This document shows positions 1 to 64,000 of a DNA stretch of 64,000 nucleotides, in pieces. The stretch is taken from NCBI RefSeq assembly GCF_000384135.1, contig NZ_KB913028.1, positions 1,391,351 to 1,455,350 on the forward strand, read 5' to 3'. The position numbers and the translations under genes are program-made. A model generated the notes under the pieces. The model was not told the origin of the DNA and searched no databases. It saw only the letters and a list, made by a program, of their open reading frames with translations. Each line of letters opens with the position of its first letter. Within the stretch, counting starts at the first letter, position 1. The stretch comes from Succinispira mobilis DSM 6222. GTDB lineage: Bacteria; Bacillota; Negativicutes; Acidaminococcales; Succinispiraceae.

Positions 1-498
1 GGAAACTTCCCTAGCAGCATAAATTCTATCATTCATTACAACCAATACACCTTTATTTATTGAATGCTCAGATATCGCAACATATATAGCATTTATCATA
101 TTCATAATTCCATCTGCACTAAATGCTGTAGCTGGTCGCATTGCTCCTACCAACACAACAGGTTTGCTGCTAGTAATCGTTAGATTTAAAAAGTACGCCG
201 TTTCTTCTAATGTATCTGTTCCGTGAGCAACAACAATTCCTTTAATATCCTCTCTGCTAAGATATTTATTAATTTTATTTCTTAGCTCTACCATAATTTC
301 TAGGGTAATGTCGGCACTGTCAATGTTGCATACCTGTTCACATTCAATTTGAGCAATACTTTCCAAAACCGGAATTTCTCGAATCAAGTCTTTTATATTA
401 ATCTGCCCAGCTTCATACATTGCTGTTTCAACACTATTTACAGCCTTTCCCGCAATTGTACCACCAGTTCCCAAAAGCATAATTTTCTTTTTATACAT
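1..498 (-). CDS. ansA: L-asparaginase, 3' end cut off by the window edge
   Basis: This gene hydrolyses L-asparagine to aspartate and ammonia. The first 166 residues are present and the rest lies to the left of the window. The N-terminus carries the glycine/threonine-rich catalytic loop (LGTGGTIAG) and, near residue 90, the second active-site motif HGTDTLEET; both are typical of bacterial type I/II asparaginases. Translation starts at the ATG at 498 behind GAGGTAAATTTA, a clear ribosome-binding site. No signal peptide is seen, so a cytoplasmic (type I-like) enzyme is more likely than a periplasmic one. The type cannot be settled without the C-terminal half. The gene is alone, separated from the operon upstream by a hairpin terminator at about 708-766. 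Confidence 0.9.
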   Translation of the reverse strand, partial: MYKKKIMLLGTGGTIAGKAVNSVETAMYEAGQINIKDLIREIPVLESIAQIECEQVCNIDSADITLEIMVELRNKINKYLSREDIKGIVVAHGTDTLEETAYFLNLTITSSKPVVLVGAMRPATAFSADGIMNMINAIYVAISEHSINKGVLVVMNDRIYAAREVS

Positions 499-707
499 TA
501 AATTTACCTCATATTCTGATATCTGTATAATATGTTCTCTGTATATATAATAGTACATGTCGTTGTTATAAGCAACAATAATTATCAGTATATTTATGTT
601 TAAACTCTTTAACCATAATATGTTTTTTCAGAATATACAGTCCTTTCCTGTTATGCAAGAATTATTTTAAGGCAAGATTAACTTAAATTTTATATTAAAA
701 TAATATA

Positions 708-766
708 AAAAAACGACCTTTATTAAGGTTAGTTATCAAGCTAACTTTATAAAGGTCTGTTTTTAT
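708..766 (-). terminator. Terminator behind the NifX-like gene
   Basis: A hairpin with arms GACCTTTAT and ATAAAGGTC and an inner stem (AAGGTTAGTT / AGCTAAC) is flanked by A and T runs, so it can end transcription in both directions. It closes the DUF134-mrp-nifX operon. The rest of 499-800 is AT-rich and holds the asparaginase 5' region; I see no further gene there. Confidence 0.75.
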
Positions 767-800
767 TATGATAAAACAAATAAATATTTATACTACATTA

Positions 801-1136
801 CTAATGGTGGTGATCACAAACAGAATCATCAGAAACTAATTCACCCGCTAATTTTGCTTGTAATACGGTATCTATTTCTCCACCTGCTCCTGTTATTACT
901 TCAATATTTTTTTCTTGAAAAATATCTACAGCTCCCTTGCCCATACCCCCAGCAATAATAACTTTTACTCCTAGATCGTTTAGATAGTTAGGTAAAAATC
1001 CAGGTTTATGTCCAGGATTTGGTATGACATTTTTAGCCACTACTTTATTTACCGAAATATCGTATATAGCAAAATCTTCACAATGCCCAAAATGTTCGGC
1101 CACTCGCCCTTTGTTGCTAGCAATTGCTATTTTCAT
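801..1136 (-). CDS. NifX/NifB-type dinitrogenase iron-molybdenum cofactor family protein
   Basis: This is a small cytoplasmic protein of about 111 residues of the dinitrogenase FeMo-cofactor (NifX/NifB/NafY-like) fold. Members bind iron-sulfur or metal-cofactor precursors. The sequence begins MKIAIASNKGRVAEHFGHCEDF, a hallmark N-terminus of the family, has a glycine-rich AGGMGKGA stretch in the middle, and ends in a Cys-Asp-His-His-His tail that could bind metal. I chose the ATG at 1136, because AGGAG lies 8 bases upstream; the longer reading frame begins at a GTG inside that site. It follows an Mrp ATPase and a DUF134 regulator, an arrangement that suggests iron-sulfur or metal-cluster handling. 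No nitrogenase genes are visible, so a role in nitrogen fixation should not be assumed. Confidence 0.85.
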   Translation of the reverse strand: MKIAIASNKGRVAEHFGHCEDFAIYDISVNKVVAKNVIPNPGHKPGFLPNYLNDLGVKVIIAGGMGKGAVDIFQEKNIEVITGAGGEIDTVLQAKLAGELVSDDSVCDHHH

Positions 1137-1162
1137 CAAAATCACTCCTCTTTAAACAGTCG

Positions 1163-1990
1163 TTATATTTTTTCTAACTCTTCTACCACATCAAGCAAAT
1201 AATCCTCTTCTAAATCTTCTATTTCCCCGGCATCACAAGCTTTAGCAATTTCGGAAGCAATCGGCAACTTACCTAAAACCTTTAAATTAAATTCTTGAGC
1301 TATTTGTTCAACCTTACTATCGCCAAAGATTTTAAATTCTTTATTGCAGTCAGGACACTTGATATAACTCATGTTTTCAACTAACCCCATAATAGGAATA
1401 TTCATTAGTTTAGCCATTTTTACTGCCTTACCTACTATCATCGTTACAAGATCTTGCGGCGAAGTAACAACTATGATACCATCTACAGGAATAGATTGAA
1501 ATACAGTAAGAGGGACATCTCCTGTTCCAGGGGGCATATCTACAAACATATAATCAATTTCCCCCCAAATTACTTCCGACCAAAATTGCTTAACAGCGCC
1601 TGCAATTATTGGACCACGCCAAACTACCGGGTCATTAGGATTTTCTAAAAGCAGATTAAGTGACATTACGTCAATTCCATTTTTACTAGTTACAGGAAAT
1701 ATTCCTGTTTCACCACCAGCCGCTTTTTGATTAAGACCAAACATTTTTGGTATTGATGGACCTGTAATATCTGCATCTAAAATAGCAACATTGTATCCAG
1801 CGTCATTAGTTTTTTTAGCCATAAGTCCAGTAACTAAGGATTTTCCTACACCACCTTTACCACTTACAATTGCTATTACTTTTTTAACCCTACTTAAATC
1901 ATTTAGTTTTTCAAAAGATATCTCTGGATTTTGCTGCTCTTCACATACGCTTGAACAACTACCACAGTCTTGGTTACAATTTTCCGCCAT
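1163..1990 (-). CDS. mrp: Mrp/NBP35 family P-loop ATPase, iron-sulfur cluster carrier
   Basis: This ATPase is predicted to carry [4Fe-4S] clusters to apo-proteins in the cytoplasm. Cysteines at residues 5, 9, 12 and 16 form an N-terminal cluster motif. The deviant Walker A GKGGVGKS follows at about 44-51, and a CPDC motif in the C-terminal third is the CxxC that bridges a cluster across the Mrp dimer. The start is the ATG at 1990 behind AAGAGGAAATATA, giving 275 residues; the frame is open further upstream but has no ribosome-binding site there. It sits between the DUF134 regulator and the NifX-like gene with short gaps, so the three are probably co-transcribed from the promoter at 2413-2441. 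The family call is firm; the client proteins are unknown. Confidence 0.92.
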   Translation of the reverse strand: MAENCNQDCGSCSSVCEEQQNPEISFEKLNDLSRVKKVIAIVSGKGGVGKSLVTGLMAKKTNDAGYNVAILDADITGPSIPKMFGLNQKAAGGETGIFPVTSKNGIDVMSLNLLLENPNDPVVWRGPIIAGAVKQFWSEVIWGEIDYMFVDMPPGTGDVPLTVFQSIPVDGIIVVTSPQDLVTMIVGKAVKMAKLMNIPIMGLVENMSYIKCPDCNKEFKIFGDSKVEQIAQEFNLKVLGKLPIASEIAKACDAGEIEDLEEDYLLDVVEELEKI

Positions 1991-2034
1991 TATATTTCCT
2001 CTTTTCTTAAGATAATTATAGTAAAATTTTATTA

Positions 2035-2379
2035 TCAAACTTGGCGATGTTTCCTACAACCACCACAATTGCAGCTTTCTTCTTTACCATCGCACAAACG
2101 ATAATCGCCTCCATAAATTTTTAATTGTTTCGAATTAACTATGCAATCAGCTATTTTTTTACGGGCATCATTGTATATTCTTTGAACAGTAGTTCGCGCA
2201 ACATGCATGCTCTCTGCCGCCTGTTCTTGAGAAAAATCTTGTAAATCTATTAATCTAACTACTTCATACTCTTCAATGCTCATAACAATTGCTTGATGTT
2301 GCATATAAGTATTTAATGGACCAAATTCATTACTGTTTGGCAAACAACATACCTTCCGACATTTACGCGGTCGTGGCAA
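2035..2379 (-). CDS. DUF134 family helix-turn-helix protein
   Basis: This 114-residue protein belongs to the DUF134 family, small putative DNA-binding proteins often found next to Mrp and NifX-like genes. It opens with [15 protein letters not shown], typical of the family. It then has a sigma-70 region 4-like helix-turn-helix around residues 45-85 ([20 protein letters not shown]), and ends in a cysteine/histidine-rich tail ([12 protein letters not shown]). The basic N-terminus plus metal-ligand residues at both ends suggest a metal- or cluster-sensing regulator, but this is inference. The start codon is TTG at 2379 behind GGAGAGGGAG; no better start exists. It is the first gene of the operon with mrp and the NifX-like gene and could regulate its own promoter. 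Confidence 0.85.
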
Positions 2380-2404
2380 ATTCTCCCTCTCCTTTAATCT
2401 TTTT

Positions 2405-2441
2405 ACATATGAATTATAAATCCATTATGAACATATGTCAA
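2405..2441 (-). promoter_or_regulatory. Consensus promoter of the DUF134-mrp operon with flanking ACATATG boxes
   Basis: On the minus strand TTGACA (2436-2441) and TATAAT (2413-2418) are separated by 17 bases, a full consensus sigma-A promoter. Two ACATATG boxes, at 2405-2411 and 2431-2437, flank the -10 region and touch the -35 hexamer. They are possible operator half-sites. Confidence 0.8.
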
Positions 2442-2454
2442 TAATCATTTAAAT

Positions 2455-2486
2455 AAAAAGGATAAGTTTTTTAACTTATCCTTTTT
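2455..2486 (-). terminator. Terminator of the ZIP transporter gene
   Basis: A stem with arms AAAAAGGATAAGTT and AACTTATCCTTTTT directly follows the stop codon of the ZIP gene and is flanked by T runs on both strands. Confidence 0.85.
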
Positions 2487-2487
2487 A

Positions 2488-3300
2488 TTACGACAGCAAA
2501 ACTAAGCTCGTTGCCATAACAACCATCCCCGCAATCAATCCATAAATAGCAATATGATGTTCTCCATATTTTTCAGCTGTAGGTAATAATTCGTCTAAAG
2601 AAATATATACCATAATTCCTGCTACTGAAGCGAATACTATCCCAAAAGTCTGGGGACTAAAAAATTGCTTTAAGAGAAAATACCCCACTAAAGCACCTAA
2701 GGGTTCTGCCAAACCAGATAAAAAAGAATACATAAACGCTTTTCTTTTATCACCTGTAGCAAAATAAATAGGTACAGAAACAGATATTCCTTCTGGTATG
2801 TTATGAATTGCTATTGCTATTGCTATGCTAATTCCTAAGCCAGGATCTTGAATTGCACTAGTAAAAGTTGCTAGACCCTCTGGAAAATTATGTATCGCTA
2901 TTGCTAATGCCGAAAACATCCCCATTCGCAATAATTCTGGATTACTTTTTTTACCTTTATCAATGTCCTCAACCCCACGTATTTCATGAGGATTTTCTGC
3001 ATTAGGCACAAATTTGTCTATAAGCGCAATGACTGCAATGCCAAAGAAAAACGCCACTGTAGTTACTGCATATCCTTTACTAGCTCCATATACTAAGCTA
3101 AGTGATTCTCTAGCCTTAGCAAAAATTTCGATCATTGATACATATATCATAACCCCGGCTGAAAAACCTAAGGCTGCTGATAAAAAACGTTCATTTGTTC
3201 TCTTTGTGTAAAAAGCTAATGCACTACCAATACCTGTACTTAAACCTGCAAATAAAGTAATTGCAAAAGCAAAAATCAACTGTTCATTTGTTACGTCCAT
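2488..3300 (-). CDS. zupT: ZIP family metal (zinc) transporter
   Basis: This is an integral membrane importer of divalent metal ions, probably zinc with possible iron or manganese, of the ZIP/ZupT family. It is about 270 residues long with eight predicted membrane helices. The two signature metal-site motifs are present: [10 protein letters not shown] in the fourth helix and HNIPEGISV in the fifth. A charged, variable loop lies between helices three and four. The best start is the ATG at 3300, six bases after GGAGG; a TTG two codons upstream abuts the ribosome-binding site. It has its own terminator at 2455-2486 and appears to be a single-gene unit. Substrate preference cannot be read from the sequence. 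Confidence 0.9.
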
Positions 3301-3481
3301 ATTCAACCTCCAGATAATTTTTTTTAATTAAATTTTATAATCATCTTGCAGTTCATAAATTTTATATTTAAAATTGCTTTTTAATAAAAATATTTAAGCT
3401 TTATGCATTTATAATAACATAAAAATAGAATAATTCAAGCTATTGATAATTATTTTTCAATAATACTAACTGTTGCTCTAT

Positions 3482-3526
3482 TTGACTTTTTACCTAAACT
3501 ATAATATAATGAATGACAATCAGTCA
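3482..3526 (+). promoter_or_regulatory. Promoter and operator of the TetR regulator gene
   Basis: TTGACT (3482-3487) and TATAAT (3505-3510), 17 bases apart, form a promoter. The sequence AATGAATGA-CAA-TCAGTCA at 3508-3526 overlaps the -10 end and the likely transcription start. The same site, inverted, lies at 4204-4222 before the SMR genes, so it is probably the binding site of this TetR protein. Confidence 0.75.
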
Positions 3527-3602
3527 TTTGTTAAGTTATTGCGATTACGTCTTATATAATACTTTTTTCTTAATTGACTGCCAAATATATACAAAGAAAG
3601 AT

Positions 3603-4181
3603 GTGAAGCCATTGGATAATAAACGAATTCGACTTTTGGCAGCAGCAAAAAGTGTTTTTGCCGAAAAGGGCCTAGAAAAAGCTACTATTTCGGACATAGT
3701 AAAAAAAGCTGGGATTGCCCAAGGAACTTTTTATTTATACTTTTCTTCAAAAAAAGCTCTTATTCCTGCTATTGCCGATGATCTTTTAGATACATTACTA
3801 GATGAAATACAACAAAAAACACAAGAATCTACTGACATTTGGACTACACTACATCAAATTATTTCAACTACCTTTAAAGTTACAAACTCTTATCAAGAAG
3901 TTTTGGCTCTATGTTATTCTGGGCTGGCTATTGAAAATACTTTAAGTGAGTGGGAAAAAATATACACCCCTTATTATTCTTGGTTAGAAGATTTAATAAA
4001 ACGAGGTATTGAACAAGGAGAAATTCGTTCTAATGTTGACCCCATGATTGCTGCTCGTATGGTTATTGGCCTTATAGAAAGCTGTGCTGAGCAAATGTAT
4101 CTTTTTAATCGCAATGATAAAACTGTTGCTTTACAGCAAGAACAACTATTTATTTTTTTACAACAAGCGCTCAAGGTTTAG
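3603..4181 (+). CDS. TetR family repressor of the adjacent SMR efflux pair
   Basis: This is a TetR/AcrR-type repressor of about 192 residues. The N-terminal helix-turn-helix lies at about residues 10-55 (FAEKGLEKATISDIVKKAG, then GTFYLYFSSKKAL), and the all-helical C-terminal domain is the likely ligand and dimer domain. I chose the GTG at 3603: the frame is open back to an ATG at 3513, but that lies upstream of the predicted transcription start (about 3517). A TTG at 3612 is an alternative. It precedes two SMR genes in the same order as Bacillus subtilis yvdT-yvdS-yvdR, and the same 19-base operator occurs before both transcription units, so it likely represses itself and the pumps until an inducer binds. 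The inducer is unknown. Confidence 0.88.
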   Translation: MKPLDNKRIRLLAAAKSVFAEKGLEKATISDIVKKAGIAQGTFYLYFSSKKALIPAIADDLLDTLLDEIQQKTQESTDIWTTLHQIISTTFKVTNSYQEVLALCYSGLAIENTLSEWEKIYTPYYSWLEDLIKRGIEQGEIRSNVDPMIAARMVIGLIESCAEQMYLFNRNDKTVALQQEQLFIFLQQALKV

Positions 4182-4193
4182 AGTTTGTTTCTG

Positions 4194-4222
4194 TATAATT
4201 TTGTGACTGACATTCATTCATT
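4194..4222 (+). promoter_or_regulatory. Second copy of the TetR operator before the SMR genes
   Basis: TATAAT at 4194-4199 is followed by TGACTGA-CAT-TCATTCATT at 4204-4222. This is the reverse complement of the operator at 3508-3526 except for the three central bases. The -35 region is weak. The arrangement fits a repressor that blocks transcription of the SMR genes. Confidence 0.7.
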
Positions 4223-4236
4223 GGGAGGTGTTTAAT

Positions 4237-4557
4237 ATGCGCTGAACGCTCGTTTTGTCTGCTGCTGTTTTAGAAATACTTTGGGCATCTCTACTTAAAT
4301 ATGCTGATTCTTTGGCAAGTTGGAGTTTAGTATTTTTGCTAATATTGTCGAGTTTTTTACTGCTAATAAGAGCCTATAAACTTATTCCAGTTGGGATTGC
4401 ATATGCAGTTTTCGTTGGCATAGGCACAATTGGAACTTATATTGTAAGTATCTATTTTTTTAATGAAAAACTCTCTTTCGTACAATTTATTTTTTTATTT
4501 TTATTACTTATTGGCATTATCGGTCTAAAAATTACTACACAAGAGGTGAAAAAATAA
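4237..4557 (+). pseudogene. SMR efflux subunit (YvdS-like) with an in-frame TGA at codon 3
   Basis: This is a small multidrug resistance family gene: four membrane helices, about 106 residues, the essential glutamate in helix one (VLEILWASLLKYAD) and the helix-three core (GIAYAVFVGIGT). The natural start is the ATG at 4237, eight bases after GGGAGG, but it reads Met-Arg-stop: codon 3 is TGA (4243-4245) where paralogues have tryptophan. The frame is intact afterwards to TAA at 4555-4557, which overlaps the ATG of the next gene. A TTG at 4255 could restart it without a visible ribosome-binding site and would lose the start of helix one. TGA serves as a normal stop elsewhere in the window. Recent nonsense mutation, sequencing error and leaky read-through are all possible. 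Confidence 0.8.
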
Positions 4558-4871
4558 TGGCTTGGTTATTTATTTTAATTGCTGGTCTAGAAGAAGTTGT
4601 AAGTGTTATGGCAATGAAATATGTTGACGGTATCAAAAACAAAAAACCAATTGCTATTATGGTTATTGGCTTTATCCTAAGTTTCTTTCTCTTAGCACAA
4701 GCTATGCAAGAAATTCCCACAGGAATCGCTTATGCTGTTTGGTCGGGAATAGGGACAATTGGTATTACTCTAGTAGGCATCTTTCGTTTCAAAGAACATC
4801 TTAATAGTGGTCAAATCCTCTTCCTTGCATTAATCATTTTCAGTGTCTTGGGTTTGCAACTTTCTGTTTAA
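4557..4871 (+). CDS. SMR efflux subunit (YvdR-like)
   Basis: This is the intact partner of the SMR pair, 104 residues with four membrane helices. It begins MAWLFILIAGLEEVVSVMAMK with the conserved glutamate in helix one, has a core loop GIAYAVWSGIGTIG and ends without a tail. It resembles Bacillus YvdR, while its upstream neighbour resembles YvdS. Paired SMR proteins usually work as heterodimers that export cationic or guanidinium-like compounds with proton exchange. The ATG overlaps the stop codon of the preceding gene by one base (TAATG), so its translation probably depends partly on the upstream reading frame, which is broken near its start. The substrate is unknown. Confidence 0.88.
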   Translation: MAWLFILIAGLEEVVSVMAMKYVDGIKNKKPIAIMVIGFILSFFLLAQAMQEIPTGIAYAVWSGIGTIGITLVGIFRFKEHLNSGQILFLALIIFSVLGLQLSV

Positions 4872-4905
4872 CATTTACATTGCTTATAAATTTAATATTT
4901 ACATA

Positions 4906-4953
4906 TAAAAAGCGCCATAAGTCAGAATTTATAATCTGATTTATGGCGCTTTT
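4906..4953. terminator. Bidirectional terminator between the SMR pair and glnK
   Basis: Arms AAAAAGCGCCATAA and TTATGGCGCTTTTT surround an inner stem (TCAGA / TCTGA). It can end the SMR transcript on the plus strand and the amtB-glnK transcript on the minus strand. Confidence 0.85.
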
Positions 4954-5014
4954 ACTCTTCCAAAATCATCACTCGGTATGATGGAATACATATTAGTATT
5001 TCATGAGTTAGTCG

Positions 5015-5383
5015 TTATTTAGGTGGTACTTTTTCATCCATAATCGCTGCTTCTCCAGTTTCCCCAGTTCTAATTCGTACTGCATTATCTAAAGTATACA
5101 CAAAAATCTTACCATCACCAACTTTTCCCGTTTTTAAAACTTGTTGAGCTACATCTAAAACTTCCTGTACAGGAACTTCGCATACAACTGTTTCCACCTT
5201 TACTTTTGGAGCTAAGCTTATAGAATACTCCGCACCACGATAAATTTCCTTATGACCTTTAGTTAAACCACAACCGTACACTTGGCTTACAGTTATTCCT
5301 GCAACACCTATTCTATTTAATGCTTCCTTTAAATCTTCCAGTTTATCAGGTCTTGTTATGATTTCTATTTTAGTAAGCGCCAT
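5015..5383 (-). CDS. glnK: Nitrogen regulatory protein P-II
   Basis: This is the trimeric PII signalling protein, 122 residues. It senses ATP/ADP and 2-oxoglutarate and blocks the AmtB channel when nitrogen is plentiful. The sequence starts MALTKIEIITRPDKLEDLKEAL, contains a T-loop region with a tyrosine after RGAE (the usual uridylylation site region), and the PROSITE-like C-terminal signature around GKVGDGKIFVYTLDNAVRIRTGE. The start at 5383 follows GGAGGAATTAAA. It lies 19 bases behind amtB in the same operon, the usual arrangement, so I call it glnK rather than glnB. A short C-terminal extension (MDEKVPPK) follows the conserved core. Confidence 0.95.
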   Translation of the reverse strand: MALTKIEIITRPDKLEDLKEALNRIGVAGITVSQVYGCGLTKGHKEIYRGAEYSISLAPKVKVETVVCEVPVQEVLDVAQQVLKTGKVGDGKIFVYTLDNAVRIRTGETGEAAIMDEKVPPK

Positions 5384-5402
5384 TTTAATTCCTCCTTTTT
5401 TT

Positions 5403-6824
5403 TTATTTTAGCACGTCATTTCCATTAGAACTACTATATATTTCCGTTTGTTTATAATTATCTAAGTTTAGTGTCATAGCTAACGAATCCTCGTTGTTAA
5501 CTAAATTTCCCGAAATAAAATTTTGAGCATAACCACGTTCACCATGTTGGGTCAAATCCAGGCCTAAAATTTCTTCTTCTTCTTCTACTCTTAATCTAGT
5601 AATAACTGATGTTATTTTTACTATCACGATAGTCCCGAATACTGCCAACAAAATTGCCGCTCCAATAGATATTAATTGTACCATTAATAAATTTGATTCT
5701 CCGTACCATAAGCCATTAGCACCTGCTTCATTTACACTTTTAGTTGCCCAAATTCCAGTAGCAATAGCCCCCCAAATTCCACCTATTCCGTGTATTCCAA
5801 AAGCGTCTAAAGAATCATCATAACCTAATTTAACTTTTAATACCGCAACAGAGTAATAACAAATTAAACCAGAAATCATTCCTATAACTATTGCTGGCAT
5901 TGTTTCAACAAAACCTGCTGCTGGAGTAATCGCTACAAGTCCTGCTATACAACCACTTATTGCACCTAATACTGTCGGTTTACCACTCCGCAACCATTCT
6001 GCGGCCACCCAAACTAAAGTTGCCGCTGCTGCAGCTGCATGTGAAACCACAAATGCGTTCGCTGCTAAACCATTAGCTCCCAAGGCACTCCCGGCATTAA
6101 ATCCAAACCAGCCAAACCATAACATAGAAGCACCTAATATTGCCATCGGCAAGTGATGTGGCAATATCGGGGATTTTCCATAACCCTTACGTTTTCCTAG
6201 CATTATACATAAAACTAACCCAGAAACTCCTGATAAAATATGAATTACTAAACCACCTGCAAAGTCCAGTGCTCCTAAAGTGCTTAACCAGCCTCCACCC
6301 CAAACCCAATGTGCCATGGGGTTATATACTAACGTAGCCCAAAGCAGACTAAAGATTACAAATGCAGGAAATCTCATTCTGCCAGCAAAGGAACCTGTTA
6401 TTAGCGCTGGTGTCAGTGCCGCAAACATACATTGAAAAGCAATAAAGGCAAATTCGGGAATTGTGCCTAAAATCGAGTTGACATTTACACCAATTAAGCC
6501 AAGCTTACTAAAATCACCAATTATACCGTTTATATCTTTGCCAAAAACCAATGTATATCCAACTAAAACCCACTCCACTGAAATGAGTGCCCCCAGAAAA
6601 AAACTTTGCATAATAGTAGCCAATACGTTTTTACTTCTTACCATGCCACCGTAAAAAAAGGCCAGACCAGGAATCATGAAAAATACAAGAGCTGTACTAA
6701 TCAAAACCCAAGCTGTATCACCTGTATCAATTGTAGCAACCTCTGTCTCTGCGGCTAATGTAACTGGAGAACCTATAATAATTAAGCAAAAGACCACAAG
6801 TAACAAATAACTTATTTTCTTCAT
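5403..6824 (-). CDS. amtB: Ammonium transporter AmtB
   Basis: This is a trimeric ammonium channel of the Amt/Rh family, 473 residues. A cleavable signal-like segment (residues 1-25) precedes eleven predicted membrane helices. Family motifs are clear: DTAWVLISTALVFFM in the first helix, FQCMFAALTPALITGS, the LHILSGVSGL-like HILSGVSGL with one pore histidine, and DSLDAFGIHGIGGIWGA with the second. The cytosolic C-terminal tail (about 60 residues) carries the LGLDLTQHGE motif known to interact with PII proteins. glnK follows 19 bases downstream. The start at 6824 has AAGGATGGG upstream. Expression probably depends on the structured leader at 6851-6947. Confidence 0.95.
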   Translation of the reverse strand: MKKISYLLLVVFCLIIIGSPVTLAAETEVATIDTGDTAWVLISTALVFFMIPGLAFFYGGMVRSKNVLATIMQSFFLGALISVEWVLVGYTLVFGKDINGIIGDFSKLGLIGVNVNSILGTIPEFAFIAFQCMFAALTPALITGSFAGRMRFPAFVIFSLLWATLVYNPMAHWVWGGGWLSTLGALDFAGGLVIHILSGVSGLVLCIMLGKRKGYGKSPILPHHLPMAILGASMLWFGWFGFNAGSALGANGLAANAFVVSHAAAAAATLVWVAAEWLRSGKPTVLGAISGCIAGLVAITPAAGFVETMPAIVIGMISGLICYYSVAVLKVKLGYDDSLDAFGIHGIGGIWGAIATGIWATKSVNEAGANGLWYGESNLLMVQLISIGAAILLAVFGTIVIVKITSVITRLRVEEEEEILGLDLTQHGERGYAQNFISGNLVNNEDSLAMTLNLDNYKQTEIYSSSNGNDVLK

Positions 6825-6850
6825 TTTTATCCCATCCTTTTTAAACTAAT

Positions 6851-6896
6851 AAAGATGCCTTGCTATCGTCACCAATAACAAGACATCTTTGTCTTG
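6851..6896 (-). promoter_or_regulatory. Alternative hairpins in the amtB leader
   Basis: The segment 6879-6890 can pair with 6851-6862 (AAAGATGCCTTG / CAAGACATCTTT, 12 bases with one G-U pair). It can instead pair within 6879-6896 (CAAGACA / TGTCTTG around a four-base loop). The two structures are mutually exclusive and lie between the upstream terminator hairpin and the amtB ribosome-binding site. Confidence 0.55.
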
Positions 6897-6904
6897 AATA
6901 ATAA

Positions 6905-6947
6905 CACAAAAAGCTTTCGTTGACCCCATGGCTGTCAACGAAAGCTT
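6905..6947 (-). terminator. Strong hairpin in the amtB leader, possible attenuator
   Basis: A perfect 14-base stem (AAGCTTTCGTTGAC at 6911-6924, GTCAACGAAAGCTT at 6934-6947, nine-base loop) is followed on the minus strand by a U-rich tract. It starts only about 22 bases after the predicted transcription start, so it would end most transcripts after about 65 bases unless it is prevented from forming. Confidence 0.65.
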
Positions 6948-6976
6948 CATTGCTTTTCAATTATTCACTTGTCCAT

Positions 6977-7004
6977 ATTATACAACTTTTAGTTTTTTTG
7001 TCAA
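6977..7004 (-). promoter_or_regulatory. Consensus promoter upstream of amtB
   Basis: On the minus strand TTGACA (6999-7004) and TATAAT (6977-6982) are 16 bases apart. Both hexamers match the sigma-A consensus fully. Transcription would begin near 6970, about 146 bases before the amtB start codon. Confidence 0.8.
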
Positions 7005-7082
7005 TACTCAGCAGAACATTTTTTTCAATAAATCTAGATTATTTTGTATTTTTGTATACAAATTAATCTTCCTGCTATTTTT

Positions 7083-8699
7083 TTAAATTATGCCCATTTC
7101 TTTTCTTAAAGTTTTTATTGATTCGGTTGATAAATATTCATCATAACCATATTGACGATCTAAATATCCTTGTGGTGTGATTTCAATAACGCGATTACAA
7201 ACTGTTTCTAATAATTGATGATCATTCGAACGCAAAAGCATCGTTCCTGTAAATGAAATCAATCCATTATTTAATGAGGTTATTGATTCTAAATCCAAAT
7301 GATTGGTTGGTTCGTCAAACAACAATACATTTGCACCACTTAACATCATTTTTGAAAACATACATCTTGCTTTTTCTCCCCCAGAAAGAACATTAGCTTC
7401 TTTTTGTGTTTCTTCGCCCGAAAATAGCATTCTTCCTAAAAATCCACGAATAAAGGATTCGTCTTGATCTTTAGAATATTGTCTTAACCAGTCGACGAGA
7501 TTATCATGTGTTTCAAAAAAACTGTTATTATCTTTCGGGAAATATGCTTTACTAATAGTTATTCCCCATTTTATTTCGCCTGCATCGGCTTCCAGCTCAC
7601 CCATTAAAATTTGCATAAGTGCTGTTTGGGCCTGACCATTACCGCCGATTAGTGCTACCTTATCACCTTTATTAAGAGTGAACGTTAAATCTTTAAACAT
7701 AACTTCACCATCAAGAGTTTTTGTTAAACCAGTTACAGCAAGAATTTCATCTCCCGCTTCACGATCAGATTTGAAATTTATGTATGGATATCGTCTTGTT
7801 GAAGGTTTGATGTCATCTAATTCAATTTTTGCAAGTAATTTTTTGCGAGAAGTTGCCTGCTTAGATTTAGAAGCATTCGCACTAAACCGTTGAACAAACG
7901 TTTGCAACTCTTTTATTTTATCTTCTTTTTTCTTGTTTGCATCCTTAGCTAGTTGCAAAGCCATTTGGCTAGACTCCTGCCAAAAATCATAATTACCTAC
8001 ATAAATCTGCACATTGGCAAAATCAAAATCAGCAATATGAGTACATACTTGATTTAAAAAATGCCGATCATGTGATACTACCAAAACAATATTAGGAAAT
8101 GATGCTAAAAAATCTTCTAACCATGCAACTGAGTCATAATCTAAATTATTTGTTGGCTCATCCAGTAATAATATATCGGGGGTCCCAAATAAAGCTTGAG
8201 CTAAAAGAACTCGAACCTTTTCTTTACCACTTAATTCTGCCATTTTTTTCTCATGCAAATCGACACTTACACCTAGTCCTGATAACAATCTAGCGGCTTC
8301 CGTCTCTGCTTCCCAACCATTTAAATCCGCAAATTCTCCTTCTAGTTCAGCAGTGCGCAATCCGTCCTCATCATTAAAATCTGGTTTAGCATATAAAGCA
8401 TCTTTTTCTACCATAATATCATATAATCTTTGATGCCCCATAATAACTGTCTTTAGCACTTCAAACTCGTCAAAAGCATTTTGATCTTGCTTTAAAACAG
8501 CAATACGTTGTCCTTTATCAATAACAATTTCACCAGAGCTAGCTTCTGTTTCTCCAGCTAATATTTTTAAAAATGTCGATTTTCCAGCACCATTTGCGCC
8601 GATTAGCCCATAACAATTACCCTCTGTAAATTTCACATTTACATCTTCGAATAGTACCCTTTTACCAAATCTGACTGTCAAACCTTGGGTTAATATCAT
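7083..8699 (-). CDS. ykpA: ABC-F family ATPase (YkpA/YbiT-like)
   Basis: This is a soluble twin-ATPase protein of 538 residues without membrane segments. ABC-F proteins act at the ribosomal E site. NBD1 has an intact Walker A (GANGAGKST), signature (LSGKEKVRV) and DEPTNNLD with the switch SHDRHF. A charged linker follows near residues 240-300 (RFSANASKSKQATSRKK), characteristic of the YbiT/YkpA branch. NBD2 keeps the signature LSGGEKARC and DEPTNHLD, but its Walker A reads GGNGQAQT, without the lysine, and its switch reads SND rather than SHD. From memory Bacillus YkpA has a similarly degenerate second P-loop, so this is probably a feature of the Gram-positive branch. The ATG at 8699 is preceded by AGGCGG. 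Confidence 0.9.
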   Translation of the reverse strand: MILTQGLTVRFGKRVLFEDVNVKFTEGNCYGLIGANGAGKSTFLKILAGETEASSGEIVIDKGQRIAVLKQDQNAFDEFEVLKTVIMGHQRLYDIMVEKDALYAKPDFNDEDGLRTAELEGEFADLNGWEAETEAARLLSGLGVSVDLHEKKMAELSGKEKVRVLLAQALFGTPDILLLDEPTNNLDYDSVAWLEDFLASFPNIVLVVSHDRHFLNQVCTHIADFDFANVQIYVGNYDFWQESSQMALQLAKDANKKKEDKIKELQTFVQRFSANASKSKQATSRKKLLAKIELDDIKPSTRRYPYINFKSDREAGDEILAVTGLTKTLDGEVMFKDLTFTLNKGDKVALIGGNGQAQTALMQILMGELEADAGEIKWGITISKAYFPKDNNSFFETHDNLVDWLRQYSKDQDESFIRGFLGRMLFSGEETQKEANVLSGGEKARCMFSKMMLSGANVLLFDEPTNHLDLESITSLNNGLISFTGTMLLRSNDHQLLETVCNRVIEITPQGYLDRQYGYDEYLSTESIKTLRKEMGII

Positions 8700-8802
8700 T
8701 TATAATTACCGCCTTTATTTTAAATACAACTATGAAATTTTATCATAATCTTAATTACTAAGTCAAATATCTAGCCTATAATAAAGTATAACTACAAACA
8801 AT

Positions 8803-8846
8803 GAAGCCACCTTACATTAGATTTATATCTATTGCAAGGTGGTTTC
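8803..8846 (-). terminator. Hairpin after katA
   Basis: GAAGCCACCTT (8803-8813) pairs with AAGGTGGTTTC (8836-8846), and the loop contains a small second stem. It lies 22 bases after the catalase stop codon, where a terminator is expected, although the following T tract is weak on both strands. Confidence 0.6.
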
Positions 8847-8867
8847 AAAATATTATCCCTTAAAATT

Positions 8868-10325
8868 TTATTTAATTTTATCTAAACTAATTCCCAATGC
8901 TTTAGCCAATCTTTCCCCATAATCCATATCAGCTTTCAAGCAGTTACTTATATGTCTAATTTTAATCATCTCGGGAGCATCGCCCATTGCTCTAGCTGTA
9001 TTTTCACATAATAATTCTTGTTGTTCTAATGTCATTAAACGATATAATAATCCCGGTTGCGTATAATAGTCATTATCATCTGCTCGAAAATCCCAATTAT
9101 CTGCCTCGCCTTGAAGTTCTAGTGGCGGTTCTTTAAAAGCTGGTTGTTCTTGCCATTGTCCATAACTGTTGGGCTCATAAGCAATTTTAGAACCAGCATT
9201 TCCATCCACTCGCATTTGCCCATCACGATGATAACTGTTTACATAGCACTTAGGAGCATTAACAGGTATTTGATGATGATTTACACCTAATCGATAGCGT
9301 TGAGCATCTCCATAAGAAAACAACCTGCCCTGTAGCATTTTATCTGGAGAAAATCCTATGCCTGGCACTATACTTGCTGGGTTAAAGGCAGCTTGTTCAA
9401 CTTCAGCAAAATAATTTTCCGGATTACGATTAAGCTCAAAATAACCTACTTCAATCAGCGGATAATCTTTTTTGTACCAAACTTTTGTCAAATCAAAAGG
9501 ATTGTACGGCATTTGTCGTGCTTGCTCTAGTGTCATAACTTGGATAAACATTTTCCAACGTGGAAAATCCCCTTTTTCGATACTTTCAAACAGATCTCTT
9601 TGATGACTTTCGCGATCTTGCGCAATAACAGCTGCTGCTTCCAAATCCGACAAGTTTTTAATGCCTTGCTGTGATACAAAATGAAATTTAACCCAAACTC
9701 TTTCTCCTAAAGCATTAACCATACTAAATGCATGACTTCCAAAACCATGCATATGGCGATACGAAGCTGGTATACCTCTATCACTCATAGTTATTGTTAC
9801 TTGATGTAAAGCCTCTGGCAGAGAAGTCCAAAAATCCCAGTTATTTTTTGCACTACGTAAATTTGTCTTAGGATCACGTTTGACCGCATGGTTTAAATCA
9901 GGAAATTTCAAAGGGTCACGCAAGAAGAAAACTGGAGTATTGTTGCCTACTAAGTCCCAATTTCCTTCTTCTGTGTAGAATTTCATAGCAAAACCGCGAA
10001 TATCTCGTTCTGCATCAGCAGCCCCTCTTTCGCCTGCAACTGTTGAGAAACGCACGAACATCTCCGTTTTTTTGCCTATTTCCGAAAAAATCTTAGCCTT
10101 TGTATATTTGCTAATATCATGTGTTACCGTAAACGTCCCATATGCACCCGAACCCTTTGCATGCATTCGCCGTTCCGGAATTACCTCACGATCAAAATGT
10201 GCGAGTTTTTCTAAAAACCAAACATCTTGGAGTAATTGTGGACCTCTAGGGCCTGCTGTCATCACATTTTGATTGTCCACCACTGGTGAACCAGTCACAC
10301 TAGTTAATTTTTTTTTCTCATCCAT
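8868..10325 (-). CDS. katA: Heme catalase (small-subunit, KatA type)
   Basis: This is a cytoplasmic monofunctional heme b catalase of 485 residues, the normal length for small-subunit catalases. The distal histidine lies in [12 protein letters not shown], the conserved asparagine region is [16 protein letters not shown], and the proximal heme ligand tyrosine is in [12 protein letters not shown]. The reading frame is open upstream to 10490, but the ATG at 10325 has TGGAGG before it and matches family N-termini ([20 protein letters not shown]). It lies 82 bases behind ahbB in the same direction, so the heme-making genes and the heme enzyme could share a transcript. The palindrome at 10350-10366 may mark an additional promoter or operator. 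Confidence 0.96.
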
Positions 10326-10349
10326 GTCAAAACCTCCATTTATAATTTT

Positions 10350-10366
10350 AAGTTTTAAGAAAACTT
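10350..10366. promoter_or_regulatory. Palindrome before katA, possible operator
   Basis: AAGTTTTAAGAAAACTT lies 25 bases upstream of the catalase start. It closely resembles AAGTTTTACAATAACCTT upstream of nirJ1 (13540-13557). It does not match the PerR consensus well. Confidence 0.4.
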
Positions 10367-10407
10367 GAAACTCCAATAAAGTCTGACTATAATTAAGGCG
10401 GATATTT

Positions 10408-10878
10408 TTAAAAATAAACCATACTAGTTTTTTTAAGCTCTTCTTCGCTGAAAAGCAATTGGTATTCTTCGATAGTATTTTGTGTGACAAATTTTTTCAC
10501 AAAACACTCTAAATCTTCCATTTGGCGACTATGAAGCATTGCATATAAGTTATAGGGCCAATTTTCATAATTTTTGCGTTCATAACAATGACTAACTAAT
10601 TTTTCTTTGGCTAAAAGCTCACCCAGAATTTTAATTCTTTCTGGTTTAACTTGCATTACAAACATTGCATTCGCTTTATACCCAGAATTTTGATGTCTTA
10701 AAATTGCACCTACACGTTTTAAGTAGCCTTCGGCTTGCATTCGCTTTAACCTTTTTACTAATTCATCCTCAGTAATTATTAATTTTTCCGCTATGGTTTT
10801 ATAGGGATTTATTGTTAAAGGTATATCTCCCTGTAATTCAGTTATCAATAATTCATCTATCTTATCCAAGTTTTTCAC
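10408..10878 (-). CDS. ahbB: Siroheme decarboxylase subunit (AhbB-like)
   Basis: This is an AsnC/Lrp-type protein of 156 residues that, with its neighbour, should decarboxylate siroheme to 12,18-didecarboxysiroheme, the first step of the siroheme-dependent heme pathway. An N-terminal winged helix (residues 5-60, [24 protein letters not shown]) is followed by the ferredoxin-like AhbA/AhbB domain with the motif [19 protein letters not shown] and the substrate-pocket segment [21 protein letters not shown]. The GTG start overlaps the TGA stop of the upstream subunit (GTGA), indicating translational coupling. The A/B naming follows gene order and similarity by eye; the two subunits could be swapped. 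Confidence 0.88.
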
Positions 10879-11330
10879 CTGCTTTCCATATCAAAAAACA
10901 CTCGCAACTTGAAAATTTGTTGGCTTGGAAATTCCAATACATGTTCTAAAAAAAACTTTTCTCTTAATGTATCTAAAAATTTATATTTTATACTTTCTTG
11001 ATTAACTGATAAGGAAAACCACATATTTAAAAAACTATTTCGCTTATAATTATGCGTTACACCTTTATTAGCATTAACAAATAATGCTACTTCTGGAAAA
11101 ATATTTTCCGGAACATGCATCCCTATTAAGGTACTCTTATAGCCTAAAGCTTGTGTGTTAAAGCTACCGCCAATTCTGCGAATATAACCTTTTTCTTGCA
11201 GTTTTTTTAGACGCTTTATTATTTCTTGCTTGCTAATCCCCAGTTGTTTCGCAACAATTTTATAAGGATCCTTTTCTAAAGGTAAGCCTAACTGTAAAAT
11301 ATTTACTAATTTTTCATCAATGCTATCCAT
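10875..11330 (-). CDS. ahbA: Siroheme decarboxylase subunit (AhbA-like)
   Basis: This is the partner subunit of the siroheme decarboxylase, 151 residues with the same architecture: a winged helix (residues 5-58) and a ferredoxin-like domain with RRIGGSFNTQALGYKSTLIGMHV. The pocket segment reads THNYKRNSFLNMWFSLSV, related to but different from the other subunit. The ATG at 11330 follows TAGGAGGTAAGGCAG. The nirJ2 stop codon lies only five bases upstream, so the gene belongs to the nirJ1-nirJ2-ahbA-ahbB operon. Members of this family are often misannotated as Lrp transcription regulators; here the neighbours make the enzymatic role far more likely. Confidence 0.88.
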   Translation of the reverse strand: MDSIDEKLVNILQLGLPLEKDPYKIVAKQLGISKQEIIKRLKKLQEKGYIRRIGGSFNTQALGYKSTLIGMHVPENIFPEVALFVNANKGVTHNYKRNSFLNMWFSLSVNQESIKYKFLDTLREKFFLEHVLEFPSQQIFKLRVFFDMESR

Positions 11331-11335
11331 CTGCC

Positions 11336-12322
11336 TTACCTCCTATAACACCAAGGTTCCTCAGCTAAATAATTTCCACTGTAATAAAAAGCTCTTGCTC
11401 GACACCCTCCGCAAATTGCAATTTCTGAACATTTACCACAACTACCTTCATAATTGTCATAAGAACGTAATTTTTGCAAAATCTCACTATCTCGCCAAAT
11501 ATTGTCAAATTTGGTTTCGCGAATATTACCAACTTTAATTGGCAGATACGGACAGATATGAACTTCCCCCTGTGGCAAAATTGAGCAATAAGCAATACCA
11601 GCTAAGCACCCTCTAGTAAAGCGTTGCTCTATCTTTAGCTCTTTAGCCATTGGCATAAATTGAGGCGCACAAGTTGGTTTTAATTCTATTTTAGTTTCTT
11701 TTTGTTTTTCTAATATTTTTTTTATCATAGAAAAATATGCTTGTGATTTAAGTGCTTCTTCAGGAATAGATTTCGCTCGACCTGTAGGCACTAAAAAAAA
11801 GGGATGAATCGCATTTACTCCTAATTTTTCATAATGATCAACCATTTTTTCAAACTGTTCTTGATTGTTTTCTGTCAAAGTTAAATTTATTTGCACTCGC
11901 AAGCCAGCCTCTAAAGAATTGTCGATTCCCAACTGTGTTGCCTGATAAGCACCAACTTTACCACGAAATTTATCATGATAATTCTTATCTAAACTATCTA
12001 CACTAATGGCGATACCTGCTAAACCAGATGACAATAATTCTTTACAAACATTTTTCGTTAATAAAGTTCCATTTGTTCCCATTGCTGGAATCAAGCCTTT
12101 AGTTTTAGCATAACTAATGAGTTGATAAATATCTGCCCGCAAAAGTGGTTCACCACCACTAAAAATCAACAACCTAAATCCAGCTTGTTTTATCGAATCT
12201 ATCAACAGCATTCCCTCTTGTGTCGATAACTCTTTAGATATATCTTCATTTGCACTAGATTCACGATAACAATGTTGGCAATATAAGTTGCATTTTTTAG
12301 TTACATTCCATGATATCAGCAT
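11336..12322 (-). CDS. nirJ2: Radical SAM heme-biosynthesis protein NirJ2 (AhbC/AhbD family)
   Basis: This radical SAM enzyme of 328 residues acts late in siroheme-dependent heme b synthesis. The cluster motif CNLYCQHC lies at about residues 11-18, the SAM-binding GGEP motif at about 57, and a C-terminal cysteine-rich SPASM-like region (GSCGKCSEIAICGGCRARA) should hold a second cluster. The segment LKPTCAPQFMPMA is typical of NirJ2. NirJ1 and NirJ2 correspond to AhbC (removes acetate side chains) and AhbD (converts propionates to vinyl groups), but which performs which step cannot be decided from sequence alone. The start at 12322 follows AAGGAAGTGAAAT. It lies 12 bases behind nirJ1. Confidence 0.88.
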   Translation of the reverse strand: MLISWNVTKKCNLYCQHCYRESSANEDISKELSTQEGMLLIDSIKQAGFRLLIFSGGEPLLRADIYQLISYAKTKGLIPAMGTNGTLLTKNVCKELLSSGLAGIAISVDSLDKNYHDKFRGKVGAYQATQLGIDNSLEAGLRVQINLTLTENNQEQFEKMVDHYEKLGVNAIHPFFLVPTGRAKSIPEEALKSQAYFSMIKKILEKQKETKIELKPTCAPQFMPMAKELKIEQRFTRGCLAGIAYCSILPQGEVHICPYLPIKVGNIRETKFDNIWRDSEILQKLRSYDNYEGSCGKCSEIAICGGCRARAFYYSGNYLAEEPWCYRR

Positions 12323-12334
12323 ATTTCACTTCCT

Positions 12335-13519
12335 TTACTCTGTTATTTCTTTATCCGTAAAATAACAGGCTGGATCTGCTGCCCAAAAATCACCCGTACT
12401 CAAAGCACGGGCTCTGAAATTACCGTTACACTGTTCTAACCATTTGCAAAATTTACATCTACCACCCAAATATTCTTTTCTATTACGCAATTTTTCCAAA
12501 AACTCATTGTTTTCGCCTTGCCAAATACTGGAAAATCTGCTTAATTGCGTGTTTCCTAAAACTCTATTTCGAGTAAATTGATCAATATAAACATTGCCTT
12601 GCCAATCAATGGCACCTATTGCACTGCCAGAACGATTGCCTCCATTTACTGAAAGTAGGCGTAAAATTTCTTTAGCTTTATTTATGTCTTTATTTTTCAT
12701 GTATTGGTATAGATAAATTCCATCACAATGATTATCCACCGTTAAAATTTCTGTATCCAAACCCTTTTTTTCAAATTCAAAGGTTTTTTCAATTATATAA
12801 TCCAAAGTTCTTCTTTTTTCTTCAAAATTTAAATCTGCCGTCACCAGCTGTTCGCCACGACCCGAATATACCAAATGATAAAAACAAACTCTAGATATTC
12901 GCTCAGACTCAATTAAATCAAAAATAGCTGGTAAATCTTTAATCGTATTTTTGCTTAAAGATAATCTAAGTCCTGTTTTTTGGCCTACGCGTTGACAATT
13001 TTTTATGCCTTGCATAGTTCTTCTAAATGCCCCATCAACACCGCGAAATTCATCATTAATTGTTTCTAATCCATCAAGGCTTATTCCTACATAACTTACT
13101 GACAAAGATTTTATTTTTTCAGCAGCTACTGAATCAATTAAAGTGCCATTTGTTGAAATTACCGTTCTCAGCCCAATTTTTTTTGCATATGCTAACAATT
13201 CCCAAATATCTTTACGCATAAGTGGTTCCCCGCCAGATATTAATAGCGCTGGCACCTTGTAATCTACTAAACTGTCAAACATTCTTTTAGCTGTTAAAGT
13301 AGACATTTCCTCTGGAGTTTCTGTTAATATAGCCCCTGCATAACAATGCTGACACTTTAAATTGCAAGTTTTGGTGCAATTCCAAACAACCACTGGCCCC
13401 ATGCTATTAGTAGCACCTTGACTACTGTTTTGCGCCTCTTTACTATATCTCAACCGATCACCAAAATGTGCTTTTCCCAACAATAATTTTGAAAAACTAA
13501 TTATGGAAATCACCTCCAA
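12335..13519 (-). CDS. nirJ1: Radical SAM heme-biosynthesis protein NirJ1 (AhbC/AhbD family)
   Basis: This is the second radical SAM enzyme of the operon, about 390 residues. CNLKCQHC and a GGEP motif (SGGEPLMRKDIW) mark the radical SAM domain. The C-terminal region GGRCKFCKWLEQCNGNFRARA carries additional cluster cysteines. FYHLVYSGRGEQLV and LTVDNHCDGIYLY are typical NirJ1 segments. The start is unusual: the longest frame begins with TTG at 13519, but a near-perfect ribosome-binding site (GGAGGTGAT) lies inside that frame. It points to an ATA at 13504, which is also where homologues appear to start (MIS..SKLL). TTG with a weaker upstream TGGAG is the conventional alternative. It is the first gene of the heme operon. 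Confidence 0.87.
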   Translation of the reverse strand: MEVISIISFSKLLLGKAHFGDRLRYSKEAQNSSQGATNSMGPVVVWNCTKTCNLKCQHCYAGAILTETPEEMSTLTAKRMFDSLVDYKVPALLISGGEPLMRKDIWELLAYAKKIGLRTVISTNGTLIDSVAAEKIKSLSVSYVGISLDGLETINDEFRGVDGAFRRTMQGIKNCQRVGQKTGLRLSLSKNTIKDLPAIFDLIESERISRVCFYHLVYSGRGEQLVTADLNFEEKRRTLDYIIEKTFEFEKKGLDTEILTVDNHCDGIYLYQYMKNKDINKAKEILRLLSVNGGNRSGSAIGAIDWQGNVYIDQFTRNRVLGNTQLSRFSSIWQGENNEFLEKLRNRKEYLGGRCKFCKWLEQCNGNFRARALSTGDFWAADPACYFTDKEITE

Positions 13520-13534
13520 AATAATTAAACTCCA

Positions 13535-13562
13535 GTAATAAGTTTTACAATAACCTTATTAC
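13535..13562. promoter_or_regulatory. Inverted repeat upstream of nirJ1
   Basis: GTAATAAGTTT (13535-13545) and AACCTTATTAC (13552-13562) form an interrupted palindrome with one mismatch, 16 bases or more ahead of the nirJ1 start. Its core resembles the palindrome before katA, so it may be an operator for the heme/catalase genes. Confidence 0.45.
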
Positions 13563-13595
13563 CTTTTCGCACCTATGGCTAAATTATTTGAATTC

Positions 13596-13805
13596 TCAAC
13601 TCTGTAAACAGAATTGAACACGTCCGACTTTACCATCTGCTAGCATAACTTTTATTCCGTGTGGATGGCTGGAGCTGTTTGTCAAAATCTTCGCCACAGT
13701 TCCTCGCGTCAATTTGCCACTACGTTGGTCAGCTTTCAATACTACATCAACCAATTGTCCAATTTTTATTGAATTCCTATTTTTACCATTCATAATAACA
13801 CGCAA
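13596..13805 (-). CDS. ywbE: YwbE family small protein
   Basis: This is a small conserved protein (65-69 residues) of the YwbE/DUF2196 family, whose function is not established. The core reads GQLVDVVLKADQRSGKLTRG, then KILTNSSSHPHGIKVMLADG and KVGRVQ, a compact beta-rich KOW/SH3-like pattern. Two starts are possible: TTG at 13805, six bases after AGAGG, or ATG at 13793, which matches family N-termini (MNGKNRNSIKIGQ) but is about 14 bases from the ribosome-binding site. It lies upstream of nirJ1 on the same strand with a 76-base gap containing an inverted repeat, so it may or may not belong to the heme operon. Confidence 0.85.
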   Translation of the reverse strand: MRVIMNGKNRNSIKIGQLVDVVLKADQRSGKLTRGTVAKILTNSSSHPHGIKVMLADGKVGRVQFCLQS

Positions 13806-13944
13806 ATCCTTCCTCTACTATAATATCATTTAGATTCTATCACATCTAAAAACAATATACTATAAATAATAAAAACTCTGCTATGACAATAAAAATAAAC
13901 CAAAAGCTCTACAAGTAAAGTTTGTATTGCTCCTGGTTTATTTT

Positions 13945-15294
13945 TTATCGTTTTGAATTTATGATTAGTCCAAAAGACATAATAATTGCAAATACTATCA
14001 AATAAAAAATCACTGCTTTTCCATGAGCAAAACAAGCTGCAATTATCATAAAGACACAAGCACAAATCGCTAGAGCTGGCATTATAATCCTTTTGAAAAA
14101 ATTAAAAGTTTTTTCCTTAATCATCATCATTATAAATATCGGGATATACATTGCATATAAAGTTACTATCGGCAATTCTGAACTATCAAAACTAAAAGCT
14201 CCAAACCATGGTTTTGCTACCAAATTCGCACCAAAAAAATATAACAACCAAATACTACTTAATACCAGTCCAATTATCGCTGAGTTTGTTGGCATATTTG
14301 TATGTTTATCAATATGCTTAAACACCTCAGGATCAGGCCCCATATCACGGGCTACCAAAGAATATAGTCCTCTAGTACAAGCCATCATCAAGCCATTTAA
14401 GGTGCCTAAACAAGAAATTACTACAAACACAAAAAGAATTGTTCCTCCAATTTCGCTGAACACTTTTGAAAAAGCTAGTTTCGCTCCAGCTTCTCCGCCC
14501 TTCATAATAACGCTGTTTTCCACTGCACCTGCCAACCCTGTATAATATAAAATATAAGTCATAGCTACAAACAAACTTCCAAAGGTAAGTGCTAAAGGCA
14601 AGTCTCGTTTGGCATCTTTCATTTCAGCATTTATGCTTGTTGCAATAATCCAGCCTTCATAAGCAAATGCTGTAGCTACCACCGCTGTGAATAATGGGTT
14701 TTCACTAGCCACATCTGCTATAACTCCAGTTGTAAAATTATTTATCAGTGTCCCATTTTTTAATCCAACAATAGTGCCAATAACCGCCATTAGTGCTAAC
14801 GGAATTAACTTAATTATTGTTGTCGATACTTGAAATTTGCCTGCAAATCTAGGTGACAAAGCATTAATTGCATAACTAGCAATCAGAAAGAAGCAAGAAA
14901 TAGCCATCGCTTCTCCTCCCACTATACTCCATCCAAATAGCACACAAGTATAGCGTGCTGAAACCCATGCCAAAACAGATGTTAATGAGGGATAATAAAT
15001 CATAACCATAAACCAACCAATAAAGTAGGCATAATTCTTGCCTAAGGTTACCTCGGCATAATCAATAACTCCATTAACTTTCTCATACTTGGTCGCCATT
15101 GTAGCAAAAACATAGGCACAAACAATCATAATCAAGCCGCCTATTGCCCAAGCTAAAATTCCTAGAGGTAAGTCGCCCCCTGTAGCCGTCAAAACTTTTT
15201 CGGCTTTAAAAAAAACTCCACTGCCAATTACAATACCAACAACCATTGCAATAGCTGTATAAAATCCATACTTTTTTTCTAAATTATTTTCCAT
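13945..15294 (-). CDS. APC family amino acid permease
   Basis: This is a membrane transporter of the amino acid-polyamine-organocation superfamily, 449 residues with about twelve predicted helices. The first helix has the substrate-binding signature GIVIGSGVFFKAEKV, and a broken helix six is visible as FAYEGWIIATSINAEMKD. It resembles the LAT/serine-threonine exchanger type (YkbA/SteT-like), but the substrate is not readable. The start at 15294 follows AGAGAGGATAGCTAA. It stands alone: the genes on both sides are separated by more than 100 bases, and the photolyase gene runs divergently. Confidence 0.88.
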   Translation of the reverse strand: MENNLEKKYGFYTAIAMVVGIVIGSGVFFKAEKVLTATGGDLPLGILAWAIGGLIMIVCAYVFATMATKYEKVNGVIDYAEVTLGKNYAYFIGWFMVMIYYPSLTSVLAWVSARYTCVLFGWSIVGGEAMAISCFFLIASYAINALSPRFAGKFQVSTTIIKLIPLALMAVIGTIVGLKNGTLINNFTTGVIADVASENPLFTAVVATAFAYEGWIIATSINAEMKDAKRDLPLALTFGSLFVAMTYILYYTGLAGAVENSVIMKGGEAGAKLAFSKVFSEIGGTILFVFVVISCLGTLNGLMMACTRGLYSLVARDMGPDPEVFKHIDKHTNMPTNSAIIGLVLSSIWLLYFFGANLVAKPWFGAFSFDSSELPIVTLYAMYIPIFIMMMIKEKTFNFFKRIIMPALAICACVFMIIAACFAHGKAVIFYLIVFAIIMSFGLIINSKR

Positions 15295-15492
15295 TTAGCT
15301 ATCCTCTCTTCTACTTTTTAAAGCCCAATATAATACTATCAGCAAGTATAAAATACATCTTATATTATACTCGCCAATATAGAAATATTCTATATTTTTT
15401 TATTTTTTCCTGCTGTAAACAGTAATTTTTTTAACAGTAAAAACTATTTTTATGTTACACTAACAAAAAACATACTTTTTAAGGAGGATAAC

Positions 15493-16878
15493 ATGTCTAC
15501 TAGTATCCATTTAGAACGGCTCTGTAATTTAAATAAGCAGCCCCAAAGAAAATCTGGATATGTACTTTATTGGATGCAAAGTGCACAAAGAATTAATTAT
15601 AATCATGCCTTGATTTATGCTATAGAGATTGCAAATAAATATAACGCTGATTTAGTCGTTTATTTTACAATTACTGATAATTTTCCTGAGGCAAATGCCC
15701 GCCACTACTATTTCATGTTAGAAGGTTTACAAGAACTAGTACCTATGTTTGAAAATTTAAACATTCGTTTCGTCATCGAAAAAATCGACCCAATAGTTGG
15801 TGTTACTAAAATTTCACAAAATGCTAGTTTAGTTATTACTGATTGTGGTTATTTGAAAATTGAACGTTTTTGGCGCAAACAACTTGCAGAAAAGCTTCCT
15901 TGTTTATTTACGCAAGTAGAAACAAACGTTATCATTCCAGTCCAAGAAGTTTCCACTAAAGAAGAATACAGTGCTGCAACTATTCGACGTAAAATCCATA
16001 AACATTTAGGGAAATTTCTTGTCCCTGCATTCCTGCCTAAATATTTAGGTAAATACGTAGATTTGTCCAATAAATTTCAACCTTTACAATTAAAGCAAAT
16101 AAACACTGTTATTAAGTCCTTAAACATTGACCACACTGTACCTAAATCTAAATATTTTTACGGTGGATTCTCCAAAGCTAATATTTTATTAAATTTTTTT
16201 ATTGAAAATAAATTAGCAAATTATTCTGTTCTACGTAATGAACCCAGCCAAAATTGTACTTCAAACTTGAGTCCCTACTTACATTTTGGGCAAATATCTC
16301 CCCTAGAAATTAGCCTTAAAGTTAATGAGGCAATGGAAATAAATCCACAATTAAGTGAATCTAGTGCTGTCTTTTTAGAGGAAATGATTGTTCGTAGAGA
16401 ATTGGCTATAAACTTCACATATTATAATTCTGAATACGATAATTATACTGGATTACCTAGTTGGGCGAAGCAAAGCCTTAATGATCATCAAACTGATACT
16501 AGAGAATACATTTATACTCTTGAACAACTAGAAAAAAGTCAAACACATGATGAGTACTGGAATGCTGCTCAAAAGCAACTTTTAACAACTGGAAAAATGC
16601 AAGGCTATATGCGTATGTATTGGGGCAAGAAAATTTTAGAATGGTCGCCAACACCCCAACTAGCATACAAAAACACGCTATATCTTAACAATAAATATAG
16701 CCTAGATGGTCGCGATGCTAATGCTTTTGCTGGCGTTGCCTGGTGTTTTGGGAAACATGATCGCCCCTGGGGAAAAAGAAAAATATTTGGTAATATCCGT
16801 TATATGAATAAACAAGGACTGGAAAGAAAATTCAAAATGCAAGCTTATCTCGAAGCTGTTGCAAATTTACGCCAATAA
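15493..16878 (+). CDS. phr: Class II deoxyribodipyrimidine photolyase
   Basis: This is a flavin-dependent light-driven repair enzyme for cyclobutane pyrimidine dimers, 461 residues. The N-terminal Rossmann domain has the class II signature YVLYWMQSAQRINYNHAL near residues 25-42. The C-terminal FAD domain carries the class II block MYWGKKILEWSPTP, then YSLDGRDANAFAGVAWCFGKHDRPW and KIFGNIRYMN. Class II enzymes are the type known from Methanosarcina, plants and some bacteria. The ATG at 15493 follows AAGGAGGATAAC. It is a single gene with its own terminator region downstream. A light-dependent repair enzyme in an apparent anaerobe suggests exposure to light or a transferable stress-resistance gene. 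Confidence 0.93.
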   Translation: MSTSIHLERLCNLNKQPQRKSGYVLYWMQSAQRINYNHALIYAIEIANKYNADLVVYFTITDNFPEANARHYYFMLEGLQELVPMFENLNIRFVIEKIDPIVGVTKISQNASLVITDCGYLKIERFWRKQLAEKLPCLFTQVETNVIIPVQEVSTKEEYSAATIRRKIHKHLGKFLVPAFLPKYLGKYVDLSNKFQPLQLKQINTVIKSLNIDHTVPKSKYFYGGFSKANILLNFFIENKLANYSVLRNEPSQNCTSNLSPYLHFGQISPLEISLKVNEAMEINPQLSESSAVFLEEMIVRRELAINFTYYNSEYDNYTGLPSWAKQSLNDHQTDTREYIYTLEQLEKSQTHDEYWNAAQKQLLTTGKMQGYMRMYWGKKILEWSPTPQLAYKNTLYLNNKYSLDGRDANAFAGVAWCFGKHDRPWGKRKIFGNIRYMNKQGLERKFKMQAYLEAVANLRQ

Positions 16879-16956
16879 TTTAAAAATTTCCTATAATTAA
16901 TTATAGTAGTAAACAACAGTTCTTTGACAAATATTAATTTATTCACGTTATTTTTG

Positions 16957-17032
16957 TAGAATAAGTCTAAAAAAGCTAAAACCATAAAGCGTAGAATTGC
17001 TTTATGGTTTTAGCTTTTTTAAACTTATTCTA
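16957..17032. terminator. Very long inverted repeat between phr and the decarboxylase gene
   Basis: Two 34-base arms (16957-16990 and 16999-17032) are complementary except for one position and enclose an eight-base loop. The inner part, rich in A on one side and T on the other, works as a bidirectional terminator. The right arm includes the stop codon of the decarboxylase gene. Confidence 0.85.
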
Positions 17033-18166
17033 TTTTGTTTCTTCCCAGATAACTCTTGGTGTTTTTGCAAAACCATTAAATACCGTTGATGAAGCTGATG
17101 TATAAGCTCCACAATCAGGTACTATTAGTAATTCGTCTAACTCTAAAGGTATTGTTAAGTAATCTCTATACAATACATCCAAAGAATCACAACTCGGACC
17201 AGCAAATGTTGCTCTTATTTTTTCGCCCTCACGAAAACTTTGTATTTGAAATGTCCAGTGATCAAATAAAACACCAGAGAATGTTCCATATAAGCCATCA
17301 TCCAGAAAATACCATACTTGGTTTTCTCTTTCGTTAATTCCAATTACTCTGGTCAATAAATTAACAGCTGTTCCACAAATAAATCTTCCTGGCTCTGACC
17401 ATATTTCAATTTCGGCAAAGTTTTTCAGCAAATAGGTGTTTATTTCTGTTAGCATCTCCGTTAAATCAAGTTCTAACAAGTGTGGTTCAGGGATAGGGAA
17501 TCCACCGCCTATATCTAATATGCGTAAATCAAACCCCTCTAACTTGGCTTTATAGAATAGTTCTTTCATTATGTTCAATGCTTTAATATAAGGCACCGCC
17601 GACGTTGTCTGACTACCCACGTGAAAACACAAACCGGCAACATCTAAACCAGCTTCTTTAGCCGCTTTCAACATTGGCAAAACATCTTCTTGGCTAGCAC
17701 CAAATTTTTTATTTAAATCAACATGTGCACCCGAATTATCAATTCGTACTCTCAACAAAACACTCGCACCAGGTGAAGCTTTTGCCATCTTACCAATCTC
17801 ACTATAGCTGTCGAAAGTAAATTTCCGAACGCCAACTTCATTGCACACTTGAAAACCTTGTTTGTTCTTTATTGGGTTAGCATATATCATCCGCTCACCA
17901 CTAATTCCTAATTCCACTAGCTCAGCTATTTCACCAGCTGAAGCAACATCAAAACAAGATCCCAATTCTGCCATCTTTTTCACTATTTCCCTATCTGGAT
18001 TAGCCTTCATAGCATAGTAAATTTGGACATTTGGTAACCATTTTTTTAAAAAACAATAATTCTTCTCTACCTGCTCTAATGATAGTACTAGCAATGGTGT
18101 TTGGTACCGTTCTGCTAGTTGCTCAGCCTGTTCTTGCGTGAGCCGAAAAAAACTTTGTCTTTTCAT
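17030..18166 (-). CDS. PLP-dependent lysine/ornithine decarboxylase (fold type III)
   Basis: This decarboxylase forms cadaverine and/or putrescine from lysine and ornithine. It has 378 residues and the alanine-racemase-like fold. The Schiff-base lysine lies in YYAMKANPD near residue 50, the phosphate loop is GGGFPIPEP, and the active-site cysteine is in GPSCDSLDVLYRD; EPGRFICGTAVN is also typical. The closest family member known to me is the Selenomonas ruminantium LDC/ODC, a eukaryote-like bifunctional enzyme; in Negativicutes cadaverine is built into peptidoglycan. The start is the ATG at 18166, seven bases after GGGAG; a GTG six bases upstream overlaps the ribosome-binding site. Specificity for lysine versus ornithine cannot be told here. 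Confidence 0.9.
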   Translation of the reverse strand: MKRQSFFRLTQEQAEQLAERYQTPLLVLSLEQVEKNYCFLKKWLPNVQIYYAMKANPDREIVKKMAELGSCFDVASAGEIAELVELGISGERMIYANPIKNKQGFQVCNEVGVRKFTFDSYSEIGKMAKASPGASVLLRVRIDNSGAHVDLNKKFGASQEDVLPMLKAAKEAGLDVAGLCFHVGSQTTSAVPYIKALNIMKELFYKAKLEGFDLRILDIGGGFPIPEPHLLELDLTEMLTEINTYLLKNFAEIEIWSEPGRFICGTAVNLLTRVIGINERENQVWYFLDDGLYGTFSGVLFDHWTFQIQSFREGEKIRATFAGPSCDSLDVLYRDYLTIPLELDELLIVPDCGAYTSASSTVFNGFAKTPRVIWEETK

Positions 18167-18262
18167 ATCCACTCTCCCTTTTTTGTCTTATTTAAAAATT
18201 TAGCGACTAGACGATTGTACCATAAATAGTAAAAAGTGCAATACGTCCCCAGATAAAAAAAA

Positions 18263-18311
18263 TAAAAAAAGCGGAAATATTTAGCTAAATAGCAGAAAAC
18301 ATTTCCGTTTT
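18263..18311 (-). terminator. Terminator of the EAL-CBS-GGDEF gene
   Basis: CGGAAAT and ATTTCCG form the stem; A and T runs flank it, with a long T tract on the minus strand. It lies directly after the stop codon. Confidence 0.75.
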
Positions 18312-18317
18312 TGGATT

Positions 18318-20087
18318 TTATTCTGATATGAAATTGCTTCCATTGAGTAATTTGCATTTTTTCTTCAATTTGCTTGCTTTTTCTGCTAGTTTATATATAC
18401 AATCAAAGTTTTTGATTGCTAAACATACTACCGATAAAGAAAGCAACGGAAAACATTCTTCGATACCTCTTCTATTTTTACAAATTAAATAACCCTGTTC
18501 CCAATCATCATTATTATAATAATCCTTCAATTCCCTTTCAAAATTATATATTATCTTATCAACAAGATTTTTTATAGGGTTTCTATTAGTAATCACAACA
18601 AAATCATCCCCGCCTATATGTCCTACAAAATCATTTAAGGAAAATATGTCTTTTAATATTTTAGTTAAGAGTTTTATTATTTTATCACCATTTTCAAAAC
18701 CATATACATCGTTATAAGCTTTAAAATTATCTATATCAAAATATAAAATATTTAAGTCCTCGGGATTTTTAATGCTCTGCTCTAACTGTAATTCAATCAA
18801 TCTATTACCAGGTAATTCTGATAAAGGATTTAAGTTTTTGGCATTAATAACCTCTATCTCAATTGCCTTTTCTAATAAATCTTTCACAGTTACAACCCCA
18901 TAATACCTAGCATCTTTCGTGACAACAATTAGATCATACAATTGTTCAGCCGATCTAGCCATAGCTTTTTTGGAAACAATATCAATTGTCATCTTATAAT
19001 CTACACTCAAAAAATTAGCATTAGCTATTTCTCTTACTGGCTTTTTTCCATAGAGCGAATAGCCATATTGTCCACTTAAAAATTTATACATTTCATTTTT
19101 AGTTACTATCCCTAGAAGTTGCTCTTCTTCAACTACACAATATCCTGGTGCAGCTGTATCTTTTTTAAAAATAGCATCAACTTGTTCAACTTTTAAGTTT
19201 GCATTTACAGTTGGTAACTTTTTGCAAATTTTATAAATATATAACTCATATATCGTGCTGCCAATAAATCTGTTTTTATTTTTATTCGCTTGAAGAATTA
19301 TTTCTTGAACCTGTTCAGAAATATTTTGAATTTTACTACTTGGTTTTTGAATAAAATAACCTTGTCCATAATGAACTCCCATTTCAATCAATTTTAATAA
19401 TTCTGCTTCAGTCTCAATTCCTTCAGCTATCAAGTAAGTATTAGTTAACTGGCCAAATTCACACATACTCTTAACCATCGCCTGCTTAACAAAATCTTTG
19501 TCGATATTTCTAATTAAATTCATATCTAATTTTATAAAGTGTGGATATACGCCTGATATTAAATTTAAACCAGAAAATCCAGCACCTACATCATCTATGG
19601 CAATTTGATAGTTTTGGCTTTTATAGTTTTGTACAGTATTTATAAAATCTGGAACGTTACTAATTGCCTGTCTTTCAGTTATTTCAAAAATTATTTTATC
19701 AGGATTAATTTTAAATTTATTTAGATACTCTCTAGTAAACCCCTGCCGAAACTTTATATCATGCATAATGTGTGGGCTAACATTTAGAAATATTTTTTTA
19801 TCTTCCTCAAGACATTTTGCTTTTTCTAAAGCTTTCCAGCGGCAAAGATACTCTAACTCCCAAATTCTACCGTATTTTTCTGAAAGGTTAAATAATATTT
19901 CCGGGTTTTCCATACTACTATTTTCTGGGCCACGACTCAAAGCCTCATAACCATACACTTCCGAACTTCTTAAAGAAATTATGGGTTGAAATACAGTTGT
20001 AATTTCAGCCTTATCAATAACTGAAGCAAACAAAATTTCTTCTAGATTAGCGCTCTGCATATTATTCAATAAATCTTCTCTTCTCAA
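18318..20087 (-). CDS. EAL-CBS-GGDEF c-di-GMP signalling protein
   Basis: This is a soluble 589-residue protein with an unusual domain order: an EAL phosphodiesterase domain at about 25-260, a CBS pair at about 285-410 and a GGDEF domain at about 425-585. The EAL part keeps the metal and catalytic residues (YEALSR, FLNVSPH, FEITER, AIDDVGAGFSGL, FIKLD, AEGIET). The GGDEF signature reads GGDDF, a conservative change that may keep or lower cyclase activity. CBS pairs bind adenine nucleotides, so enzyme activity may follow the energy state. No membrane segment is present. The start codon is TTG at 20087 after AGGTGGTGAATT. It lies 130 bases downstream of the other large c-di-GMP protein. Confidence 0.92.
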   Translation of the reverse strand: MRREDLLNNMQSANLEEILFASVIDKAEITTVFQPIISLRSSEVYGYEALSRGPENSSMENPEILFNLSEKYGRIWELEYLCRWKALEKAKCLEEDKKIFLNVSPHIMHDIKFRQGFTREYLNKFKINPDKIIFEITERQAISNVPDFINTVQNYKSQNYQIAIDDVGAGFSGLNLISGVYPHFIKLDMNLIRNIDKDFVKQAMVKSMCEFGQLTNTYLIAEGIETEAELLKLIEMGVHYGQGYFIQKPSSKIQNISEQVQEIILQANKNKNRFIGSTIYELYIYKICKKLPTVNANLKVEQVDAIFKKDTAAPGYCVVEEEQLLGIVTKNEMYKFLSGQYGYSLYGKKPVREIANANFLSVDYKMTIDIVSKKAMARSAEQLYDLIVVTKDARYYGVVTVKDLLEKAIEIEVINAKNLNPLSELPGNRLIELQLEQSIKNPEDLNILYFDIDNFKAYNDVYGFENGDKIIKLLTKILKDIFSLNDFVGHIGGDDFVVITNRNPIKNLVDKIIYNFERELKDYYNNDDWEQGYLICKNRRGIEECFPLLSLSVVCLAIKNFDCIYKLAEKASKLKKKCKLLNGSNFISE

Positions 20088-20176
20088 AAAAATTCACCAC
20101 CTATTTAAATTATACGCCAAAAAGAATTTTTTTAGTTTTATTTGTGTTAATTTTTGATTAATTTATATTAAACTAA

Positions 20177-20219
20177 CAAAGAAGCTGAACTAAGTTTATC
20201 TTCTTAGTCAGCTTCTTTG
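20177..20219 (-). terminator. Terminator of the dCache-GGDEF-EAL gene
   Basis: CAAAGAAGCTGAACTAAG and CTTAGTCAGCTTCTTTG form a stem with one mismatch directly at the stop codon, followed by a T-rich stretch on the minus strand. Confidence 0.85.
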
Positions 20220-23144
20220 CTAATTTAAATACTTGTTTTGAAAAAGTTTTTGAACTAAATCTCCTGCCACTGGTTTGCTAAATAGATAACCTTGTAAGTA
20301 ATCACTCCCAGCTCGCTTAAGTTTACCTACTTCTTCAAAATCTTCCACTCCCTCAATAACTACTTTCAAATTTAACCCATGTGCTAGGGCTATTAAACTA
20401 TCCATCACCTTAGTGTTGTCTAGATTTATAAACTTATCTTTCAGACTCTTATCTAATTTTATTTTATTTACAGGCATAAACGTAAGATAATTAAGTGAAG
20501 AAAAACCAGTTCCGAAATCATCTAAAGCAATACTCATACCTAATGCTTGAATTTTCTCCATAGTTGCTATAGTTTCTTCTCGGTTTTCTAGTAAAACATT
20601 CTCCGTAATTTCTATCTCCAATAAACTAGATTTTATATTGTTTTTTTCTAGTTCTTCTTGAATATAAGTCACTAATAGTGGATCTTCAAACTGTCTTGGT
20701 GATAAATTTATTGCTACCGGCTTTGGTTCATGGCCTAATGATTGCCAAATATTAAGTTGCCCCAAAACTTCCTGTATTACCCACCTACCAATAGGCACTA
20801 TTAACCCAGTCTCTTCTGCTACTGGGATAAATTCTCCTGGATAAATATTAGTAGCTCGCATACGTAACAAAGCCTCGAAATAAGCAATTTCTCCTGTATC
20901 TGTTTTTATTACCGGCTGATATAAAACTTGAAAATCTTTTTGTTCCAAAGCAATCCTTAAGAATTTTTCAATTTTAATTTTTTCGCTGAAAATAGCATTC
21001 ATACTTTCATTGAAAAACCCATATCTGTTTTTCCCAGCACGTTTAGCACTGTACATAGCAATATCTGCTTTTATAAGTAACTCATCAACACTATTGCCAT
21101 CATATGGATAAAAAGCAATTCCCATGCTAATTGTAAGATGATTATTTATCCCCTCAACCATATTGTCATGTTTTACAGTTTCATTAATTTTAACAATAAG
21201 CTTCTCTACTTCTTTTAAATCTGTCTGCTCGTTTAATCTAATTAAAAATTCATCACCACCAAACCTATAAACTGCAGATTTTTCGCCTACAACTCTCGAT
21301 AAAATATCTGCAACATTTTTTAAAACTTTATCTCCGTAAATATGTCCCAGCGTATCATTAATATTCTTAAAATTATCGATATCCAATAATAAAACTGCAC
21401 CTTTTTTGCCTTTTTCTAAGTCTATAGCAAGTTTTTCAACAAATTTACGTTTATTATAAAGTTCGGTTAGTTGATCATGATCTGCCAAAAAGCGAATATA
21501 TTCTTCTTGGCGTTTATAATCACTAATCTCAACTAATACACCCGTTAAAACTAAACGACACTCTAAAGCATCATTGAAACTTTTTCCGCGCATTAAATAC
21601 CAATACTGTCTATTTAATTTATCTATAATACGAAATTGAACTTGCACTGCACTTTGAGTCTTATATTGATAGTTAGCTAAACTTTCTCTTACTAATTCTC
21701 TGTCCGCCTCATAAACTACCTCAGATATAAAGTTTATTAAAGCTATTTTATCTTCTTCCATCCCTGTTTTCTGCCTAAAATTTTCAGAAAAAATTATCGT
21801 TTTTTCTAAAATATTTAGCTCCCAAACTACACTATCTGTTACTTCTACAGCAAGTGTGTACTTTTCTTTTAAAGCTTTCATCTTTTCTGCGTAGTCTTGT
21901 ATTTCCTCATATTGAGCTTGCAATTCTTCTTCACTAGCTGAAAGTTGCCCAACAACTGCCTCTAGCTCTTCATTTGCTGCATATAATTCATCCTGATTAT
22001 CAAGCATTTTAGCAAAGTATTCTTGACTTTTATCTAGGTTTTTATTTATTGCCTGACGCAAAAGTAAAAACGGATCATTTTCAATTTTAGGCAGACGATA
22101 ATCAATATCATCTTCTATAGATATAGCTTTAATGTCTGACTCCAGATCAACAATCGGTTTTATAATCTGTTTTTTTAAAGCCTTTCGCAAAGAAAAACTT
22201 AACAACCCTAAAATAAAAGTACCCCACAACAAAATTTTTAAATTATTTTTTTCTACTTCTGTTTTAACATTTTCCATCGAATAGCCTAGCTGCAAGGCAC
22301 CCACAATTTGACCTTCAACTATCACAGGAAATAAAATATCATAAATTTCGGTTGCCGTTGTCGTATCAACAGTTTCTTGCGCTTGATAATCACCTATTTC
22401 TATGACCTTTTGTAAGTAACTATATCTTGGTAATTGTTTTCCTTGTAGTTCTTCATTACTATGCGCAACTATTCTATAGTTTAAATCTACAAAACCCACA
22501 TATACTATATTTTTTTCTAAAGCTAAACTCTGCACTAGTTTTTGATAATTAAACTTTTCATTCATTTTACTTATTCTTGCTGCTGATATTCCAACTTGGA
22601 CAAAGCTACCATCTTCAGCTCTAACCGCACCATATTTTAGTAACTTGCCATATTTAGAATCAGGTCTAATTTTTTCCATTAACTCTTTTTGACCTTGTAC
22701 TATAGCTATTAGTGGATGATTTATTGTAGTTTGCCAACCAATATACCCAGGTATAGTAGCATATACAACCTCGCCTTTACTATTTAGCCAATATAATTCA
22801 TCAACATCCAAATTCTTAGCCAATTGTAATAATCTTGTATTATTCAAATTTTCCGCGTCTTTTATTACGATATTAGCTGCAATTCTTATTTTTTCATTCA
22901 ATTGTTCTTCTAAAACATCAATAGCAGCTTTGCGGTCAGTTATTCGACTGGAGAATTGTTGCGACAGGAATACTCCATTGGTTTGCATTTCACTAATGAT
23001 ACTATCTTTGATATTGTTAGCAGAAATGTATGAAATTAAGGCAATCGCTAAAAATACTGCGATCAAAGGAATTAGCGATATTCTTTCTACCAAAGATATA
23101 TTTTTAATCTTTTCAAAATAGTAGTTCATTTTTGTTAATTTCAT
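20220..23144 (-). CDS. Membrane sensor with PAS, GGDEF and EAL domains
   Basis: This is a bifunctional c-di-GMP synthase/phosphodiesterase of about 974 residues anchored in the membrane. Helix one (near residues 20-42) and helix two (near 305-325) enclose an extracellular double-Cache sensor. A HAMP-like stretch and coiled coil lead to a PAS domain, a GGDEF domain with an intact RFGGDEF, and an EAL domain with intact motifs (FEALLRM, INLSPRQF, EITENVLLEN, DDFGTGFSSLNYL, EGVED). All key residues look complete, so both activities are possible. I prefer the ATG at 23144, which has AAAGGA upstream; the frame extends 15 codons further to 23189 without a ribosome-binding site. The ligand of the Cache domain is unknown. 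Confidence 0.92.
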   Translation of the reverse strand: MKLTKMNYYFEKIKNISLVERISLIPLIAVFLAIALISYISANNIKDSIISEMQTNGVFLSQQFSSRITDRKAAIDVLEEQLNEKIRIAANIVIKDAENLNNTRLLQLAKNLDVDELYWLNSKGEVVYATIPGYIGWQTTINHPLIAIVQGQKELMEKIRPDSKYGKLLKYGAVRAEDGSFVQVGISAARISKMNEKFNYQKLVQSLALEKNIVYVGFVDLNYRIVAHSNEELQGKQLPRYSYLQKVIEIGDYQAQETVDTTTATEIYDILFPVIVEGQIVGALQLGYSMENVKTEVEKNNLKILLWGTFILGLLSFSLRKALKKQIIKPIVDLESDIKAISIEDDIDYRLPKIENDPFLLLRQAINKNLDKSQEYFAKMLDNQDELYAANEELEAVVGQLSASEEELQAQYEEIQDYAEKMKALKEKYTLAVEVTDSVVWELNILEKTIIFSENFRQKTGMEEDKIALINFISEVVYEADRELVRESLANYQYKTQSAVQVQFRIIDKLNRQYWYLMRGKSFNDALECRLVLTGVLVEISDYKRQEEYIRFLADHDQLTELYNKRKFVEKLAIDLEKGKKGAVLLLDIDNFKNINDTLGHIYGDKVLKNVADILSRVVGEKSAVYRFGGDEFLIRLNEQTDLKEVEKLIVKINETVKHDNMVEGINNHLTISMGIAFYPYDGNSVDELLIKADIAMYSAKRAGKNRYGFFNESMNAIFSEKIKIEKFLRIALEQKDFQVLYQPVIKTDTGEIAYFEALLRMRATNIYPGEFIPVAEETGLIVPIGRWVIQEVLGQLNIWQSLGHEPKPVAINLSPRQFEDPLLVTYIQEELEKNNIKSSLLEIEITENVLLENREETIATMEKIQALGMSIALDDFGTGFSSLNYLTFMPVNKIKLDKSLKDKFINLDNTKVMDSLIALAHGLNLKVVIEGVEDFEEVGKLKRAGSDYLQGYLFSKPVAGDLVQKLFQNKYLN

Positions 23145-23240
23145 ATCTTTATATTCCTTTTCCAAAATTAAGTTTACATTAATATTCATTATATCTTACT
23201 ATCTTTTAAAAGGTAAAGCCCTAACTTATCAAACAAAATA

Positions 23241-23279
23241 AATCCTTGTTAGCTAAATATTTTTTAGCTAACAAGGATT
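23241..23279 (-). terminator. Terminator of the arsA-arsB operon
   Basis: AATCCTTGTTAGCTAA and TTAGCTAACAAGGATT form a perfect 16-base stem with a seven-base loop, 23 bases after the arsB stop codon, followed by a T-rich stretch on the minus strand. Confidence 0.8.
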
Positions 23280-23301
23280 CGTCTTAATTTTAACTTGTTT
23301 T

Positions 23302-24132
23302 TTACATATCTTTTATATTTTTATTCTGCTTTATCGCCCCAGGTCCATCATTGGCCACAGCAACATCTGCTTCTCCAAAGGTTTTCATATCATTTAGCAT
23401 ATGTAAAGCTGCATCTACTAGCGATATTCCTAAAGCTGCTCCGAGCCCACAATCTCCTTGTAAGTCTAAATGCAAATACGCAGGAATGTCTAATAGTTCT
23501 AGGGCTTCACGTTGCTTTGGAGATATGGAATAATGTGAGGCAAGCAAATAATCTTTAACTTTGGGATTTATTTTTGTAGCAATCAAAGCTGCTAAGCTCG
23601 TACTCAATCCATCCAAAACAACTAAGCAACGTTTTTGTGCTGCTGCTATAATCAAGCTACTTAAAAATACAATCCCCTTATCTATTTTGTTGAAAGGCAT
23701 TTGTTCTATTTCATTTTGGCAATAATAGTCAAATATCAACTGACAATCTTTTTCAGCATCAATTCCATTTTGTCCTAAGCCAATTATTTGCTTTTCTTCA
23801 CGGATATAATCGCTACATATTTTCAAACTTTCTTTGAAATATGTTCCTGTTGATAGTTCTCTCAATCTTGGTATTGATATACTGACTATTGGAGCCTGAA
23901 CACGTTTTGCAAATATTGCTAAAGGTAAATCTACCTCTTGCTCCTCTTTCTTAAGCACCAAAATCTTTCTTGGAATAATTTTAGGGCTAGGATTTTCAGT
24001 AATGCCAGCTAATTTTTTAGCAATTATTTCAAAATAATGCAGACTATTTAAGGGCTTTGTTAAATTGTCGATTCTAACTTGACATTTTTTCATAGCAACA
24101 AAATCTAAGGCAGGTATTTGCATCTCAATCAC
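23302..24132 (-). CDS. arsB: CobT-family phosphoribosyltransferase subunit (ArsB-like)
   Basis: This is a divergent, short CobT homologue of 276 residues. CobT enzymes attach the lower-ligand base to ribose phosphate from nicotinate mononucleotide during cobamide synthesis. The C-terminal half keeps the fold (LVVLDGLSTSLAALIATKI, DYLLASHYSISPKQREAL, LQGDCGLGAALG), but the catalytic GEG region has aspartate in place of glutamate (GDCGLGA). The N-terminal half is diverged. It follows a full-length CobT homologue with a GTGA overlap, the arrangement of Sporomusa ovata arsA-arsB, which makes phenolyl cobamides as a heterodimer. The GTG at 24132 lies behind GGAGGAATATTTAAA. Function as a non-catalytic partner is inference. 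Unrelated to the arsenite pump also called ArsB. Confidence 0.82.
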   Translation of the reverse strand: MIEMQIPALDFVAMKKCQVRIDNLTKPLNSLHYFEIIAKKLAGITENPSPKIIPRKILVLKKEEQEVDLPLAIFAKRVQAPIVSISIPRLRELSTGTYFKESLKICSDYIREEKQIIGLGQNGIDAEKDCQLIFDYYCQNEIEQMPFNKIDKGIVFLSSLIIAAAQKRCLVVLDGLSTSLAALIATKINPKVKDYLLASHYSISPKQREALELLDIPAYLHLDLQGDCGLGAALGISLVDAALHMLNDMKTFGEADVAVANDGPGAIKQNKNIKDM

Positions 24133-25157
24133 TTTAAATATTCCTCCTTACTATTTTCTAAAACTTCTGTTATTCCTGTTAACATTTCCATTACAATCGA
24201 TGCGCCAATAGCTTCACCTAATCTTACTTTCATATCTAAACATGGCTGCAAGCCAAGTGTATTCAACGCTATAATATGTGCTGGCTCACCTGACAAATGT
24301 GAGGCAAACATATAGTCTTTAGCATTTTTATGCATAGCTTGAGCAATTAAGGCTGAAGCAGTTGTATTTAACCCATCAATAATAACTGGACAGCTATTTG
24401 CCGCAGCCGCTAGTATCACACCTACAAGCGCCCCGATCTCAAAACCACCTACTTTAGCTAAAACATCAATACCATCTTTAATATCTGGCCTATTTATTTC
24501 CAGTCCTTTACGCACAACATCTAATTTTACTTGCATTCTACTGTCAGAAATGCCTGTCCCTCGACCTGTAATTTCTTCGGGTGACATACCTGTAAAAGCT
24601 CCCACAATTGCAGCACTTGAGGTTGTATTGCCTATACCCATCTCCCCTAAACTAAAGCAGTTATACCCATCTTTTACTTTAGAATTTACAATCTCAATCC
24701 CTACTTCAATCGCTTTTATTGCTTCTAATTTACTCATCGCTGGTCCTTCAGTAAAATCCTGCGTTCCATAAGCAATTTTACGTTGCCACAGCCCAGGTAC
24801 ATTCTCCATATCTCCTGCAATTCCAACATCTGCGACTACCATATCCGCTTGACAATAGTTTGCAAAAGCATTAGCACTTCCACCTTTAGCTATCAAATAA
24901 TTAGCCGTCATATGCATTGTCGTTTCAATTGGATAAGCGCTAATTCCTTGCTTAGCTACCCCATGATCTGCCGAAGTTATAACCATACAATGTTTTATTG
25001 TTGTACAAAACTTATTTCCTTTGATAGCAATATATTTTCGTGCCATCTGAGCAAGTCTACCAAATTTTTTTTGCTCTAGTATAACACTACTAATATTTTC
25101 ACAATTTGAAGATGGCACACTTTTAATGTTTTTTAGAGTTTTCGTCAATAAATTCAT
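24129..25157 (-). CDS. arsA: CobT-family phosphoribosyltransferase subunit (ArsA-like)
   Basis: This CobT-family lower-ligand phosphoribosyltransferase has 342 residues, near the usual CobT length. Family motifs are complete: TSADHGVAKQGISAYP, GEMGIGNTTSSAA, GRGTGISDSRMQVK, VIIDGLNTTASALIA and RLGEAIGA with the catalytic glutamate. The start is the ATG at 25157 after GTGAGGTAAAG; the open frame upstream runs through a riboswitch terminator and is not coding. A short divergent CobT homologue overlaps its end, so the pair resembles Sporomusa/Veillonella ArsAB, which activates phenol or p-cresol instead of dimethylbenzimidazole. A cobalamin riboswitch upstream controls expression. Ordinary CobT activity remains possible and cannot be excluded from sequence. 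Confidence 0.87.
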   Translation of the reverse strand: MNLLTKTLKNIKSVPSSNCENISSVILEQKKFGRLAQMARKYIAIKGNKFCTTIKHCMVITSADHGVAKQGISAYPIETTMHMTANYLIAKGGSANAFANYCQADMVVADVGIAGDMENVPGLWQRKIAYGTQDFTEGPAMSKLEAIKAIEVGIEIVNSKVKDGYNCFSLGEMGIGNTTSSAAIVGAFTGMSPEEITGRGTGISDSRMQVKLDVVRKGLEINRPDIKDGIDVLAKVGGFEIGALVGVILAAAANSCPVIIDGLNTTASALIAQAMHKNAKDYMFASHLSGEPAHIIALNTLGLQPCLDMKVRLGEAIGASIVMEMLTGITEVLENSKEEYLK

Positions 25158-25195
25158 CTTTACCTCACTGTTTATCATATTCTTTATTAAAAAAC

Positions 25196-25233
25196 AAAGA
25201 GACTTTTGAAAGTTTCCCTTCAAAAGTCTCTTT
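25196..25233 (-). terminator. Riboswitch-controlled terminator before arsA
   Basis: AAAGAGACTTTTGAA and TTCAAAAGTCTCTTT form a 15-base stem followed on the minus strand by GTTTTTT. It lies between the cobalamin aptamer and the arsA start codon, so it is the expression platform: transcription should stop when cobamide is bound. Confidence 0.88.
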
Positions 25234-25255
25234 TCCACAAAAACTTTTAACAACT

Positions 25256-25412
25256 CAAGGCAGGTCTCCTGGCTCCCGATTCATCAATTTTACACCTTCC
25301 CCCTTAAGAGTGGCATTCGTAAAATCTCCTCGATACAGTGGTGGGCCCGCGTTTACACATTTTTCAATGCTCCTACTTCCCTATTCTTCACATTATGTGA
25401 CACCTTGGTTGA
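25256..25412 (-). ncRNA. Cobalamin riboswitch aptamer
   Basis: Read on the minus strand, the region contains the usual blocks in order: AAGGTGTC near 25400-25407, a GGGAA segment, the core GCGGGCCCACCACTGT, GCCACTC, GGGGGAAGG, and the B12-box-like GAGCCAGGAGACCTGCC at about 25259-25275. This is the standard class I cobalamin riboswitch pattern. It precedes the arsA-arsB pair. Confidence 0.93.
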
Positions 25413-25430
25413 AATATTCAATTGGAAATT

Positions 25431-25459
25431 ATTATAGCATAACTCTTTGCTATGGTCAA
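25431..25459 (-). promoter_or_regulatory. Promoter of the riboswitch-arsA-arsB unit
   Basis: On the minus strand TTGACC (25454-25459) and TATAAT (25431-25436) are 17 bases apart. The -35 hexamer overlaps the stop codon of the transaldolase gene. Transcription would start near 25424, just ahead of the aptamer. Confidence 0.8.
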
Positions 25460-26100
25460 CTCTTGCTATTTTGATAATCTTGCAAAAATTTTTCTATTCC
25501 TTTATCGGTTAATTCATGCTTAATCATATCTCTGACTAGGCTAGGAGGAATTGTAGCAATATCAACTCCAGTTTGAGCCAATAAATTTATATGTTGCAAG
25601 TTTCTTACACTAGCAGCGATAACTTTTGTTTTAATTTTGTATAGTTTAAAGGTTTGTATTATTTCTTTTACTGCCTGAACCCCATCTTCACCAATATCAT
25701 CTAATCGCCCCACAAAAGGACTCACATAAGTTGCGCCAGCTTTTGCAGCAAGCAATGCTTGAGCTAAATTAAAAATTAATGTTACATTTGTTTTTATACC
25801 TTTGCAAGCTAATACATTGACCGCTTTTAGTCCTTCTGCCGTAGCTGGAATTTTTATAATAATATTGGATGCTAACTTATTCAATTGTTCAGCTTCTTTA
25901 ATCATCCCCAAATAATCAGTTGCTATTACTTCTGCACTTATTGGTCCAGAAACTAATCCCGCAATCTTTTTTATTACTTCAGATAACTGTTCGCCACTCT
26001 TTGCCACTAAGCTAGGATTAGTGGTAACTCCACCAACAACTCCCCAAGCTACAAACTCTTCTATTTCTTTTATTATTGCCGTATCTAAAAAAATTTCCAT
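25456..26100 (-). CDS. tal: Transaldolase (small, TalC/FSA family)
   Basis: This is a class I aldolase-fold enzyme of 214 residues that exchanges dihydroxyacetone units in the pentose phosphate pathway. The Schiff-base lysine lies in [13 protein letters not shown] near residue 85. Of the residues that separate fructose-6-phosphate aldolases from transaldolases, this protein has glutamate in SAEVIATD and phenylalanine in VSPFVGR, which favours transaldolase (known aldolases have glutamine and tyrosine there). The ATG at 26100 follows TAGGAGGCGGTGGA. It ends in TGA, inside the -35 box of the next operon, and has no close upstream neighbour. Confidence 0.9.
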
Positions 26101-26323
26101 TCCACCGCCTCCTAATAATCAAACCTATTTTTTTAAATTATTCTACATATTTTTACAAAATCCTCTTTTAAGTTCTCTATCGTAAAATTATTGATTTTAC
26201 ACAATTATTTTGCTATAGTTATTTTATAGAGTATTGTAGTTATTTAATCCTAAGAATTTCTTGTTTTTCATGGCTTTTTACTCCTCAGGACAGTACAGAA
26301 TAATATTTGGAGGTATTTATAAG

Positions 26324-27184
26324 ATGGGTGTAATAAAAATTATGATGGTTGATGATTCGCCCTTTTCACGCACAATTCTTGCTGATACTTTACGTGAGTT
26401 TAATTGTGAAATTGTTGGTGAAGCTGACTCAATTGAATCCTTGATCGAAACCTATAAAAATTGTAAACCCGATATCGTTACGATGGATATTGCTATGCCA
26501 GGAGCAGATGGTTTCGAATGCAGCAAAGCCCTTTTAGCACATGATCCTAGTGCACGCATCGTTTTAATTAGTTCCATGAAAGACGAAGAAACCGAATCAG
26601 AAGCTCGTCGCACTGGTATTATGGGCTATATTCAAAAACCTGCTGATGCAGAAACTGCAGCTAGAATTTTCAAAAATGTCCTTTCACCTGATGTTTTATA
26701 TCAAAACTTAGAAGCTTGGAGTCTTGAAACTTGTAAAGAAGCTCTTTCACAAAGTATTACACGTATGACCAAAACTACAGCTTCCTATTTAGATAAAGAA
26801 ATTTGCAAACCTAGTTTTTCTAAAGGAATTGCTGTAGTTATTGGTATAATTGGCCGCTATCCTGGGACATTTATTCTTGATATCGCCCAAGATACCGCTG
26901 AAAAAATGGCCACCAATATGTTGCGCCGCGAACCTAAAAATCGCGAAGAAATTATTGCCATGGCCGCGGAATTTGCCAATGTCGTGGGCGGAATCGCCTG
27001 TTCAATGATCAATAAAAAGGATAAAAATTTAAGTCTACGAGTAGCTCCTCCAAGTGTTTTTTATGGTGCAACTACCGAAATAGTTAGTCCTAATATTTGT
27101 GTGCGTATGATTTCTGCTCAAACTGATTTTGGCGATATCGACATAAGTATTGGATTTAAGAAAGGAAATGTGCTATGGATGTAA
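26324..27184 (+). CDS. Response regulator with a C-terminal CheX-like phosphatase domain
   Basis: This is a 286-residue fusion of a CheY-like receiver and a CheX/CheC-type domain. In the receiver the acid pair is Asp10-Asp11, the phosphorylation site is Asp55 (VTMDIAMPG) and the conserved lysine is in IQKPADA. The C-terminal domain (about residues 150-286) has the phosphatase-type motif EFANVVGG (E-x-x-N) of CheX proteins, which dephosphorylate CheY. The fusion could therefore shorten its own phosphorylated state, or present an adaptor. The start is the ATG at 26324 after GGAGGTATTTATAAG. The next gene, a second CheX, overlaps its end by 10 bases. No kinase gene is nearby. Confidence 0.88.
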   Translation: MGVIKIMMVDDSPFSRTILADTLREFNCEIVGEADSIESLIETYKNCKPDIVTMDIAMPGADGFECSKALLAHDPSARIVLISSMKDEETESEARRTGIMGYIQKPADAETAARIFKNVLSPDVLYQNLEAWSLETCKEALSQSITRMTKTTASYLDKEICKPSFSKGIAVVIGIIGRYPGTFILDIAQDTAEKMATNMLRREPKNREEIIAMAAEFANVVGGIACSMINKKDKNLSLRVAPPSVFYGATTEIVSPNICVRMISAQTDFGDIDISIGFKKGNVLWM

Positions 27185-27636
27185 ATGCAATCAATCCTAT
27201 TTTAACAGCTTTTACGACTATTTTACCGCAAATCGGTTTCCAACAAATAGAAAAAATTTCTACAAACTTAGAAGGATCCACCCTCGATAATAGCGGAATA
27301 ATGATTAATATCGGTGTAATGGGTCCTCTTAAGGGAGCTATCTTGATAGGTATGGATTTGGATTCTGCCAAACAATTTGCGTCTAAAATGATGATGGGAA
27401 TGCCCGTAACTGAGCTAGATTCTCTAGCCCAAAGTGCTATATCTGAAATGGCGAATATGGTTTGCGCTAATTCTTGTACAATATTCGCAACCTCTGGAAT
27501 AACAGGTTTGGATATCTCGCCACCAACCCTACTTTTAGGTCCTGGGGGGCAGGTTAGACTTTCAGTTCCCAAAATTCTCTCTGTAACTTTTTCAGCCGAT
27601 GGCATTAAAGTTAATGTCTACGTCGGATTATTTTAA
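27175..27636 (+). CDS. cheX: CheX family chemotaxis phosphatase
   Basis: This is a stand-alone CheX-like protein of 153 residues, a predicted cytoplasmic phosphatase of phosphorylated CheY-type receivers. The motif SEMANMVCANS supplies the E-x-x-N catalytic pair near residue 90, and LNVSI-like repeats are seen in GPLKGAILIGMDLDSAKQFASKMM, typical of the CheC/CheX/FliY fold. It begins inside the end of the preceding receiver-CheX gene (10-base overlap) and is followed by a terminator at 27660-27706. The two proteins probably form one signalling unit. Whether they act in chemotaxis or another CheY-like pathway is not known. Confidence 0.85.
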   Translation: MDVNAINPILTAFTTILPQIGFQQIEKISTNLEGSTLDNSGIMINIGVMGPLKGAILIGMDLDSAKQFASKMMMGMPVTELDSLAQSAISEMANMVCANSCTIFATSGITGLDISPPTLLLGPGGQVRLSVPKILSVTFSADGIKVNVYVGLF

Positions 27637-27659
27637 TTCTAATTCCAATAAGTTAAAAT

Positions 27660-27706
27660 AAAAGATTGATACCGCTAGATTAAATTCTATGGTATCAATC
27701 TTTTTT
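27660..27706. terminator. Bidirectional terminator between cheX and the Na/Pi transporter
   Basis: AAAAGATTGATACC and GGTATCAATCTTTT form a 14-base stem with a 17-base loop; A and T runs on the two sides let it act on both convergent transcripts. Confidence 0.88.
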
Positions 27707-27707
27707 A

Positions 27708-29276
27708 TTAGTCTATCGGTCGAGAATTGTTTAAATGCTTTATTATTCTTGCAAGATGGTAGCCCAAACTATCTAGCCATAATAAACCTAATATCGTTTC
27801 ATTGCCTTTTTCTGGCAACAGATTGCCTTGTGCAATATCTAATAGCACTTTTTCCCGACCAATTTTACGTTCGTTATATAATGATTTTGTTAATTCTTCA
27901 ATTACGGCTGGTGCCTCAATAACCTTTTTACTCTCTAACCATCCCAGCGCAATTTTTATCTCTTCACTTAATATATATCTCGGTTCTTTTAACATTTCAG
28001 AACAACAGACAATTTCTGCCTTATATTCTTCTTGTAATAACTCAATTATCTGCTCTAAGTGATCAGTACTATGAACAATAGCTAAATAGCGCTGAAAATC
28101 TTCCGAGTTAACAGGCATTGTCGGTATTTTTTTAAAAAATTTACGAATATCTTCTAAGGCCAACTTAGCCATTTCTAAGTTTAACTCGCCCTTGTTTTGC
28201 GAATTTATTTCTTTTGGAAAAGCATTTAAAACAAAAATAGTTATTTCTACAACCGAACGGTATGAAGCTTCCATTGCAACTGCTGGAAACTGCGCAACTG
28301 TTTCATCTAAATATTTTGTTAATACGTTGTTTTTTTCTGGAATTAATTTTTCAGTAAAAGTAGCTAGAGTTTCAATAAATGGTAAAAAGATAATAATTCC
28401 AAATAGTTTTACTGCCGTATGAAAAATAGCTAAAACAATAACTGGTTCTTCTATTGCCGCGATTAATGTTAGTTTATTCATAAGTATTGTCAATACCGGA
28501 ATTAACAAGAATACAATTATTCCAGTAACTATATTAAAAAAAACATGGACAAAAGCTGTTTTTTTCGCAGCAATTGTACTGCCAATACAGGCAATAGCTG
28601 CCGTAACTGTAGTTCCAATATTTTGCCCAATCACCAGCGCCATTGCTTGTGATAAATTAATTGTTCCTGCGCTTAAAGCAATTAAGGTAGTAGCTACTGC
28701 TGCACTGGATGACTGTACTATAACGGTCATTATTATGCCTATTATAGCCAAAAAGAAATGTTGAACAATCGTGTCTCCTGCAAAAGCACTTAAATCAATA
28801 TGTTGCCCGAGTTCCTTCATTCCTAGTTGCAATGTGTCTATTCCAATAAATAGTAACCCAAACCCAGTCATAATCATCCCCATAGACGCGTATCTATCTT
28901 TAGACAGCATTTTCAGCATTACACCTATTCCTACTAGTGGAAAAGCCAACATACTAATTTTAATTTTCAAACCAATAGTCGCAACAATCCAACTTGTACT
29001 AGTTGTACCTAAATTCGAACCCAAGATTACCCCTATTGCTTGACGAAAACTTAACAATCCTGCACTTACAAAACCAATTGTAGTTACTGTCGTGGCACTA
29101 GATGATTGAACTATTGCCGTAATAACCGCCCCTAAGGAAATTGCCGAAAAAATTTTATTTGTTAATTTTCCTAGAATAGTTTTAATTTTGTCACCAGCTA
29201 CTATCTTTAGTCCATCTGTTATTAATGTCATTCCTAGTAAAAAAAGCCCAATTCCACCAATTACCGTAGCTAACAC
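27708..29276 (-). CDS. Na+/phosphate cotransporter family protein with PhoU-like tail
   Basis: This is a sodium-dependent phosphate transporter of the NptA/PhoU-fusion type, 522 residues. Two inverted repeats of the Na/Pi domain each carry the signature SSSATT or SSSAAVATT (QSSSATTVTTIGFVSAG and QSSSAAVATTLIALSAG) with the paired GSNLGTTSTSW and GQNIGTTVTA loops. About nine helices are followed by a cytoplasmic helical PhoU-like domain from about residue 330. The start is a GTG at 29276 after GAGAGGAATTT. It is monocistronic. Direction of transport (uptake or export) is not fixed by the sequence. Confidence 0.92.
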   Translation of the reverse strand: MLATVIGGIGLFLLGMTLITDGLKIVAGDKIKTILGKLTNKIFSAISLGAVITAIVQSSSATTVTTIGFVSAGLLSFRQAIGVILGSNLGTTSTSWIVATIGLKIKISMLAFPLVGIGVMLKMLSKDRYASMGMIMTGFGLLFIGIDTLQLGMKELGQHIDLSAFAGDTIVQHFFLAIIGIIMTVIVQSSSAAVATTLIALSAGTINLSQAMALVIGQNIGTTVTAAIACIGSTIAAKKTAFVHVFFNIVTGIIVFLLIPVLTILMNKLTLIAAIEEPVIVLAIFHTAVKLFGIIIFLPFIETLATFTEKLIPEKNNVLTKYLDETVAQFPAVAMEASYRSVVEITIFVLNAFPKEINSQNKGELNLEMAKLALEDIRKFFKKIPTMPVNSEDFQRYLAIVHSTDHLEQIIELLQEEYKAEIVCCSEMLKEPRYILSEEIKIALGWLESKKVIEAPAVIEELTKSLYNERKIGREKVLLDIAQGNLLPEKGNETILGLLWLDSLGYHLARIIKHLNNSRPID

Positions 29277-29471
29277 AAATTCCTCTCCTTTCGCTAGATA
29301 TTTATTGACAGTATATCATAGTTTTTAATTTTTTCGAAAGTAATAAATTTGTAATATTGCCAAAAAATAGTTTTTTTATTTATTACTACTTTTTAAATTT
29401 TATATATTGATATATAATTAGTCTATATCAATAATATTGGCCCCAAATTCTATAGTATAGGAGGGTCTAAC

Positions 29472-30818
29472 TTGAAAACTAACAATAAATTAATAAAAAA
29501 ATTACTTAATACTCGTAATAATAAAAAAATATTATTGACAAGCAAGTATTATTATTCTGCATTTATTAATGCTAGTGATAGATTAGATGCTCTCTATATT
29601 TTTGATGCACATAGTCATAAAATTCTTGAGGCTAATGAAGTCTTTTGGGAAATGTTGCAATATAGTCCTGCTGATTTACAAAGCTTGTATATAGAAAATA
29701 TTATTGTTGCTGATTCTGCTGAAATTAATCTAAATATCAATAATGTTTTGCAACACAGAGTCGTAGATTTAGGGTTGCGCCAATACAAACGCAAAGATTC
29801 TTCTATGCTCTTTGTCGAAAGTAAAATAAAATTATTTAAGAGTAAAAAAAGATATTATATAATTGTCGCCATCCGCGATATCACTGATTGGCAACATATT
29901 CAAAACCGTTTAAAACTCGCACTGCAAGTTTTTAATACTGCTATTGATGGAATTGTCGTAACAGATGCTCAAGGCGTAATTCAACTGGCAAATCCTGCTT
30001 ATTTAGAAAATACTGGCTATTCTCTTGAAGAGTTGTTGGGAATGACACCAAGAATCCTCAAATCAGGTAGACATGATGACAGTTTTTATGAAGATATGTG
30101 GTCTTCTTTGTTTGAAAATGGCAATTGGCAAGGAGAAATATGGAATAAACGTAAAAACGGTGAACTTTTTCCTTTGTGGTTAATGATTAACGCTATAAAA
30201 GATGATTGTGGACAAGTAATAATGTATTCCGCCGTAGCTCGCGATTTATCCGAAAGACTAAAATACGAAGAAAAAATTAAGTATCAAGCTTATTATGATG
30301 GGTTAACAGATTTACCAAATCGTCGATTTTTCTATCAAAAGGCACATGACTATATAAATTTAGCTAAACGCTATAACTATATGATGTCCATTATGTTCAT
30401 AGATTTAGATGGATTTAAAAGTGTTAATGATAATCTCGGTCATAATATTGGTGATTTACTGCTAATTGAAGTTGGCAATAGACTAAAAAAATGCGTCCGA
30501 GAAAGTGATACTGTTGCTAGAATGGGAGGTGACGAATTCACCCTTATTTTAGCCAAAATAAATACTATACACGATGCGGAAATCGTTGCTAAAAAAATTC
30601 AAAATTCAATCGGCCAACAATTTATTATTAATGATCATAGTATACATATATCTTGCAGCATTGGTATTAGCATTTTCCCCAATCACTCTGACAATGAAGA
30701 GATTTTAATTAAAAAAGCTGATAACGCTATGTATCAAGCTAAAACTCAAGGAAAAAACGCATATAAATTCTATACTGAAGATGTTCAGACTGAAAAAATT
30801 TATAAACCACTTTCTTAA
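29472..30818 (+). CDS. PAS-PAS-GGDEF diguanylate cyclase
   Basis: This is a soluble protein of 448 residues with two PAS sensor domains (about 40-140 and 150-265) and a C-terminal GGDEF domain (about 275-440). The active-site motif MGGDEF is intact, and the substrate/metal residues DLDGFKSVNDNLGH are present. An inhibitory RxxD site cannot be seen clearly. It should make c-di-GMP in response to a cytoplasmic signal sensed by PAS. The start codon is TTG at 29472, six bases after GGAGG. It is a single gene with a terminator at 30831-30878. Confidence 0.92.
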   Translation: MKTNNKLIKKLLNTRNNKKILLTSKYYYSAFINASDRLDALYIFDAHSHKILEANEVFWEMLQYSPADLQSLYIENIIVADSAEINLNINNVLQHRVVDLGLRQYKRKDSSMLFVESKIKLFKSKKRYYIIVAIRDITDWQHIQNRLKLALQVFNTAIDGIVVTDAQGVIQLANPAYLENTGYSLEELLGMTPRILKSGRHDDSFYEDMWSSLFENGNWQGEIWNKRKNGELFPLWLMINAIKDDCGQVIMYSAVARDLSERLKYEEKIKYQAYYDGLTDLPNRRFFYQKAHDYINLAKRYNYMMSIMFIDLDGFKSVNDNLGHNIGDLLLIEVGNRLKKCVRESDTVARMGGDEFTLILAKINTIHDAEIVAKKIQNSIGQQFIINDHSIHISCSIGISIFPNHSDNEEILIKKADNAMYQAKTQGKNAYKFYTEDVQTEKIYKPLS

Positions 30819-30830
30819 TCTTCTTACCCC

Positions 30831-30878
30831 AAAACCCCCAACCGGCAATTCTTAATATAAATGGCAGGCTGGGGTTTT
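30831..30878 (+). terminator. Terminator of the PAS-GGDEF gene
   Basis: AAAACCCCCA and TGGGGTTTT pair, with an inner GC stem (CCGGCA / TGGCAGG), and the hairpin is followed by a T-rich stretch. Confidence 0.75.
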
Positions 30879-30914
30879 AATTTATATTTTCCAAAGCATC
30901 ATCATACGGTTTCG

Positions 30915-30943
30915 TTGACTATTATCTTTTAAAATAATACAAT
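30915..30943 (+). promoter_or_regulatory. Promoter of the soluble chemoreceptor gene
   Basis: TTGACT (30915-30920) and TACAAT (30938-30943) are 17 bases apart, about 67 bases before the start codon. Confidence 0.65.
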
Positions 30944-31009
30944 ATAATAAGACATTATTCTAAGCGCGTATTCAAATATTAATAAAATCTTTGTTAAGGA
31001 GTGTTACTT

Positions 31010-31849
31010 ATGAATTATACTGCAATTGAATTATTAGATATGTTTGCAATTCTAGCGCCACACATTAAATCAATTTTAGCCGAAGACATCGGCATTTCTG
31101 TAATCAAAAATAATATTTATACCAACTATATACCCGCTAATGCTCTAGATTTAAAAAATAAACCAGGTGATCCAGTTAAAGGAGCAGTAAGCAAAAATTG
31201 TCTAGAATCAGGCAAGCGAATAATAAAAATAGTCTCTAGGGCTGACTCTACTTATGGCGTCGCTTATATCGCCTGTGCCTTTCCTTTCAAAGAAGGAAAC
31301 AAAACTGTTGGTTGTGTAACTACCACTCAAACTATTGATGTTTACGATAAAGTCACTACTATTGCTAATGAACTTGCCATATCTTCTAAAACTTTCAACT
31401 CCTCAATGCAAGAAGTCGCCCAAAACACAAAAAGTTTTTTCTCTATAATTTCTAAATTAGACAAACTTGGCCTGGAATTAGACCTAGCTGTGAAAAAGAG
31501 CGATGAAATTGTAACTTTTATTCGCAATGTTTCTTCGCAAACCAATCTTTTAGGATTAAATGCAGCCATCGAAGCGGCAAGAGCTGGTGAGCAGGGTCGC
31601 GGTTTTGCAGTTGTAGCGGAAGAAGTTCGTAAATTAGCCTTAGATAGTGCTGAATCTGCTAAAATTATCACTAGTTCTTTACAACAAATGGATAAATTAA
31701 TCAAAGAAGTTTCATTAAATCTTGGTACAATTAACTCTTCTTTAGAGAATGATTACAAAAACATTGAAAATTTATCTTTAAAAAGTCAAACACTAGCTAA
31801 AATTTCCGAAGAACTTTCTCAGCTTTCACAAAATATGTATAATGATTAA
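31010..31849 (+). CDS. Soluble methyl-accepting chemotaxis protein (YfmS-like)
   Basis: This is a cytoplasmic chemoreceptor of 279 residues without membrane helices or HAMP domain. A short N-terminal sensor domain (residues 1-115) with an IACAFPF strand is followed directly by the conserved signalling hairpin ([20 protein letters not shown], then [10 protein letters not shown]). The signalling part is short, with few heptads, so it is one of the minimal receptors; Bacillus YfmS is similar in plan. The ATG at 31010 lies eight bases after AAGGAG; the frame extends to a GTG at 31001 inside the leader. Its ligand and its link to the CheX proteins 4 kb upstream are unknown. Confidence 0.88.
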
Positions 31850-31876
31850 TTAAATACTCTCTCGAGTTTTTTGTGC

Positions 31877-31911
31877 AAACAGCCCGCTACAATAACTGTA
31901 GCGGGCTGTTT
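31877..31911 (+). terminator. Terminator of the soluble chemoreceptor gene
   Basis: AAACAGCCCGCTACA and TGTAGCGGGCTGTTT form a perfect 15-base stem with a five-base loop. It is GC-rich against an AT-rich background, with modest T tracts on both sides. Confidence 0.8.
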
Positions 31912-31939
31912 GTTACTTATACACCAAAAATATTTTTTT

Positions 31940-32974
31940 CTATTGGAAACTTATTCCTTTTCGTATTTGTAAATCATCCGCAATAATTGCCATGCCAACA
32001 ATTACACGTTCTTTCCCTAATCGTTCTTGAACTGAAGGATTTTCTGGATATTTACCCTCTACAAATTTCAACTCAACTAGACCATATTTAGAACCACCAC
32101 CAGCTACTTGCACCACCAAATCATGCCAGCCATTAGTTTTATTTTCACTAACAATAATCGGATTATGCATCAAAGAAAATCTATTAACTAGTTTATAACC
32201 ATTTAAATCTTCTGTAAAAATTAAAGCGCTACTTCCACCACTGCCGCTGAAATATGGTCCTACTATATATACAAAAATTTCAGGAATGTTATCATTATTT
32301 AGATCAACTAAATTGTAATAATAGTAGTTTTTATGTTCTAAATTTTCACTAATTCCATAGGCTACTCTAATAGCCTGCTCTAAATTTTCGTTACTTTTTG
32401 TTTCTGACAACTTATAAGAAATATTGCTTCCTAGATAAACGCCATTAATACTCTCTGGCAAAAATTTTGCGCCATTAAGCACTTGTTGCTTTGTCTCAGG
32501 CATTTTTTCTATATATACACTTAAAACTTTTTTGTTGGTAGGATAATAAAACACAGTTATTTTTTGCTCATTATCAGCAAAACTTGCATAGCCCTCCACT
32601 AAATCTTCTGCGATTGGTTTACCAAAAGCCTCAACAAAACTCTCTAATCGCCTTCCAACCCTAGCACCTTTAAAATTCACACTACTGTTTGCAATTGACA
32701 CCGCTCGTACAGAAAATTGCTCATTATCTGCGAAATATATCCTTATTTTATCTTTACAAAAACTCTCTGCTGTAGCCTCAGCAGGATAATAATTATGTCC
32801 ATATTTTAAAAATACTTTTTCTTTAGTTTCGCCAATTAATTTAGTATAAGCAGTAAAATTTTTTTCTATTTTTCGTTCTTGAAGATTACAATTGCAATCA
32901 TGTGCTTCAACTACTCCAATTGTATTAACTGCAAACAATAAAAGCATTATACAAAACACCATTACTTTTTTCAA
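31940..32974 (-). CDS. Secreted protein of unknown function
   Basis: I do not recognise this 344-residue protein. It has a clear signal peptide (MKKVMVFCIMLLLFAVNTIG, cleavage near the VEA-HD site) and a soluble exported part. The middle contains two segments that look like repeated small domains (residues 45-115 and 115-165) and a stretch DLNNDNIPEIFVYIVG near residue 240 that resembles calcium-binding FG-GAP/EF-hand-like loops. The start codon appears to be TTG at 32974. It lies 21 bases behind another exported protein of unknown function on the same strand, so the two may act together at the cell envelope. Confidence 0.75.
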   Translation of the reverse strand: MKKVMVFCIMLLLFAVNTIGVVEAHDCNCNLQERKIEKNFTAYTKLIGETKEKVFLKYGHNYYPAEATAESFCKDKIRIYFADNEQFSVRAVSIANSSVNFKGARVGRRLESFVEAFGKPIAEDLVEGYASFADNEQKITVFYYPTNKKVLSVYIEKMPETKQQVLNGAKFLPESINGVYLGSNISYKLSETKSNENLEQAIRVAYGISENLEHKNYYYYNLVDLNNDNIPEIFVYIVGPYFSGSGGSSALIFTEDLNGYKLVNRFSLMHNPIIVSENKTNGWHDLVVQVAGGGSKYGLVELKFVEGKYPENPSVQERLGKERVIVGMAIIADDLQIRKGISFQ

Positions 32975-32995
32975 AATTCGCGACCTACTTTCTTG

Positions 32996-33736
32996 TTATT
33001 TTTTTAAAAATTCGGCCATTCTATCCCCTATTCGCTCTAATATTCTATTTGTCATAGGTAAAATTCCTTTATATTCACTGTCTCGAACGTCTAGAACCAT
33101 AAATATATTTTCATTTGTCTTCGCATCCTTTAAAACTGATTTAACACCAGTATTAGCTACATTTTTATAATACGCAGGAACTATTTTTAACCTTTCTACA
33201 GGCATGCGCACCGTAGTTTTTTCTTCCACTTTATACCCCTTCTTTTTAGTTATAACTACAGTATCAACATACTCGGTCTCCGTATAACGGCGTTCTGGTA
33301 CAAAAATTTTATCGATTCTAAACACTACTAAGTCAAATTCTAGCACTTGATCAACAAACTCCAAAGTATACGTGTCCAATAAACTTTGATATTTTTTAGG
33401 ATCAGATTTAGCCAAAGCTTGCATATCTTGATCGACAATATTGCCAATACTTTTGAGCAAATCATCTTGCAACACAAATCTAATTCTCTCACCTTGCAAT
33501 TTTTTATGATTTTTAAGTTCTTGGCAAAATTCATTTATACGCATTTCATCAAATGTATCTATTTTCATAGCGGTAACATTGATAGGCTTAATTAAAACTC
33601 TATGAACTTTATTTATATCATAATTTTTATTTACCCACTCATCTTTTTTCTCTTCGGCAAAAGCCACCTGCGTAGTCACGATCTGAAAAACCAACATCAG
33701 TAAAATTCCTAAAATAATTTTTTTTTGTCTTTTCAT
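32996..33736 (-). CDS. Secreted protein of unknown function
   Basis: I do not recognise this 246-residue protein. It begins with a signal peptide (MKRQKKIILGILLMLVFQIV, cleavage after AFA). The mature part is mixed alpha/beta with repeated lysine-rich segments and an ERRYTETEYVDTVVITKKKG hairpin. The layout, with a beta strand RVLIKPINVTAMK after the signal and a C-terminal helix RILERIGDRMAEFLKK, is reminiscent of periplasmic lipoprotein-like families, but I cannot assign one. The ATG at 33736 follows GGGAGGATTTTT; the frame continues eight codons upstream without a ribosome-binding site. It is first in a two-gene unit with the next secreted protein. Confidence 0.75.
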   Translation of the reverse strand: MKRQKKIILGILLMLVFQIVTTQVAFAEEKKDEWVNKNYDINKVHRVLIKPINVTAMKIDTFDEMRINEFCQELKNHKKLQGERIRFVLQDDLLKSIGNIVDQDMQALAKSDPKKYQSLLDTYTLEFVDQVLEFDLVVFRIDKIFVPERRYTETEYVDTVVITKKKGYKVEEKTTVRMPVERLKIVPAYYKNVANTGVKSVLKDAKTNENIFMVLDVRDSEYKGILPMTNRILERIGDRMAEFLKK

Positions 33737-33888
33737 AAAAATCCTCCCGTTTGTTTTCAAAAAGCTCTCTAAATTTAACTCAATTTATCATAAACAACTT
33801 AGAACAACTTTTTAACGTGTCTTTTATCTTATCAAAAAAATTTTTTTCCTGCAACTTACACTTTCCCCTCTGAGCTAATACTCTCTAA

Positions 33889-35013
33889 CTATTTATGTCG
33901 ATATAAAAATGCACTAATTGCTGCCGTAAGTGGAATCGTAAATAAAATGCCAATACTTCCCACTAAAGCTTGTGCTATTTCTACCGCTATCATTTCACGA
34001 TTAAAAAGCAATAAAAAATTACCGCCATTATAAGCAGTTATTAGTAATACAACTGAAAGTGAACTACCTATATAGGCTAAAATTAAAGTATTACTCATAG
34101 TGCCAATAATATCTCTGCCAATATTTATACCTGATTGAAACAAGGAAGAAAAACTAATTTTTTCAACTTTTCTAGCTAATTCACTTAGCGATGCCGCAAT
34201 ATCAACTGCTACATCCATAATCGCTCCTACTGCGCCAATGATTATTGCGCCAAATATTATCGCTTGCAAATCTAATGGTACTTCACGATTCCAGTTTGCC
34301 AGATATATTGAATGTTCATCCACGTAACCAGTTAAGTATAATACTTTATCCATAAAAACTGATAAAATTGCGGCTAAAATTATGCCACCTATACAGCCAA
34401 TGGCAGCCGCTAAACTTTTCTTATTTGCTCCATTTACCAACAATAAGGTGGTTATTATTATAAAGATGCTAGTTATAAAGGTCCATTTATAGATATTTAG
34501 GCCTGATAAAATCGCAGGAATATATATTGCAAATATTGCCCCACAAGTAAATACTAAAGCAATAATTGTACTAATACCCTTTTTCCCACCAAATAATATT
34601 AACAGGAGTGTGAAAATGCCTGCTAATATTAATAGTGCCTTACTTCGAATATATTCAATAAATATCCAATTACTACTCTTTGGCTGCTCTTTGGCCACAA
34701 GAATTTGATCACCAACCTGGACGTTACGCATCTTCATCCCAAACATTGGACTAGACTCTTGAATTACGTTCAACAATTCTGACTCATTATCTAAATTACT
34801 GGCCGTAAAATATATCTTAACTTGCTTTTTATTACCTCCACCTCCTTTAAACTCTTTCTCTGTTTGTTTTGTTATCTCCGTCACCTGTACGCGTTTAATT
34901 TCCTGCTTTTTATCCTTTATTAAATGTAAATTCTCTGTTGCTTGACCATAACCAAACCATAGGTAAGCTATAGATAAAATTATTGTTAGTATGTATATAA
35001 ATTTTTCTCGCAC
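33889..35013 (-). CDS. YibE/F family membrane protein
   Basis: This is an integral membrane protein of 374 residues of the YibE/YibF family, found in many Firmicutes; its function is not established. A first helix (residues 8-25) is followed by an extracytoplasmic domain (about 30-125), then a block of seven or more helices with the conserved stretch GAIIIGAVGAIMDVAVDIAASL and a final block EIAQALVGSIGILFTIPLTA. The start is GTG at 35013, with GGTGGA upstream. It stands alone. A transport role is often assumed but is unproven. Confidence 0.85.
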   Translation of the reverse strand: MREKFIYILTIILSIAYLWFGYGQATENLHLIKDKKQEIKRVQVTEITKQTEKEFKGGGGNKKQVKIYFTASNLDNESELLNVIQESSPMFGMKMRNVQVGDQILVAKEQPKSSNWIFIEYIRSKALLILAGIFTLLLILFGGKKGISTIIALVFTCGAIFAIYIPAILSGLNIYKWTFITSIFIIITTLLLVNGANKKSLAAAIGCIGGIILAAILSVFMDKVLYLTGYVDEHSIYLANWNREVPLDLQAIIFGAIIIGAVGAIMDVAVDIAASLSELARKVEKISFSSLFQSGINIGRDIIGTMSNTLILAYIGSSLSVVLLITAYNGGNFLLLFNREMIAVEIAQALVGSIGILFTIPLTAAISAFLYRHK

Positions 35014-35151
35014 TCTTATTCCACCTTATATCACTAATATTTTGCCAAACTGCTAACTTTTTTGATAGTAACTTACTTTATGGTAAATACTTGCTGTTTT
35101 AACCTAAATGCTATATTATAAAAATAACATCGCAAATAAAGGAGTGTTATT

Positions 35152-35820
35152 ATGAATAATATCAAAGAAACTATTCTTGCAGCTTTTAATTCCCGTCACG
35201 CTTGTAAAGAATTTGATGTAAATAAAAAAATCTCTGCCGAAGATTTCAACTTTATTTTGGAAACAGGTCGACTAAGCCCTAGTTCTTTTGGCTTTGAACC
35301 TTGGAAATTCCTTGTCATTCAAAATCATAGTTTGCGCGAAAAAATCCTCCCATTAGCGTGGGGTGCACAACGTCAATTACCAAGTGCAAGTCATTTTTTA
35401 ATTTTACTTGCTAGAAAAGCTACGCATATGCATGCTGGCTCTAAGTACACCCAAGATATCATGCGTGACCTGCAAAAACTCCCTCCAGAAATTGTAACCT
35501 TAAAATCAGATTTCTTCAAGAAGTTTCAAGAACAAGATTTTGATTTAACAGATGAGCGTAAACTTTTTGACTGGTCTAGCAAACAACTTTATATTCCCAT
35601 GGCAAATATGATGAGTTGTGCCGCAATGCTTGGCATTGACTCTTGTCCAATTGAAGGTTTCGCCCAAAAAGAACTTACCGAATTATTGGCCACCGAAGGA
35701 ATTTTATCTCCAACTGAGTTTGGTGTAGCGGCTATGTTGGCTTTTGGCTATCGCCTAGAAAACTCACCTGCTCCTGTAAAAACCCGCCAACCAATAACTA
35801 AAGTAGTAGAATGGTTCTAA
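35152..35820 (+). CDS. NAD(P)H nitroreductase family protein
   Basis: This is an FMN-dependent oxidoreductase of 222 residues, of the NfsB/nitroreductase family. The N-terminal FMN-binding arginine is in FNSRHACKEF, the dimer helix is around SPSSFGFEPWKFLVIQ, and GIDSCPIEGF and LAFGYRLEN complete the flavin site. Such enzymes reduce nitro, quinone or flavin substrates; the natural substrate is not known. The ATG at 35152 follows AAAGGAG. It is monocistronic, with a terminator at 35823-35860. Confidence 0.92.
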   Translation: MNNIKETILAAFNSRHACKEFDVNKKISAEDFNFILETGRLSPSSFGFEPWKFLVIQNHSLREKILPLAWGAQRQLPSASHFLILLARKATHMHAGSKYTQDIMRDLQKLPPEIVTLKSDFFKKFQEQDFDLTDERKLFDWSSKQLYIPMANMMSCAAMLGIDSCPIEGFAQKELTELLATEGILSPTEFGVAAMLAFGYRLENSPAPVKTRQPITKVVEWF

Positions 35821-35822
35821 CT

Positions 35823-35860
35823 AAAAAAAGGACTCTTAAAATTAATTTAAGGGTCCTTTT
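35823..35860. terminator. Bidirectional terminator between the nitroreductase and YaiI genes
   Basis: AAAAGGACTCTTAAA and TTTAAGGGTCCTTTT form the stem. It contains the stop codon of the convergent yaiI gene and serves both transcripts. Confidence 0.85.
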
Positions 35861-36297
35861 AGCATTTCTAAAACTCTTTGTTCAAAAGCACTGTCATCTT
35901 CTAGCTTGCGTTTTTTAGGTCCCTTTGTCTTACCACCAGCGCGCCGTTGCTTTGCTTTTATTTCTCGTTCTTCTAGCAAAAAATCGATTTGCAATTCATT
36001 AAAAACTCGCCCTGAAGCATTTAAGCATTGGACTTTTTTAGCTAAAAGCATTGCCGCTAAACCCCAGTCTTGTGTAACTACTATATCATTTTCTTGAGCT
36101 ATATTCATTATTTTTAAATCAGCTTCTTGCGAAGCATTACCAACGACGATATGCTCTGAGTTTTTTATTTGATGGTTGAAGCTAGCCACAGTAATCAAAC
36201 GCACTTTATAAATTCCACTAATTTTTTGGCAAATTTCTAAAACAGCCTTCGGGCAAGCATCTGCATCAATAATAATTTTCCCCACTGCACAATTCAT
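35842..36297 (-). CDS. YaiI/YqxD family protein (UPF0178)
   Basis: This is a conserved 151-residue protein of the YaiI/YqxD family. The N-terminal motif IIIDADACP with aspartates, the central [12 protein letters not shown] and the basic tail ([16 protein letters not shown]) match the family, which has a PIN-like nuclease fold with unproven function. The ATG at 36297 follows AGGGG. It is separated by 22 bases from the upstream exonuclease gene on the same strand, so the two may be co-transcribed. Confidence 0.88.
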
Positions 36298-36319
36298 TTT
36301 TTCCCCTAACTACAAAACT

Positions 36320-36871
36320 TTAAGCCAATTGTTTAATTGGTAGTTTTGTACTCTTTATTAACTCTAAAATATTACGACTTTGCGTTAAATCTGCTGCTGC
36401 CAAAACTATTTGCGCGCAAGCACTTGCATCTTCAAGCGCATTATGATGTTCAAATTCTATTTTTAAGTAATTCGACATCGTTCCTAACTTATGATTAGGC
36501 AAATTTTGCCATATTCGCCTTGATAATAACACTGTACATGCATACCTAATTTCTATATCTAGCGGTTTACATGCCAATGAATTTTTTAAAACTCTAGTAT
36601 CAAAAGAGGCATTATGGGCAAAAACCAACTTATTAGCTAAAATATTTTTAATCTCTGGCCAAAGCTCTTGAAAGCTAGGTTCAGCTTTAACCATTTGCGG
36701 TGTTATTCCGTGTATTGCAATATTTTCTTTTAAGAAAATCCCATTTACAGGCTTAATTAACCTATAATATTTTTTAACCATAATGCCTTTCTCTACAACA
36801 ACTATACCAATCGAGCAAGCACTATTTAACTCTGAATTAGCTGTCTCAAAATCTATTGTGACAAAATTCAT
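36320..36871 (-). CDS. DEDDh 3'-5' exonuclease (DnaQ-like)
   Basis: This is a 183-residue exonuclease of the DnaQ/RNase T fold. The four acidic residues of the DEDDh active site are visible: the pair in TIDFETAN, the aspartate in AHNASFDTRVL, and histidine plus aspartate in HHNALEDASACAQI. It lacks a polymerase domain and may trim DNA or RNA ends. The start is the ATG at 36871, behind CAGGAGGCTTAGT; the frame runs on to 36907 but without a ribosome-binding site. It lies between azlD and yaiI on the same strand, with a palindrome upstream. Confidence 0.9.
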   Translation of the reverse strand: MNFVTIDFETANSELNSACSIGIVVVEKGIMVKKYYRLIKPVNGIFLKENIAIHGITPQMVKAEPSFQELWPEIKNILANKLVFAHNASFDTRVLKNSLACKPLDIEIRYACTVLLSRRIWQNLPNHKLGTMSNYLKIEFEHHNALEDASACAQIVLAAADLTQSRNILELIKSTKLPIKQLA

Positions 36872-36893
36872 ACTAAGCCTCCTGAAATTTATA

Positions 36894-36936
36894 TTATAAC
36901 AGGCCATAATTATATCATAATTATGGCCTGTTATAA
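36894..36936. repeat. Perfect 20-base palindrome between azlD and the exonuclease gene
   Basis: The arms (36894-36913 and 36917-36936) are perfectly complementary with a three-base loop. It lacks a T run, and the sequence GATATAAT inside the palindrome resembles a -10 element. It may be a terminator for azlCD, an operator, or part of a promoter for the exonuclease gene. Confidence 0.7.
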
Positions 36937-36948
36937 ATCATTATTAAG

Positions 36949-37281
36949 TTAACTAACTTGTTGAACAAGAAACATATATACTAAAGTACTCAAAGTTATG
37001 CTCAATAAAAGATTGCGTTTAATTTTGTGAATAATTACTAATAATAAGATAGCTACAAATTCTGGTATTATATAAGACTCAGTATTTATTTGGGTATTAC
37101 GCAAACAATATACTACTAAAAAGCCCATCGTTGCCGGTGTTAGGGTTTTGCCTAAATACTTTACTAATTTGGGTAGATCGTTTTTTCCAGCAAAAACAAT
37201 AAATGGCAAGAATCTAGTGAAAATTGCCCCTAAAGCTATAGCTAAGGTTAAATATATAAATTCTTGCGTACTCAAATACAT
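36949..37281 (-). CDS. azlD: AzlD branched-chain amino acid exporter subunit
   Basis: This is the small membrane subunit of the AzlCD branched-chain amino acid exporter, 110 residues with three to four helices. The family pattern is visible: FTRFLPFIVF near residue 25, LPKLVKYLGKTLTPATMGFLVVYCL, and a final hydrophobic block. It overlaps azlC by 10 bases, indicating coupled translation. Export of leucine, isoleucine, valine or azaleucine is known for the family; the exact substrate here is inferred. Confidence 0.9.
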   Translation of the reverse strand: MYLSTQEFIYLTLAIALGAIFTRFLPFIVFAGKNDLPKLVKYLGKTLTPATMGFLVVYCLRNTQINTESYIIPEFVAILLLVIIHKIKRNLLLSITLSTLVYMFLVQQVS

Positions 37282-37997
37282 TCTGATTTCTCCTCAGTAT
37301 TTACTAGTTTTGCAAAATTTTCTTTCAACAAAATTAATATTATTAATATAGTCAACATCGAAGGAATTATAAAGCTATTTGAACCTAAAAATACTAGGAG
37401 AATTAAGGAAACGCCTAAACCCAATATTGCTGAAAAACCTTTTTCACGCTGTTGCAATTGCTCTAAAAATATAACTGCAAACAGGGCTGTTAAGATAAAA
37501 TCAATTCCTTGAATATTAACTTTGAGATTAGTGCCAATAAACCCACCAATAAAAGAACCCACTACCCAATAAAAATAATTTAATAATGATACAGTTAAAT
37601 AAACTACTCTTTTGGAAATATCATTAGGAATTTCTAAGCTATTTATAATAGAAAATGTTTCGTCACATAAGATATAAATTAATAGGTATTTTATTTTACC
37701 CAAAAATCTATATTTATCTAACATTGCAATCCCATAAAACAGATGTCGAATATTTACCGTTACACTAAGCAGAACAACTTCTAAGGGTTCAAATCCTGAT
37801 AATAAAAATGGAATGGCCGCAAACTGCATACTACCACAAAAAGCAATAGCACTAATTAAAAACGAGTGAAATGCAGAATAACCTTTAGAATGCATAAGTA
37901 TACCATAGGTAATACCCAAAACAAACAACCCTGTCAAAACCGGTAATGTTATAGGCAAGGCAAATCTTAGTGTCTTAACAAACTCTTTCAGTGACAT
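37272..37997 (-). CDS. azlC: AzlC branched-chain amino acid exporter subunit
   Basis: This is the large subunit of the AzlCD exporter, 241 residues with about seven helices. Family motifs include GITYGILMHSKGYSAFHSFLISAIAFCGSMQFAAI split across the second and third helices (here given as one region, residues 28-62), plus NIRHLFYGI near residue 80 and the DETFSI segment near 110. It is transcribed with azlD. An XRE-cupin regulator gene runs divergently from it with a 118-base gap, so that protein likely controls the pair. The ATG at 37997 follows AAGGAGCAGAAG. Confidence 0.92.
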   Translation of the reverse strand: MSLKEFVKTLRFALPITLPVLTGLFVLGITYGILMHSKGYSAFHSFLISAIAFCGSMQFAAIPFLLSGFEPLEVVLLSVTVNIRHLFYGIAMLDKYRFLGKIKYLLIYILCDETFSIINSLEIPNDISKRVVYLTVSLLNYFYWVVGSFIGGFIGTNLKVNIQGIDFILTALFAVIFLEQLQQREKGFSAILGLGVSLILLVFLGSNSFIIPSMLTILIILILLKENFAKLVNTEEKSECI

Positions 37998-38115
37998 CTT
38001 CTGCTCCTTATCTTGTGTATTATAAAATCTTATTGTAAAATATAATAAACTTTAATTAAATATCGTTAACTATAATTTACATTTGTTTTATATATTTGTC
38101 AATAAGGAGTTTTAA

Positions 38116-38667
38116 ATGGAATTAAATTTAATTATTGCTGAAAATTTAAACCGCTTGCGCTTAGAAAGAAACTTGAGTTTAGGAAAACTGGCTGAGCTAT
38201 CTGGCGTAAGCAAGGTAATGCTTTCTCAAATTGAAAAAGGCGAAACTAATCCTACAATTAACACTATTTGGAAAATAGCAAAAGGACTTAATGTACCTTA
38301 TACCCTCCTTATCGACAAACATGAACTTGCTCCAATTCTAGTAATGAAGTCCGAAGTAAATATGCAAACAAGTGAAGATGGTACTTATCGTATTTTTTGT
38401 TATTATCCTAATAATGGCAAGCGCAACTTTGAAATGTTTTTAATTGAGCTTGATGTTGGCGCCAGTTATACTTGTGTTGGGCATTCCGAAAAATCTGAAG
38501 AATACCTTACTGTTTTGGAAGGAGAACTCCTCTTAGAAGTTAATGGTGATAGTTATATCTTGAAAAACGAAGATTCTATTTGTTTTTCTTCTGCTTTTGA
38601 ACATACCTATACAAACAAAGGTATCACGCTTTTAAAAGCATTAATAATAAATTTATACGCGTTATAA
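38116..38667 (+). CDS. XRE family regulator with a cupin domain
   Basis: This is a transcription regulator of 183 residues with an XRE helix-turn-helix at about 8-62 (LSLGKLAELSGVSKVMLSQIEKGETNPTI, two motifs) and a C-terminal cupin barrel (about 105-180, HSEKSEEYLTVLEGELLLEVNGD). Such proteins often sense amino acids or related small molecules. It is divergent from azlC, which makes control of branched-chain amino acid export the most likely role, consistent with the pattern known for azl regions. The ATG at 38116 follows AAGGAGTTTTAA. Confidence 0.9.
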   Translation: MELNLIIAENLNRLRLERNLSLGKLAELSGVSKVMLSQIEKGETNPTINTIWKIAKGLNVPYTLLIDKHELAPILVMKSEVNMQTSEDGTYRIFCYYPNNGKRNFEMFLIELDVGASYTCVGHSEKSEEYLTVLEGELLLEVNGDSYILKNEDSICFSSAFEHTYTNKGITLLKALIINLYAL

Positions 38668-38693
38668 AAAAACTGCTCATTTGAGCAGTTTTT
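38666..38693. terminator. Bidirectional terminator after the XRE-cupin gene
   Basis: AAAAACTGCTCA and TGAGCAGTTTTT form a compact hairpin with a two-base loop that also closes the L,D-transpeptidase gene on the other strand. Confidence 0.88.
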
Positions 38694-39192
38694 ATTCTTT
38701 GATTAATACTGTCATCCCGACATAAATATATTCAGTTTTCAATTCCAGTAAGTCATCATTGCCCATGCGAATACAACCTTCTGACGACCTCGTACCAATA
38801 GATTCTGGTAGATGCGTACCATGTATACCAATTCCTTCCCAACCAGTCACCAAAGAGATAAAATAGGGACCATAGGCACCTTCGATTTCACCTTTGCCAT
38901 CTTTAAAATCATGAGTCCATGTTCTAGAATCTAGAATTTCATCTACTGAAAAATTCCCTGTAGGAGTTTTCATATCACCAACACAAGTTTTCTCTCCAGA
39001 ATTTTTACCAATGGCTATAGGGTATTCTCGCAGTATCGCATTTTGTTCCCAAACTTGTAAAGTAAATTCACTTTTATCAATAATTAAATATTGCGCCGCA
39101 CAAGATTTACCTAATGAATTATAAAAAATCATATATCCGCAAAAGGTCAACAATACTGCAATTTTACCTATTAGCCTTATATTACTCATCAT
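38692..39192 (-). CDS. L,D-transpeptidase (YkuD domain)
   Basis: This is an exported peptidoglycan cross-linking enzyme of 166 residues, with an N-terminal membrane anchor (residues 5-28) and a YkuD catalytic domain. The active-site motif is GIHGTHLPESIGTRSSEGCIRM, split as HGTHLPES and GCIRM, with the catalytic cysteine near residue 140. The preceding segment YLIIDKSEFTLQVWEQ is also typical. The ATG at 39192 follows AAGGAAATGAT. It could form 3-3 cross-links or attach proteins to the wall. Confidence 0.92.
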   Translation of the reverse strand: MMSNIRLIGKIAVLLTFCGYMIFYNSLGKSCAAQYLIIDKSEFTLQVWEQNAILREYPIAIGKNSGEKTCVGDMKTPTGNFSVDEILDSRTWTHDFKDGKGEIEGAYGPYFISLVTGWEGIGIHGTHLPESIGTRSSEGCIRMGNDDLLELKTEYIYVGMTVLIKE

Positions 39193-39264
39193 ATCATTTC
39201 CTTTTTAAATGAAAAAATATTGGCCATTTTCTAACAAACTTGCTTAATTTGCATTTCTTGCTGG

Positions 39265-39612
39265 TCAATTAATTTTATCTAAAATAATAGCTTGACGGGT
39301 TTTCCCGATTTCTGAACCATGAGTATAACCAACTACCTGAAAATGTTCAGAAAGTTTTTGAGCTAAGGCTTCATAATTTGGATCTTTACTGCGCAAACAT
39401 GATGATAAATGCACCACATCTACATTTTTCTTTTTAAAACTAGCTATTTTTTTATCTAAATCTCCACCAGCATGAGTAAAGGCTACCAGATTTATATCCT
39501 TTAAATCTTTATACCGCTCAAATGAATCTTCTTTAGCAAAAAATGCACTTAAACAACCCCCGCCAGTACAAACTTTAGCTGTATCTTCCCTAACCAATAT
39601 AGCAATATTCAT
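39265..39612 (-). CDS. CGGC domain-containing protein
   Basis: This is a small cytoplasmic protein of 115 residues of the CGGC domain family, thought to bind metal through cysteines and histidines. It has CTGGGCLSAFF near residue 15, HAGGD and the C-terminal HLSSCLRSKDPNYE with a further cysteine and HGSE. Function is unproven. It lies 21 bases downstream of a PhnA/YjdM-like gene on the same strand, so the two probably form a transcript of small zinc- or metal-related proteins. Confidence 0.85.
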   Translation of the reverse strand: MNIAILVREDTAKVCTGGGCLSAFFAKEDSFERYKDLKDINLVAFTHAGGDLDKKIASFKKKNVDVVHLSSCLRSKDPNYEALAQKLSEHFQVVGYTHGSEIGKTRQAIILDKIN

Positions 39613-39633
39613 CTATTAACCCTACTTTTCTCG

Positions 39634-39972
39634 CTAAATTTTTTTAACAAATTCCGACTTCAACTTCATTGCTCCAAAACCATCAATTTGGCAATCGATA
39701 TTATGATCCCCATCAACCAATCGAATGTTTTTAACTTTTGTCCCTATTTTCAAGACTGAAGAACTGCCCTTAACTTTTAAATCTTTTATTATTGCTACAC
39801 TATCGCCTTCATTTAAAATATTACCATTTACATCTTTCACAACATTTTCTGTTTCAAGGGCATTAGTTTCTGCTCCAGTCCACTCATGTGCGCATTCTGG
39901 ACAAATAAATAAGTTGCGATCCTCATAAGTATATTCTGAACCACACATTGGACATTTAGGTAACTTCTCCAT
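39634..39972 (-). CDS. yjdM: PhnA/YjdM family zinc ribbon protein
   Basis: This is a 112-residue protein with an N-terminal zinc ribbon ([21 protein letters not shown]) and a C-terminal PhnA-type domain ([25 protein letters not shown]). The family was once called alkylphosphonate utilisation protein PhnA, but phosphonate cleavage is not established and the name YjdM is now preferred. The start is the ATG at 39972 after AAGGAGAATTTA; the frame extends six codons upstream. It precedes the CGGC protein. Confidence 0.9.
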
Positions 39973-40050
39973 TAAATTCTCCTTCAACATTAATATAGTT
40001 CATCTTTTTTCAAAGATATACTTAATTTTATCATATTTTATTTTTTTAGC

Positions 40051-40100
40051 AAAATATGCCTTAGCAGCAGAAGTTAAACTCCTTAGCTAAGGCATATTTT
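40051..40100. terminator. Bidirectional terminator after the large chemoreceptor gene
   Basis: AAAATATGCCTTAGC and GCTAAGGCATATTTT form a perfect 15-base stem with a 20-base loop next to the stop codon of the chemoreceptor gene. Confidence 0.88.
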
Positions 40101-40113
40101 AATTGTTTAGTTT

Positions 40114-42141
40114 TTAAACTTTAAACTCACTTACAGTTGCACGCAATGCTTCGGCCATCTTAGCTAAATCTTCACTCGATGCTGCTATTTCCTGCATTGT
40201 TGCTGATTGTTCTTCCGTCGCCGCCGATACAGTTTGCGTATATCCCGCAGTTTCTCTACTAACTTTATCAATACCTTGAATTGTAAAAACTATCTGCTCG
40301 CTACCTCCGGCCACCTGTTGAATTGCTCCAGATATATCTGTTACTTGTGCCGAAACTTGTTGAATTAGTTTTAGAATTTCGCCAAAAGATTTTCCTGCAA
40401 CCCCCACGACTTCAGAACCTTTTTTCACTTCTTGAGTTCCTTCAGCCATAGCCTTTACAGCCTGCTCTGTATCTATTTGAATTTCTCCGATTAAGTTAGC
40501 AATATGTTTTGCTGCTTCTTGCGATTGTTCCGCTAACTTACGCACTTCTTCAGCAACAACTGCAAACCCACGACCTTGTTCTCCAGCTCTTGCCGCTTCA
40601 ATAGCCGCATTCAGTGCTAATAAATTAGTTTGCCCTGCTATACCTGCAATAGTATCAACAATTTGTCCAATTTCTTTAGAACGTTCTCCTAACTTAGCTA
40701 CTACTTGAGCCGAGTTGCTTACTGTTTTATCAATATTAGCCATCTGCTTATTAGTATCAGATATCGCAACTCCTCCCTCTTTTGCAGCTTGTGCTGTTTT
40801 TTCAGCAGTTATCGCAACATTTTCCGAATGTGCTGCCACTTGTTGAATACTTGCCGACATTTTTTCAACAGCTAAAGTTGCCTCGTCAACACCTAATAAT
40901 TGCGAGTCACTCCCTTTAGCTACTTTATCTATTGATTCTGCAACTTGTCCTACAGCTAAAGCAGACTGTTCCGTATTCGCCGTTAGTTCTTCTGAAGAGG
41001 CCGCTACCTGTTCAGCTGATTTTGATATTTCCCCAATTAATACTCGTAATTTTTCCAGCATAATTTGGAAATGTAGAACCATATTTTCTAATTCATCATT
41101 ATCATCTTTATTCTTATGTGATTTATCAAATCCACTGTTTAAAGATTTTTCACTTAAATCACCTTTGGCAATTTTTTCAATAACTTCATTTAACATAATG
41201 ATAGGAGTAACTAATTTACGCGCAACTATAATACTAATTCCACATGCTAAAATTAGAATAGTAACAATAATTGCTATCGATGTTTGTGCAAAAGGTTGTA
41301 GCTTTACCAAAATCTCTTCTTCAGGTACAGTTATCGCCATACTCCATTTTGTTCTTGGCACTGGGGCATATGCTACATATTGACTTTTCCCCTTAGCGTT
41401 TTCGTATTCTTTAGTTGAATTTTCTCCCTTAACCATTAACTGAGCAATATCTTTCAAATCTTTACTAACATTTTTGTCTTCAAGAATATTAGTTTTCATT
41501 ACTTGCTCTTTGTCAGGATGTATAACTGTTAACCCATTTTCCTGAATTACATAAGCATAACCTGTTTTGGCAACTTTAATTTGCCCAACTTGCTCAGCTA
41601 AAGTATCAATTGTTACCGTACCACCTAAGGCACCAATTATTTGATTATTCCTTATTATCGGAGCAACTACCGATATAACTAATTTACCATCAGCTTTAGA
41701 TATTATCGGGTCAGTTGTAACTACCTTACCAGTGCTCATAACTTGTTTAAAATAAGCCCGATCCGCAATATTTGTCTTTGCACCATTTGTATGAATTGAT
41801 TGCCCATTAGCGTCTACCAACCAAAATCTTGAATAAAAAGGGTTCCGTTTTACTTCCTCACTTAAATAGTTTAAAGCTGCCTGTTTGTCACCATTTACTA
41901 CCGCTTGATTAGTAGCTAATATTGCTACCTCAGCTTCTCTAGTATCTTTCCACAAACCAATTTCACGGGCATATCCAGCTGCCTGATGTTTCAAATCATC
42001 TTGTACATCAGATACTAATATTTTTTTGGCATTATAAAAATTTGCTAATCCTAAAACTGTTAAAGTCGTTAATAAGCAAACAACGACGAAAGTCATTACT
42101 TTCGCTTTAATGCTATTTTTGATTATCCTTAGTAAATTCAT
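40114..42141 (-). CDS. Methyl-accepting chemotaxis protein with a double-Cache sensor
   Basis: This is a membrane chemoreceptor of 675 residues. Helix one (about 12-30) and helix two (about 285-305) flank an extracellular dCache_1 sensor domain (about 35-275; [19 protein letters not shown] and [20 protein letters not shown] are typical). A HAMP domain and a long cytoplasmic coiled coil with the signalling hairpin ([21 protein letters not shown] split around residue 500) follow. Such receptors bind amino acids, organic acids or similar small ligands; which one is unknown. The ATG at 42141 has TAGGAG upstream. It is monocistronic. Confidence 0.93.
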
Positions 42142-42647
42142 TAACTAAACAACTCCTACTCTCTATAAAATTCACAAAAATATCCTTCTGTTTCCATCCT
42201 TTCTCCAACTAATTATTACTCAACAGTTATGTATGTATTGGATAGTTATTAGTTGATTTTTCATTATTAAATATTTCCTAATTAATTATTGTTTAATAAT
42301 AACTTACCATAGTTGTTAAGTCAACTCATAAAAAAGTAGCTTTTTGTATTTTTTTATCATATTTCCAAGTTTTTTATCCCAATAATATTAAGTCTTTATC
42401 CTAATTACCTCACTTTTTTGTATTTAAAAGTGATTAACATAAAAAATAACTTTTCCACCTTGAATTTACACTCTTTTATTGAAATTCTATCTTTTCTTCT
42501 CTGACTGAATTAACATACTTTATATGCAAGAATAAAAAAACAGGAACTAAAAGTCATCTTCAAAATTATAATTACTATAGTTTTAAAGATTAGCCCAATT
42601 AGTTCCTGTGCCTTAATTAATATTTTTTGAAACTCTGTTAATAATTG
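42142..42647. other. 506-base intergenic region without a gene
   Basis: This AT-rich stretch holds the 5' region of the chemoreceptor gene and, at 42534-42608, the terminator of the FakA-like gene. I see no open reading frame with a ribosome-binding site, no tRNA and no conserved RNA in the remainder. A sigma-28 type promoter for the chemoreceptor was looked for and not recognised. Confidence 0.6.
42534..42608 (-). terminator. Terminator of the DegV-DAK2 operon
   Basis: CAGGAACTAA (42541-42550) pairs with TTAGTTCCTG (42599-42608), and a second inner stem (ATCTT / AAGAT) fills the loop. On the minus strand it is followed by seven T bases. Confidence 0.75.
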
Positions 42648-44273
42648 CTATTCTACAGCAATGAAATAGTGATATAGTGGTTGTCCGCCTGAATACACCT
42701 CTACTTCTAATTGTGGATATGTATTTTTAACTAAATCAACACTTGATTCAAGCTCTGTTATTGTTAATTCTGCACCAGAATACAATGTAATTATTTCTGA
42801 ATCTTCCTTTACAATTAAATTTAATGTATTTAACAAAACCGTTGCTATATCTCCTGCAAAGGTTATTACTTTATTCTTAACTACACCAATATGAGATCCT
42901 TTTTTTACGAGACTATCACCTAAATAACTATCACGAACCGCTGTAGTAATAGCCGCAGAACTAACCTTCTGAATTCTAGTACTCATAATTTGCAAGTTTT
43001 TTTCTAGAGTCTCACTGCTGTCAAAAACCATTATAGCTGCTATCCCTTGGGCAATATCATCAGTAGCCAAAACTTCAACTCGCTCACTGGCTAATTTTTT
43101 CACTTGATTTGCCGCCAGGATAATATTTTTATTATTGGGTAAAATAATATATTTTTCTGCTATATTACTATGAATTGCTGCCATAAAATCCTCAACAGCT
43201 GGATTCATAGTTTGCCCACCCGCTATTATTATTTCTGCTCCCAACTCTTCCATTATTTTAGATATTCCATCACCTGAGGCAACACTAATTATTGCTAGTG
43301 ACTTTGGAGCTCGTAATTGTATATGTTCATTATTGTGATACTGATCCGCCATATTATCAATTTTAATATCATGTAGACTACCCCAAGACATAGCCATTTC
43401 TAATATTCTGCCAGGATGATCGGTATGAATATGTACTTTAATCAATTCATCTGTAGCTACAACAACCATAGAATCACCTTTATCAACTAAGCTTTCTCGA
43501 ACTTCTTTTACTTTAATTTTAGTATTTTTTATTATAAACTCAGTGCAATACGGACGAATAATTTCATATGTTTCCAGCTCTTTTTTATAGTTGTCTTCAA
43601 CAATAACTGTCTCCAAATTATTTACCTTAATCGATTCCTCACTATTTAACAACCCTTGTAAACAACCTTCAAGAAAAACCAAAAGTCCTTTACCGCCAGC
43701 ATCTACCACCCCGGCTTGTTTTAAAACCGGCAATAAGTCTGGTGTTTTTCCTAACTCTTGATTTCCATATTCGATAGCTGCAATTAAAATTTGTTTAATA
43801 TTTAACTTATCTTTAGTTGCGCGATACGTTCCTTTTGCTATGCCCTTGGCTACTGTTAAAATTGTTCCCTCTACAGGTGTTGCTACAGCACGATAAGCAT
43901 AGAGTACTGCATATTTAAAAGCTTTGCCTATTTCCGCTGAACCAGCTTGGGCTTTACCGCTTAACCCTCGCGCTAACCCCCGAAAAATTTGTGAAAAAAT
44001 AACTCCTGAGTTACCTCTTGCACCCATAATTGCACTATCAGCAGCAATTTTGCTTAAAACACCAATGTTGTTTTCCCGACTTGACTCTATGGCTTTAGCA
44101 ACTGAGCCTAGCGTCAACAACATGTTTGTTCCTGTATCTCCATCAGGCACTGGAAATACATTTAATTTATTTATCGATTCATGCTCTTTCGAAAATTTCC
44201 GATAAGCAACCAATATCATCTTTTTAAAATCTAACCCATTTATAATTTCCTTATTCTCCAAATTATCCACCAT
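42648..44273 (-). CDS. fakA: DAK2 domain protein, fatty acid kinase FakA-like
   Basis: This is a kinase of 541 residues of the YloV/FakA family, which phosphorylates fatty acids bound to a DegV (FakB) protein. The N-terminal DhaL/DAK2 ATP-binding domain has the metal-binding aspartates in NVFPVPDGDTGTNML near residue 40 and MGARGNSGVIFSQI near residue 85. A middle domain and a C-terminal DegV-like domain follow, the usual architecture. The gene lies seven bases behind a DegV gene on the same strand, so the two likely form the fatty acid kinase pair. The start is the ATG at 44273. The role in dihydroxyacetone phosphorylation is unlikely. Confidence 0.87.
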   Translation of the reverse strand: MVDNLENKEIINGLDFKKMILVAYRKFSKEHESINKLNVFPVPDGDTGTNMLLTLGSVAKAIESSRENNIGVLSKIAADSAIMGARGNSGVIFSQIFRGLARGLSGKAQAGSAEIGKAFKYAVLYAYRAVATPVEGTILTVAKGIAKGTYRATKDKLNIKQILIAAIEYGNQELGKTPDLLPVLKQAGVVDAGGKGLLVFLEGCLQGLLNSEESIKVNNLETVIVEDNYKKELETYEIIRPYCTEFIIKNTKIKVKEVRESLVDKGDSMVVVATDELIKVHIHTDHPGRILEMAMSWGSLHDIKIDNMADQYHNNEHIQLRAPKSLAIISVASGDGISKIMEELGAEIIIAGGQTMNPAVEDFMAAIHSNIAEKYIILPNNKNIILAANQVKKLASERVEVLATDDIAQGIAAIMVFDSSETLEKNLQIMSTRIQKVSSAAITTAVRDSYLGDSLVKKGSHIGVVKNKVITFAGDIATVLLNTLNLIVKEDSEIITLYSGAELTITELESSVDLVKNTYPQLEVEVYSGGQPLYHYFIAVE

Positions 44274-44280
44274 CCATCTA

Positions 44281-45123
44281 CTATTTTGTTTTTTCTTGAA
44301 ATATTATCGCTATCACACCTGCACCTAAATGGCTAGCAACAACAGCACCTGCTTGTGTACAAGAAACAGGTATCTGCGGATACAATTTTTGTACTTGCTC
44401 AGTTAAAAGTTTAGCTTCTCCTTCTGCTTTTACATGAACAACGCCGATATATTCTAAGTTCTGATAATTATTTAATTCCTGTACCATTCGTTGCAAAGAC
44501 CTTGCACGTGTCCGCACTTTATCTAATAAGATTATTTTGCCTGCTTGCAAAGATAATACTGGTTTTATCTGTAATATTGTGCCAAACACCTTAGCAGCAC
44601 CACCAATGCGGCCACCCTTGTGTAAAAATTCCAAAGTTGCCGGCGTTAATAAAGTATGTGTTTTTTGAGCACGCTTTTCAAGTTCTATAACTATATCTGC
44701 AAAACTTTTTTCCTGCGTAATGCTGTTCATTGCAAATTCAACTAACTTATATAAACCGATAGCAGTACTAGTAGAGTCAATTACTGCAATCTCTTTATTA
44801 GCAACCATATTCGCTGCAGTCTTTGCGCCTTGTACAGTACCACTTAAGCCCGCAGCTAAACATAACACAATAATTTTGTTATTTGTTTTACTAAGTTCTT
44901 GAAATAGTGCTTGAAATTCTCCTATTGCTGGTTGTGAAGTTTTGGGATATTCGTTGTTCTTTTCCACCGTTTCTAACAGTTCTGTAACTTCCAATTGATT
45001 TTCGTTATATTCTACCCCAGCTAGATTAACTTTTAATGGTACAATATGTAAATTGTTATATCTATTCAATAATTTAGCATCTATTCCTGCTGTACTATCA
45101 ACAACTACCTGTATATTATCCAC
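44281..45123 (-). CDS. fakB: DegV family fatty acid-binding protein (FakB-like)
   Basis: This is a 280-residue DegV-domain protein that binds a single fatty acid and presents it to FakA. The N-terminal motif VVDSTAGIDAKLL, the TSQPAIGEF loop near residue 60, the SGTVQGAKTAA segment and the C-terminal HLGAGVIAIIF are family features. The start is the GTG at 45123 with AGGAGG seven bases upstream; a TTG two codons earlier abuts that site. It is translationally close to the fakA-like gene. Which fatty acid it binds is not readable. Confidence 0.88.
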   Translation of the reverse strand: MDNIQVVVDSTAGIDAKLLNRYNNLHIVPLKVNLAGVEYNENQLEVTELLETVEKNNEYPKTSQPAIGEFQALFQELSKTNNKIIVLCLAAGLSGTVQGAKTAANMVANKEIAVIDSTSTAIGLYKLVEFAMNSITQEKSFADIVIELEKRAQKTHTLLTPATLEFLHKGGRIGGAAKVFGTILQIKPVLSLQAGKIILLDKVRTRARSLQRMVQELNNYQNLEYIGVVHVKAEGEAKLLTEQVQKLYPQIPVSCTQAGAVVASHLGAGVIAIIFQEKTK

Positions 45124-45223
45124 TTCCAAACCTCCTAAGTTAAATGTATTAAACTTTATTGTACTAGATTTTCAGCTTTAAATATAGTAGGAAAACTTAC
45201 ACAAAATGATTTCAACTTCTAGT

Positions 45224-45293
45224 TTTGTACGCTAAAATGATTTTTGTATACATATTGACTTTTTGAATTCAAAATATTATTATGTACACAATG
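45224..45293 (+). promoter_or_regulatory. Candidate GntR operators before the kdu regulator gene
   Basis: Three related boxes occur upstream of the GntR gene: TTTTGTACG (45223-45231), TTTTGTATACATA (45242-45254, perfect core TGTATACA) and TATGTACACA (45281-45290). They resemble the TTGTATACAA-type sites of FadR/UxuR-like regulators. A TTGACT at 45255-45260 with an AT-rich region downstream may be the promoter. Confidence 0.5.
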
Positions 45294-45324
45294 TTAATTT
45301 ATAATAAATAATGAGGTAATAGCT

Positions 45325-46002
45325 TTGGATACGAATATATCTTTTACGGGACAAAAAATTTATGAAAAATTAAAAGAAGAAATTTTAACTTTAAAAATTA
45401 GGCCTGGGGAAAAAATATCTGAAAATGACATTTGTGAGCGCTTTAACGTATCCCGTACCCCAGTAAGAACTGCTTTTCAACGTCTCAATACTGATGGATT
45501 ATTAACTATTGAACCCTATAAAACCACTTATGCTTCGCTACTTAATTTAGAGCAAATTAAGCAACTAATCTATATGCGTTATGCAATTGAGAGTATGGTT
45601 TTACGAGACTTTTTAGCAGTAATGGAACCCATGACTATCGAGAAAATTAGGTATCGTCTTCGCCAACAAGAAGTACTTTTAAGTGGTAATTTTGAAGCTG
45701 AAGAATTCTATATTCTTGACGCTAAATTGCATAGTATTTGGTTTCATCAGACAAAAAAAGACGGGCTTTGGCAATATATTCAAGGTGCCCAAGCAAATTA
45801 TACTCGTTTCAGAATGTTGGACATGGTTGCCGTGAAAAACTTCCGCCAAATTCTAGATGAACATTTAGAATTATTTACAGCTATTGAAAATAAAGATTCC
45901 TCAAGTCTAGATGCAATAGTAAAAAAACATGTTTATGGTGGTATTAATCGTTTAGGTGAAAAATTAACTACTGAATTTACTGGCTATTTTTTACCACACT
46001 AG
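45325..46002 (+). CDS. GntR/FadR family regulator of the kdu genes
   Basis: This is a GntR-type repressor of 225 residues: a winged helix-turn-helix at about 8-70 (EEILTLKIRPGEKISENDICERFNVSRTPVR, two segments) and an FCD-type all-helical effector domain at about 80-215 with metal-ligand candidates (His in KLHSIWFHQ and in DEHLELF). The start codon is TTG at 45325 behind GAGGTAAT. It lies immediately before kduI and kduD and three candidate operators lie before it, so it likely represses the three-gene unit until a hexuronate breakdown product binds. Confidence 0.88.
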   Translation: MDTNISFTGQKIYEKLKEEILTLKIRPGEKISENDICERFNVSRTPVRTAFQRLNTDGLLTIEPYKTTYASLLNLEQIKQLIYMRYAIESMVLRDFLAVMEPMTIEKIRYRLRQQEVLLSGNFEAEEFYILDAKLHSIWFHQTKKDGLWQYIQGAQANYTRFRMLDMVAVKNFRQILDEHLELFTAIENKDSSSLDAIVKKHVYGGINRLGEKLTTEFTGYFLPH

Positions 46003-46047
46003 TTTTACTATGATTTTTATTAAATATAAATTTATAAGGAGTTTTTT

Positions 46048-46890
46048 ATGGAAATACGCTATTCTTGTAACCAACGCGATTTTAAAAAATATGATACAAC
46101 AACAATTCGCCAAGAGTTTTTAATTGAAGAACTCTTTCCCCTGGATAATCTTCAAGCTACCTATTCACATGTAGACAGAGTAGTTGTTCTTTCTACTATG
46201 CCAGTTGAGAAAACTATTTCTTTAGAGACAAATATTGATTGTTGGAAAAATTTAGGCGTTAAATTTTTTTTAGAAAGACGTGAATTAGGAATCATTAATA
46301 TCGGTGGCCCAGGATTAGTTCTTGCTGCAAACGAAAACTATCATTTAAACCGGTTAGATGCCCTATATCTATCTATGGGCACTAGTGATGTATTTTTTCG
46401 AGCACTAGATCCATGTAATCCTCCGAAATTCTATATGTGTTCAGCCCCAGCGCATAGAGCTTACCCAACTAAGCTAATCACTTTCAATAACGCTATTCAT
46501 CGCGAACTAGGAAGTTCAGAAACAGCTAACGCTAGAATTATTCATCAATTTATTCACCCTGAAATTTTAGAAACTTGTCAACTTAGTATGGGCTGTACTA
46601 TTTTAAAACCAGGTAGTGTGTGGAATACTATGCCGTCGCATACTCACGAACGCCGTATGGAAGTATATCTGTATTTTGATATAGCTAACGATCAAGTTGT
46701 TTTCCATTATATGGGTGAACCGACTGAAACTAGGCATGTAGTTATGCAAAATGAGCAAGCTATTATATCTCCTTCTTGGTCTATACATTCTGGTTGCGGA
46801 ACCGCAAACTATTCTTTTATTTGGTCAATGTTAGGCGAAAATAAAATTTTTGATGATATGGATCATATTAAAACCCCAGATTTAAAATAA
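46048..46890 (+). CDS. kduI: 5-keto-4-deoxyuronate isomerase
   Basis: This isomerase of 280 residues converts 5-dehydro-4-deoxy-D-glucuronate, from unsaturated uronates of pectin or glycosaminoglycans, into 2,5-diketo-3-deoxygluconate. The cupin metal site is visible as MPSHTHERRMEVYLYFD (H-x-H-x4-E), and HPEILETCQLSMG and STMPVEKTISLE are family segments. The ATG at 46048 follows AAGGAGTTTTTT. It lies between the GntR regulator and kduD. It matches the KduI family over its whole length. Confidence 0.95.
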   Translation: MEIRYSCNQRDFKKYDTTTIRQEFLIEELFPLDNLQATYSHVDRVVVLSTMPVEKTISLETNIDCWKNLGVKFFLERRELGIINIGGPGLVLAANENYHLNRLDALYLSMGTSDVFFRALDPCNPPKFYMCSAPAHRAYPTKLITFNNAIHRELGSSETANARIIHQFIHPEILETCQLSMGCTILKPGSVWNTMPSHTHERRMEVYLYFDIANDQVVFHYMGEPTETRHVVMQNEQAIISPSWSIHSGCGTANYSFIWSMLGENKIFDDMDHIKTPDLK

Positions 46891-46990
46891 TTTCTATAAG
46901 GAGCATAAAAGTTAATTTTTCAAATGTGAAATACTGCTAAGTGACGAGTATGTGAGAGAATATTTAAGATTTTAGAAGGAGGTACTCTTA

Positions 46991-47773
46991 ATGTCTATGA
47001 ATTGTTTTTCTTTATCAAATAAACTGGCTTTAGTAACTGGTGGCTCCTACGGCATCGGCTTTGCGATTGCTACAGCCTTAGCTGAAGCTGGTGCCAAAAT
47101 TGTTTTTTGTGATTTAAATGACGAACTAATTGAAAAAGGGCTAATAGCTTATCATAAACTAAATATTGCTGCTACTGGTTATGTATGTGATGTTACTAAT
47201 GAGTTAGCCGTTCAAGAAATGGTGAAAAAAATCGAAACCGATTTGGGTGTTATTGACATTTTAGTAAACAATGCTGGCATCATCAAACGAATTCCAATGT
47301 TAGAGATGAGTAGCACTGATTTCAGACAAGTAATTGATGTCGATTTAACTGCTCCTTTTATCGTCGCCAAAGCCGTATTATCCAGTATGATTAAACAGCG
47401 CCGCGGTAAAATTATAAATATTTGCTCAATGATGAGCGAATTAGGTCGAGAAACAGTATCAGCTTACGCTGCTGCTAAAGGTGGACTAAAAATGCTGACT
47501 AAAAACATTGCCTCAGAGTACGGCGAATATAATATTCAATGCAATGGTCTTGGCCCTGGCTATATTGCTACCCCACAAACCGAACCACTAAGAACCAACG
47601 GTCATCCTTTTAATAATTTTATTATTGCTAAAACTCCAGCCGCACGTTGGGGCACTCCTGAGGATTTGGCTGGCCCAGCAGTCTTTTTAGCTTCAACGGC
47701 CTCAGATTTCGTCAACGGGCATATTCTTTACGTTGACGGTGGCATTCTCGCTTATATTGGCAAACAACCCTAA
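46991..47773 (+). CDS. kduD: 2-dehydro-3-deoxy-D-gluconate 5-dehydrogenase
   Basis: This is a short-chain dehydrogenase of 260 residues that reduces the KduI product to 2-keto-3-deoxygluconate with NAD(P)H. The Rossmann motif is TGGSYGIGFAIA, the NNAG motif is present, and the catalytic tyrosine and lysine are in YAAAKGG. It closes the kdu unit and has a terminator at 47782-47825. The intergenic gap to kduI is about 100 bases and contains a second GGAG without a gene after it. No kdgK, kdgA, transporter or lyase gene is in the window, so the rest of the pathway must lie elsewhere. Confidence 0.92.
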   Translation: MSMNCFSLSNKLALVTGGSYGIGFAIATALAEAGAKIVFCDLNDELIEKGLIAYHKLNIAATGYVCDVTNELAVQEMVKKIETDLGVIDILVNNAGIIKRIPMLEMSSTDFRQVIDVDLTAPFIVAKAVLSSMIKQRRGKIINICSMMSELGRETVSAYAAAKGGLKMLTKNIASEYGEYNIQCNGLGPGYIATPQTEPLRTNGHPFNNFIIAKTPAARWGTPEDLAGPAVFLASTASDFVNGHILYVDGGILAYIGKQP

Positions 47774-47781
47774 ATACAAAT

Positions 47782-47825
47782 GGCTATCTCAACACAATAA
47801 GAAATTGTTAAGGTAGCCTCTTTCT
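47782..47825 (+). terminator. Terminator of the kdu operon
   Basis: GGCTATCTCAACA and TGTTAAGGTAGCC pair with one mismatch and are followed by a T-rich tract. Confidence 0.75.
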
Positions 47826-47921
47826 TGCAAAACATAGCGGCAATGTTATCATTTGTTTTATTTTGCTATTTTGCCACTTCGTTTGCTAAATAAAGTTTTA
47901 ATATTACTTACAACATAAAAG

Positions 47922-47966
47922 AGAGTGCCCCAAAATAGGTTTTTTAAGCCTTTTTTGCGACACTCT
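47922..47966 (-). terminator. Terminator of bioC
   Basis: AGAGTG and CACTCT enclose an imperfect inner stem (CCCCAAAA / TTTTTTG); the minus-strand side faces the bioC stop codon four bases away. Confidence 0.6.
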
Positions 47967-47970
47967 ATTT

Positions 47971-48774
47971 TTATTGCCTTTTCTGATGCAAACCATAAAT
48001 TATATGATAAGTTGCTCGCACTTGATTAGCCTTTTGATAAGTTGTTTGATATTCGTTCAACATCTGCAAAAGCAACCGCCTACTTACTAATAATTTTTCG
48101 CTTGTACTAGCATTGTTTGCACCAACTTTTTTTACGGACTGCAAAAACTCTTTCGCTGTATTAAAATATTCCGCTTGCTCTTCTTCTAGAAAAACTGTCT
48201 GCCAAGCTAAATTATTACTAAATTCTTGTAATTGTGTAGTTGTAACAAATTTGGGCCCATGCACGCCTGTATTTTCTAAGCCTAATTTTTTATAGGCTAA
48301 AGCAAAAGAATTATGCATTTCGTTAAAAGTTCGCTCGCCGAAAGTTGCATACAAAAGTTGTCCATTAAGTTCTAAGAGTTCTAAATATCTTTTAAAGGTT
48401 GCTTTATAATCTGTAAACCACTGAAAAACTGCATTAGAAGTTATTAAATCAAATTTCCCCCCTAATTCAATTTTCTCTCCATCGGCCAACTGATAACTAA
48501 TATTCGGATAAGCAGCTAATTTATGTTTAGTTATTGCAAGCATTTCTGCGGAAATATCTGTGGCCAAAATTTGCGCATGGGGATACTTTTCCGCTAGAAT
48601 TTGAGTATAATTACCAGTACCACAACCAATTTCTAAAATGGCTTGTGGATTTTTATTATTAGCCTCGAGTAGCTTTGCTAGTTTAGTCGCCATTTTTTTC
48701 TGAACCACCGCATAATTATCATAACTCTGAGCATTGCGACTAAAATGCAATTTAACTTGTTGTTTATCTAACAT
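47971..48774 (-). CDS. bioC: Malonyl-ACP O-methyltransferase BioC
   Basis: This SAM-dependent methyltransferase of 267 residues methylates malonyl-ACP to disguise it as a primer for pimelate (biotin) synthesis. The SAM-binding motif ILEIGCGTGNYTQIL near residue 46, the acidic loop LATDISAEML and the NAVFQWFTD segment match BioC. The ATG at 48774 lies inside the end of the bioH-like reading frame, which overlaps it by 11 bases. It is followed by a terminator. BioC partners with an esterase that removes the methyl group; here that partner is the damaged gene upstream. Confidence 0.9.
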   Translation of the reverse strand: MLDKQQVKLHFSRNAQSYDNYAVVQKKMATKLAKLLEANNKNPQAILEIGCGTGNYTQILAEKYPHAQILATDISAEMLAITKHKLAAYPNISYQLADGEKIELGGKFDLITSNAVFQWFTDYKATFKRYLELLELNGQLLYATFGERTFNEMHNSFALAYKKLGLENTGVHGPKFVTTTQLQEFSNNLAWQTVFLEEEQAEYFNTAKEFLQSVKKVGANNASTSEKLLVSRRLLLQMLNEYQTTYQKANQVRATYHIIYGLHQKRQ

Positions 48775-49472
48775 TTTCTAATCCTCCTAAACAACCCTCG
48801 ATGATTTCTCTAAATTTCAGCTCTTGAGTAAAAAAAGGAATATGTCCTGTTTTTTCTAGGAAATAACTCTTAGAGCCGCTAATATTTTTTGTAAATATCT
48901 CGCTGCACTTGGCAAACAAATTTGATCACTAAGGCCATGAATTATTTTACAAGGTACTTTTATTTGCCCTAATTTATTTCTTAAATCTTGCTCTAGCAAA
49001 TAAGTTAGACCTTTATTCAGACTATTTAAATTTAACTGATAAAAATTTGTTGCGTATTCTTGCAAATATACTTGCTTATAAGGCTCTTCAGTTTCACAAA
49101 ACATTAATTGATAAAACCCTGCTTGAGTTTGTTGTTGATTACGGTTCAACTTTCTTTGCAAATTTTTTACAACCGTTGCATCCAAACCAGCTTGATAGTC
49201 ATCCACCTTAGTGAATTTTGCAGTTGTTGAAACTAAAATTATTTGTTTTATTTTATCGCTATGTTTTAGCGCCAATTCTAATGCTAACATTCCCCCTAAG
49301 CTCCAACCTAAAACATTTATTTGCTCTTGTTTTTCTTGCCAACAAGCTAAAAAGCTTTCTCTAATGAGCTATATTCGGAAAAATCAGTTTCATCAGGTTC
49401 TACCGCTAACTGTTTTAGCCATTTTGGCCAAATTTTCTTATCTGTTGCCCAACCAGTAATCAAAAATAGCAT
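48764..49472 (-). pseudogene. bioH: BioH-like carboxylesterase broken by two frameshifts
   Basis: This is an alpha/beta-hydrolase gene, probably the pimeloyl-ACP methyl ester esterase partner of BioC. It starts at the ATG at 49472 (after GAGGTAATT) with MLFLITGWATDKKIWPKWL. At 49349-49353 a run of five A bases (plus strand) shifts the frame; restoring a sixth joins it to LACWQEK and the nucleophile motif GWSLGG. At 48885-48890 a run of six T bases shifts it again; restoring a seventh gives NISGSKSYFLEKTGHIPFF with the catalytic histidine. The repaired gene would have about 237 codons and overlap bioC. Both lesions are one-base losses in homopolymers, so mutation, phase variation or sequencing error must be considered. 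Confidence 0.82.
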
Positions 49473-49638
49473 AATTACCTCATCATTTTTTATAATTTAA
49501 AATTCAATGACTTATAAAATCTAGGGACTTATTAATTAATATCATGATCCCAGTTATTTTAACTAGTTTTTCAAAAAAAATTGCTTTATCTGCCAATACT
49601 ACTTATTCATCTAAAATTTAGTAAATAATAAAAAAGAT

Positions 49639-49678
49639 AACCTTGTAAGCCTATTGTTTTTAAAAGGTTTACAAGGTT
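49639..49678 (-). terminator. Terminator of the alpha/beta hydrolase gene
   Basis: AACCTTGTAAGCC and GGTTTACAAGGTT pair with one wobble; the minus strand continues into a T-rich tract. It lies about 55 bases past the stop codon. Confidence 0.75.
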
Positions 49679-49732
49679 GTTATATTGAAAAATTATATCT
49701 ATGTCAAATTTTCAAATAACCATATTTTTATT

Positions 49733-50680
49733 TTACTGCCAATCAAATTGTACTAAAAAATTGTTTATTGCCTCTTGATACAATTGCAGATCAACATTTA
49801 AGGCTCGAGCATGCTCAGCTCCTTGCGCATAATAAATTGCTTTTATCCCTTTTTTTTCATTAAATAGAACGGTTGACATTTCAGTTGGCACAAAATCGTC
49901 TTTACTACCATGAATAAACAAAATCGGTGTTTCTATATCTGCTATATTGGCCTTGGGCGAAACTTCGCTCAGCCAAAACCCCGACCTTGTTTTACAAACT
50001 AAACTTAAATAATTTAATATTACCGGCCGTAAAATTGGCGGAATACTATAGTCCGCACTGCGCAAATAATACAAATCATATAAATCTGAATAGGCACAAT
50101 CTGCAATATAAAAATCAACTTGTTTGGTATTTGCATATTTTGCGGCATGCATTAATGCGGTAGCCGCTCCCATAGATTCACCATGTACACCTAACTTCCC
50201 CTGAGGATAGCGTTTTTGCAAAAATTCCACAATGGTTTGCAAATCTTCTTGCTCATAGAACCCATAACTGGGGTTATAACCTCCAGTTTGTCCATGATTA
50301 CGACTATCATAAACTAAAACATTAAACCCTTGTCGCAAAAAAATTGGCGCATATTTCATAGCGCTCCATTTATGATCTTTGCCATTTCCATGGACTAAAA
50401 TAACAGTTTTAGTCGTTGCCTGCGGTTGCAAATACAACTTAGCATTGATTTTATAAGCAAAAGCTGAATCCAAAAGTAGACCCTCTGCTTTTAATTTTTC
50501 TAACTCCTGATTATTTATTTTTAACTCTTGTATTTCTTGCTTGTAGCGATCTTTAGTATAAAGATTTTTTTTATTAAAATCCATTATTATACTATAAAAA
50601 TAATTACCGACTGCGATAAAAATTAAATTAACTAACAAAATCACTATTATTCCATATTTTATTATCTTCTTTTTATTCAA
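49733..50680 (-). CDS. Membrane-anchored alpha/beta hydrolase
   Basis: This is an alpha/beta-hydrolase of 315 residues anchored by an N-terminal membrane helix (residues 8-28). The oxyanion strand is TVILVHGNGKDHKWSAMKYA, the nucleophile serine is in GVHGESMGAATAL, the aspartate in HGSKDDFVPTEMS and the histidine in GAEHARAL. The family (YqkD-like, DUF1749/peptidase S9-like hydrolases) has broad, mostly unknown substrates. The start codon is TTG at 50680 behind GGAGGTACTAAGG. It is monocistronic. The substrate is not known. Confidence 0.86.
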   Translation of the reverse strand: MNKKKIIKYGIIVILLVNLIFIAVGNYFYSIIMDFNKKNLYTKDRYKQEIQELKINNQELEKLKAEGLLLDSAFAYKINAKLYLQPQATTKTVILVHGNGKDHKWSAMKYAPIFLRQGFNVLVYDSRNHGQTGGYNPSYGFYEQEDLQTIVEFLQKRYPQGKLGVHGESMGAATALMHAAKYANTKQVDFYIADCAYSDLYDLYYLRSADYSIPPILRPVILNYLSLVCKTRSGFWLSEVSPKANIADIETPILFIHGSKDDFVPTEMSTVLFNEKKGIKAIYYAQGAEHARALNVDLQLYQEAINNFLVQFDWQ

Positions 50681-51022
50681 CCTTAGTACCTCCAGCTTCT
50701 TTGTTTAATAATAGCTTGAGTGTGTAAAATAACTATCCTTTAATAATTTTTTACCCCCAAAACTATTTTGCCAAATTTTAAAATAAAAATCATAATTTGT
50801 CAATTAAGACATGTTCACTGATAAATTTAAAGCATAAACAAAAGCTGGCCCAAGATATTTTCTATCTTAAACCAGCTTTTTTCCCAACTATTTATAACTA
50901 TAAAATCCAATGAAAAACTATCCAATTTTATTTAGTTATAAACATTTTCTATTTTTTATAAACTTTACAATAAAAATAACTTTAATTACTAACTATCTTT
51001 TTTAAATTATACGTTCATTAAA
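50681..51022. other. 342-base intergenic region with a terminator hairpin
   Basis: The stretch is AT-rich with no reading frame supported by a ribosome-binding site. A hairpin at 50840-50882 (AAAAGCTGG / CCAGCTTTTTT with an inner AAGATA / TATCTT stem) probably ends the TRAP transporter transcript, although it lies about 140 bases past the stop codon. I see nothing else in it. Confidence 0.6.
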
Positions 51023-53020
51023 CTAAACAACTAGCTTACTTTTTTTAGCTGATTTCTTTTGTATAACAATCAAAATTATCATAACTGCTAAACCAATTAA
51101 ATCAGTTATTAAACCACTTTTAATTAAGCAAAGAGCACCTGCTGCCGCAAATAGCCGCATTAATATTCCTAAGCGAGCATACAAATACCCTTCTGTAGCT
51201 ACTGCAATTAAAAATACGCCTAAGCAGGCAGAAAGAGCTACCCACAGTCCCTCGGTGAACGTTGTATTAATCAACATTAATTGTGGTGAATACACAAACA
51301 TAAATGGCACAATAAAGCCAGCAATAGACAGTTTCACCGAAGCATAACCTGTCTTCATAGGATCACCACCAGAAAGGCCTGCGGCCGCAAAAGATGCTAA
51401 AGCAACGGGCGGAGTTATATTAGCAAACATTGCGTAATAAAATGAAAACATATGCGCTGCAGCTGGTTCTATTCCTAATTTAGCCAAAGCCGGTGCAGCA
51501 ATTGTTGCCGTAATAATATACGCGGGAATTGATGGTAAACCCATACCTAAAATCATACAAGTTATCATTGTAAACAACAACGTAAATAATAAACTCGTAT
51601 CACCTAAAGCAATAATTGTATTAGCCATTGTTAAGCCAAACCCTGTTTTAGAGGAAACACCGATAATTATGCCTACGCAAGCACAGGCAATAGCTACAGA
51701 AACCGTAGCCTTTGCTCCTTCTGCTAAAGAATCAACGAGATCTTTCAAGCTCATTCTTGTTGAAGCTTTAAACTGAGCTACAATTACAGTTACAATTATT
51801 GTTAAAAATGCAGAATTTATAACTGTTCTGCCTGAAAAAAACAGCATGTACATCAAAAATGCGATAGGCAATAGCAAGTGCCCTTTATCGCGCATTACAG
51901 CACCTGGTTTCGGTAATTGATCTTTTGGCAACCCATGTAAACCATCTTTTGATGCCCTTAGCTGTACTTGAATCATAATACCCAAATAATATAGTAATGC
52001 TGGCACTGCTGCCCAAACAATAATATTAGAATATTTAACCCCTAGCATCTCTGCCATTATAAATGCAGCCGCACCCATAATTGGTGGCAGCAATTGCCCG
52101 CCAACTGATGCCGATGATTCAACTGCCCCAGCAAATTCAGCTGAATAACCCGTTTTTTTCATCAGCGGAATTGTAAAAGCACCTGTGGTAACTACGTTGG
52201 CAATAGCGGAACCATTGATTGAGCCTAAAAATCCTGAAGCAATAACTGAAACTTTAGCTGGTCCACCTTTAGTGTGCCCGGCTAAAGCCAAAGCGATGTC
52301 ATTGAAAAATTGTCCCATACCAGACTTGCCCATAACGGCCCCAAATAAAATAAATAAGAAAATATAGCTTGCGGCTACACTAACAGATGTACCATATATC
52401 CCTTCTGTATTGGCAAAGAAATGATTAGATAATACTAGCCAATCATAACCCCGATGTGCAAACATTCCTGGCAAATCGCGCCCCCACAATCCATAAGCAA
52501 TAAATATTAAACTTAAAATAGATAAGGCCCAACCAGTAACACGCCGCGAAGCCTCTAATACCAAAAATACTAGGAGACTTGCAACAAGCATATCTGTATC
52601 ACTAGGTCGACCAGCACGGTCAACAACCCCTAGATAATCTATCCAGACATATAATGGCACTATTGCTGATAAAATCACCAAACCCCAATCTACCCAAGAA
52701 ACTTTTTTAAAGTTTGATTTGCTAGAAAATGGATACATCATAAACGCCATAACCAACATCATCGCTACGTGTAAAGAACGATGTTTCAAGGTTACCGGAG
52801 GACCAAAAGCTGCTGTATACAAGTGATAGCAGGAAACAAAAATTGCTAGCCAATAAAAGAACTTTTTCATCATCGCCCCAGAGAATACTCTAGTCACCGA
52901 TTCTTTATCTAGTTTTTTAATAATTTCTTCAGATTTTTCTAGTAGTTCACTATCACCTTCAAGATGGATGGTTTGTGTTTTTTCTTCAGTTTTTGTTTGT
53001 TTTAATTCTTTTTCATCCAT
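51023..53020 (-). CDS. TRAP transporter fused permease (DctQM type)
   Basis: This is the membrane part of a TAXI-type TRAP transporter, 665 residues with about 17 helices. The N-terminal part resembles the small DctQ subunit and the larger C-terminal part the DctM subunit (GSINGSAIANVVTTGAFTIPLMKKTGYS, then SVGGQLLPPIMGAAAFIMAE, and LGMGLPSIPAYIITATIAAPAL). It uses an ion gradient to import an organic acid delivered by the binding protein. The start is the ATG at 53020 after AGGAGGTTCTAAA; a TTG upstream abuts this site and overlaps the DUF1850 stop codon. The substrate is unknown; related systems import succinate, glutamate or other dicarboxylates. Confidence 0.92.
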   Translation of the reverse strand: MDEKELKQTKTEEKTQTIHLEGDSELLEKSEEIIKKLDKESVTRVFSGAMMKKFFYWLAIFVSCYHLYTAAFGPPVTLKHRSLHVAMMLVMAFMMYPFSSKSNFKKVSWVDWGLVILSAIVPLYVWIDYLGVVDRAGRPSDTDMLVASLLVFLVLEASRRVTGWALSILSLIFIAYGLWGRDLPGMFAHRGYDWLVLSNHFFANTEGIYGTSVSVAASYIFLFILFGAVMGKSGMGQFFNDIALALAGHTKGGPAKVSVIASGFLGSINGSAIANVVTTGAFTIPLMKKTGYSAEFAGAVESSASVGGQLLPPIMGAAAFIMAEMLGVKYSNIIVWAAVPALLYYLGIMIQVQLRASKDGLHGLPKDQLPKPGAVMRDKGHLLLPIAFLMYMLFFSGRTVINSAFLTIIVTVIVAQFKASTRMSLKDLVDSLAEGAKATVSVAIACACVGIIIGVSSKTGFGLTMANTIIALGDTSLLFTLLFTMITCMILGMGLPSIPAYIITATIAAPALAKLGIEPAAAHMFSFYYAMFANITPPVALASFAAAGLSGGDPMKTGYASVKLSIAGFIVPFMFVYSPQLMLINTTFTEGLWVALSACLGVFLIAVATEGYLYARLGILMRLFAAAGALCLIKSGLITDLIGLAVMIILIVIQKKSAKKSKLVV

Positions 53021-53021
53021 T

Positions 53022-53501
53022 TTAGAACCTCCTTTCAATTACCAACCTAAGCCGAGTATGTTCTGGCAACATACTGCCCCGCGAAATAAGCTTGCCGTTA
53101 AGCCTTATATCTCTAGTTGCAAAATGTGAGTTTATCCAACTAAACTCAGGAAATACCTGCTCTATTTCTTCCATATAGATCAGACCATTCTCAATCCTAC
53201 AACTTTTCCCTTTATTTTCAGGAATTCCTGCTCCAAAAGCCGGAAAACTTATGGTTTCTAAAACCAAGCTGTTGTCTTTACTGATATGATAGTATTCATT
53301 CCAGGGTATTTTTTCCAAAGAATGCACCCAGCCAAAAAAAAGCTTATCTCCTGCTTTAACAGGAACTTCTAAATATATCCGCCCTGTTTTGTAATCATAA
53401 ATTCGTAAAACAGTAGCACAATTCCAATAATAGCCTGTGATAACAGCCAAACAAGCTATTATCACAAGGCTAATTTTCTTTAAATTATTTTTCTTAAACA
53501 T
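53022..53501 (-). CDS. DUF1850 domain protein of a TRAP operon
   Basis: This is a small 159-residue protein with an N-terminal membrane segment (residues 9-27) and a soluble outside domain of the DUF1850 family. The motif FGWVHSLEKIPWNEYYHI near residue 55 is the family hallmark. Genes of this family sit almost only between TAXI binding-protein and TRAP permease genes, as here. Its role in the transporter is not established. The ATG at 53501 lies 14 bases after the end of the binding protein gene. Confidence 0.9.
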   Translation of the reverse strand: MFKKNNLKKISLVIIACLAVITGYYWNCATVLRIYDYKTGRIYLEVPVKAGDKLFFGWVHSLEKIPWNEYYHISKDNSLVLETISFPAFGAGIPENKGKSCRIENGLIYMEEIEQVFPEFSWINSHFATRDIRLNGKLISRGSMLPEHTRLRLVIERRF

Positions 53502-53515
53502 TACTATTCCGCAGC

Positions 53516-54514
53516 TTACTTAATTCCTTTTTCTGCATAAAATTTAGCTGCGCCTGGGTGCAATTGTACAGAAGTTCCTTTTATACCTCTAAGTGCCGTT
53601 TCTAATCTAATTTCTTTTTTGGCAGTTGCATGAGAAGCCCCAATTGTCGCCAAACCTTTTTCCGAATAAATGCTTGTCAACAAATCATAAACTACATCAT
53701 CAGGAAGATTTTTAGATACAAGCATAATATTCATTACTGCCGCTGTTGTTGTCTCTTTTTTGGTATCGTATACTTCTTTTGGTATTTTCCATTCTACATA
53801 AAAAGGATATTTTTTTATTAATTTAGCTAAAGCTTCGCCCTCAACAGGAATAAATACGATTTCTTTAGTAGTCCCTAATTCTTTAATTGTTGCATTGCCC
53901 AAACCAGAGGTAACAAAAGCTACGTCACATTGTCCGTTTTTCATTTGATCAATAGCTTCACCATAAGATAAGTAATCTACTTTCGCATCAGAATATTTCA
54001 TCCCATGAGCTTCAAAAATCATCCGTGCATTTAACTCAACCCCAGAATTTGGTGCGCCTACACCAACTCGTTTTCCTTTAATATCTGCAAAAGTTTTAAT
54101 TCCAGAATCTGCGGTAGTAACTATTTGGCAGACATTTGGCCAAAGTCCCATCATTGCGCGTAAATCTGCTGCTGGTTTTTTGCCTTGGTATGCCCCAAAA
54201 GCATCTACAGCTTGAATAACGGAGTCAGCCATTGCAATTGCCATTTCTCCTTGACCAGTTAAAATTGCATTAATATTCTCACCAGTAGCACCTGTAGCCG
54301 TAGCCGATGTTTTATAGCCCATCTCACCCGCTACCTTAGAAAAAGCACCACCAATTGGAAAATAAATACCACTAGTTGGACCTGTAAGTACTGTTACGAA
54401 TTGTTTACTGCGATCAACTTTACCTGCACCAGCATTCTCTTTTTTGGAGCTGCCACAGGCTGCAAGTGTTACCGCCAAAACCATAGCCAGCATAATCGTT
54501 AGAAGTTTTTTCAT
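53516..54514 (-). CDS. TAXI family TRAP transporter substrate-binding lipoprotein
   Basis: This is the extracytoplasmic solute-binding subunit of the TRAP transporter, 332 residues. It has a lipoprotein signal (MKKLLTIMLAMVLAVTLAAC, lipobox LAAC at residue 20) and a TAXI domain beginning VTVLTGPTSGIYFPIGGA, with DSVIQAVDAFGAYQGK and GVGAPNSGVELNARMIFEAHG typical of the family. The start is the ATG at 54514 with GGAGGAATTTTT upstream; the longer frame lacks one. The operon order binding protein, DUF1850, fused permease is standard. Substrates in the family are mostly organic acids; this one is unknown. Confidence 0.93.
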   Translation of the reverse strand: MKKLLTIMLAMVLAVTLAACGSSKKENAGAGKVDRSKQFVTVLTGPTSGIYFPIGGAFSKVAGEMGYKTSATATGATGENINAILTGQGEMAIAMADSVIQAVDAFGAYQGKKPAADLRAMMGLWPNVCQIVTTADSGIKTFADIKGKRVGVGAPNSGVELNARMIFEAHGMKYSDAKVDYLSYGEAIDQMKNGQCDVAFVTSGLGNATIKELGTTKEIVFIPVEGEALAKLIKKYPFYVEWKIPKEVYDTKKETTTAAVMNIMLVSKNLPDDVVYDLLTSIYSEKGLATIGASHATAKKEIRLETALRGIKGTSVQLHPGAAKFYAEKGIK

Positions 54515-54604
54515 AAAAATTCCTCCTTTTTTTCTTACGGCCTGAAATATTATTACGATACCAAATATAGACCGTATGTTATTTTTAATCATATCACAAA
54601 GCAA

Positions 54605-54870
54605 TTATACGTTTCAAGTTTTTTCAAAGTATATAATTTTTTCAAGTAATAAAAACATTGTTTCGCTAATACTTCCATGAAACTGTAAACAAATCTTTGC
54701 TTTTTTCTCTAATATCTATAAATTAAGCAGTATATACTATATTAATATTTAGACAGCCTATATCAATTGCGAATCTTCTTATCATTTGAAAAATTACTCT
54801 TTGTTTTTTTATTTCATTTAAATCGCATTTTTATAAATATCCCCCTTCTTTGTTTTTTATTTGTATTGTG
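54605..54870. other. Divergent control region between the TRAP operon and pflB
   Basis: AT-rich, no gene. It contains the upstream regions of the divergently transcribed TAXI operon and of the pfl riboswitch unit. I see no clear palindromic operator in it. Confidence 0.5.
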
Positions 54871-54899
54871 TTGACAAACTATTTAATTTTGTTTACAAT
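54871..54899 (+). promoter_or_regulatory. Promoter of the pfl operon
   Basis: TTGACA (54871-54876) and TACAAT (54894-54899) are 17 bases apart. Transcription would start near 54906, just before the riboswitch. Confidence 0.82.
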
Positions 54900-54927
54900 A
54901 AAGCTCAATAAAACTTATTTAAATATT

Positions 54928-55028
54928 GCAATGCATTACTGGCGGATTAAAGTGGGATACCACGTGGAGTGCATTGTTTGAGCCGGCCGCCTGGGCAAGT
55001 ATTATTTACTATGCTCAGGCGGTTTTTT
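54928..55028 (+). ncRNA. ZTP riboswitch (pfl motif) with terminator
   Basis: The region shows the pfl-motif pattern: an outer stem CAATGCA / TGCATTG around ACTGGCGG and GTGGGATACCACGTGGAG, then the conserved CCGCCTGGGCA at 54987-54997. That last block also forms the left arm of a terminator hairpin with TGCTCAGGCGG (55012-55022), followed by six T bases. GGCGG in the 5' part and CCGCC can pair in the ligand-bound form, which would prevent the terminator. The riboswitch senses ZTP/ZMP, a sign of low 10-formyltetrahydrofolate, and would turn on pflB-pflA. Confidence 0.9.
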
Positions 55029-55068
55029 CTATTGCAGCATTGAGCAACAAAATTAGGAGGTACTTTTA

Positions 55069-57297
55069 ATGAACGCATGGCAAGGATTTAAACAAGATAT
55101 TTGGTGCACAGAAATAAATGTGCAAAATTTTATTCAAAACAACTATAAACCTTATTTGGGTAATGAATCTTTTCTCGCGCCTATTAGCGAAAAAACAGCC
55201 TTAGTTTGGCAAGAAGCAATGCTTGCCTTAGCCGAAGAAACTGCACACGCTGGTGTACGTGATATTGATACTACAACTGTTTCAAACATCACTTCTCATC
55301 AACCAGGTTACATCAAAAAAGAAGCCGAGCTTATCGTCGGCTTACAAACTGATGCGCCTTTAAAACGCAGTGTTATTGTACATACAGGCGTACGCATGGC
55401 TGAACAAGCTTGTGAAGCTTATGGCTATAAATTAGATCCAAAAATTAGCAATATCTATCATAATCACCGTTTAACGCATAATAGTGCCGTTTTCGAAGCC
55501 TATACAGATGAAATGCGTCTAGCTCGTAGTGTAGGTATTATTACTGGCTTACCTGATGCTTATGGTCGCGGTCGAATTATTGGTGATTACCGTCGTGTAG
55601 CACTCTACGGTATAGATCGCTTAATCGAAGCTAAGCAACAAGACGTCCAAAAACTATCTTCGCTAGATATGAACGAACAAACAATTTTAGAACGTAGCGA
55701 GTTGGCACATCAAATAACAGCTTTAAAAGAACTCGCCCAAATGGCCGCAAGTTATGGCTACGATATCACTAAACCTGCAACTAATGCTCAAGAGGCTGTA
55801 CAATGGTTATACTTTGCTTATTTAGCTAGTATTAAAGAACAAAATGGAGCTGCTATGTCATTAGGCCGTACCTCGACTTTCTTAGATATTTATCTCGAAC
55901 GCGATTTAGAAAATGGTTTAATCACAGAGGCACAAGCGCAAGAACTTATCGATCAATTAGTAATTAAATTACGTTTAGCCCGCCATTTACGCACTCCCGA
56001 ATACAATGAACTATTTGCTGGTGATCCGCTTTGGGTAACAGAAGCCATCGGTGGTATGGGATTAGATGGAAGAACTCTAGTCACTAAAAATTCTTATCGT
56101 ATATTGCATACTTTATACAATTTAGGTCCTTCCCCTGAACCAAATTTAACAATTTTATGGTCCCAAGAGCTCCCCAGTGCTTTTAAAAATTATTGCGCCC
56201 AAGTATCTATCGACACCAGTGCCATCCAATTTGAAAATGATGATCTTATGCGTGAGATTTATGGTGATGACTATGGCATCGCTTGTTGCGTATCTGCTAT
56301 GAAAATTGGTCAACAAATGCAATTTTTTGGCGCTCGTGCTAATTTGGCTAAGGCACTTTTATTAGCAATAAACTCTGGGTGCGACGAAAAAACTGGTCAA
56401 CAACTAGTACCGGGCATTGACACTCTTGACAATTCCCCGCTTGATTATGCTAAAGTTCGAGCTAATTACTCGCAAGTTATTGCTTGGTTAGCTAAACTTT
56501 ATGTAAATACGATGAATGTAATTCACTATATGCATGACCACCATGCTTACGAAGCTAGTCAAATGGCTCTGCACGATACCAAAGTTGAACGCTTAATGGC
56601 TTTTGGAATTGCCGGTCTTTCTGTAGCTGTAGATTCGCTTAGCGCCATTCGCTACGCACAAGTTAAAGCAATCCGTAATGCCCAAGGCATTGCAATCGAC
56701 TTTGAAGTAACTGGCGAATTCCCTAAATTTGGCAATAACGATATGCGCGTAGATAGTTTAGCTACTGAACTTACCGCTGAATTTAATCGTGAACTTAAAA
56801 AACATTATGCTTATCGCCAAGCCAAACATACTCTTTCTGTGTTAACGATTACTTCTAATGTAATGTATGGTCAAAAAACTGGCGCGACTCCTGATGGCCG
56901 TAAAGCCGGCGAAGCTTTTGCCCCTGGAGCAAACCCTATGCATGGCCGTGATCAAAGTGGTGCCCTAGCAGCAATGAAATCTATTTGTGCCATTGATTAT
57001 AAAGACTGCTTAGATGGCATATCTTATACCTTCTCGGTTTTACCAAATAGCCTCGGCAAAACTAAACAGCAACAAATAGCCAATCTTACTGGCCTATTAG
57101 ATGCTTATGCACAACTAAAAGGACACCATATCAACGTTAATGTATTCGACCGTGCTATTTTAGAAGATGCTATGAAAAATCCTGCTAAATACCCGCAACT
57201 AACTATTCGTGTTTCTGGCTATGCTGTACATTTTATTAAACTTAGTGCGCGCCAACAGCAAGAAGTTATTAGCCGCACTATTTATTCGCAACTATGA
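55069..57297 (+). CDS. pflB: Pyruvate formate-lyase (formate C-acetyltransferase)
   Basis: This is the glycyl radical enzyme of 742 residues that converts pyruvate and CoA to acetyl-CoA and formate. The adjacent catalytic cysteines are Cys406-Cys407 (IACCVSAM), which marks true pyruvate formate-lyases rather than other glycyl radical enzymes, and the radical glycine is Gly717 in RVSGYAVHF. Length and domain order match the E. coli enzyme. The ATG at 55069 follows AGGAGGTACTTTT. The TGA stop overlaps the pflA start (ATGA). A ZTP riboswitch precedes it, linking formate production to one-carbon demand. Confidence 0.96.
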
Positions 57298-57998
57298 GCA
57301 AAGCTTATTTTCACTCCTTAGAAAATTTTGGGACAGTTGACGGCCCTGGAATTCGTTTAGTAGTTTTTTTAGCAGGTTGCTCTCTAGGCTGTAGCTTTTG
57401 TCATAATCCTGATACTTGGGCGCGTGGTAATAAGCAAATAAGCGTAGATGAAATTTTAGCTAAATATGAAGAATATCGCCCTTTCTATGAAAATTCTGGC
57501 GGGGGCATAACTATCAGTGGTGGTGAACCTTTACAACAACCAGAGTTCTTAATTGAACTTTTTAAAGCTTGCCGTACAGCTAATATTCATACGGTTTTAG
57601 ACACTTCTGGTGATTGTCCTCGAGCTAAGTTAGAACAAGTTTTGCCCTATGTTGATCAAGTTTTGTTTTGTGTTAAAGTAGTCGATCCCGTAAAACATCG
57701 GCACTTAACTAGTAAAACTAATAAACATATTTTAGAAAATCTCTCCTTAGTTAGTGCGCGTGTCCCTTTAGTTTTGCGTTATGTTGTTATTCCTAGTATT
57801 AACGATACTGAAGCTGATTTACAAGCATTAAAAGATTTAATCCATAGCTTGCCCCACAAACCAACCATCGACTTGTTAGCCTATCACACTCTCGCCTTAA
57901 AAAAATGGCAAGAGTTAAATCTTACTTATCCTTTACAGGGTATTCCTGAAGCTAGCAAAGTTGATGTAGAACGCGTGGCAACTTATCTGGCAAATTAA
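57294..57998 (+). CDS. pflA: Pyruvate formate-lyase-activating enzyme
   Basis: This radical SAM enzyme of 234 residues installs the glycyl radical on PflB. Cysteines 29, 33 and 36 form the CxxxCxxC cluster motif ([15 protein letters not shown]), and [17 protein letters not shown] holds the SAM-binding GGE segment near residue 77. It lacks the extra ferredoxin-like cluster insert seen in activases of some other glycyl radical enzymes, in line with a pyruvate formate-lyase activase. The start overlaps the pflB stop by four bases, so the two are translationally coupled. It ends before the terminator at 57997-58079. Confidence 0.95.
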
Positions 57999-58079
57999 AA
58001 AACCGACCCCCATTTGTTAAATTTTTGATGTGTATCCATAAATTTGGCTACCTATCATTACCTTAACTTTTGGGGGTCG
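57997..58079. terminator. Bidirectional terminator between pflA and the exonuclease III gene
   Basis: CGACCCCCA (58004-58012) pairs with TGGGGGTCG (58071-58079) across a 58-base loop; a run of A bases before the left arm gives the minus-strand transcript a T tract. Confidence 0.7.
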
Positions 58080-58102
58080 ATTAAATTCAAGGAACTTTTT
58101 AA

Positions 58103-58855
58103 CTATATCTTAATTTCTAATTCTACCGGACAATGATCGCTGCCCAATACCTGCATATGGATTTTAGCATCTATAATCTGTTTTGCTAAAGAATTTGCAA
58201 CTACAAAATAATCAATCCGCCACCCAGCATTTTTCTCACGCGCTTTGAAGCGATAAGACCACCACGAATATACCCCTGTAGTTTCAGGATATAAATAACG
58301 ATAACTATCTGTAAAGCCAGCTGTCAATAACTGAGAAAACTTTTCTCGTTCTTCTAACGTAAACCCAGCACTTTTCGTATTAGTCTTAGGATTTTTTAAA
58401 TCAATTTCTTGATGCGCTACATTTAAGTCGCCACAATATATTACTGGTTTTCGCTTGTTCAAATCGCTTAAATAATTTCTCATAGTATCTTCAAATTGTA
58501 ACCGATATTCCAAACGCGCTAATTCAGTTTGTGAATTAGGAACATAACAATTAACCAAATAAAATTCTGGATATTCTAAAGTTAGAACTCGCCCTTCATC
58601 GTTATATTGATCATTAATGCCTAAAGTTACTTGCAAGGGTTGCTGTTTGCTAAACACCGCTGTACCTGAGTAACCTTTTTTAATAGCACTATTGTAATAA
58701 GCAAAATAGCCTTCTGGATTAAAATTCGCTTGCCCTTCTTGCATTTTTGTTTCTTGTAAACAAAAAATATCGGCATCGACCTGCGTAAAAAATTCGGCAA
58801 ATCCTTTTTGCAAACAAGCACGAAAACCATTTACATTCCACGATATTAACTTCAT
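58103..58855 (-). CDS. xth: Exodeoxyribonuclease III / AP endonuclease
   Basis: This is a DNA repair endonuclease of 250 residues of the ExoIII/APE1 type, which cuts DNA at abasic sites. The metal-binding motifs are complete: MKLISWNVNGFRA, FCLQETKMQ, NCYVPNSQ, YCGDLNVAHQEIDL and the final GSDHCPVEL. The start is the ATG at 58855, which overlaps the TGA stop of the upstream ArsC-like gene (ATGA); the frame continues a few codons further. The two genes form one transcript. The family call is firm. Confidence 0.95.
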   Translation of the reverse strand: MKLISWNVNGFRACLQKGFAEFFTQVDADIFCLQETKMQEGQANFNPEGYFAYYNSAIKKGYSGTAVFSKQQPLQVTLGINDQYNDEGRVLTLEYPEFYLVNCYVPNSQTELARLEYRLQFEDTMRNYLSDLNKRKPVIYCGDLNVAHQEIDLKNPKTNTKSAGFTLEEREKFSQLLTAGFTDSYRYLYPETTGVYSWWSYRFKAREKNAGWRIDYFVVANSLAKQIIDAKIHMQVLGSDHCPVELEIKI

Positions 58856-59211
58856 AAATTCTTCAACCCCTGCCACTGAACTTCTTTAAAGCCTACCAAA
58901 ACTGTTTTTTCAGCAATTAGTAAAGGACGCTTTACCAACATCCCATCACTAGCTAATAACTCTAGCTGCTCTTGTTCACTTAGCGTGGCTAATTTATCTT
59001 TAAGTTGTAGTTCTTTATACTTTAGTCCACTAGTGTTAAAAAAACTTTTCAAGGGTAAGCCACTGAGTTTATACCACTGACGAAGCTCAATTACAGTTGG
59101 ATTACAAGTTTTTATATCTCGCTCTTGAAAATCAATTGCATTCACCTGCAACCAATCTTTTGCTTTTTTACAAGTTGTGCATTTGGGATAACAAATAAAT
59201 AATTGGGACAT
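58852..59211 (-). CDS. ArsC/Spx family thioredoxin-fold protein
   Basis: This is a 119-residue protein of the arsenate reductase/Spx family. It starts MSQLFICYPKCTTCKKAKDWL, with a CxxC pair (Cys11 and Cys14), then ERDIKTCNPTVIELRQWY and a LIAEKTVLVGFKE segment. The CxxC is typical of Spx/YffB-like members, whereas true ArsC has a single cysteine in this loop, so arsenate reduction is doubtful and a redox-regulator role is possible. The ATG at 59211 follows GAGGTGCAAT. It is coupled to the exonuclease III gene. Confidence 0.85.
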   Translation of the reverse strand: MSQLFICYPKCTTCKKAKDWLQVNAIDFQERDIKTCNPTVIELRQWYKLSGLPLKSFFNTSGLKYKELQLKDKLATLSEQEQLELLASDGMLVKRPLLIAEKTVLVGFKEVQWQGLKNL

Positions 59212-59342
59212 ATTGCACCTCACACATTTATATTTTTAGCTATATTATAAACGTGTAATAATTATTTGTAAAATTTTATTATCCAGCCTAGCTTATTTTA
59301 CTTGCTTATTAATGTGTAAACAGTCTTAAAATAATAATATTA

Positions 59343-60257
59343 TTACCGTTTACGAACTAGATTAGCTAGCAACTTTAAGCCATTTTGGCTATCAGAAATA
59401 AATACTCCCGACACTGTCAATACTGAGCCCACAATTGCCAATAATGTTATCTGCTCCTTTAAAACTATTACTGAGGTAACTACGGTAATTACTGGAACTA
59501 AATAAATATAAATACTGGTTTTAACCACACCTAATAGTTTGACTGAAAAATTCCAAGTTACAAAACACATTGCTGAAGCACCTAACCCGAGAAAAATTAT
59601 ATTAAACAAATTTACAGGATTAGCAAATCTTTCCAAGCCCACCCGAAAATCTAAAAAAAATAATGCGGGTAACATAAATACTAGTCCATAAGCGAAAATT
59701 CGCCGCGTCATCTGAATTGTGTTATAGCCATACGCACTGATTTTTTTAGTAAATATCGAATATGCCGCCCAAACTATTGTAGCTAATACTGCTAAAAAAT
59801 CGCCCAACGGATTAAGTTGAAAACTAGTACTACTATTAAAAGTAATTAAACTAATTCCAAACAATGCCGCTCCAAAGCCTAATAAAAAATTAGCCCGCAA
59901 CTTTTCGCCACCTAAAAAACAATAGGAAAATAATGCTGTAAAAAAAGGCGCTATGCAACTAATTACGCCTACATTCGAAGCCATTGAATAAGTCAAGGCA
60001 ATATTCTCTAATAAAAAATATAAAGTTACACCGCATAACCCTGCGCCAGCAAAGTATAACTCTTGCTTATTGTCCGTAACTTTCAACCGTTGTGGATATA
60101 TTAGCATTAAAGCTAGCAAGCCCATGCTAAAACGAAAAAACAAAATTTCCAAAGGTGTAAAATCTACCAATAACACCTTAGTCGAAATAAAAGTTGTCCC
60201 CCAAATTAAAATTGTTATAAACACCGATAAATGACCTGCTAATTGATTTTCCTGCAT
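59343..60257 (-). CDS. EamA/DMT family transporter
   Basis: This is an integral membrane protein of 304 residues with ten predicted helices in two EamA repeats (about 8-140 and 150-290). The repeat ends in VPVITVVTSVIVLKEQ, the typical EamA signature, and GTTFISTKVLLVDFTPLEILFFRF marks the start of the first. DMT proteins export metabolites such as amino acids; the substrate here is unknown. The ATG at 60257 follows AAGGGAGAAATT. An AraC regulator gene lies 23 bases upstream on the same strand, and could control it. Confidence 0.9.
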   Translation of the reverse strand: MQENQLAGHLSVFITILIWGTTFISTKVLLVDFTPLEILFFRFSMGLLALMLIYPQRLKVTDNKQELYFAGAGLCGVTLYFLLENIALTYSMASNVGVISCIAPFFTALFSYCFLGGEKLRANFLLGFGAALFGISLITFNSSTSFQLNPLGDFLAVLATIVWAAYSIFTKKISAYGYNTIQMTRRIFAYGLVFMLPALFFLDFRVGLERFANPVNLFNIIFLGLGASAMCFVTWNFSVKLLGVVKTSIYIYLVPVITVVTSVIVLKEQITLLAIVGSVLTVSGVFISDSQNGLKLLANLVRKR

Positions 60258-60280
60258 AATTTCTCCCTTATTATAAATTT

Positions 60281-61105
60281 TTAACTTTTGCCAAGATTAA
60301 TAAAAATATTTTGATATTGTTTAGGCGTCAAGCCAATGAAATTTTTGAAAAATCTTGTAAAATGACTCTGATCTGTAAACCCGGCACTAATTGCTGCCTC
60401 AGCTGGTTCTACACCTGTCTCTAAAAGTTTTTTAGCATGGTTTACTCTTAAAGTTTCTAAATATTGATAAGGTGTTACTCCACATTGCTGTGTAAACTTA
60501 CGCAGTAATGTATACTTGTTTAAACCAGCAACCTCGCTAAGCACATCTAAACTAATCCGTTCCATAAATTTAGTTGCCAGAAAGTCACCTACTTTTTGGA
60601 TATCACTACTTATTTCAGCACATTGCCAAGGCTCTGAATTAGTATATTCTCGCAAAAATTGTTCCATCAAAAAATAAAGAGCTTCTATTTTAGCCATTTC
60701 TTCTCGTTTTTCCATCAACATATCGTGGAAATCTCTCAGAAGCTGAAGATATTCACTTTTAAAAGCTACCGAGCTAGCAAACTCTGGTAAATAGCTTTTC
60801 CCCGTAATCTCTAGCACTACCTTACGCATTACTTCAGGACTTATGTTAATTGAGCGATAATCTAATGGTTCTACGTCTAGCTGACAGCAAGTATGATTTT
60901 CCAAAGGATTAAACAAGAGCAAATCGCCAGCACCAACATTATACTTTTTATTTTTACAAGATAATTGTCTTGTGCCACTTTCAATAAACCCAATTACGTA
61001 ATCTTCATGAAAATGATTCGGAAATTTATGCATTAACCCTTTAAACCAATAAGCTTCAATTCCCAAATCTTCATCAAAACAGACAATTCTTTCACTCAAA
61101 CTCAC
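60281..61105 (-). CDS. AraC family regulator with a cupin domain
   Basis: This transcription regulator of 274 residues has an N-terminal AraC-type cupin ligand domain (about 10-130, HFHEDYVIGFIESGTRQLSC) and a C-terminal pair of helix-turn-helix motifs (about 175-270, ISLDVLSEVAGLNKYTLLRKF and AAISAGFTDQSHFTRFFK). It resembles the regulators found beside EamA/LysE-type exporters, and here it is directly upstream of an EamA gene with a 23-base gap, so a linked function is likely. The start codon is GTG at 61105 behind AGGGGTGAGATA. The inducer is unknown. Confidence 0.9.
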   Translation of the reverse strand: MSLSERIVCFDEDLGIEAYWFKGLMHKFPNHFHEDYVIGFIESGTRQLSCKNKKYNVGAGDLLLFNPLENHTCCQLDVEPLDYRSINISPEVMRKVVLEITGKSYLPEFASSVAFKSEYLQLLRDFHDMLMEKREEMAKIEALYFLMEQFLREYTNSEPWQCAEISSDIQKVGDFLATKFMERISLDVLSEVAGLNKYTLLRKFTQQCGVTPYQYLETLRVNHAKKLLETGVEPAEAAISAGFTDQSHFTRFFKNFIGLTPKQYQNIFINLGKS

Positions 61106-61273
61106 TATCTCACCCCTTTGCCTTTAGTCTAACATTTCCCAATTATTCTTTCTTGAATGATATTGACATATTCAGTGTTTTGTCTCGATATTTTTAGATA
61201 CCTTTCTAATAATTTATGCAGAAATTTTCTCTAGCTATCCTATTTACATTCTAGTATTTACACTTCTTAGGAT

Positions 61274-62167
61274 TTATTCCACACCGGCTCCGTCAAATTT
61301 AGGAATAAATTCTTGCCCCGCAGCATTTTTAGTTTGAATAAAACAATTGCTAAACCCTAATTTTTCCGCATATTTAACAACTTTATTATATTCTAAACTA
61401 GTTAAGTTTCTATTTAATTTCGGATAGTTCGCAACTTTATATAAAGGTGTGAACTGATTCATCAAACTCAAATATACATCATTAGCAAAAGTTTGCCACA
61501 ACCATTGTACAATAGCCAAACTCTCTTGCGAATGACTCGGTAGTACTAGATGTCGCACAATGACCCCACGAATCAATCGTTCTCCTTGAAAAACAGGCTT
61601 ACCTACTTGCTTAAACATCTGCTGAATTGCTGCTTGCGCAACTTGGGGATAATCTATTGCTTGAGCATAGCATTTTCCTGTTATGGACGAAAAATATTTA
61701 AAATCCGGCAAAAATATATCTACTATATCCGCTAAAGCCTCTATCGTGGCTACAGTTTCATAGGCATTAGAGTTATATACAATTGGCAAATTAAACCCTT
61801 GTGCTTTAGCTCGTACTACCGCGTCTATAATTTGTGGTACATAGTGTGTGGGTGTTACTAAATCTAACGTACTAGCGCCACGCTTTTGTAGCTCCAAAAA
61901 TATTTCGGCCAAGCGTTCTACCGAAATTACTTTACCTACGCCTTGCTGACTAATTTCATAATTCTGGCAAAATACACAATGAAGATTGCAGTGTGAAAAG
62001 AACACTGTTCCTGCACCATTTTCCCCCACTAAACACGGTTCTTCCCATTGATGCAAACTTGCTAAAGCCACTTTAACCTTGGCGCCTGCACCACAAAACC
62101 CTAATTCGCCGCTTTCTCTATTTACCGAACATGCTCTTGGGCAAAGTTGACAATTTGTTAAATCCAT
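61274..62167 (-). CDS. pflX: PflX-like radical SAM protein
   Basis: This is a radical SAM protein of 297 residues, of the PflX family (distant pyruvate formate-lyase activase relatives). An N-terminal CQLCPRAC motif and a second CNLHCVFC cluster motif (about 58-65) are both present, and GASTLDLVTPTHYVPQI is typical. The target enzyme is not known; activation of a glycyl radical enzyme is only an analogy. The ATG at 62167 follows AAAGGAAGTTAGAAA. It stands alone. Confidence 0.85.
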   Translation of the reverse strand: MDLTNCQLCPRACSVNRESGELGFCGAGAKVKVALASLHQWEEPCLVGENGAGTVFFSHCNLHCVFCQNYEISQQGVGKVISVERLAEIFLELQKRGASTLDLVTPTHYVPQIIDAVVRAKAQGFNLPIVYNSNAYETVATIEALADIVDIFLPDFKYFSSITGKCYAQAIDYPQVAQAAIQQMFKQVGKPVFQGERLIRGVIVRHLVLPSHSQESLAIVQWLWQTFANDVYLSLMNQFTPLYKVANYPKLNRNLTSLEYNKVVKYAEKLGFSNCFIQTKNAAGQEFIPKFDGAGVE

Positions 62168-62231
62168 TTTCTAACTTCCTTTTAAATAATTTAGCTATAA
62201 TTCTAGCCTAAATAACTAGTTTTGTTAATAG

Positions 62232-62275
62232 AAAAAGCAACTCTTCCTATTTATAATAGTGACGAGTTGCTTTTA
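62232..62275 (-). terminator. Terminator after the 184-residue secreted protein gene
   Basis: AAAAAGCAACTC and GAGTTGCTTTTA form a stem with a 20-base loop next to the stop codon, flanked by A and T runs. Confidence 0.78.
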
Positions 62276-62284
62276 TAAAAATCT

Positions 62285-62839
62285 TTACCTTTTTAGAACA
62301 CTAATTTCGATTTTACTTGTTTCTTGGTTTTCACCAAAATAACCCGTTACTCCATCGCGCTTCAAGTATATTTCCACTAACTTGTCTTGCTGATCAATAA
62401 ATTGCCAGTAAATTGTTTCTATTTTTATAGGCGGATTGCTTTTTTGAAAAAATATATCCTTATTAAGTGGTTTACCATATTTTTCTTTAAAATATTTTTC
62501 CATATTTTGATAAATATTTGCCGTTTCCGGACCTTGTTTCAACAGTTTTATTGTTAGTTTGCTTATTCCCTTCTTCGTAATAAAAACCGTAAGGTTACAT
62601 TCGTATTCTAAAAACTTACCATTTTCAAATTCTATCTTTTTCCCATTATCAACTTCTAAACTAGTACTCTTTTTAAAATCAGCACTCTCCAACTGCTTAA
62701 CAATTTTTTGTTCTTCTACTTGCCAATTTAAATCCCAAAATTCATTCCCAAGATTTTTAGTTTGTCCAACTTGCACCCCAAAACAGAAAAATGCAAACGT
62801 AAAAATTACAGTTAACGAGAAAAGCTTTTTAATTAACAT
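62285..62839 (-). CDS. Secreted protein of unknown function
   Basis: I do not recognise this 184-residue protein. It has a signal peptide (MLIKKLFSLTVIFTFAFFCF, cleavage near GVQVGQT), and the mature part is mostly beta strands with a lysine-rich C-terminal segment (KIEISVLKR). Strands EVDNGKKIEFENGKFLEYECN and TIYWQFIDQQDKLVEIYLKRD suggest a small domain that measures or stores something, but no named family fits. The start is the ATG at 62839 with GGGAGG upstream. It follows another protein of unknown function by 14 bases and likely belongs to the same unit. Confidence 0.75.
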   Translation of the reverse strand: MLIKKLFSLTVIFTFAFFCFGVQVGQTKNLGNEFWDLNWQVEEQKIVKQLESADFKKSTSLEVDNGKKIEFENGKFLEYECNLTVFITKKGISKLTIKLLKQGPETANIYQNMEKYFKEKYGKPLNKDIFFQKSNPPIKIETIYWQFIDQQDKLVEIYLKRDGVTGYFGENQETSKIEISVLKR

Positions 62840-62853
62840 TGATTTCGCCTCCC

Positions 62854-64000
62854 TTATTGTAATTGTTCACTACCTATTTCTGCACCTCCCCACTCTACAA
62901 GAGTAAAACCTTGCCGCAATATTGTCGGTAACTCCTGCTCCGGTAATTTTGTTATATTATCTGCAAGAGCAATTCCTCTGAATTCCATAAATAGTCTTAA
63001 AACCGTATCTGCCTTAGGGATGGTTTCTAACAAAGAGCTTCCATCAATATCATCATTAATTCGAAAATGAATAAAACATTGTTCATAATTATTTAAAGCA
63101 GGCAACCAATATACAATAAAATCGTTTATTTCTTGTTGATTTAACCCGATTTGCAATAATTTTTCTTGTAAAAAGTCTATATAATCTGCTCTTTTAATGT
63201 AAAACCCGTCCTTGTATTTATAATGCTGTTCAGAAAAAGAATACTTCCCGTCCCAAAATAAGTAGCGATAACTTCTTTGATCTTCTAAATTTAAAAGTAT
63301 GCCATTAGGTTGAGCTATAACTTGCCAAGAGTACTTGTACTTGGGATAAGTATTTAAAATTTTACCTTTAAACGTATGCTTAATAATAATTTGTTCTGAT
63401 TTTTCCGGATATAAATAAATGGCTGGTTTCTTAACCATCATTTCCGGCTCTAGAATAATTTCCAAGTTTTCATCTGGCAAATTCGCCAAACTTATTACCT
63501 TACTTCGATGTTCAGCTACAAATTCAATGTATTTGTAGGTAGCCAAGTCTTCGGCTGACAACTGTATGGAAAATTTTGATTTATTAGCAGATAATACTAA
63601 TTTAGCGCCATCTGCATTCATTTCTTTTAATAGATACACTTTATAATTATTAACCGGCACTAAGTTTTCTTTGAAATTAACAAAATTTTTCGGTGTAAAT
63701 ACTTCTCCGCTTATCTGCCTATTTTCTAAGCTACTAGAAACATCACTAATATAAATATATGCACTATTCATCCCCCAATAATTTCGTGGATAAATATTAT
63801 AAAAGCCAACCTGATAGTGAGAATTTTCTTGTACAAAACTCAAATCCAAATTTTCCATTCCTGCAATATGATACCATGGTCCGTGTTTTGACATTTCTTT
63901 CAAGTATAAAATCGAATCTATTCCTATTGGCGCTTCAAATTTCGTAGTCACCAATTCCTTCTTCGGCAAAATATATTCTTCTACATTCATATCTAAATAT
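62854..64000 (-). CDS. Protein of unknown function with an IYLYPEK-type domain, 5' end cut off by the window edge
   Basis: At least 378 residues are visible and the frame stays open to the window edge. The ATG at 63990 has no ribosome-binding site, so the true start, perhaps with a signal peptide, is probably outside. From about residue 190 it has the segment KKPAIYLYPEKSEQIIIKH, then GKILNTYPKYKYSWQVIA and YRYLFWDGKYSF. This pattern recurs in proteins of unknown function from several anaerobes and spirochaetes, seen from memory. The N-terminal half is diverged. It precedes the 184-residue secreted protein by 14 bases. Function is unknown. Confidence 0.72.
   Translation of the reverse strand, partial: YLDMNVEEYILPKKELVTTKFEAPIGIDSILYLKEMSKHGPWYHIAGMENLDLSFVQENSHYQVGFYNIYPRNYWGMNSAYIYISDVSSSLENRQISGEVFTPKNFVNFKENLVPVNNYKVYLLKEMNADGAKLVLSANKSKFSIQLSAEDLATYKYIEFVAEHRSKVISLANLPDENLEIILEPEMMVKKPAIYLYPEKSEQIIIKHTFKGKILNTYPKYKYSWQVIAQPNGILLNLEDQRSYRYLFWDGKYSFSEQHYKYKDGFYIKRADYIDFLQEKLLQIGLNQQEINDFIVYWLPALNNYEQCFIHFRINDDIDGSSLLETIPKADTVLRLFMEFRGIALADNITKLPEQELPTILRQGFTLVEWGGAEIGSEQLQ

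Follow-up and report, generated by a model that had tools for sequence, protein, structure and literature searches.

Background

The SMR protein fold is already known, and the described system closest to the genes analysed here is YvdR/YvdS of Bacillus subtilis, in which a TetR gene lies directly upstream of two adjacent SMR genes (yvdTSR layout). An early in-frame UGA without selenocysteine is usually annotated as a pseudogene, or the start of the gene is moved. The YvdR/YvdS pair is assigned to the PSMR subclass, and drug resistance was not shown for it (PMC2716321).

In-frame stops in selected bacterial genes were reported by Belinky et al. in 2021 to be common and mostly short-lived (PMC7918605). 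Leakiness of UGA has been described in Escherichia coli and B. subtilis, mostly in reporters or at gene ends (PMC5289835, PMC11126739). In E. coli, tRNA-Trp is reported to misread UGA particularly readily when the next base is A (PMC5289835), and the residue inserted at UGA is mainly Trp (PMC11126739); a value of 6% for a UGA reporter in wild-type B. subtilis is cited in a passage of PMC7918605. An early UGA at which termination competes with the full protein is also found in the RF2 gene (prfB), where a programmed +1 frameshift is required, and a same-frame substitute for this switch has been sought in RF2 genes, with none known (PMC5009743). A tRNA-Trp(CCA) with a 4-bp anticodon stem, in which one pair is open, likewise reads UGA (PMC13092985). 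The literature searched, with most subscription journals outside its scope, contained no paper on the SMR case described below.

Gene organization of the SMR locus

The window analysed is a stretch of 64,000 nucleotides from Succinispira mobilis DSM 6222, whose genome (single contig, 2.09 Mb) contains the operon once; other SMR genes were not found in it. The features of the locus, and two riboswitches located elsewhere in the window, are listed in Table 1. Positions 4223-4245 read GGGAGG-TGTTTAAT-ATG-CGC-TGA, with the Shine-Dalgarno-like GGGAGG 8 bases 5' of the ATG. These coordinates and codons had been given in the first-pass annotation, which also took ATG 4237 for the start with proper context and described the rest of the frame as intact with a one-base overlap, and each statement is borne out: the spacing between Shine-Dalgarno sequence and ATG is 7-9 bases in three lineages, and the frame is open over 4246-4557, ends in TAA and has one base in common with the ATG of the second gene (SMR2) at 4557. 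The same one-base overlap was found in all seven genomes with the TGA.

Table 1. Features of the SMR locus and riboswitches in the window
Feature	Position	Strand	Evidence
Operator-like motif TGAATGACAATCAGTCA 5' of the TetR gene	3510..3526		Motif ahead of tetR in relatives
TetR-family regulator (YvdT-like position)	3603..4181	+	TetR_N and TetR_C_26 matches
Operator-like motif TGACTGACATTCATTCA 5' of the SMR pair	4204..4220		Motif ahead of SMR1 in relatives
Shine-Dalgarno GGGAGG for ATG 4237	4223..4228	+	Sequence; spacing to ATG of 7-9 bases in three lineages
SMR1 (YvdS-type), 106 codons from ATG 4237 through TGA	4237..4557	+	PF00893; dN/dS
In-frame TGA in place of the family's Trp3, next base A	4243..4245	+	TGA in 7/7 Negativicutes genomes with the gene
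SMR2 (YvdR-type partner), codon 3 TGG	4557..4871	+	PF00893, E 6e-32; TGG at this codon in 7/7 genomes
Cobalamin riboswitch	25242..25422	-	Rfam gathering score reached
ZMP/ZTP riboswitch	54925..55003	+	Rfam gathering score reached

The SMR1 protein, of about 105 residues, matches PF00893 in a profile search (E 8e-21), residues 1-101 are matched by Gdx-type solved chains, and Glu13 of helix 1 is kept in 7/7 TGA genomes. The domain, Glu13 and the adjoining partner SMR gene are those of paired YvdS/YkkC-type SMR proteins. The locus resembles that of B. subtilis in its two adjacent SMR genes, the TetR gene directly upstream, SUG-like sequence, Glu13 and membrane pattern, and differs in codon 3 of the first gene, which is TGG in the YvdR/YvdS-type genes and UGA in the Negativicutes clade. 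The start and ribosome-binding site of SMR2 are separate from those of SMR1, and as a paired transporter the two proteins would act as a heterodimer.

For the TetR gene, GTG 3603 appears a likelier start than ATG 3513; the orthologue in genome G084 also begins with GTG. The two operator-like motifs of Table 1 share the form TGA[AC]TGAC..TCA[TG]TCA. With up to 3 mismatches the tetR-side motif is present in most relatives, TGA-bearing or not, and the SMR1-side motif in all TGA genomes, Brevibacillus and two Bacilli relatives. The pair as such was found in Pelosinus, G084, Brevibacillus and two Bacilli relatives and is a likely operator of the TetR regulator.

Distribution and origin of the TGA codon

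A search of 380 Negativicutes genomes for SMR1 at E 1e-20 recovered a YvdS-type SMR gene in seven, belonging to three families: S. mobilis, five Pelosinus and G084. One member of the Pelosinus set was position-matched to Pelosinus fermentans JBW45 (G070), and the other four were assigned from genus code and sequence. The arrangement ATG-(GGC/CGC)-TGA-A occupies the same place in 7/7 of these genomes, the base after the UGA being A throughout; four Pelosinus loci of about 70% identity, recovered when public contigs were scanned, all start ATG GGC TGA ATT. The copy of the site in the whole S. mobilis genome is also TGA, but comes from the same assembly and provides no independent read. The codon is nevertheless neither a chance occurrence nor a sequencing error, since it recurs in three families whose genomes were assembled independently of one another.

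Outside these genomes the codon is different. The contig scan found TGG at SMR1 codon 3 in relatives from Brevibacillus, Helicobacter, Campylobacter, Salimicrobium and Amycolatopsis. An alignment of codon 3 to which matches from 398 genomes of the phylum were added contained TGG in 67 rows, TGA in 12 (all from these seven genomes, some of which were retrieved twice) and other codons in 2; outside the TGA group, TGG is thus present in 67/69 rows. The ancestral codon 3 is, on this alignment, the Trp codon TGG, and a single G-to-A change accounts for the TGA, as had been proposed on first inspection. All other Trp codons of SMR1 and SMR2 are TGG (29/29), including codon 3 of SMR2 in all seven genomes. 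Two loci initially flagged as containing one TGA (L009 and L011) proved to carry only their ordinary terminal stop. Relatives of SMR1 on plasmids were all below 60% identity, with none covering 80% of the query.

A tree of 50 SMR proteins groups the TGA genes in a single clade (support 92/83), the sister group of which consists of TGG genes of Bacilli and Brevibacillus. The change therefore probably happened once, and the simplest account would be one TGG-to-TGA change kept since. As all seven genes share one origin, conservation of the TGA has to be counted as one event followed by retention. Among two-fold purine-ending codon columns, 5/18 are invariant across the seven genomes, as are 18/110 degenerate columns overall; judged by these invariant columns, neutral retention of the third base of the TGA is possible, with a probability of about 0.2-0.3, and is not the expected outcome. 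Two Pelosinus genomes contain a second SMR pair (L176/L187 and L177/L182), and in the one of these pairs that was inspected, the first gene (L187) has TGG at the matching codon.

Selection on the reading frame behind the TGA

In pairwise comparisons of the TGA genes, dN/dS of SMR1 ranged from 0.06 to 0.19 where computable, comparable to the 0.03-0.13 of SMR2, and dS between families ranged from 1.3 to saturation. A frameshift or second stop in SMR1 was found in none of the seven genomes. SMR1 thus combines a stop at an orthologous position with purifying selection behind it, as would be expected of programmed UGA readthrough. Retention of a stop across families whose synonymous sites are near or at saturation appears unusual. 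Codons 4-14 conserve the protein and contain synonymous changes, which implies that translation enters at or before codon 4.

In the five Pelosinus species (L063-L067), SMR1 codons 1-11 are nearly without synonymous change: 1/9 degenerate codons is variable, against 46/99 overall (p = 0.026), and 4/9 in SMR2 for comparison. This gives a weak hint of a constraint on the RNA itself.

Initiation of translation

The main rival to readthrough is a restart beside the stop, in which ATG-X-TGA would be a minimal upstream frame and translation would resume at the ATT or ACG of codon 4, or at a later lineage-specific start, giving a slightly shorter SMR1. Six genomes have ATT at codon 4 and S. mobilis has ACG, each one base away from ATG; S. 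mobilis also has a TTG at codon 7 (4255), and a short frame would account for the kept ATG and Shine-Dalgarno sequence. Restart at codon 4 would moreover leave the same downstream conservation as readthrough, which counts against the latter. However, AUU and ACG are rare and weak starts, the Shine-Dalgarno sequence lies 16-18 bases from codon 4, and the ancestor had a plain Trp codon and hence no earlier short frame. Nor is any ATG, GTG or TTG 3' of the TGA shared among the seven genomes. At codon 12, two Pelosinus have TTG, two TTA and one CTG; in G084 and the three Pelosinus without this TTG, none of the three start codons occurs before the conserved Glu13, and the ATG of G084 stands at codon 15, beyond that residue. 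The TTG at 4255, named in the first-pass annotation as a fallback start, is consequently not a conserved one, and restart as a whole is considered unlikely.

Decoding of the UGA

A long-kept in-frame UGA classically denotes selenocysteine, and a specialised decoder (either selenocysteine insertion, or a suppressor or divergent tRNA for UGA that escaped detection) was considered. The SelB C-terminal domain is absent from the S. mobilis genome, selB was not found above the curated cut-off in any of nine genomes, the best matches to the tRNA-Sec model were tRNA-Ser, and the site has no SECIS-like fold. A selenoprotein was rejected on the lack of SelB and tRNA-Sec; the ancestral residue, moreover, is Trp and not Cys. 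The S. mobilis tRNAs recovered comprise 42 distinct sequences with one tRNA-Trp, of anticodon CCA, and none with a UCA anticodon (150/183 candidates were scored in the first pass). The tRNA-Trp retains A9 and G24, that is, the Hirsh-type suppressor changes (A24 or C9) are absent. With the tRNAs of Pelosinus and G084 covered in part, a decoder of this specialised kind is judged very unlikely.

The genetic code itself is the standard one. TGA ends 8/61 called genes of the window, in agreement with its earlier description as a normal stop here, and the next stop lies no more than 7 codons beyond; all four genomes tested for RF2 contain it. Reassignment of UGA to Trp was rejected because TGA is a normal stop, RF2 is present and only tRNA-Trp(CCA) was found. 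With no UCA tRNA among those recovered, any decoding of the UGA would fall to a near-cognate tRNA. The RNA downstream of the site folds no better than shuffled sequences, giving no sign of a readthrough-stimulating hairpin.

The top anticodon-stem pair (27-43) of the tRNA-Trp is a weak G.U. This recalls the 4-bp anticodon-stem tRNA-Trp(CCA) that reads UGA, yet the pair is open there and a G.U wobble here, and the same G.U is common to Negativicutes without the UGA gene. Most of the Negativicutes examined (L142-L155) have G.U at both 27-43 and 10-25 of tRNA-Trp(CCA). Most Pelosinus genomes have two tRNA-Trp genes.

The codon had initially been regarded as a disabling lesion. Its use as a normal stop in this genome and the presence of RF2 would agree with an SMR1 that is dead or dying. 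As a recent event, a lesion does not hold: the TGA is fixed in 7/7 Negativicutes genomes with the gene, across three families, and a pseudogene is ruled out by dN/dS of 0.06-0.19 and the lack of further stops or frameshifts in all seven. The comparison with relatives that had been expected to support the lesion gave the predicted TGG outside the clade; the TGA common to all Negativicutes carriers speaks against it, and a lesion is now scarcely credible. Equally improbable are editing of the UGA and ribosome hopping over it, either of which would yield an in-frame product without a special tRNA: the site is unlike the U-A-C-G sites of bacterial TadA editing. In-frame hopping over a stop has no known natural case (PMC5009743).

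Proposed model

The reading that we favour as probable is that SMR1 carries an old, kept UGA in a functional gene, which would be read through as Trp by the ordinary tRNA-Trp and would limit the amount of SMR1. SMR1 would be a working half of an SMR transporter of the paired YvdR/YvdS type. Ribosomes would initiate at ATG 4237, and at the UGA most would be released by RF2 with a dipeptide, while a minority would accept ordinary Trp-tRNA(CCA), aided by the A that follows, and go on to complete SMR1, with Trp, the residue typical of the family, at position 3. Since readthrough of the ordinary kind is inefficient, the yield of SMR1 should be low unless something raises it. Because SMR2 is initiated separately, at a start and ribosome-binding site of its own, the effect of the UGA should fall mainly on SMR1, keeping it scarce or tied to termination efficiency. 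The occurrence of readthrough, the insertion of Trp and the limiting or tuning of SMR1 are inferred from the comparisons above.

Readthrough at SMR1 would share with the stops of Belinky et al. an orthologous position, dN/dS below 1 behind the stop and a proposed lowering of expression, whereas those stops are mostly of population-polymorphism age with fairly high dN/dS and the SMR1 stop spans three families at 0.06-0.19 (PMC7918605). The UGA-A context, tRNA-Trp(CCA), RF2 and standard code are those of leaky UGA in E. coli and B. subtilis; in SMR1, unlike the reporters and gene ends mostly studied there, the codon is a fixed early one. Competition between termination and full protein at an early UGA is as in prfB, except that the SMR1 frame continues unchanged.

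A further reading, quite doubtful at present, is that the UGA acts as a regulatory sensor, the efficiency of UGA termination setting pump-subunit synthesis. Any condition or pump substrate that increases misreading or reduces the activity of RF2 would then directly raise the pump.

Conclusions

The SMR1 stop apparently predates the divergence of several families and has persisted in a strongly selected gene. Readthrough of UGA in bacteria has hitherto been described mainly in short-lived cases, and the locus is a small system in which a lasting one could be tested. The UGA may set the ratio of the two transporter halves and, if the sensor reading were true, would represent the equivalent of the RF2 frameshift switch by readthrough in the same frame, in bacteria that lack selenocysteine.
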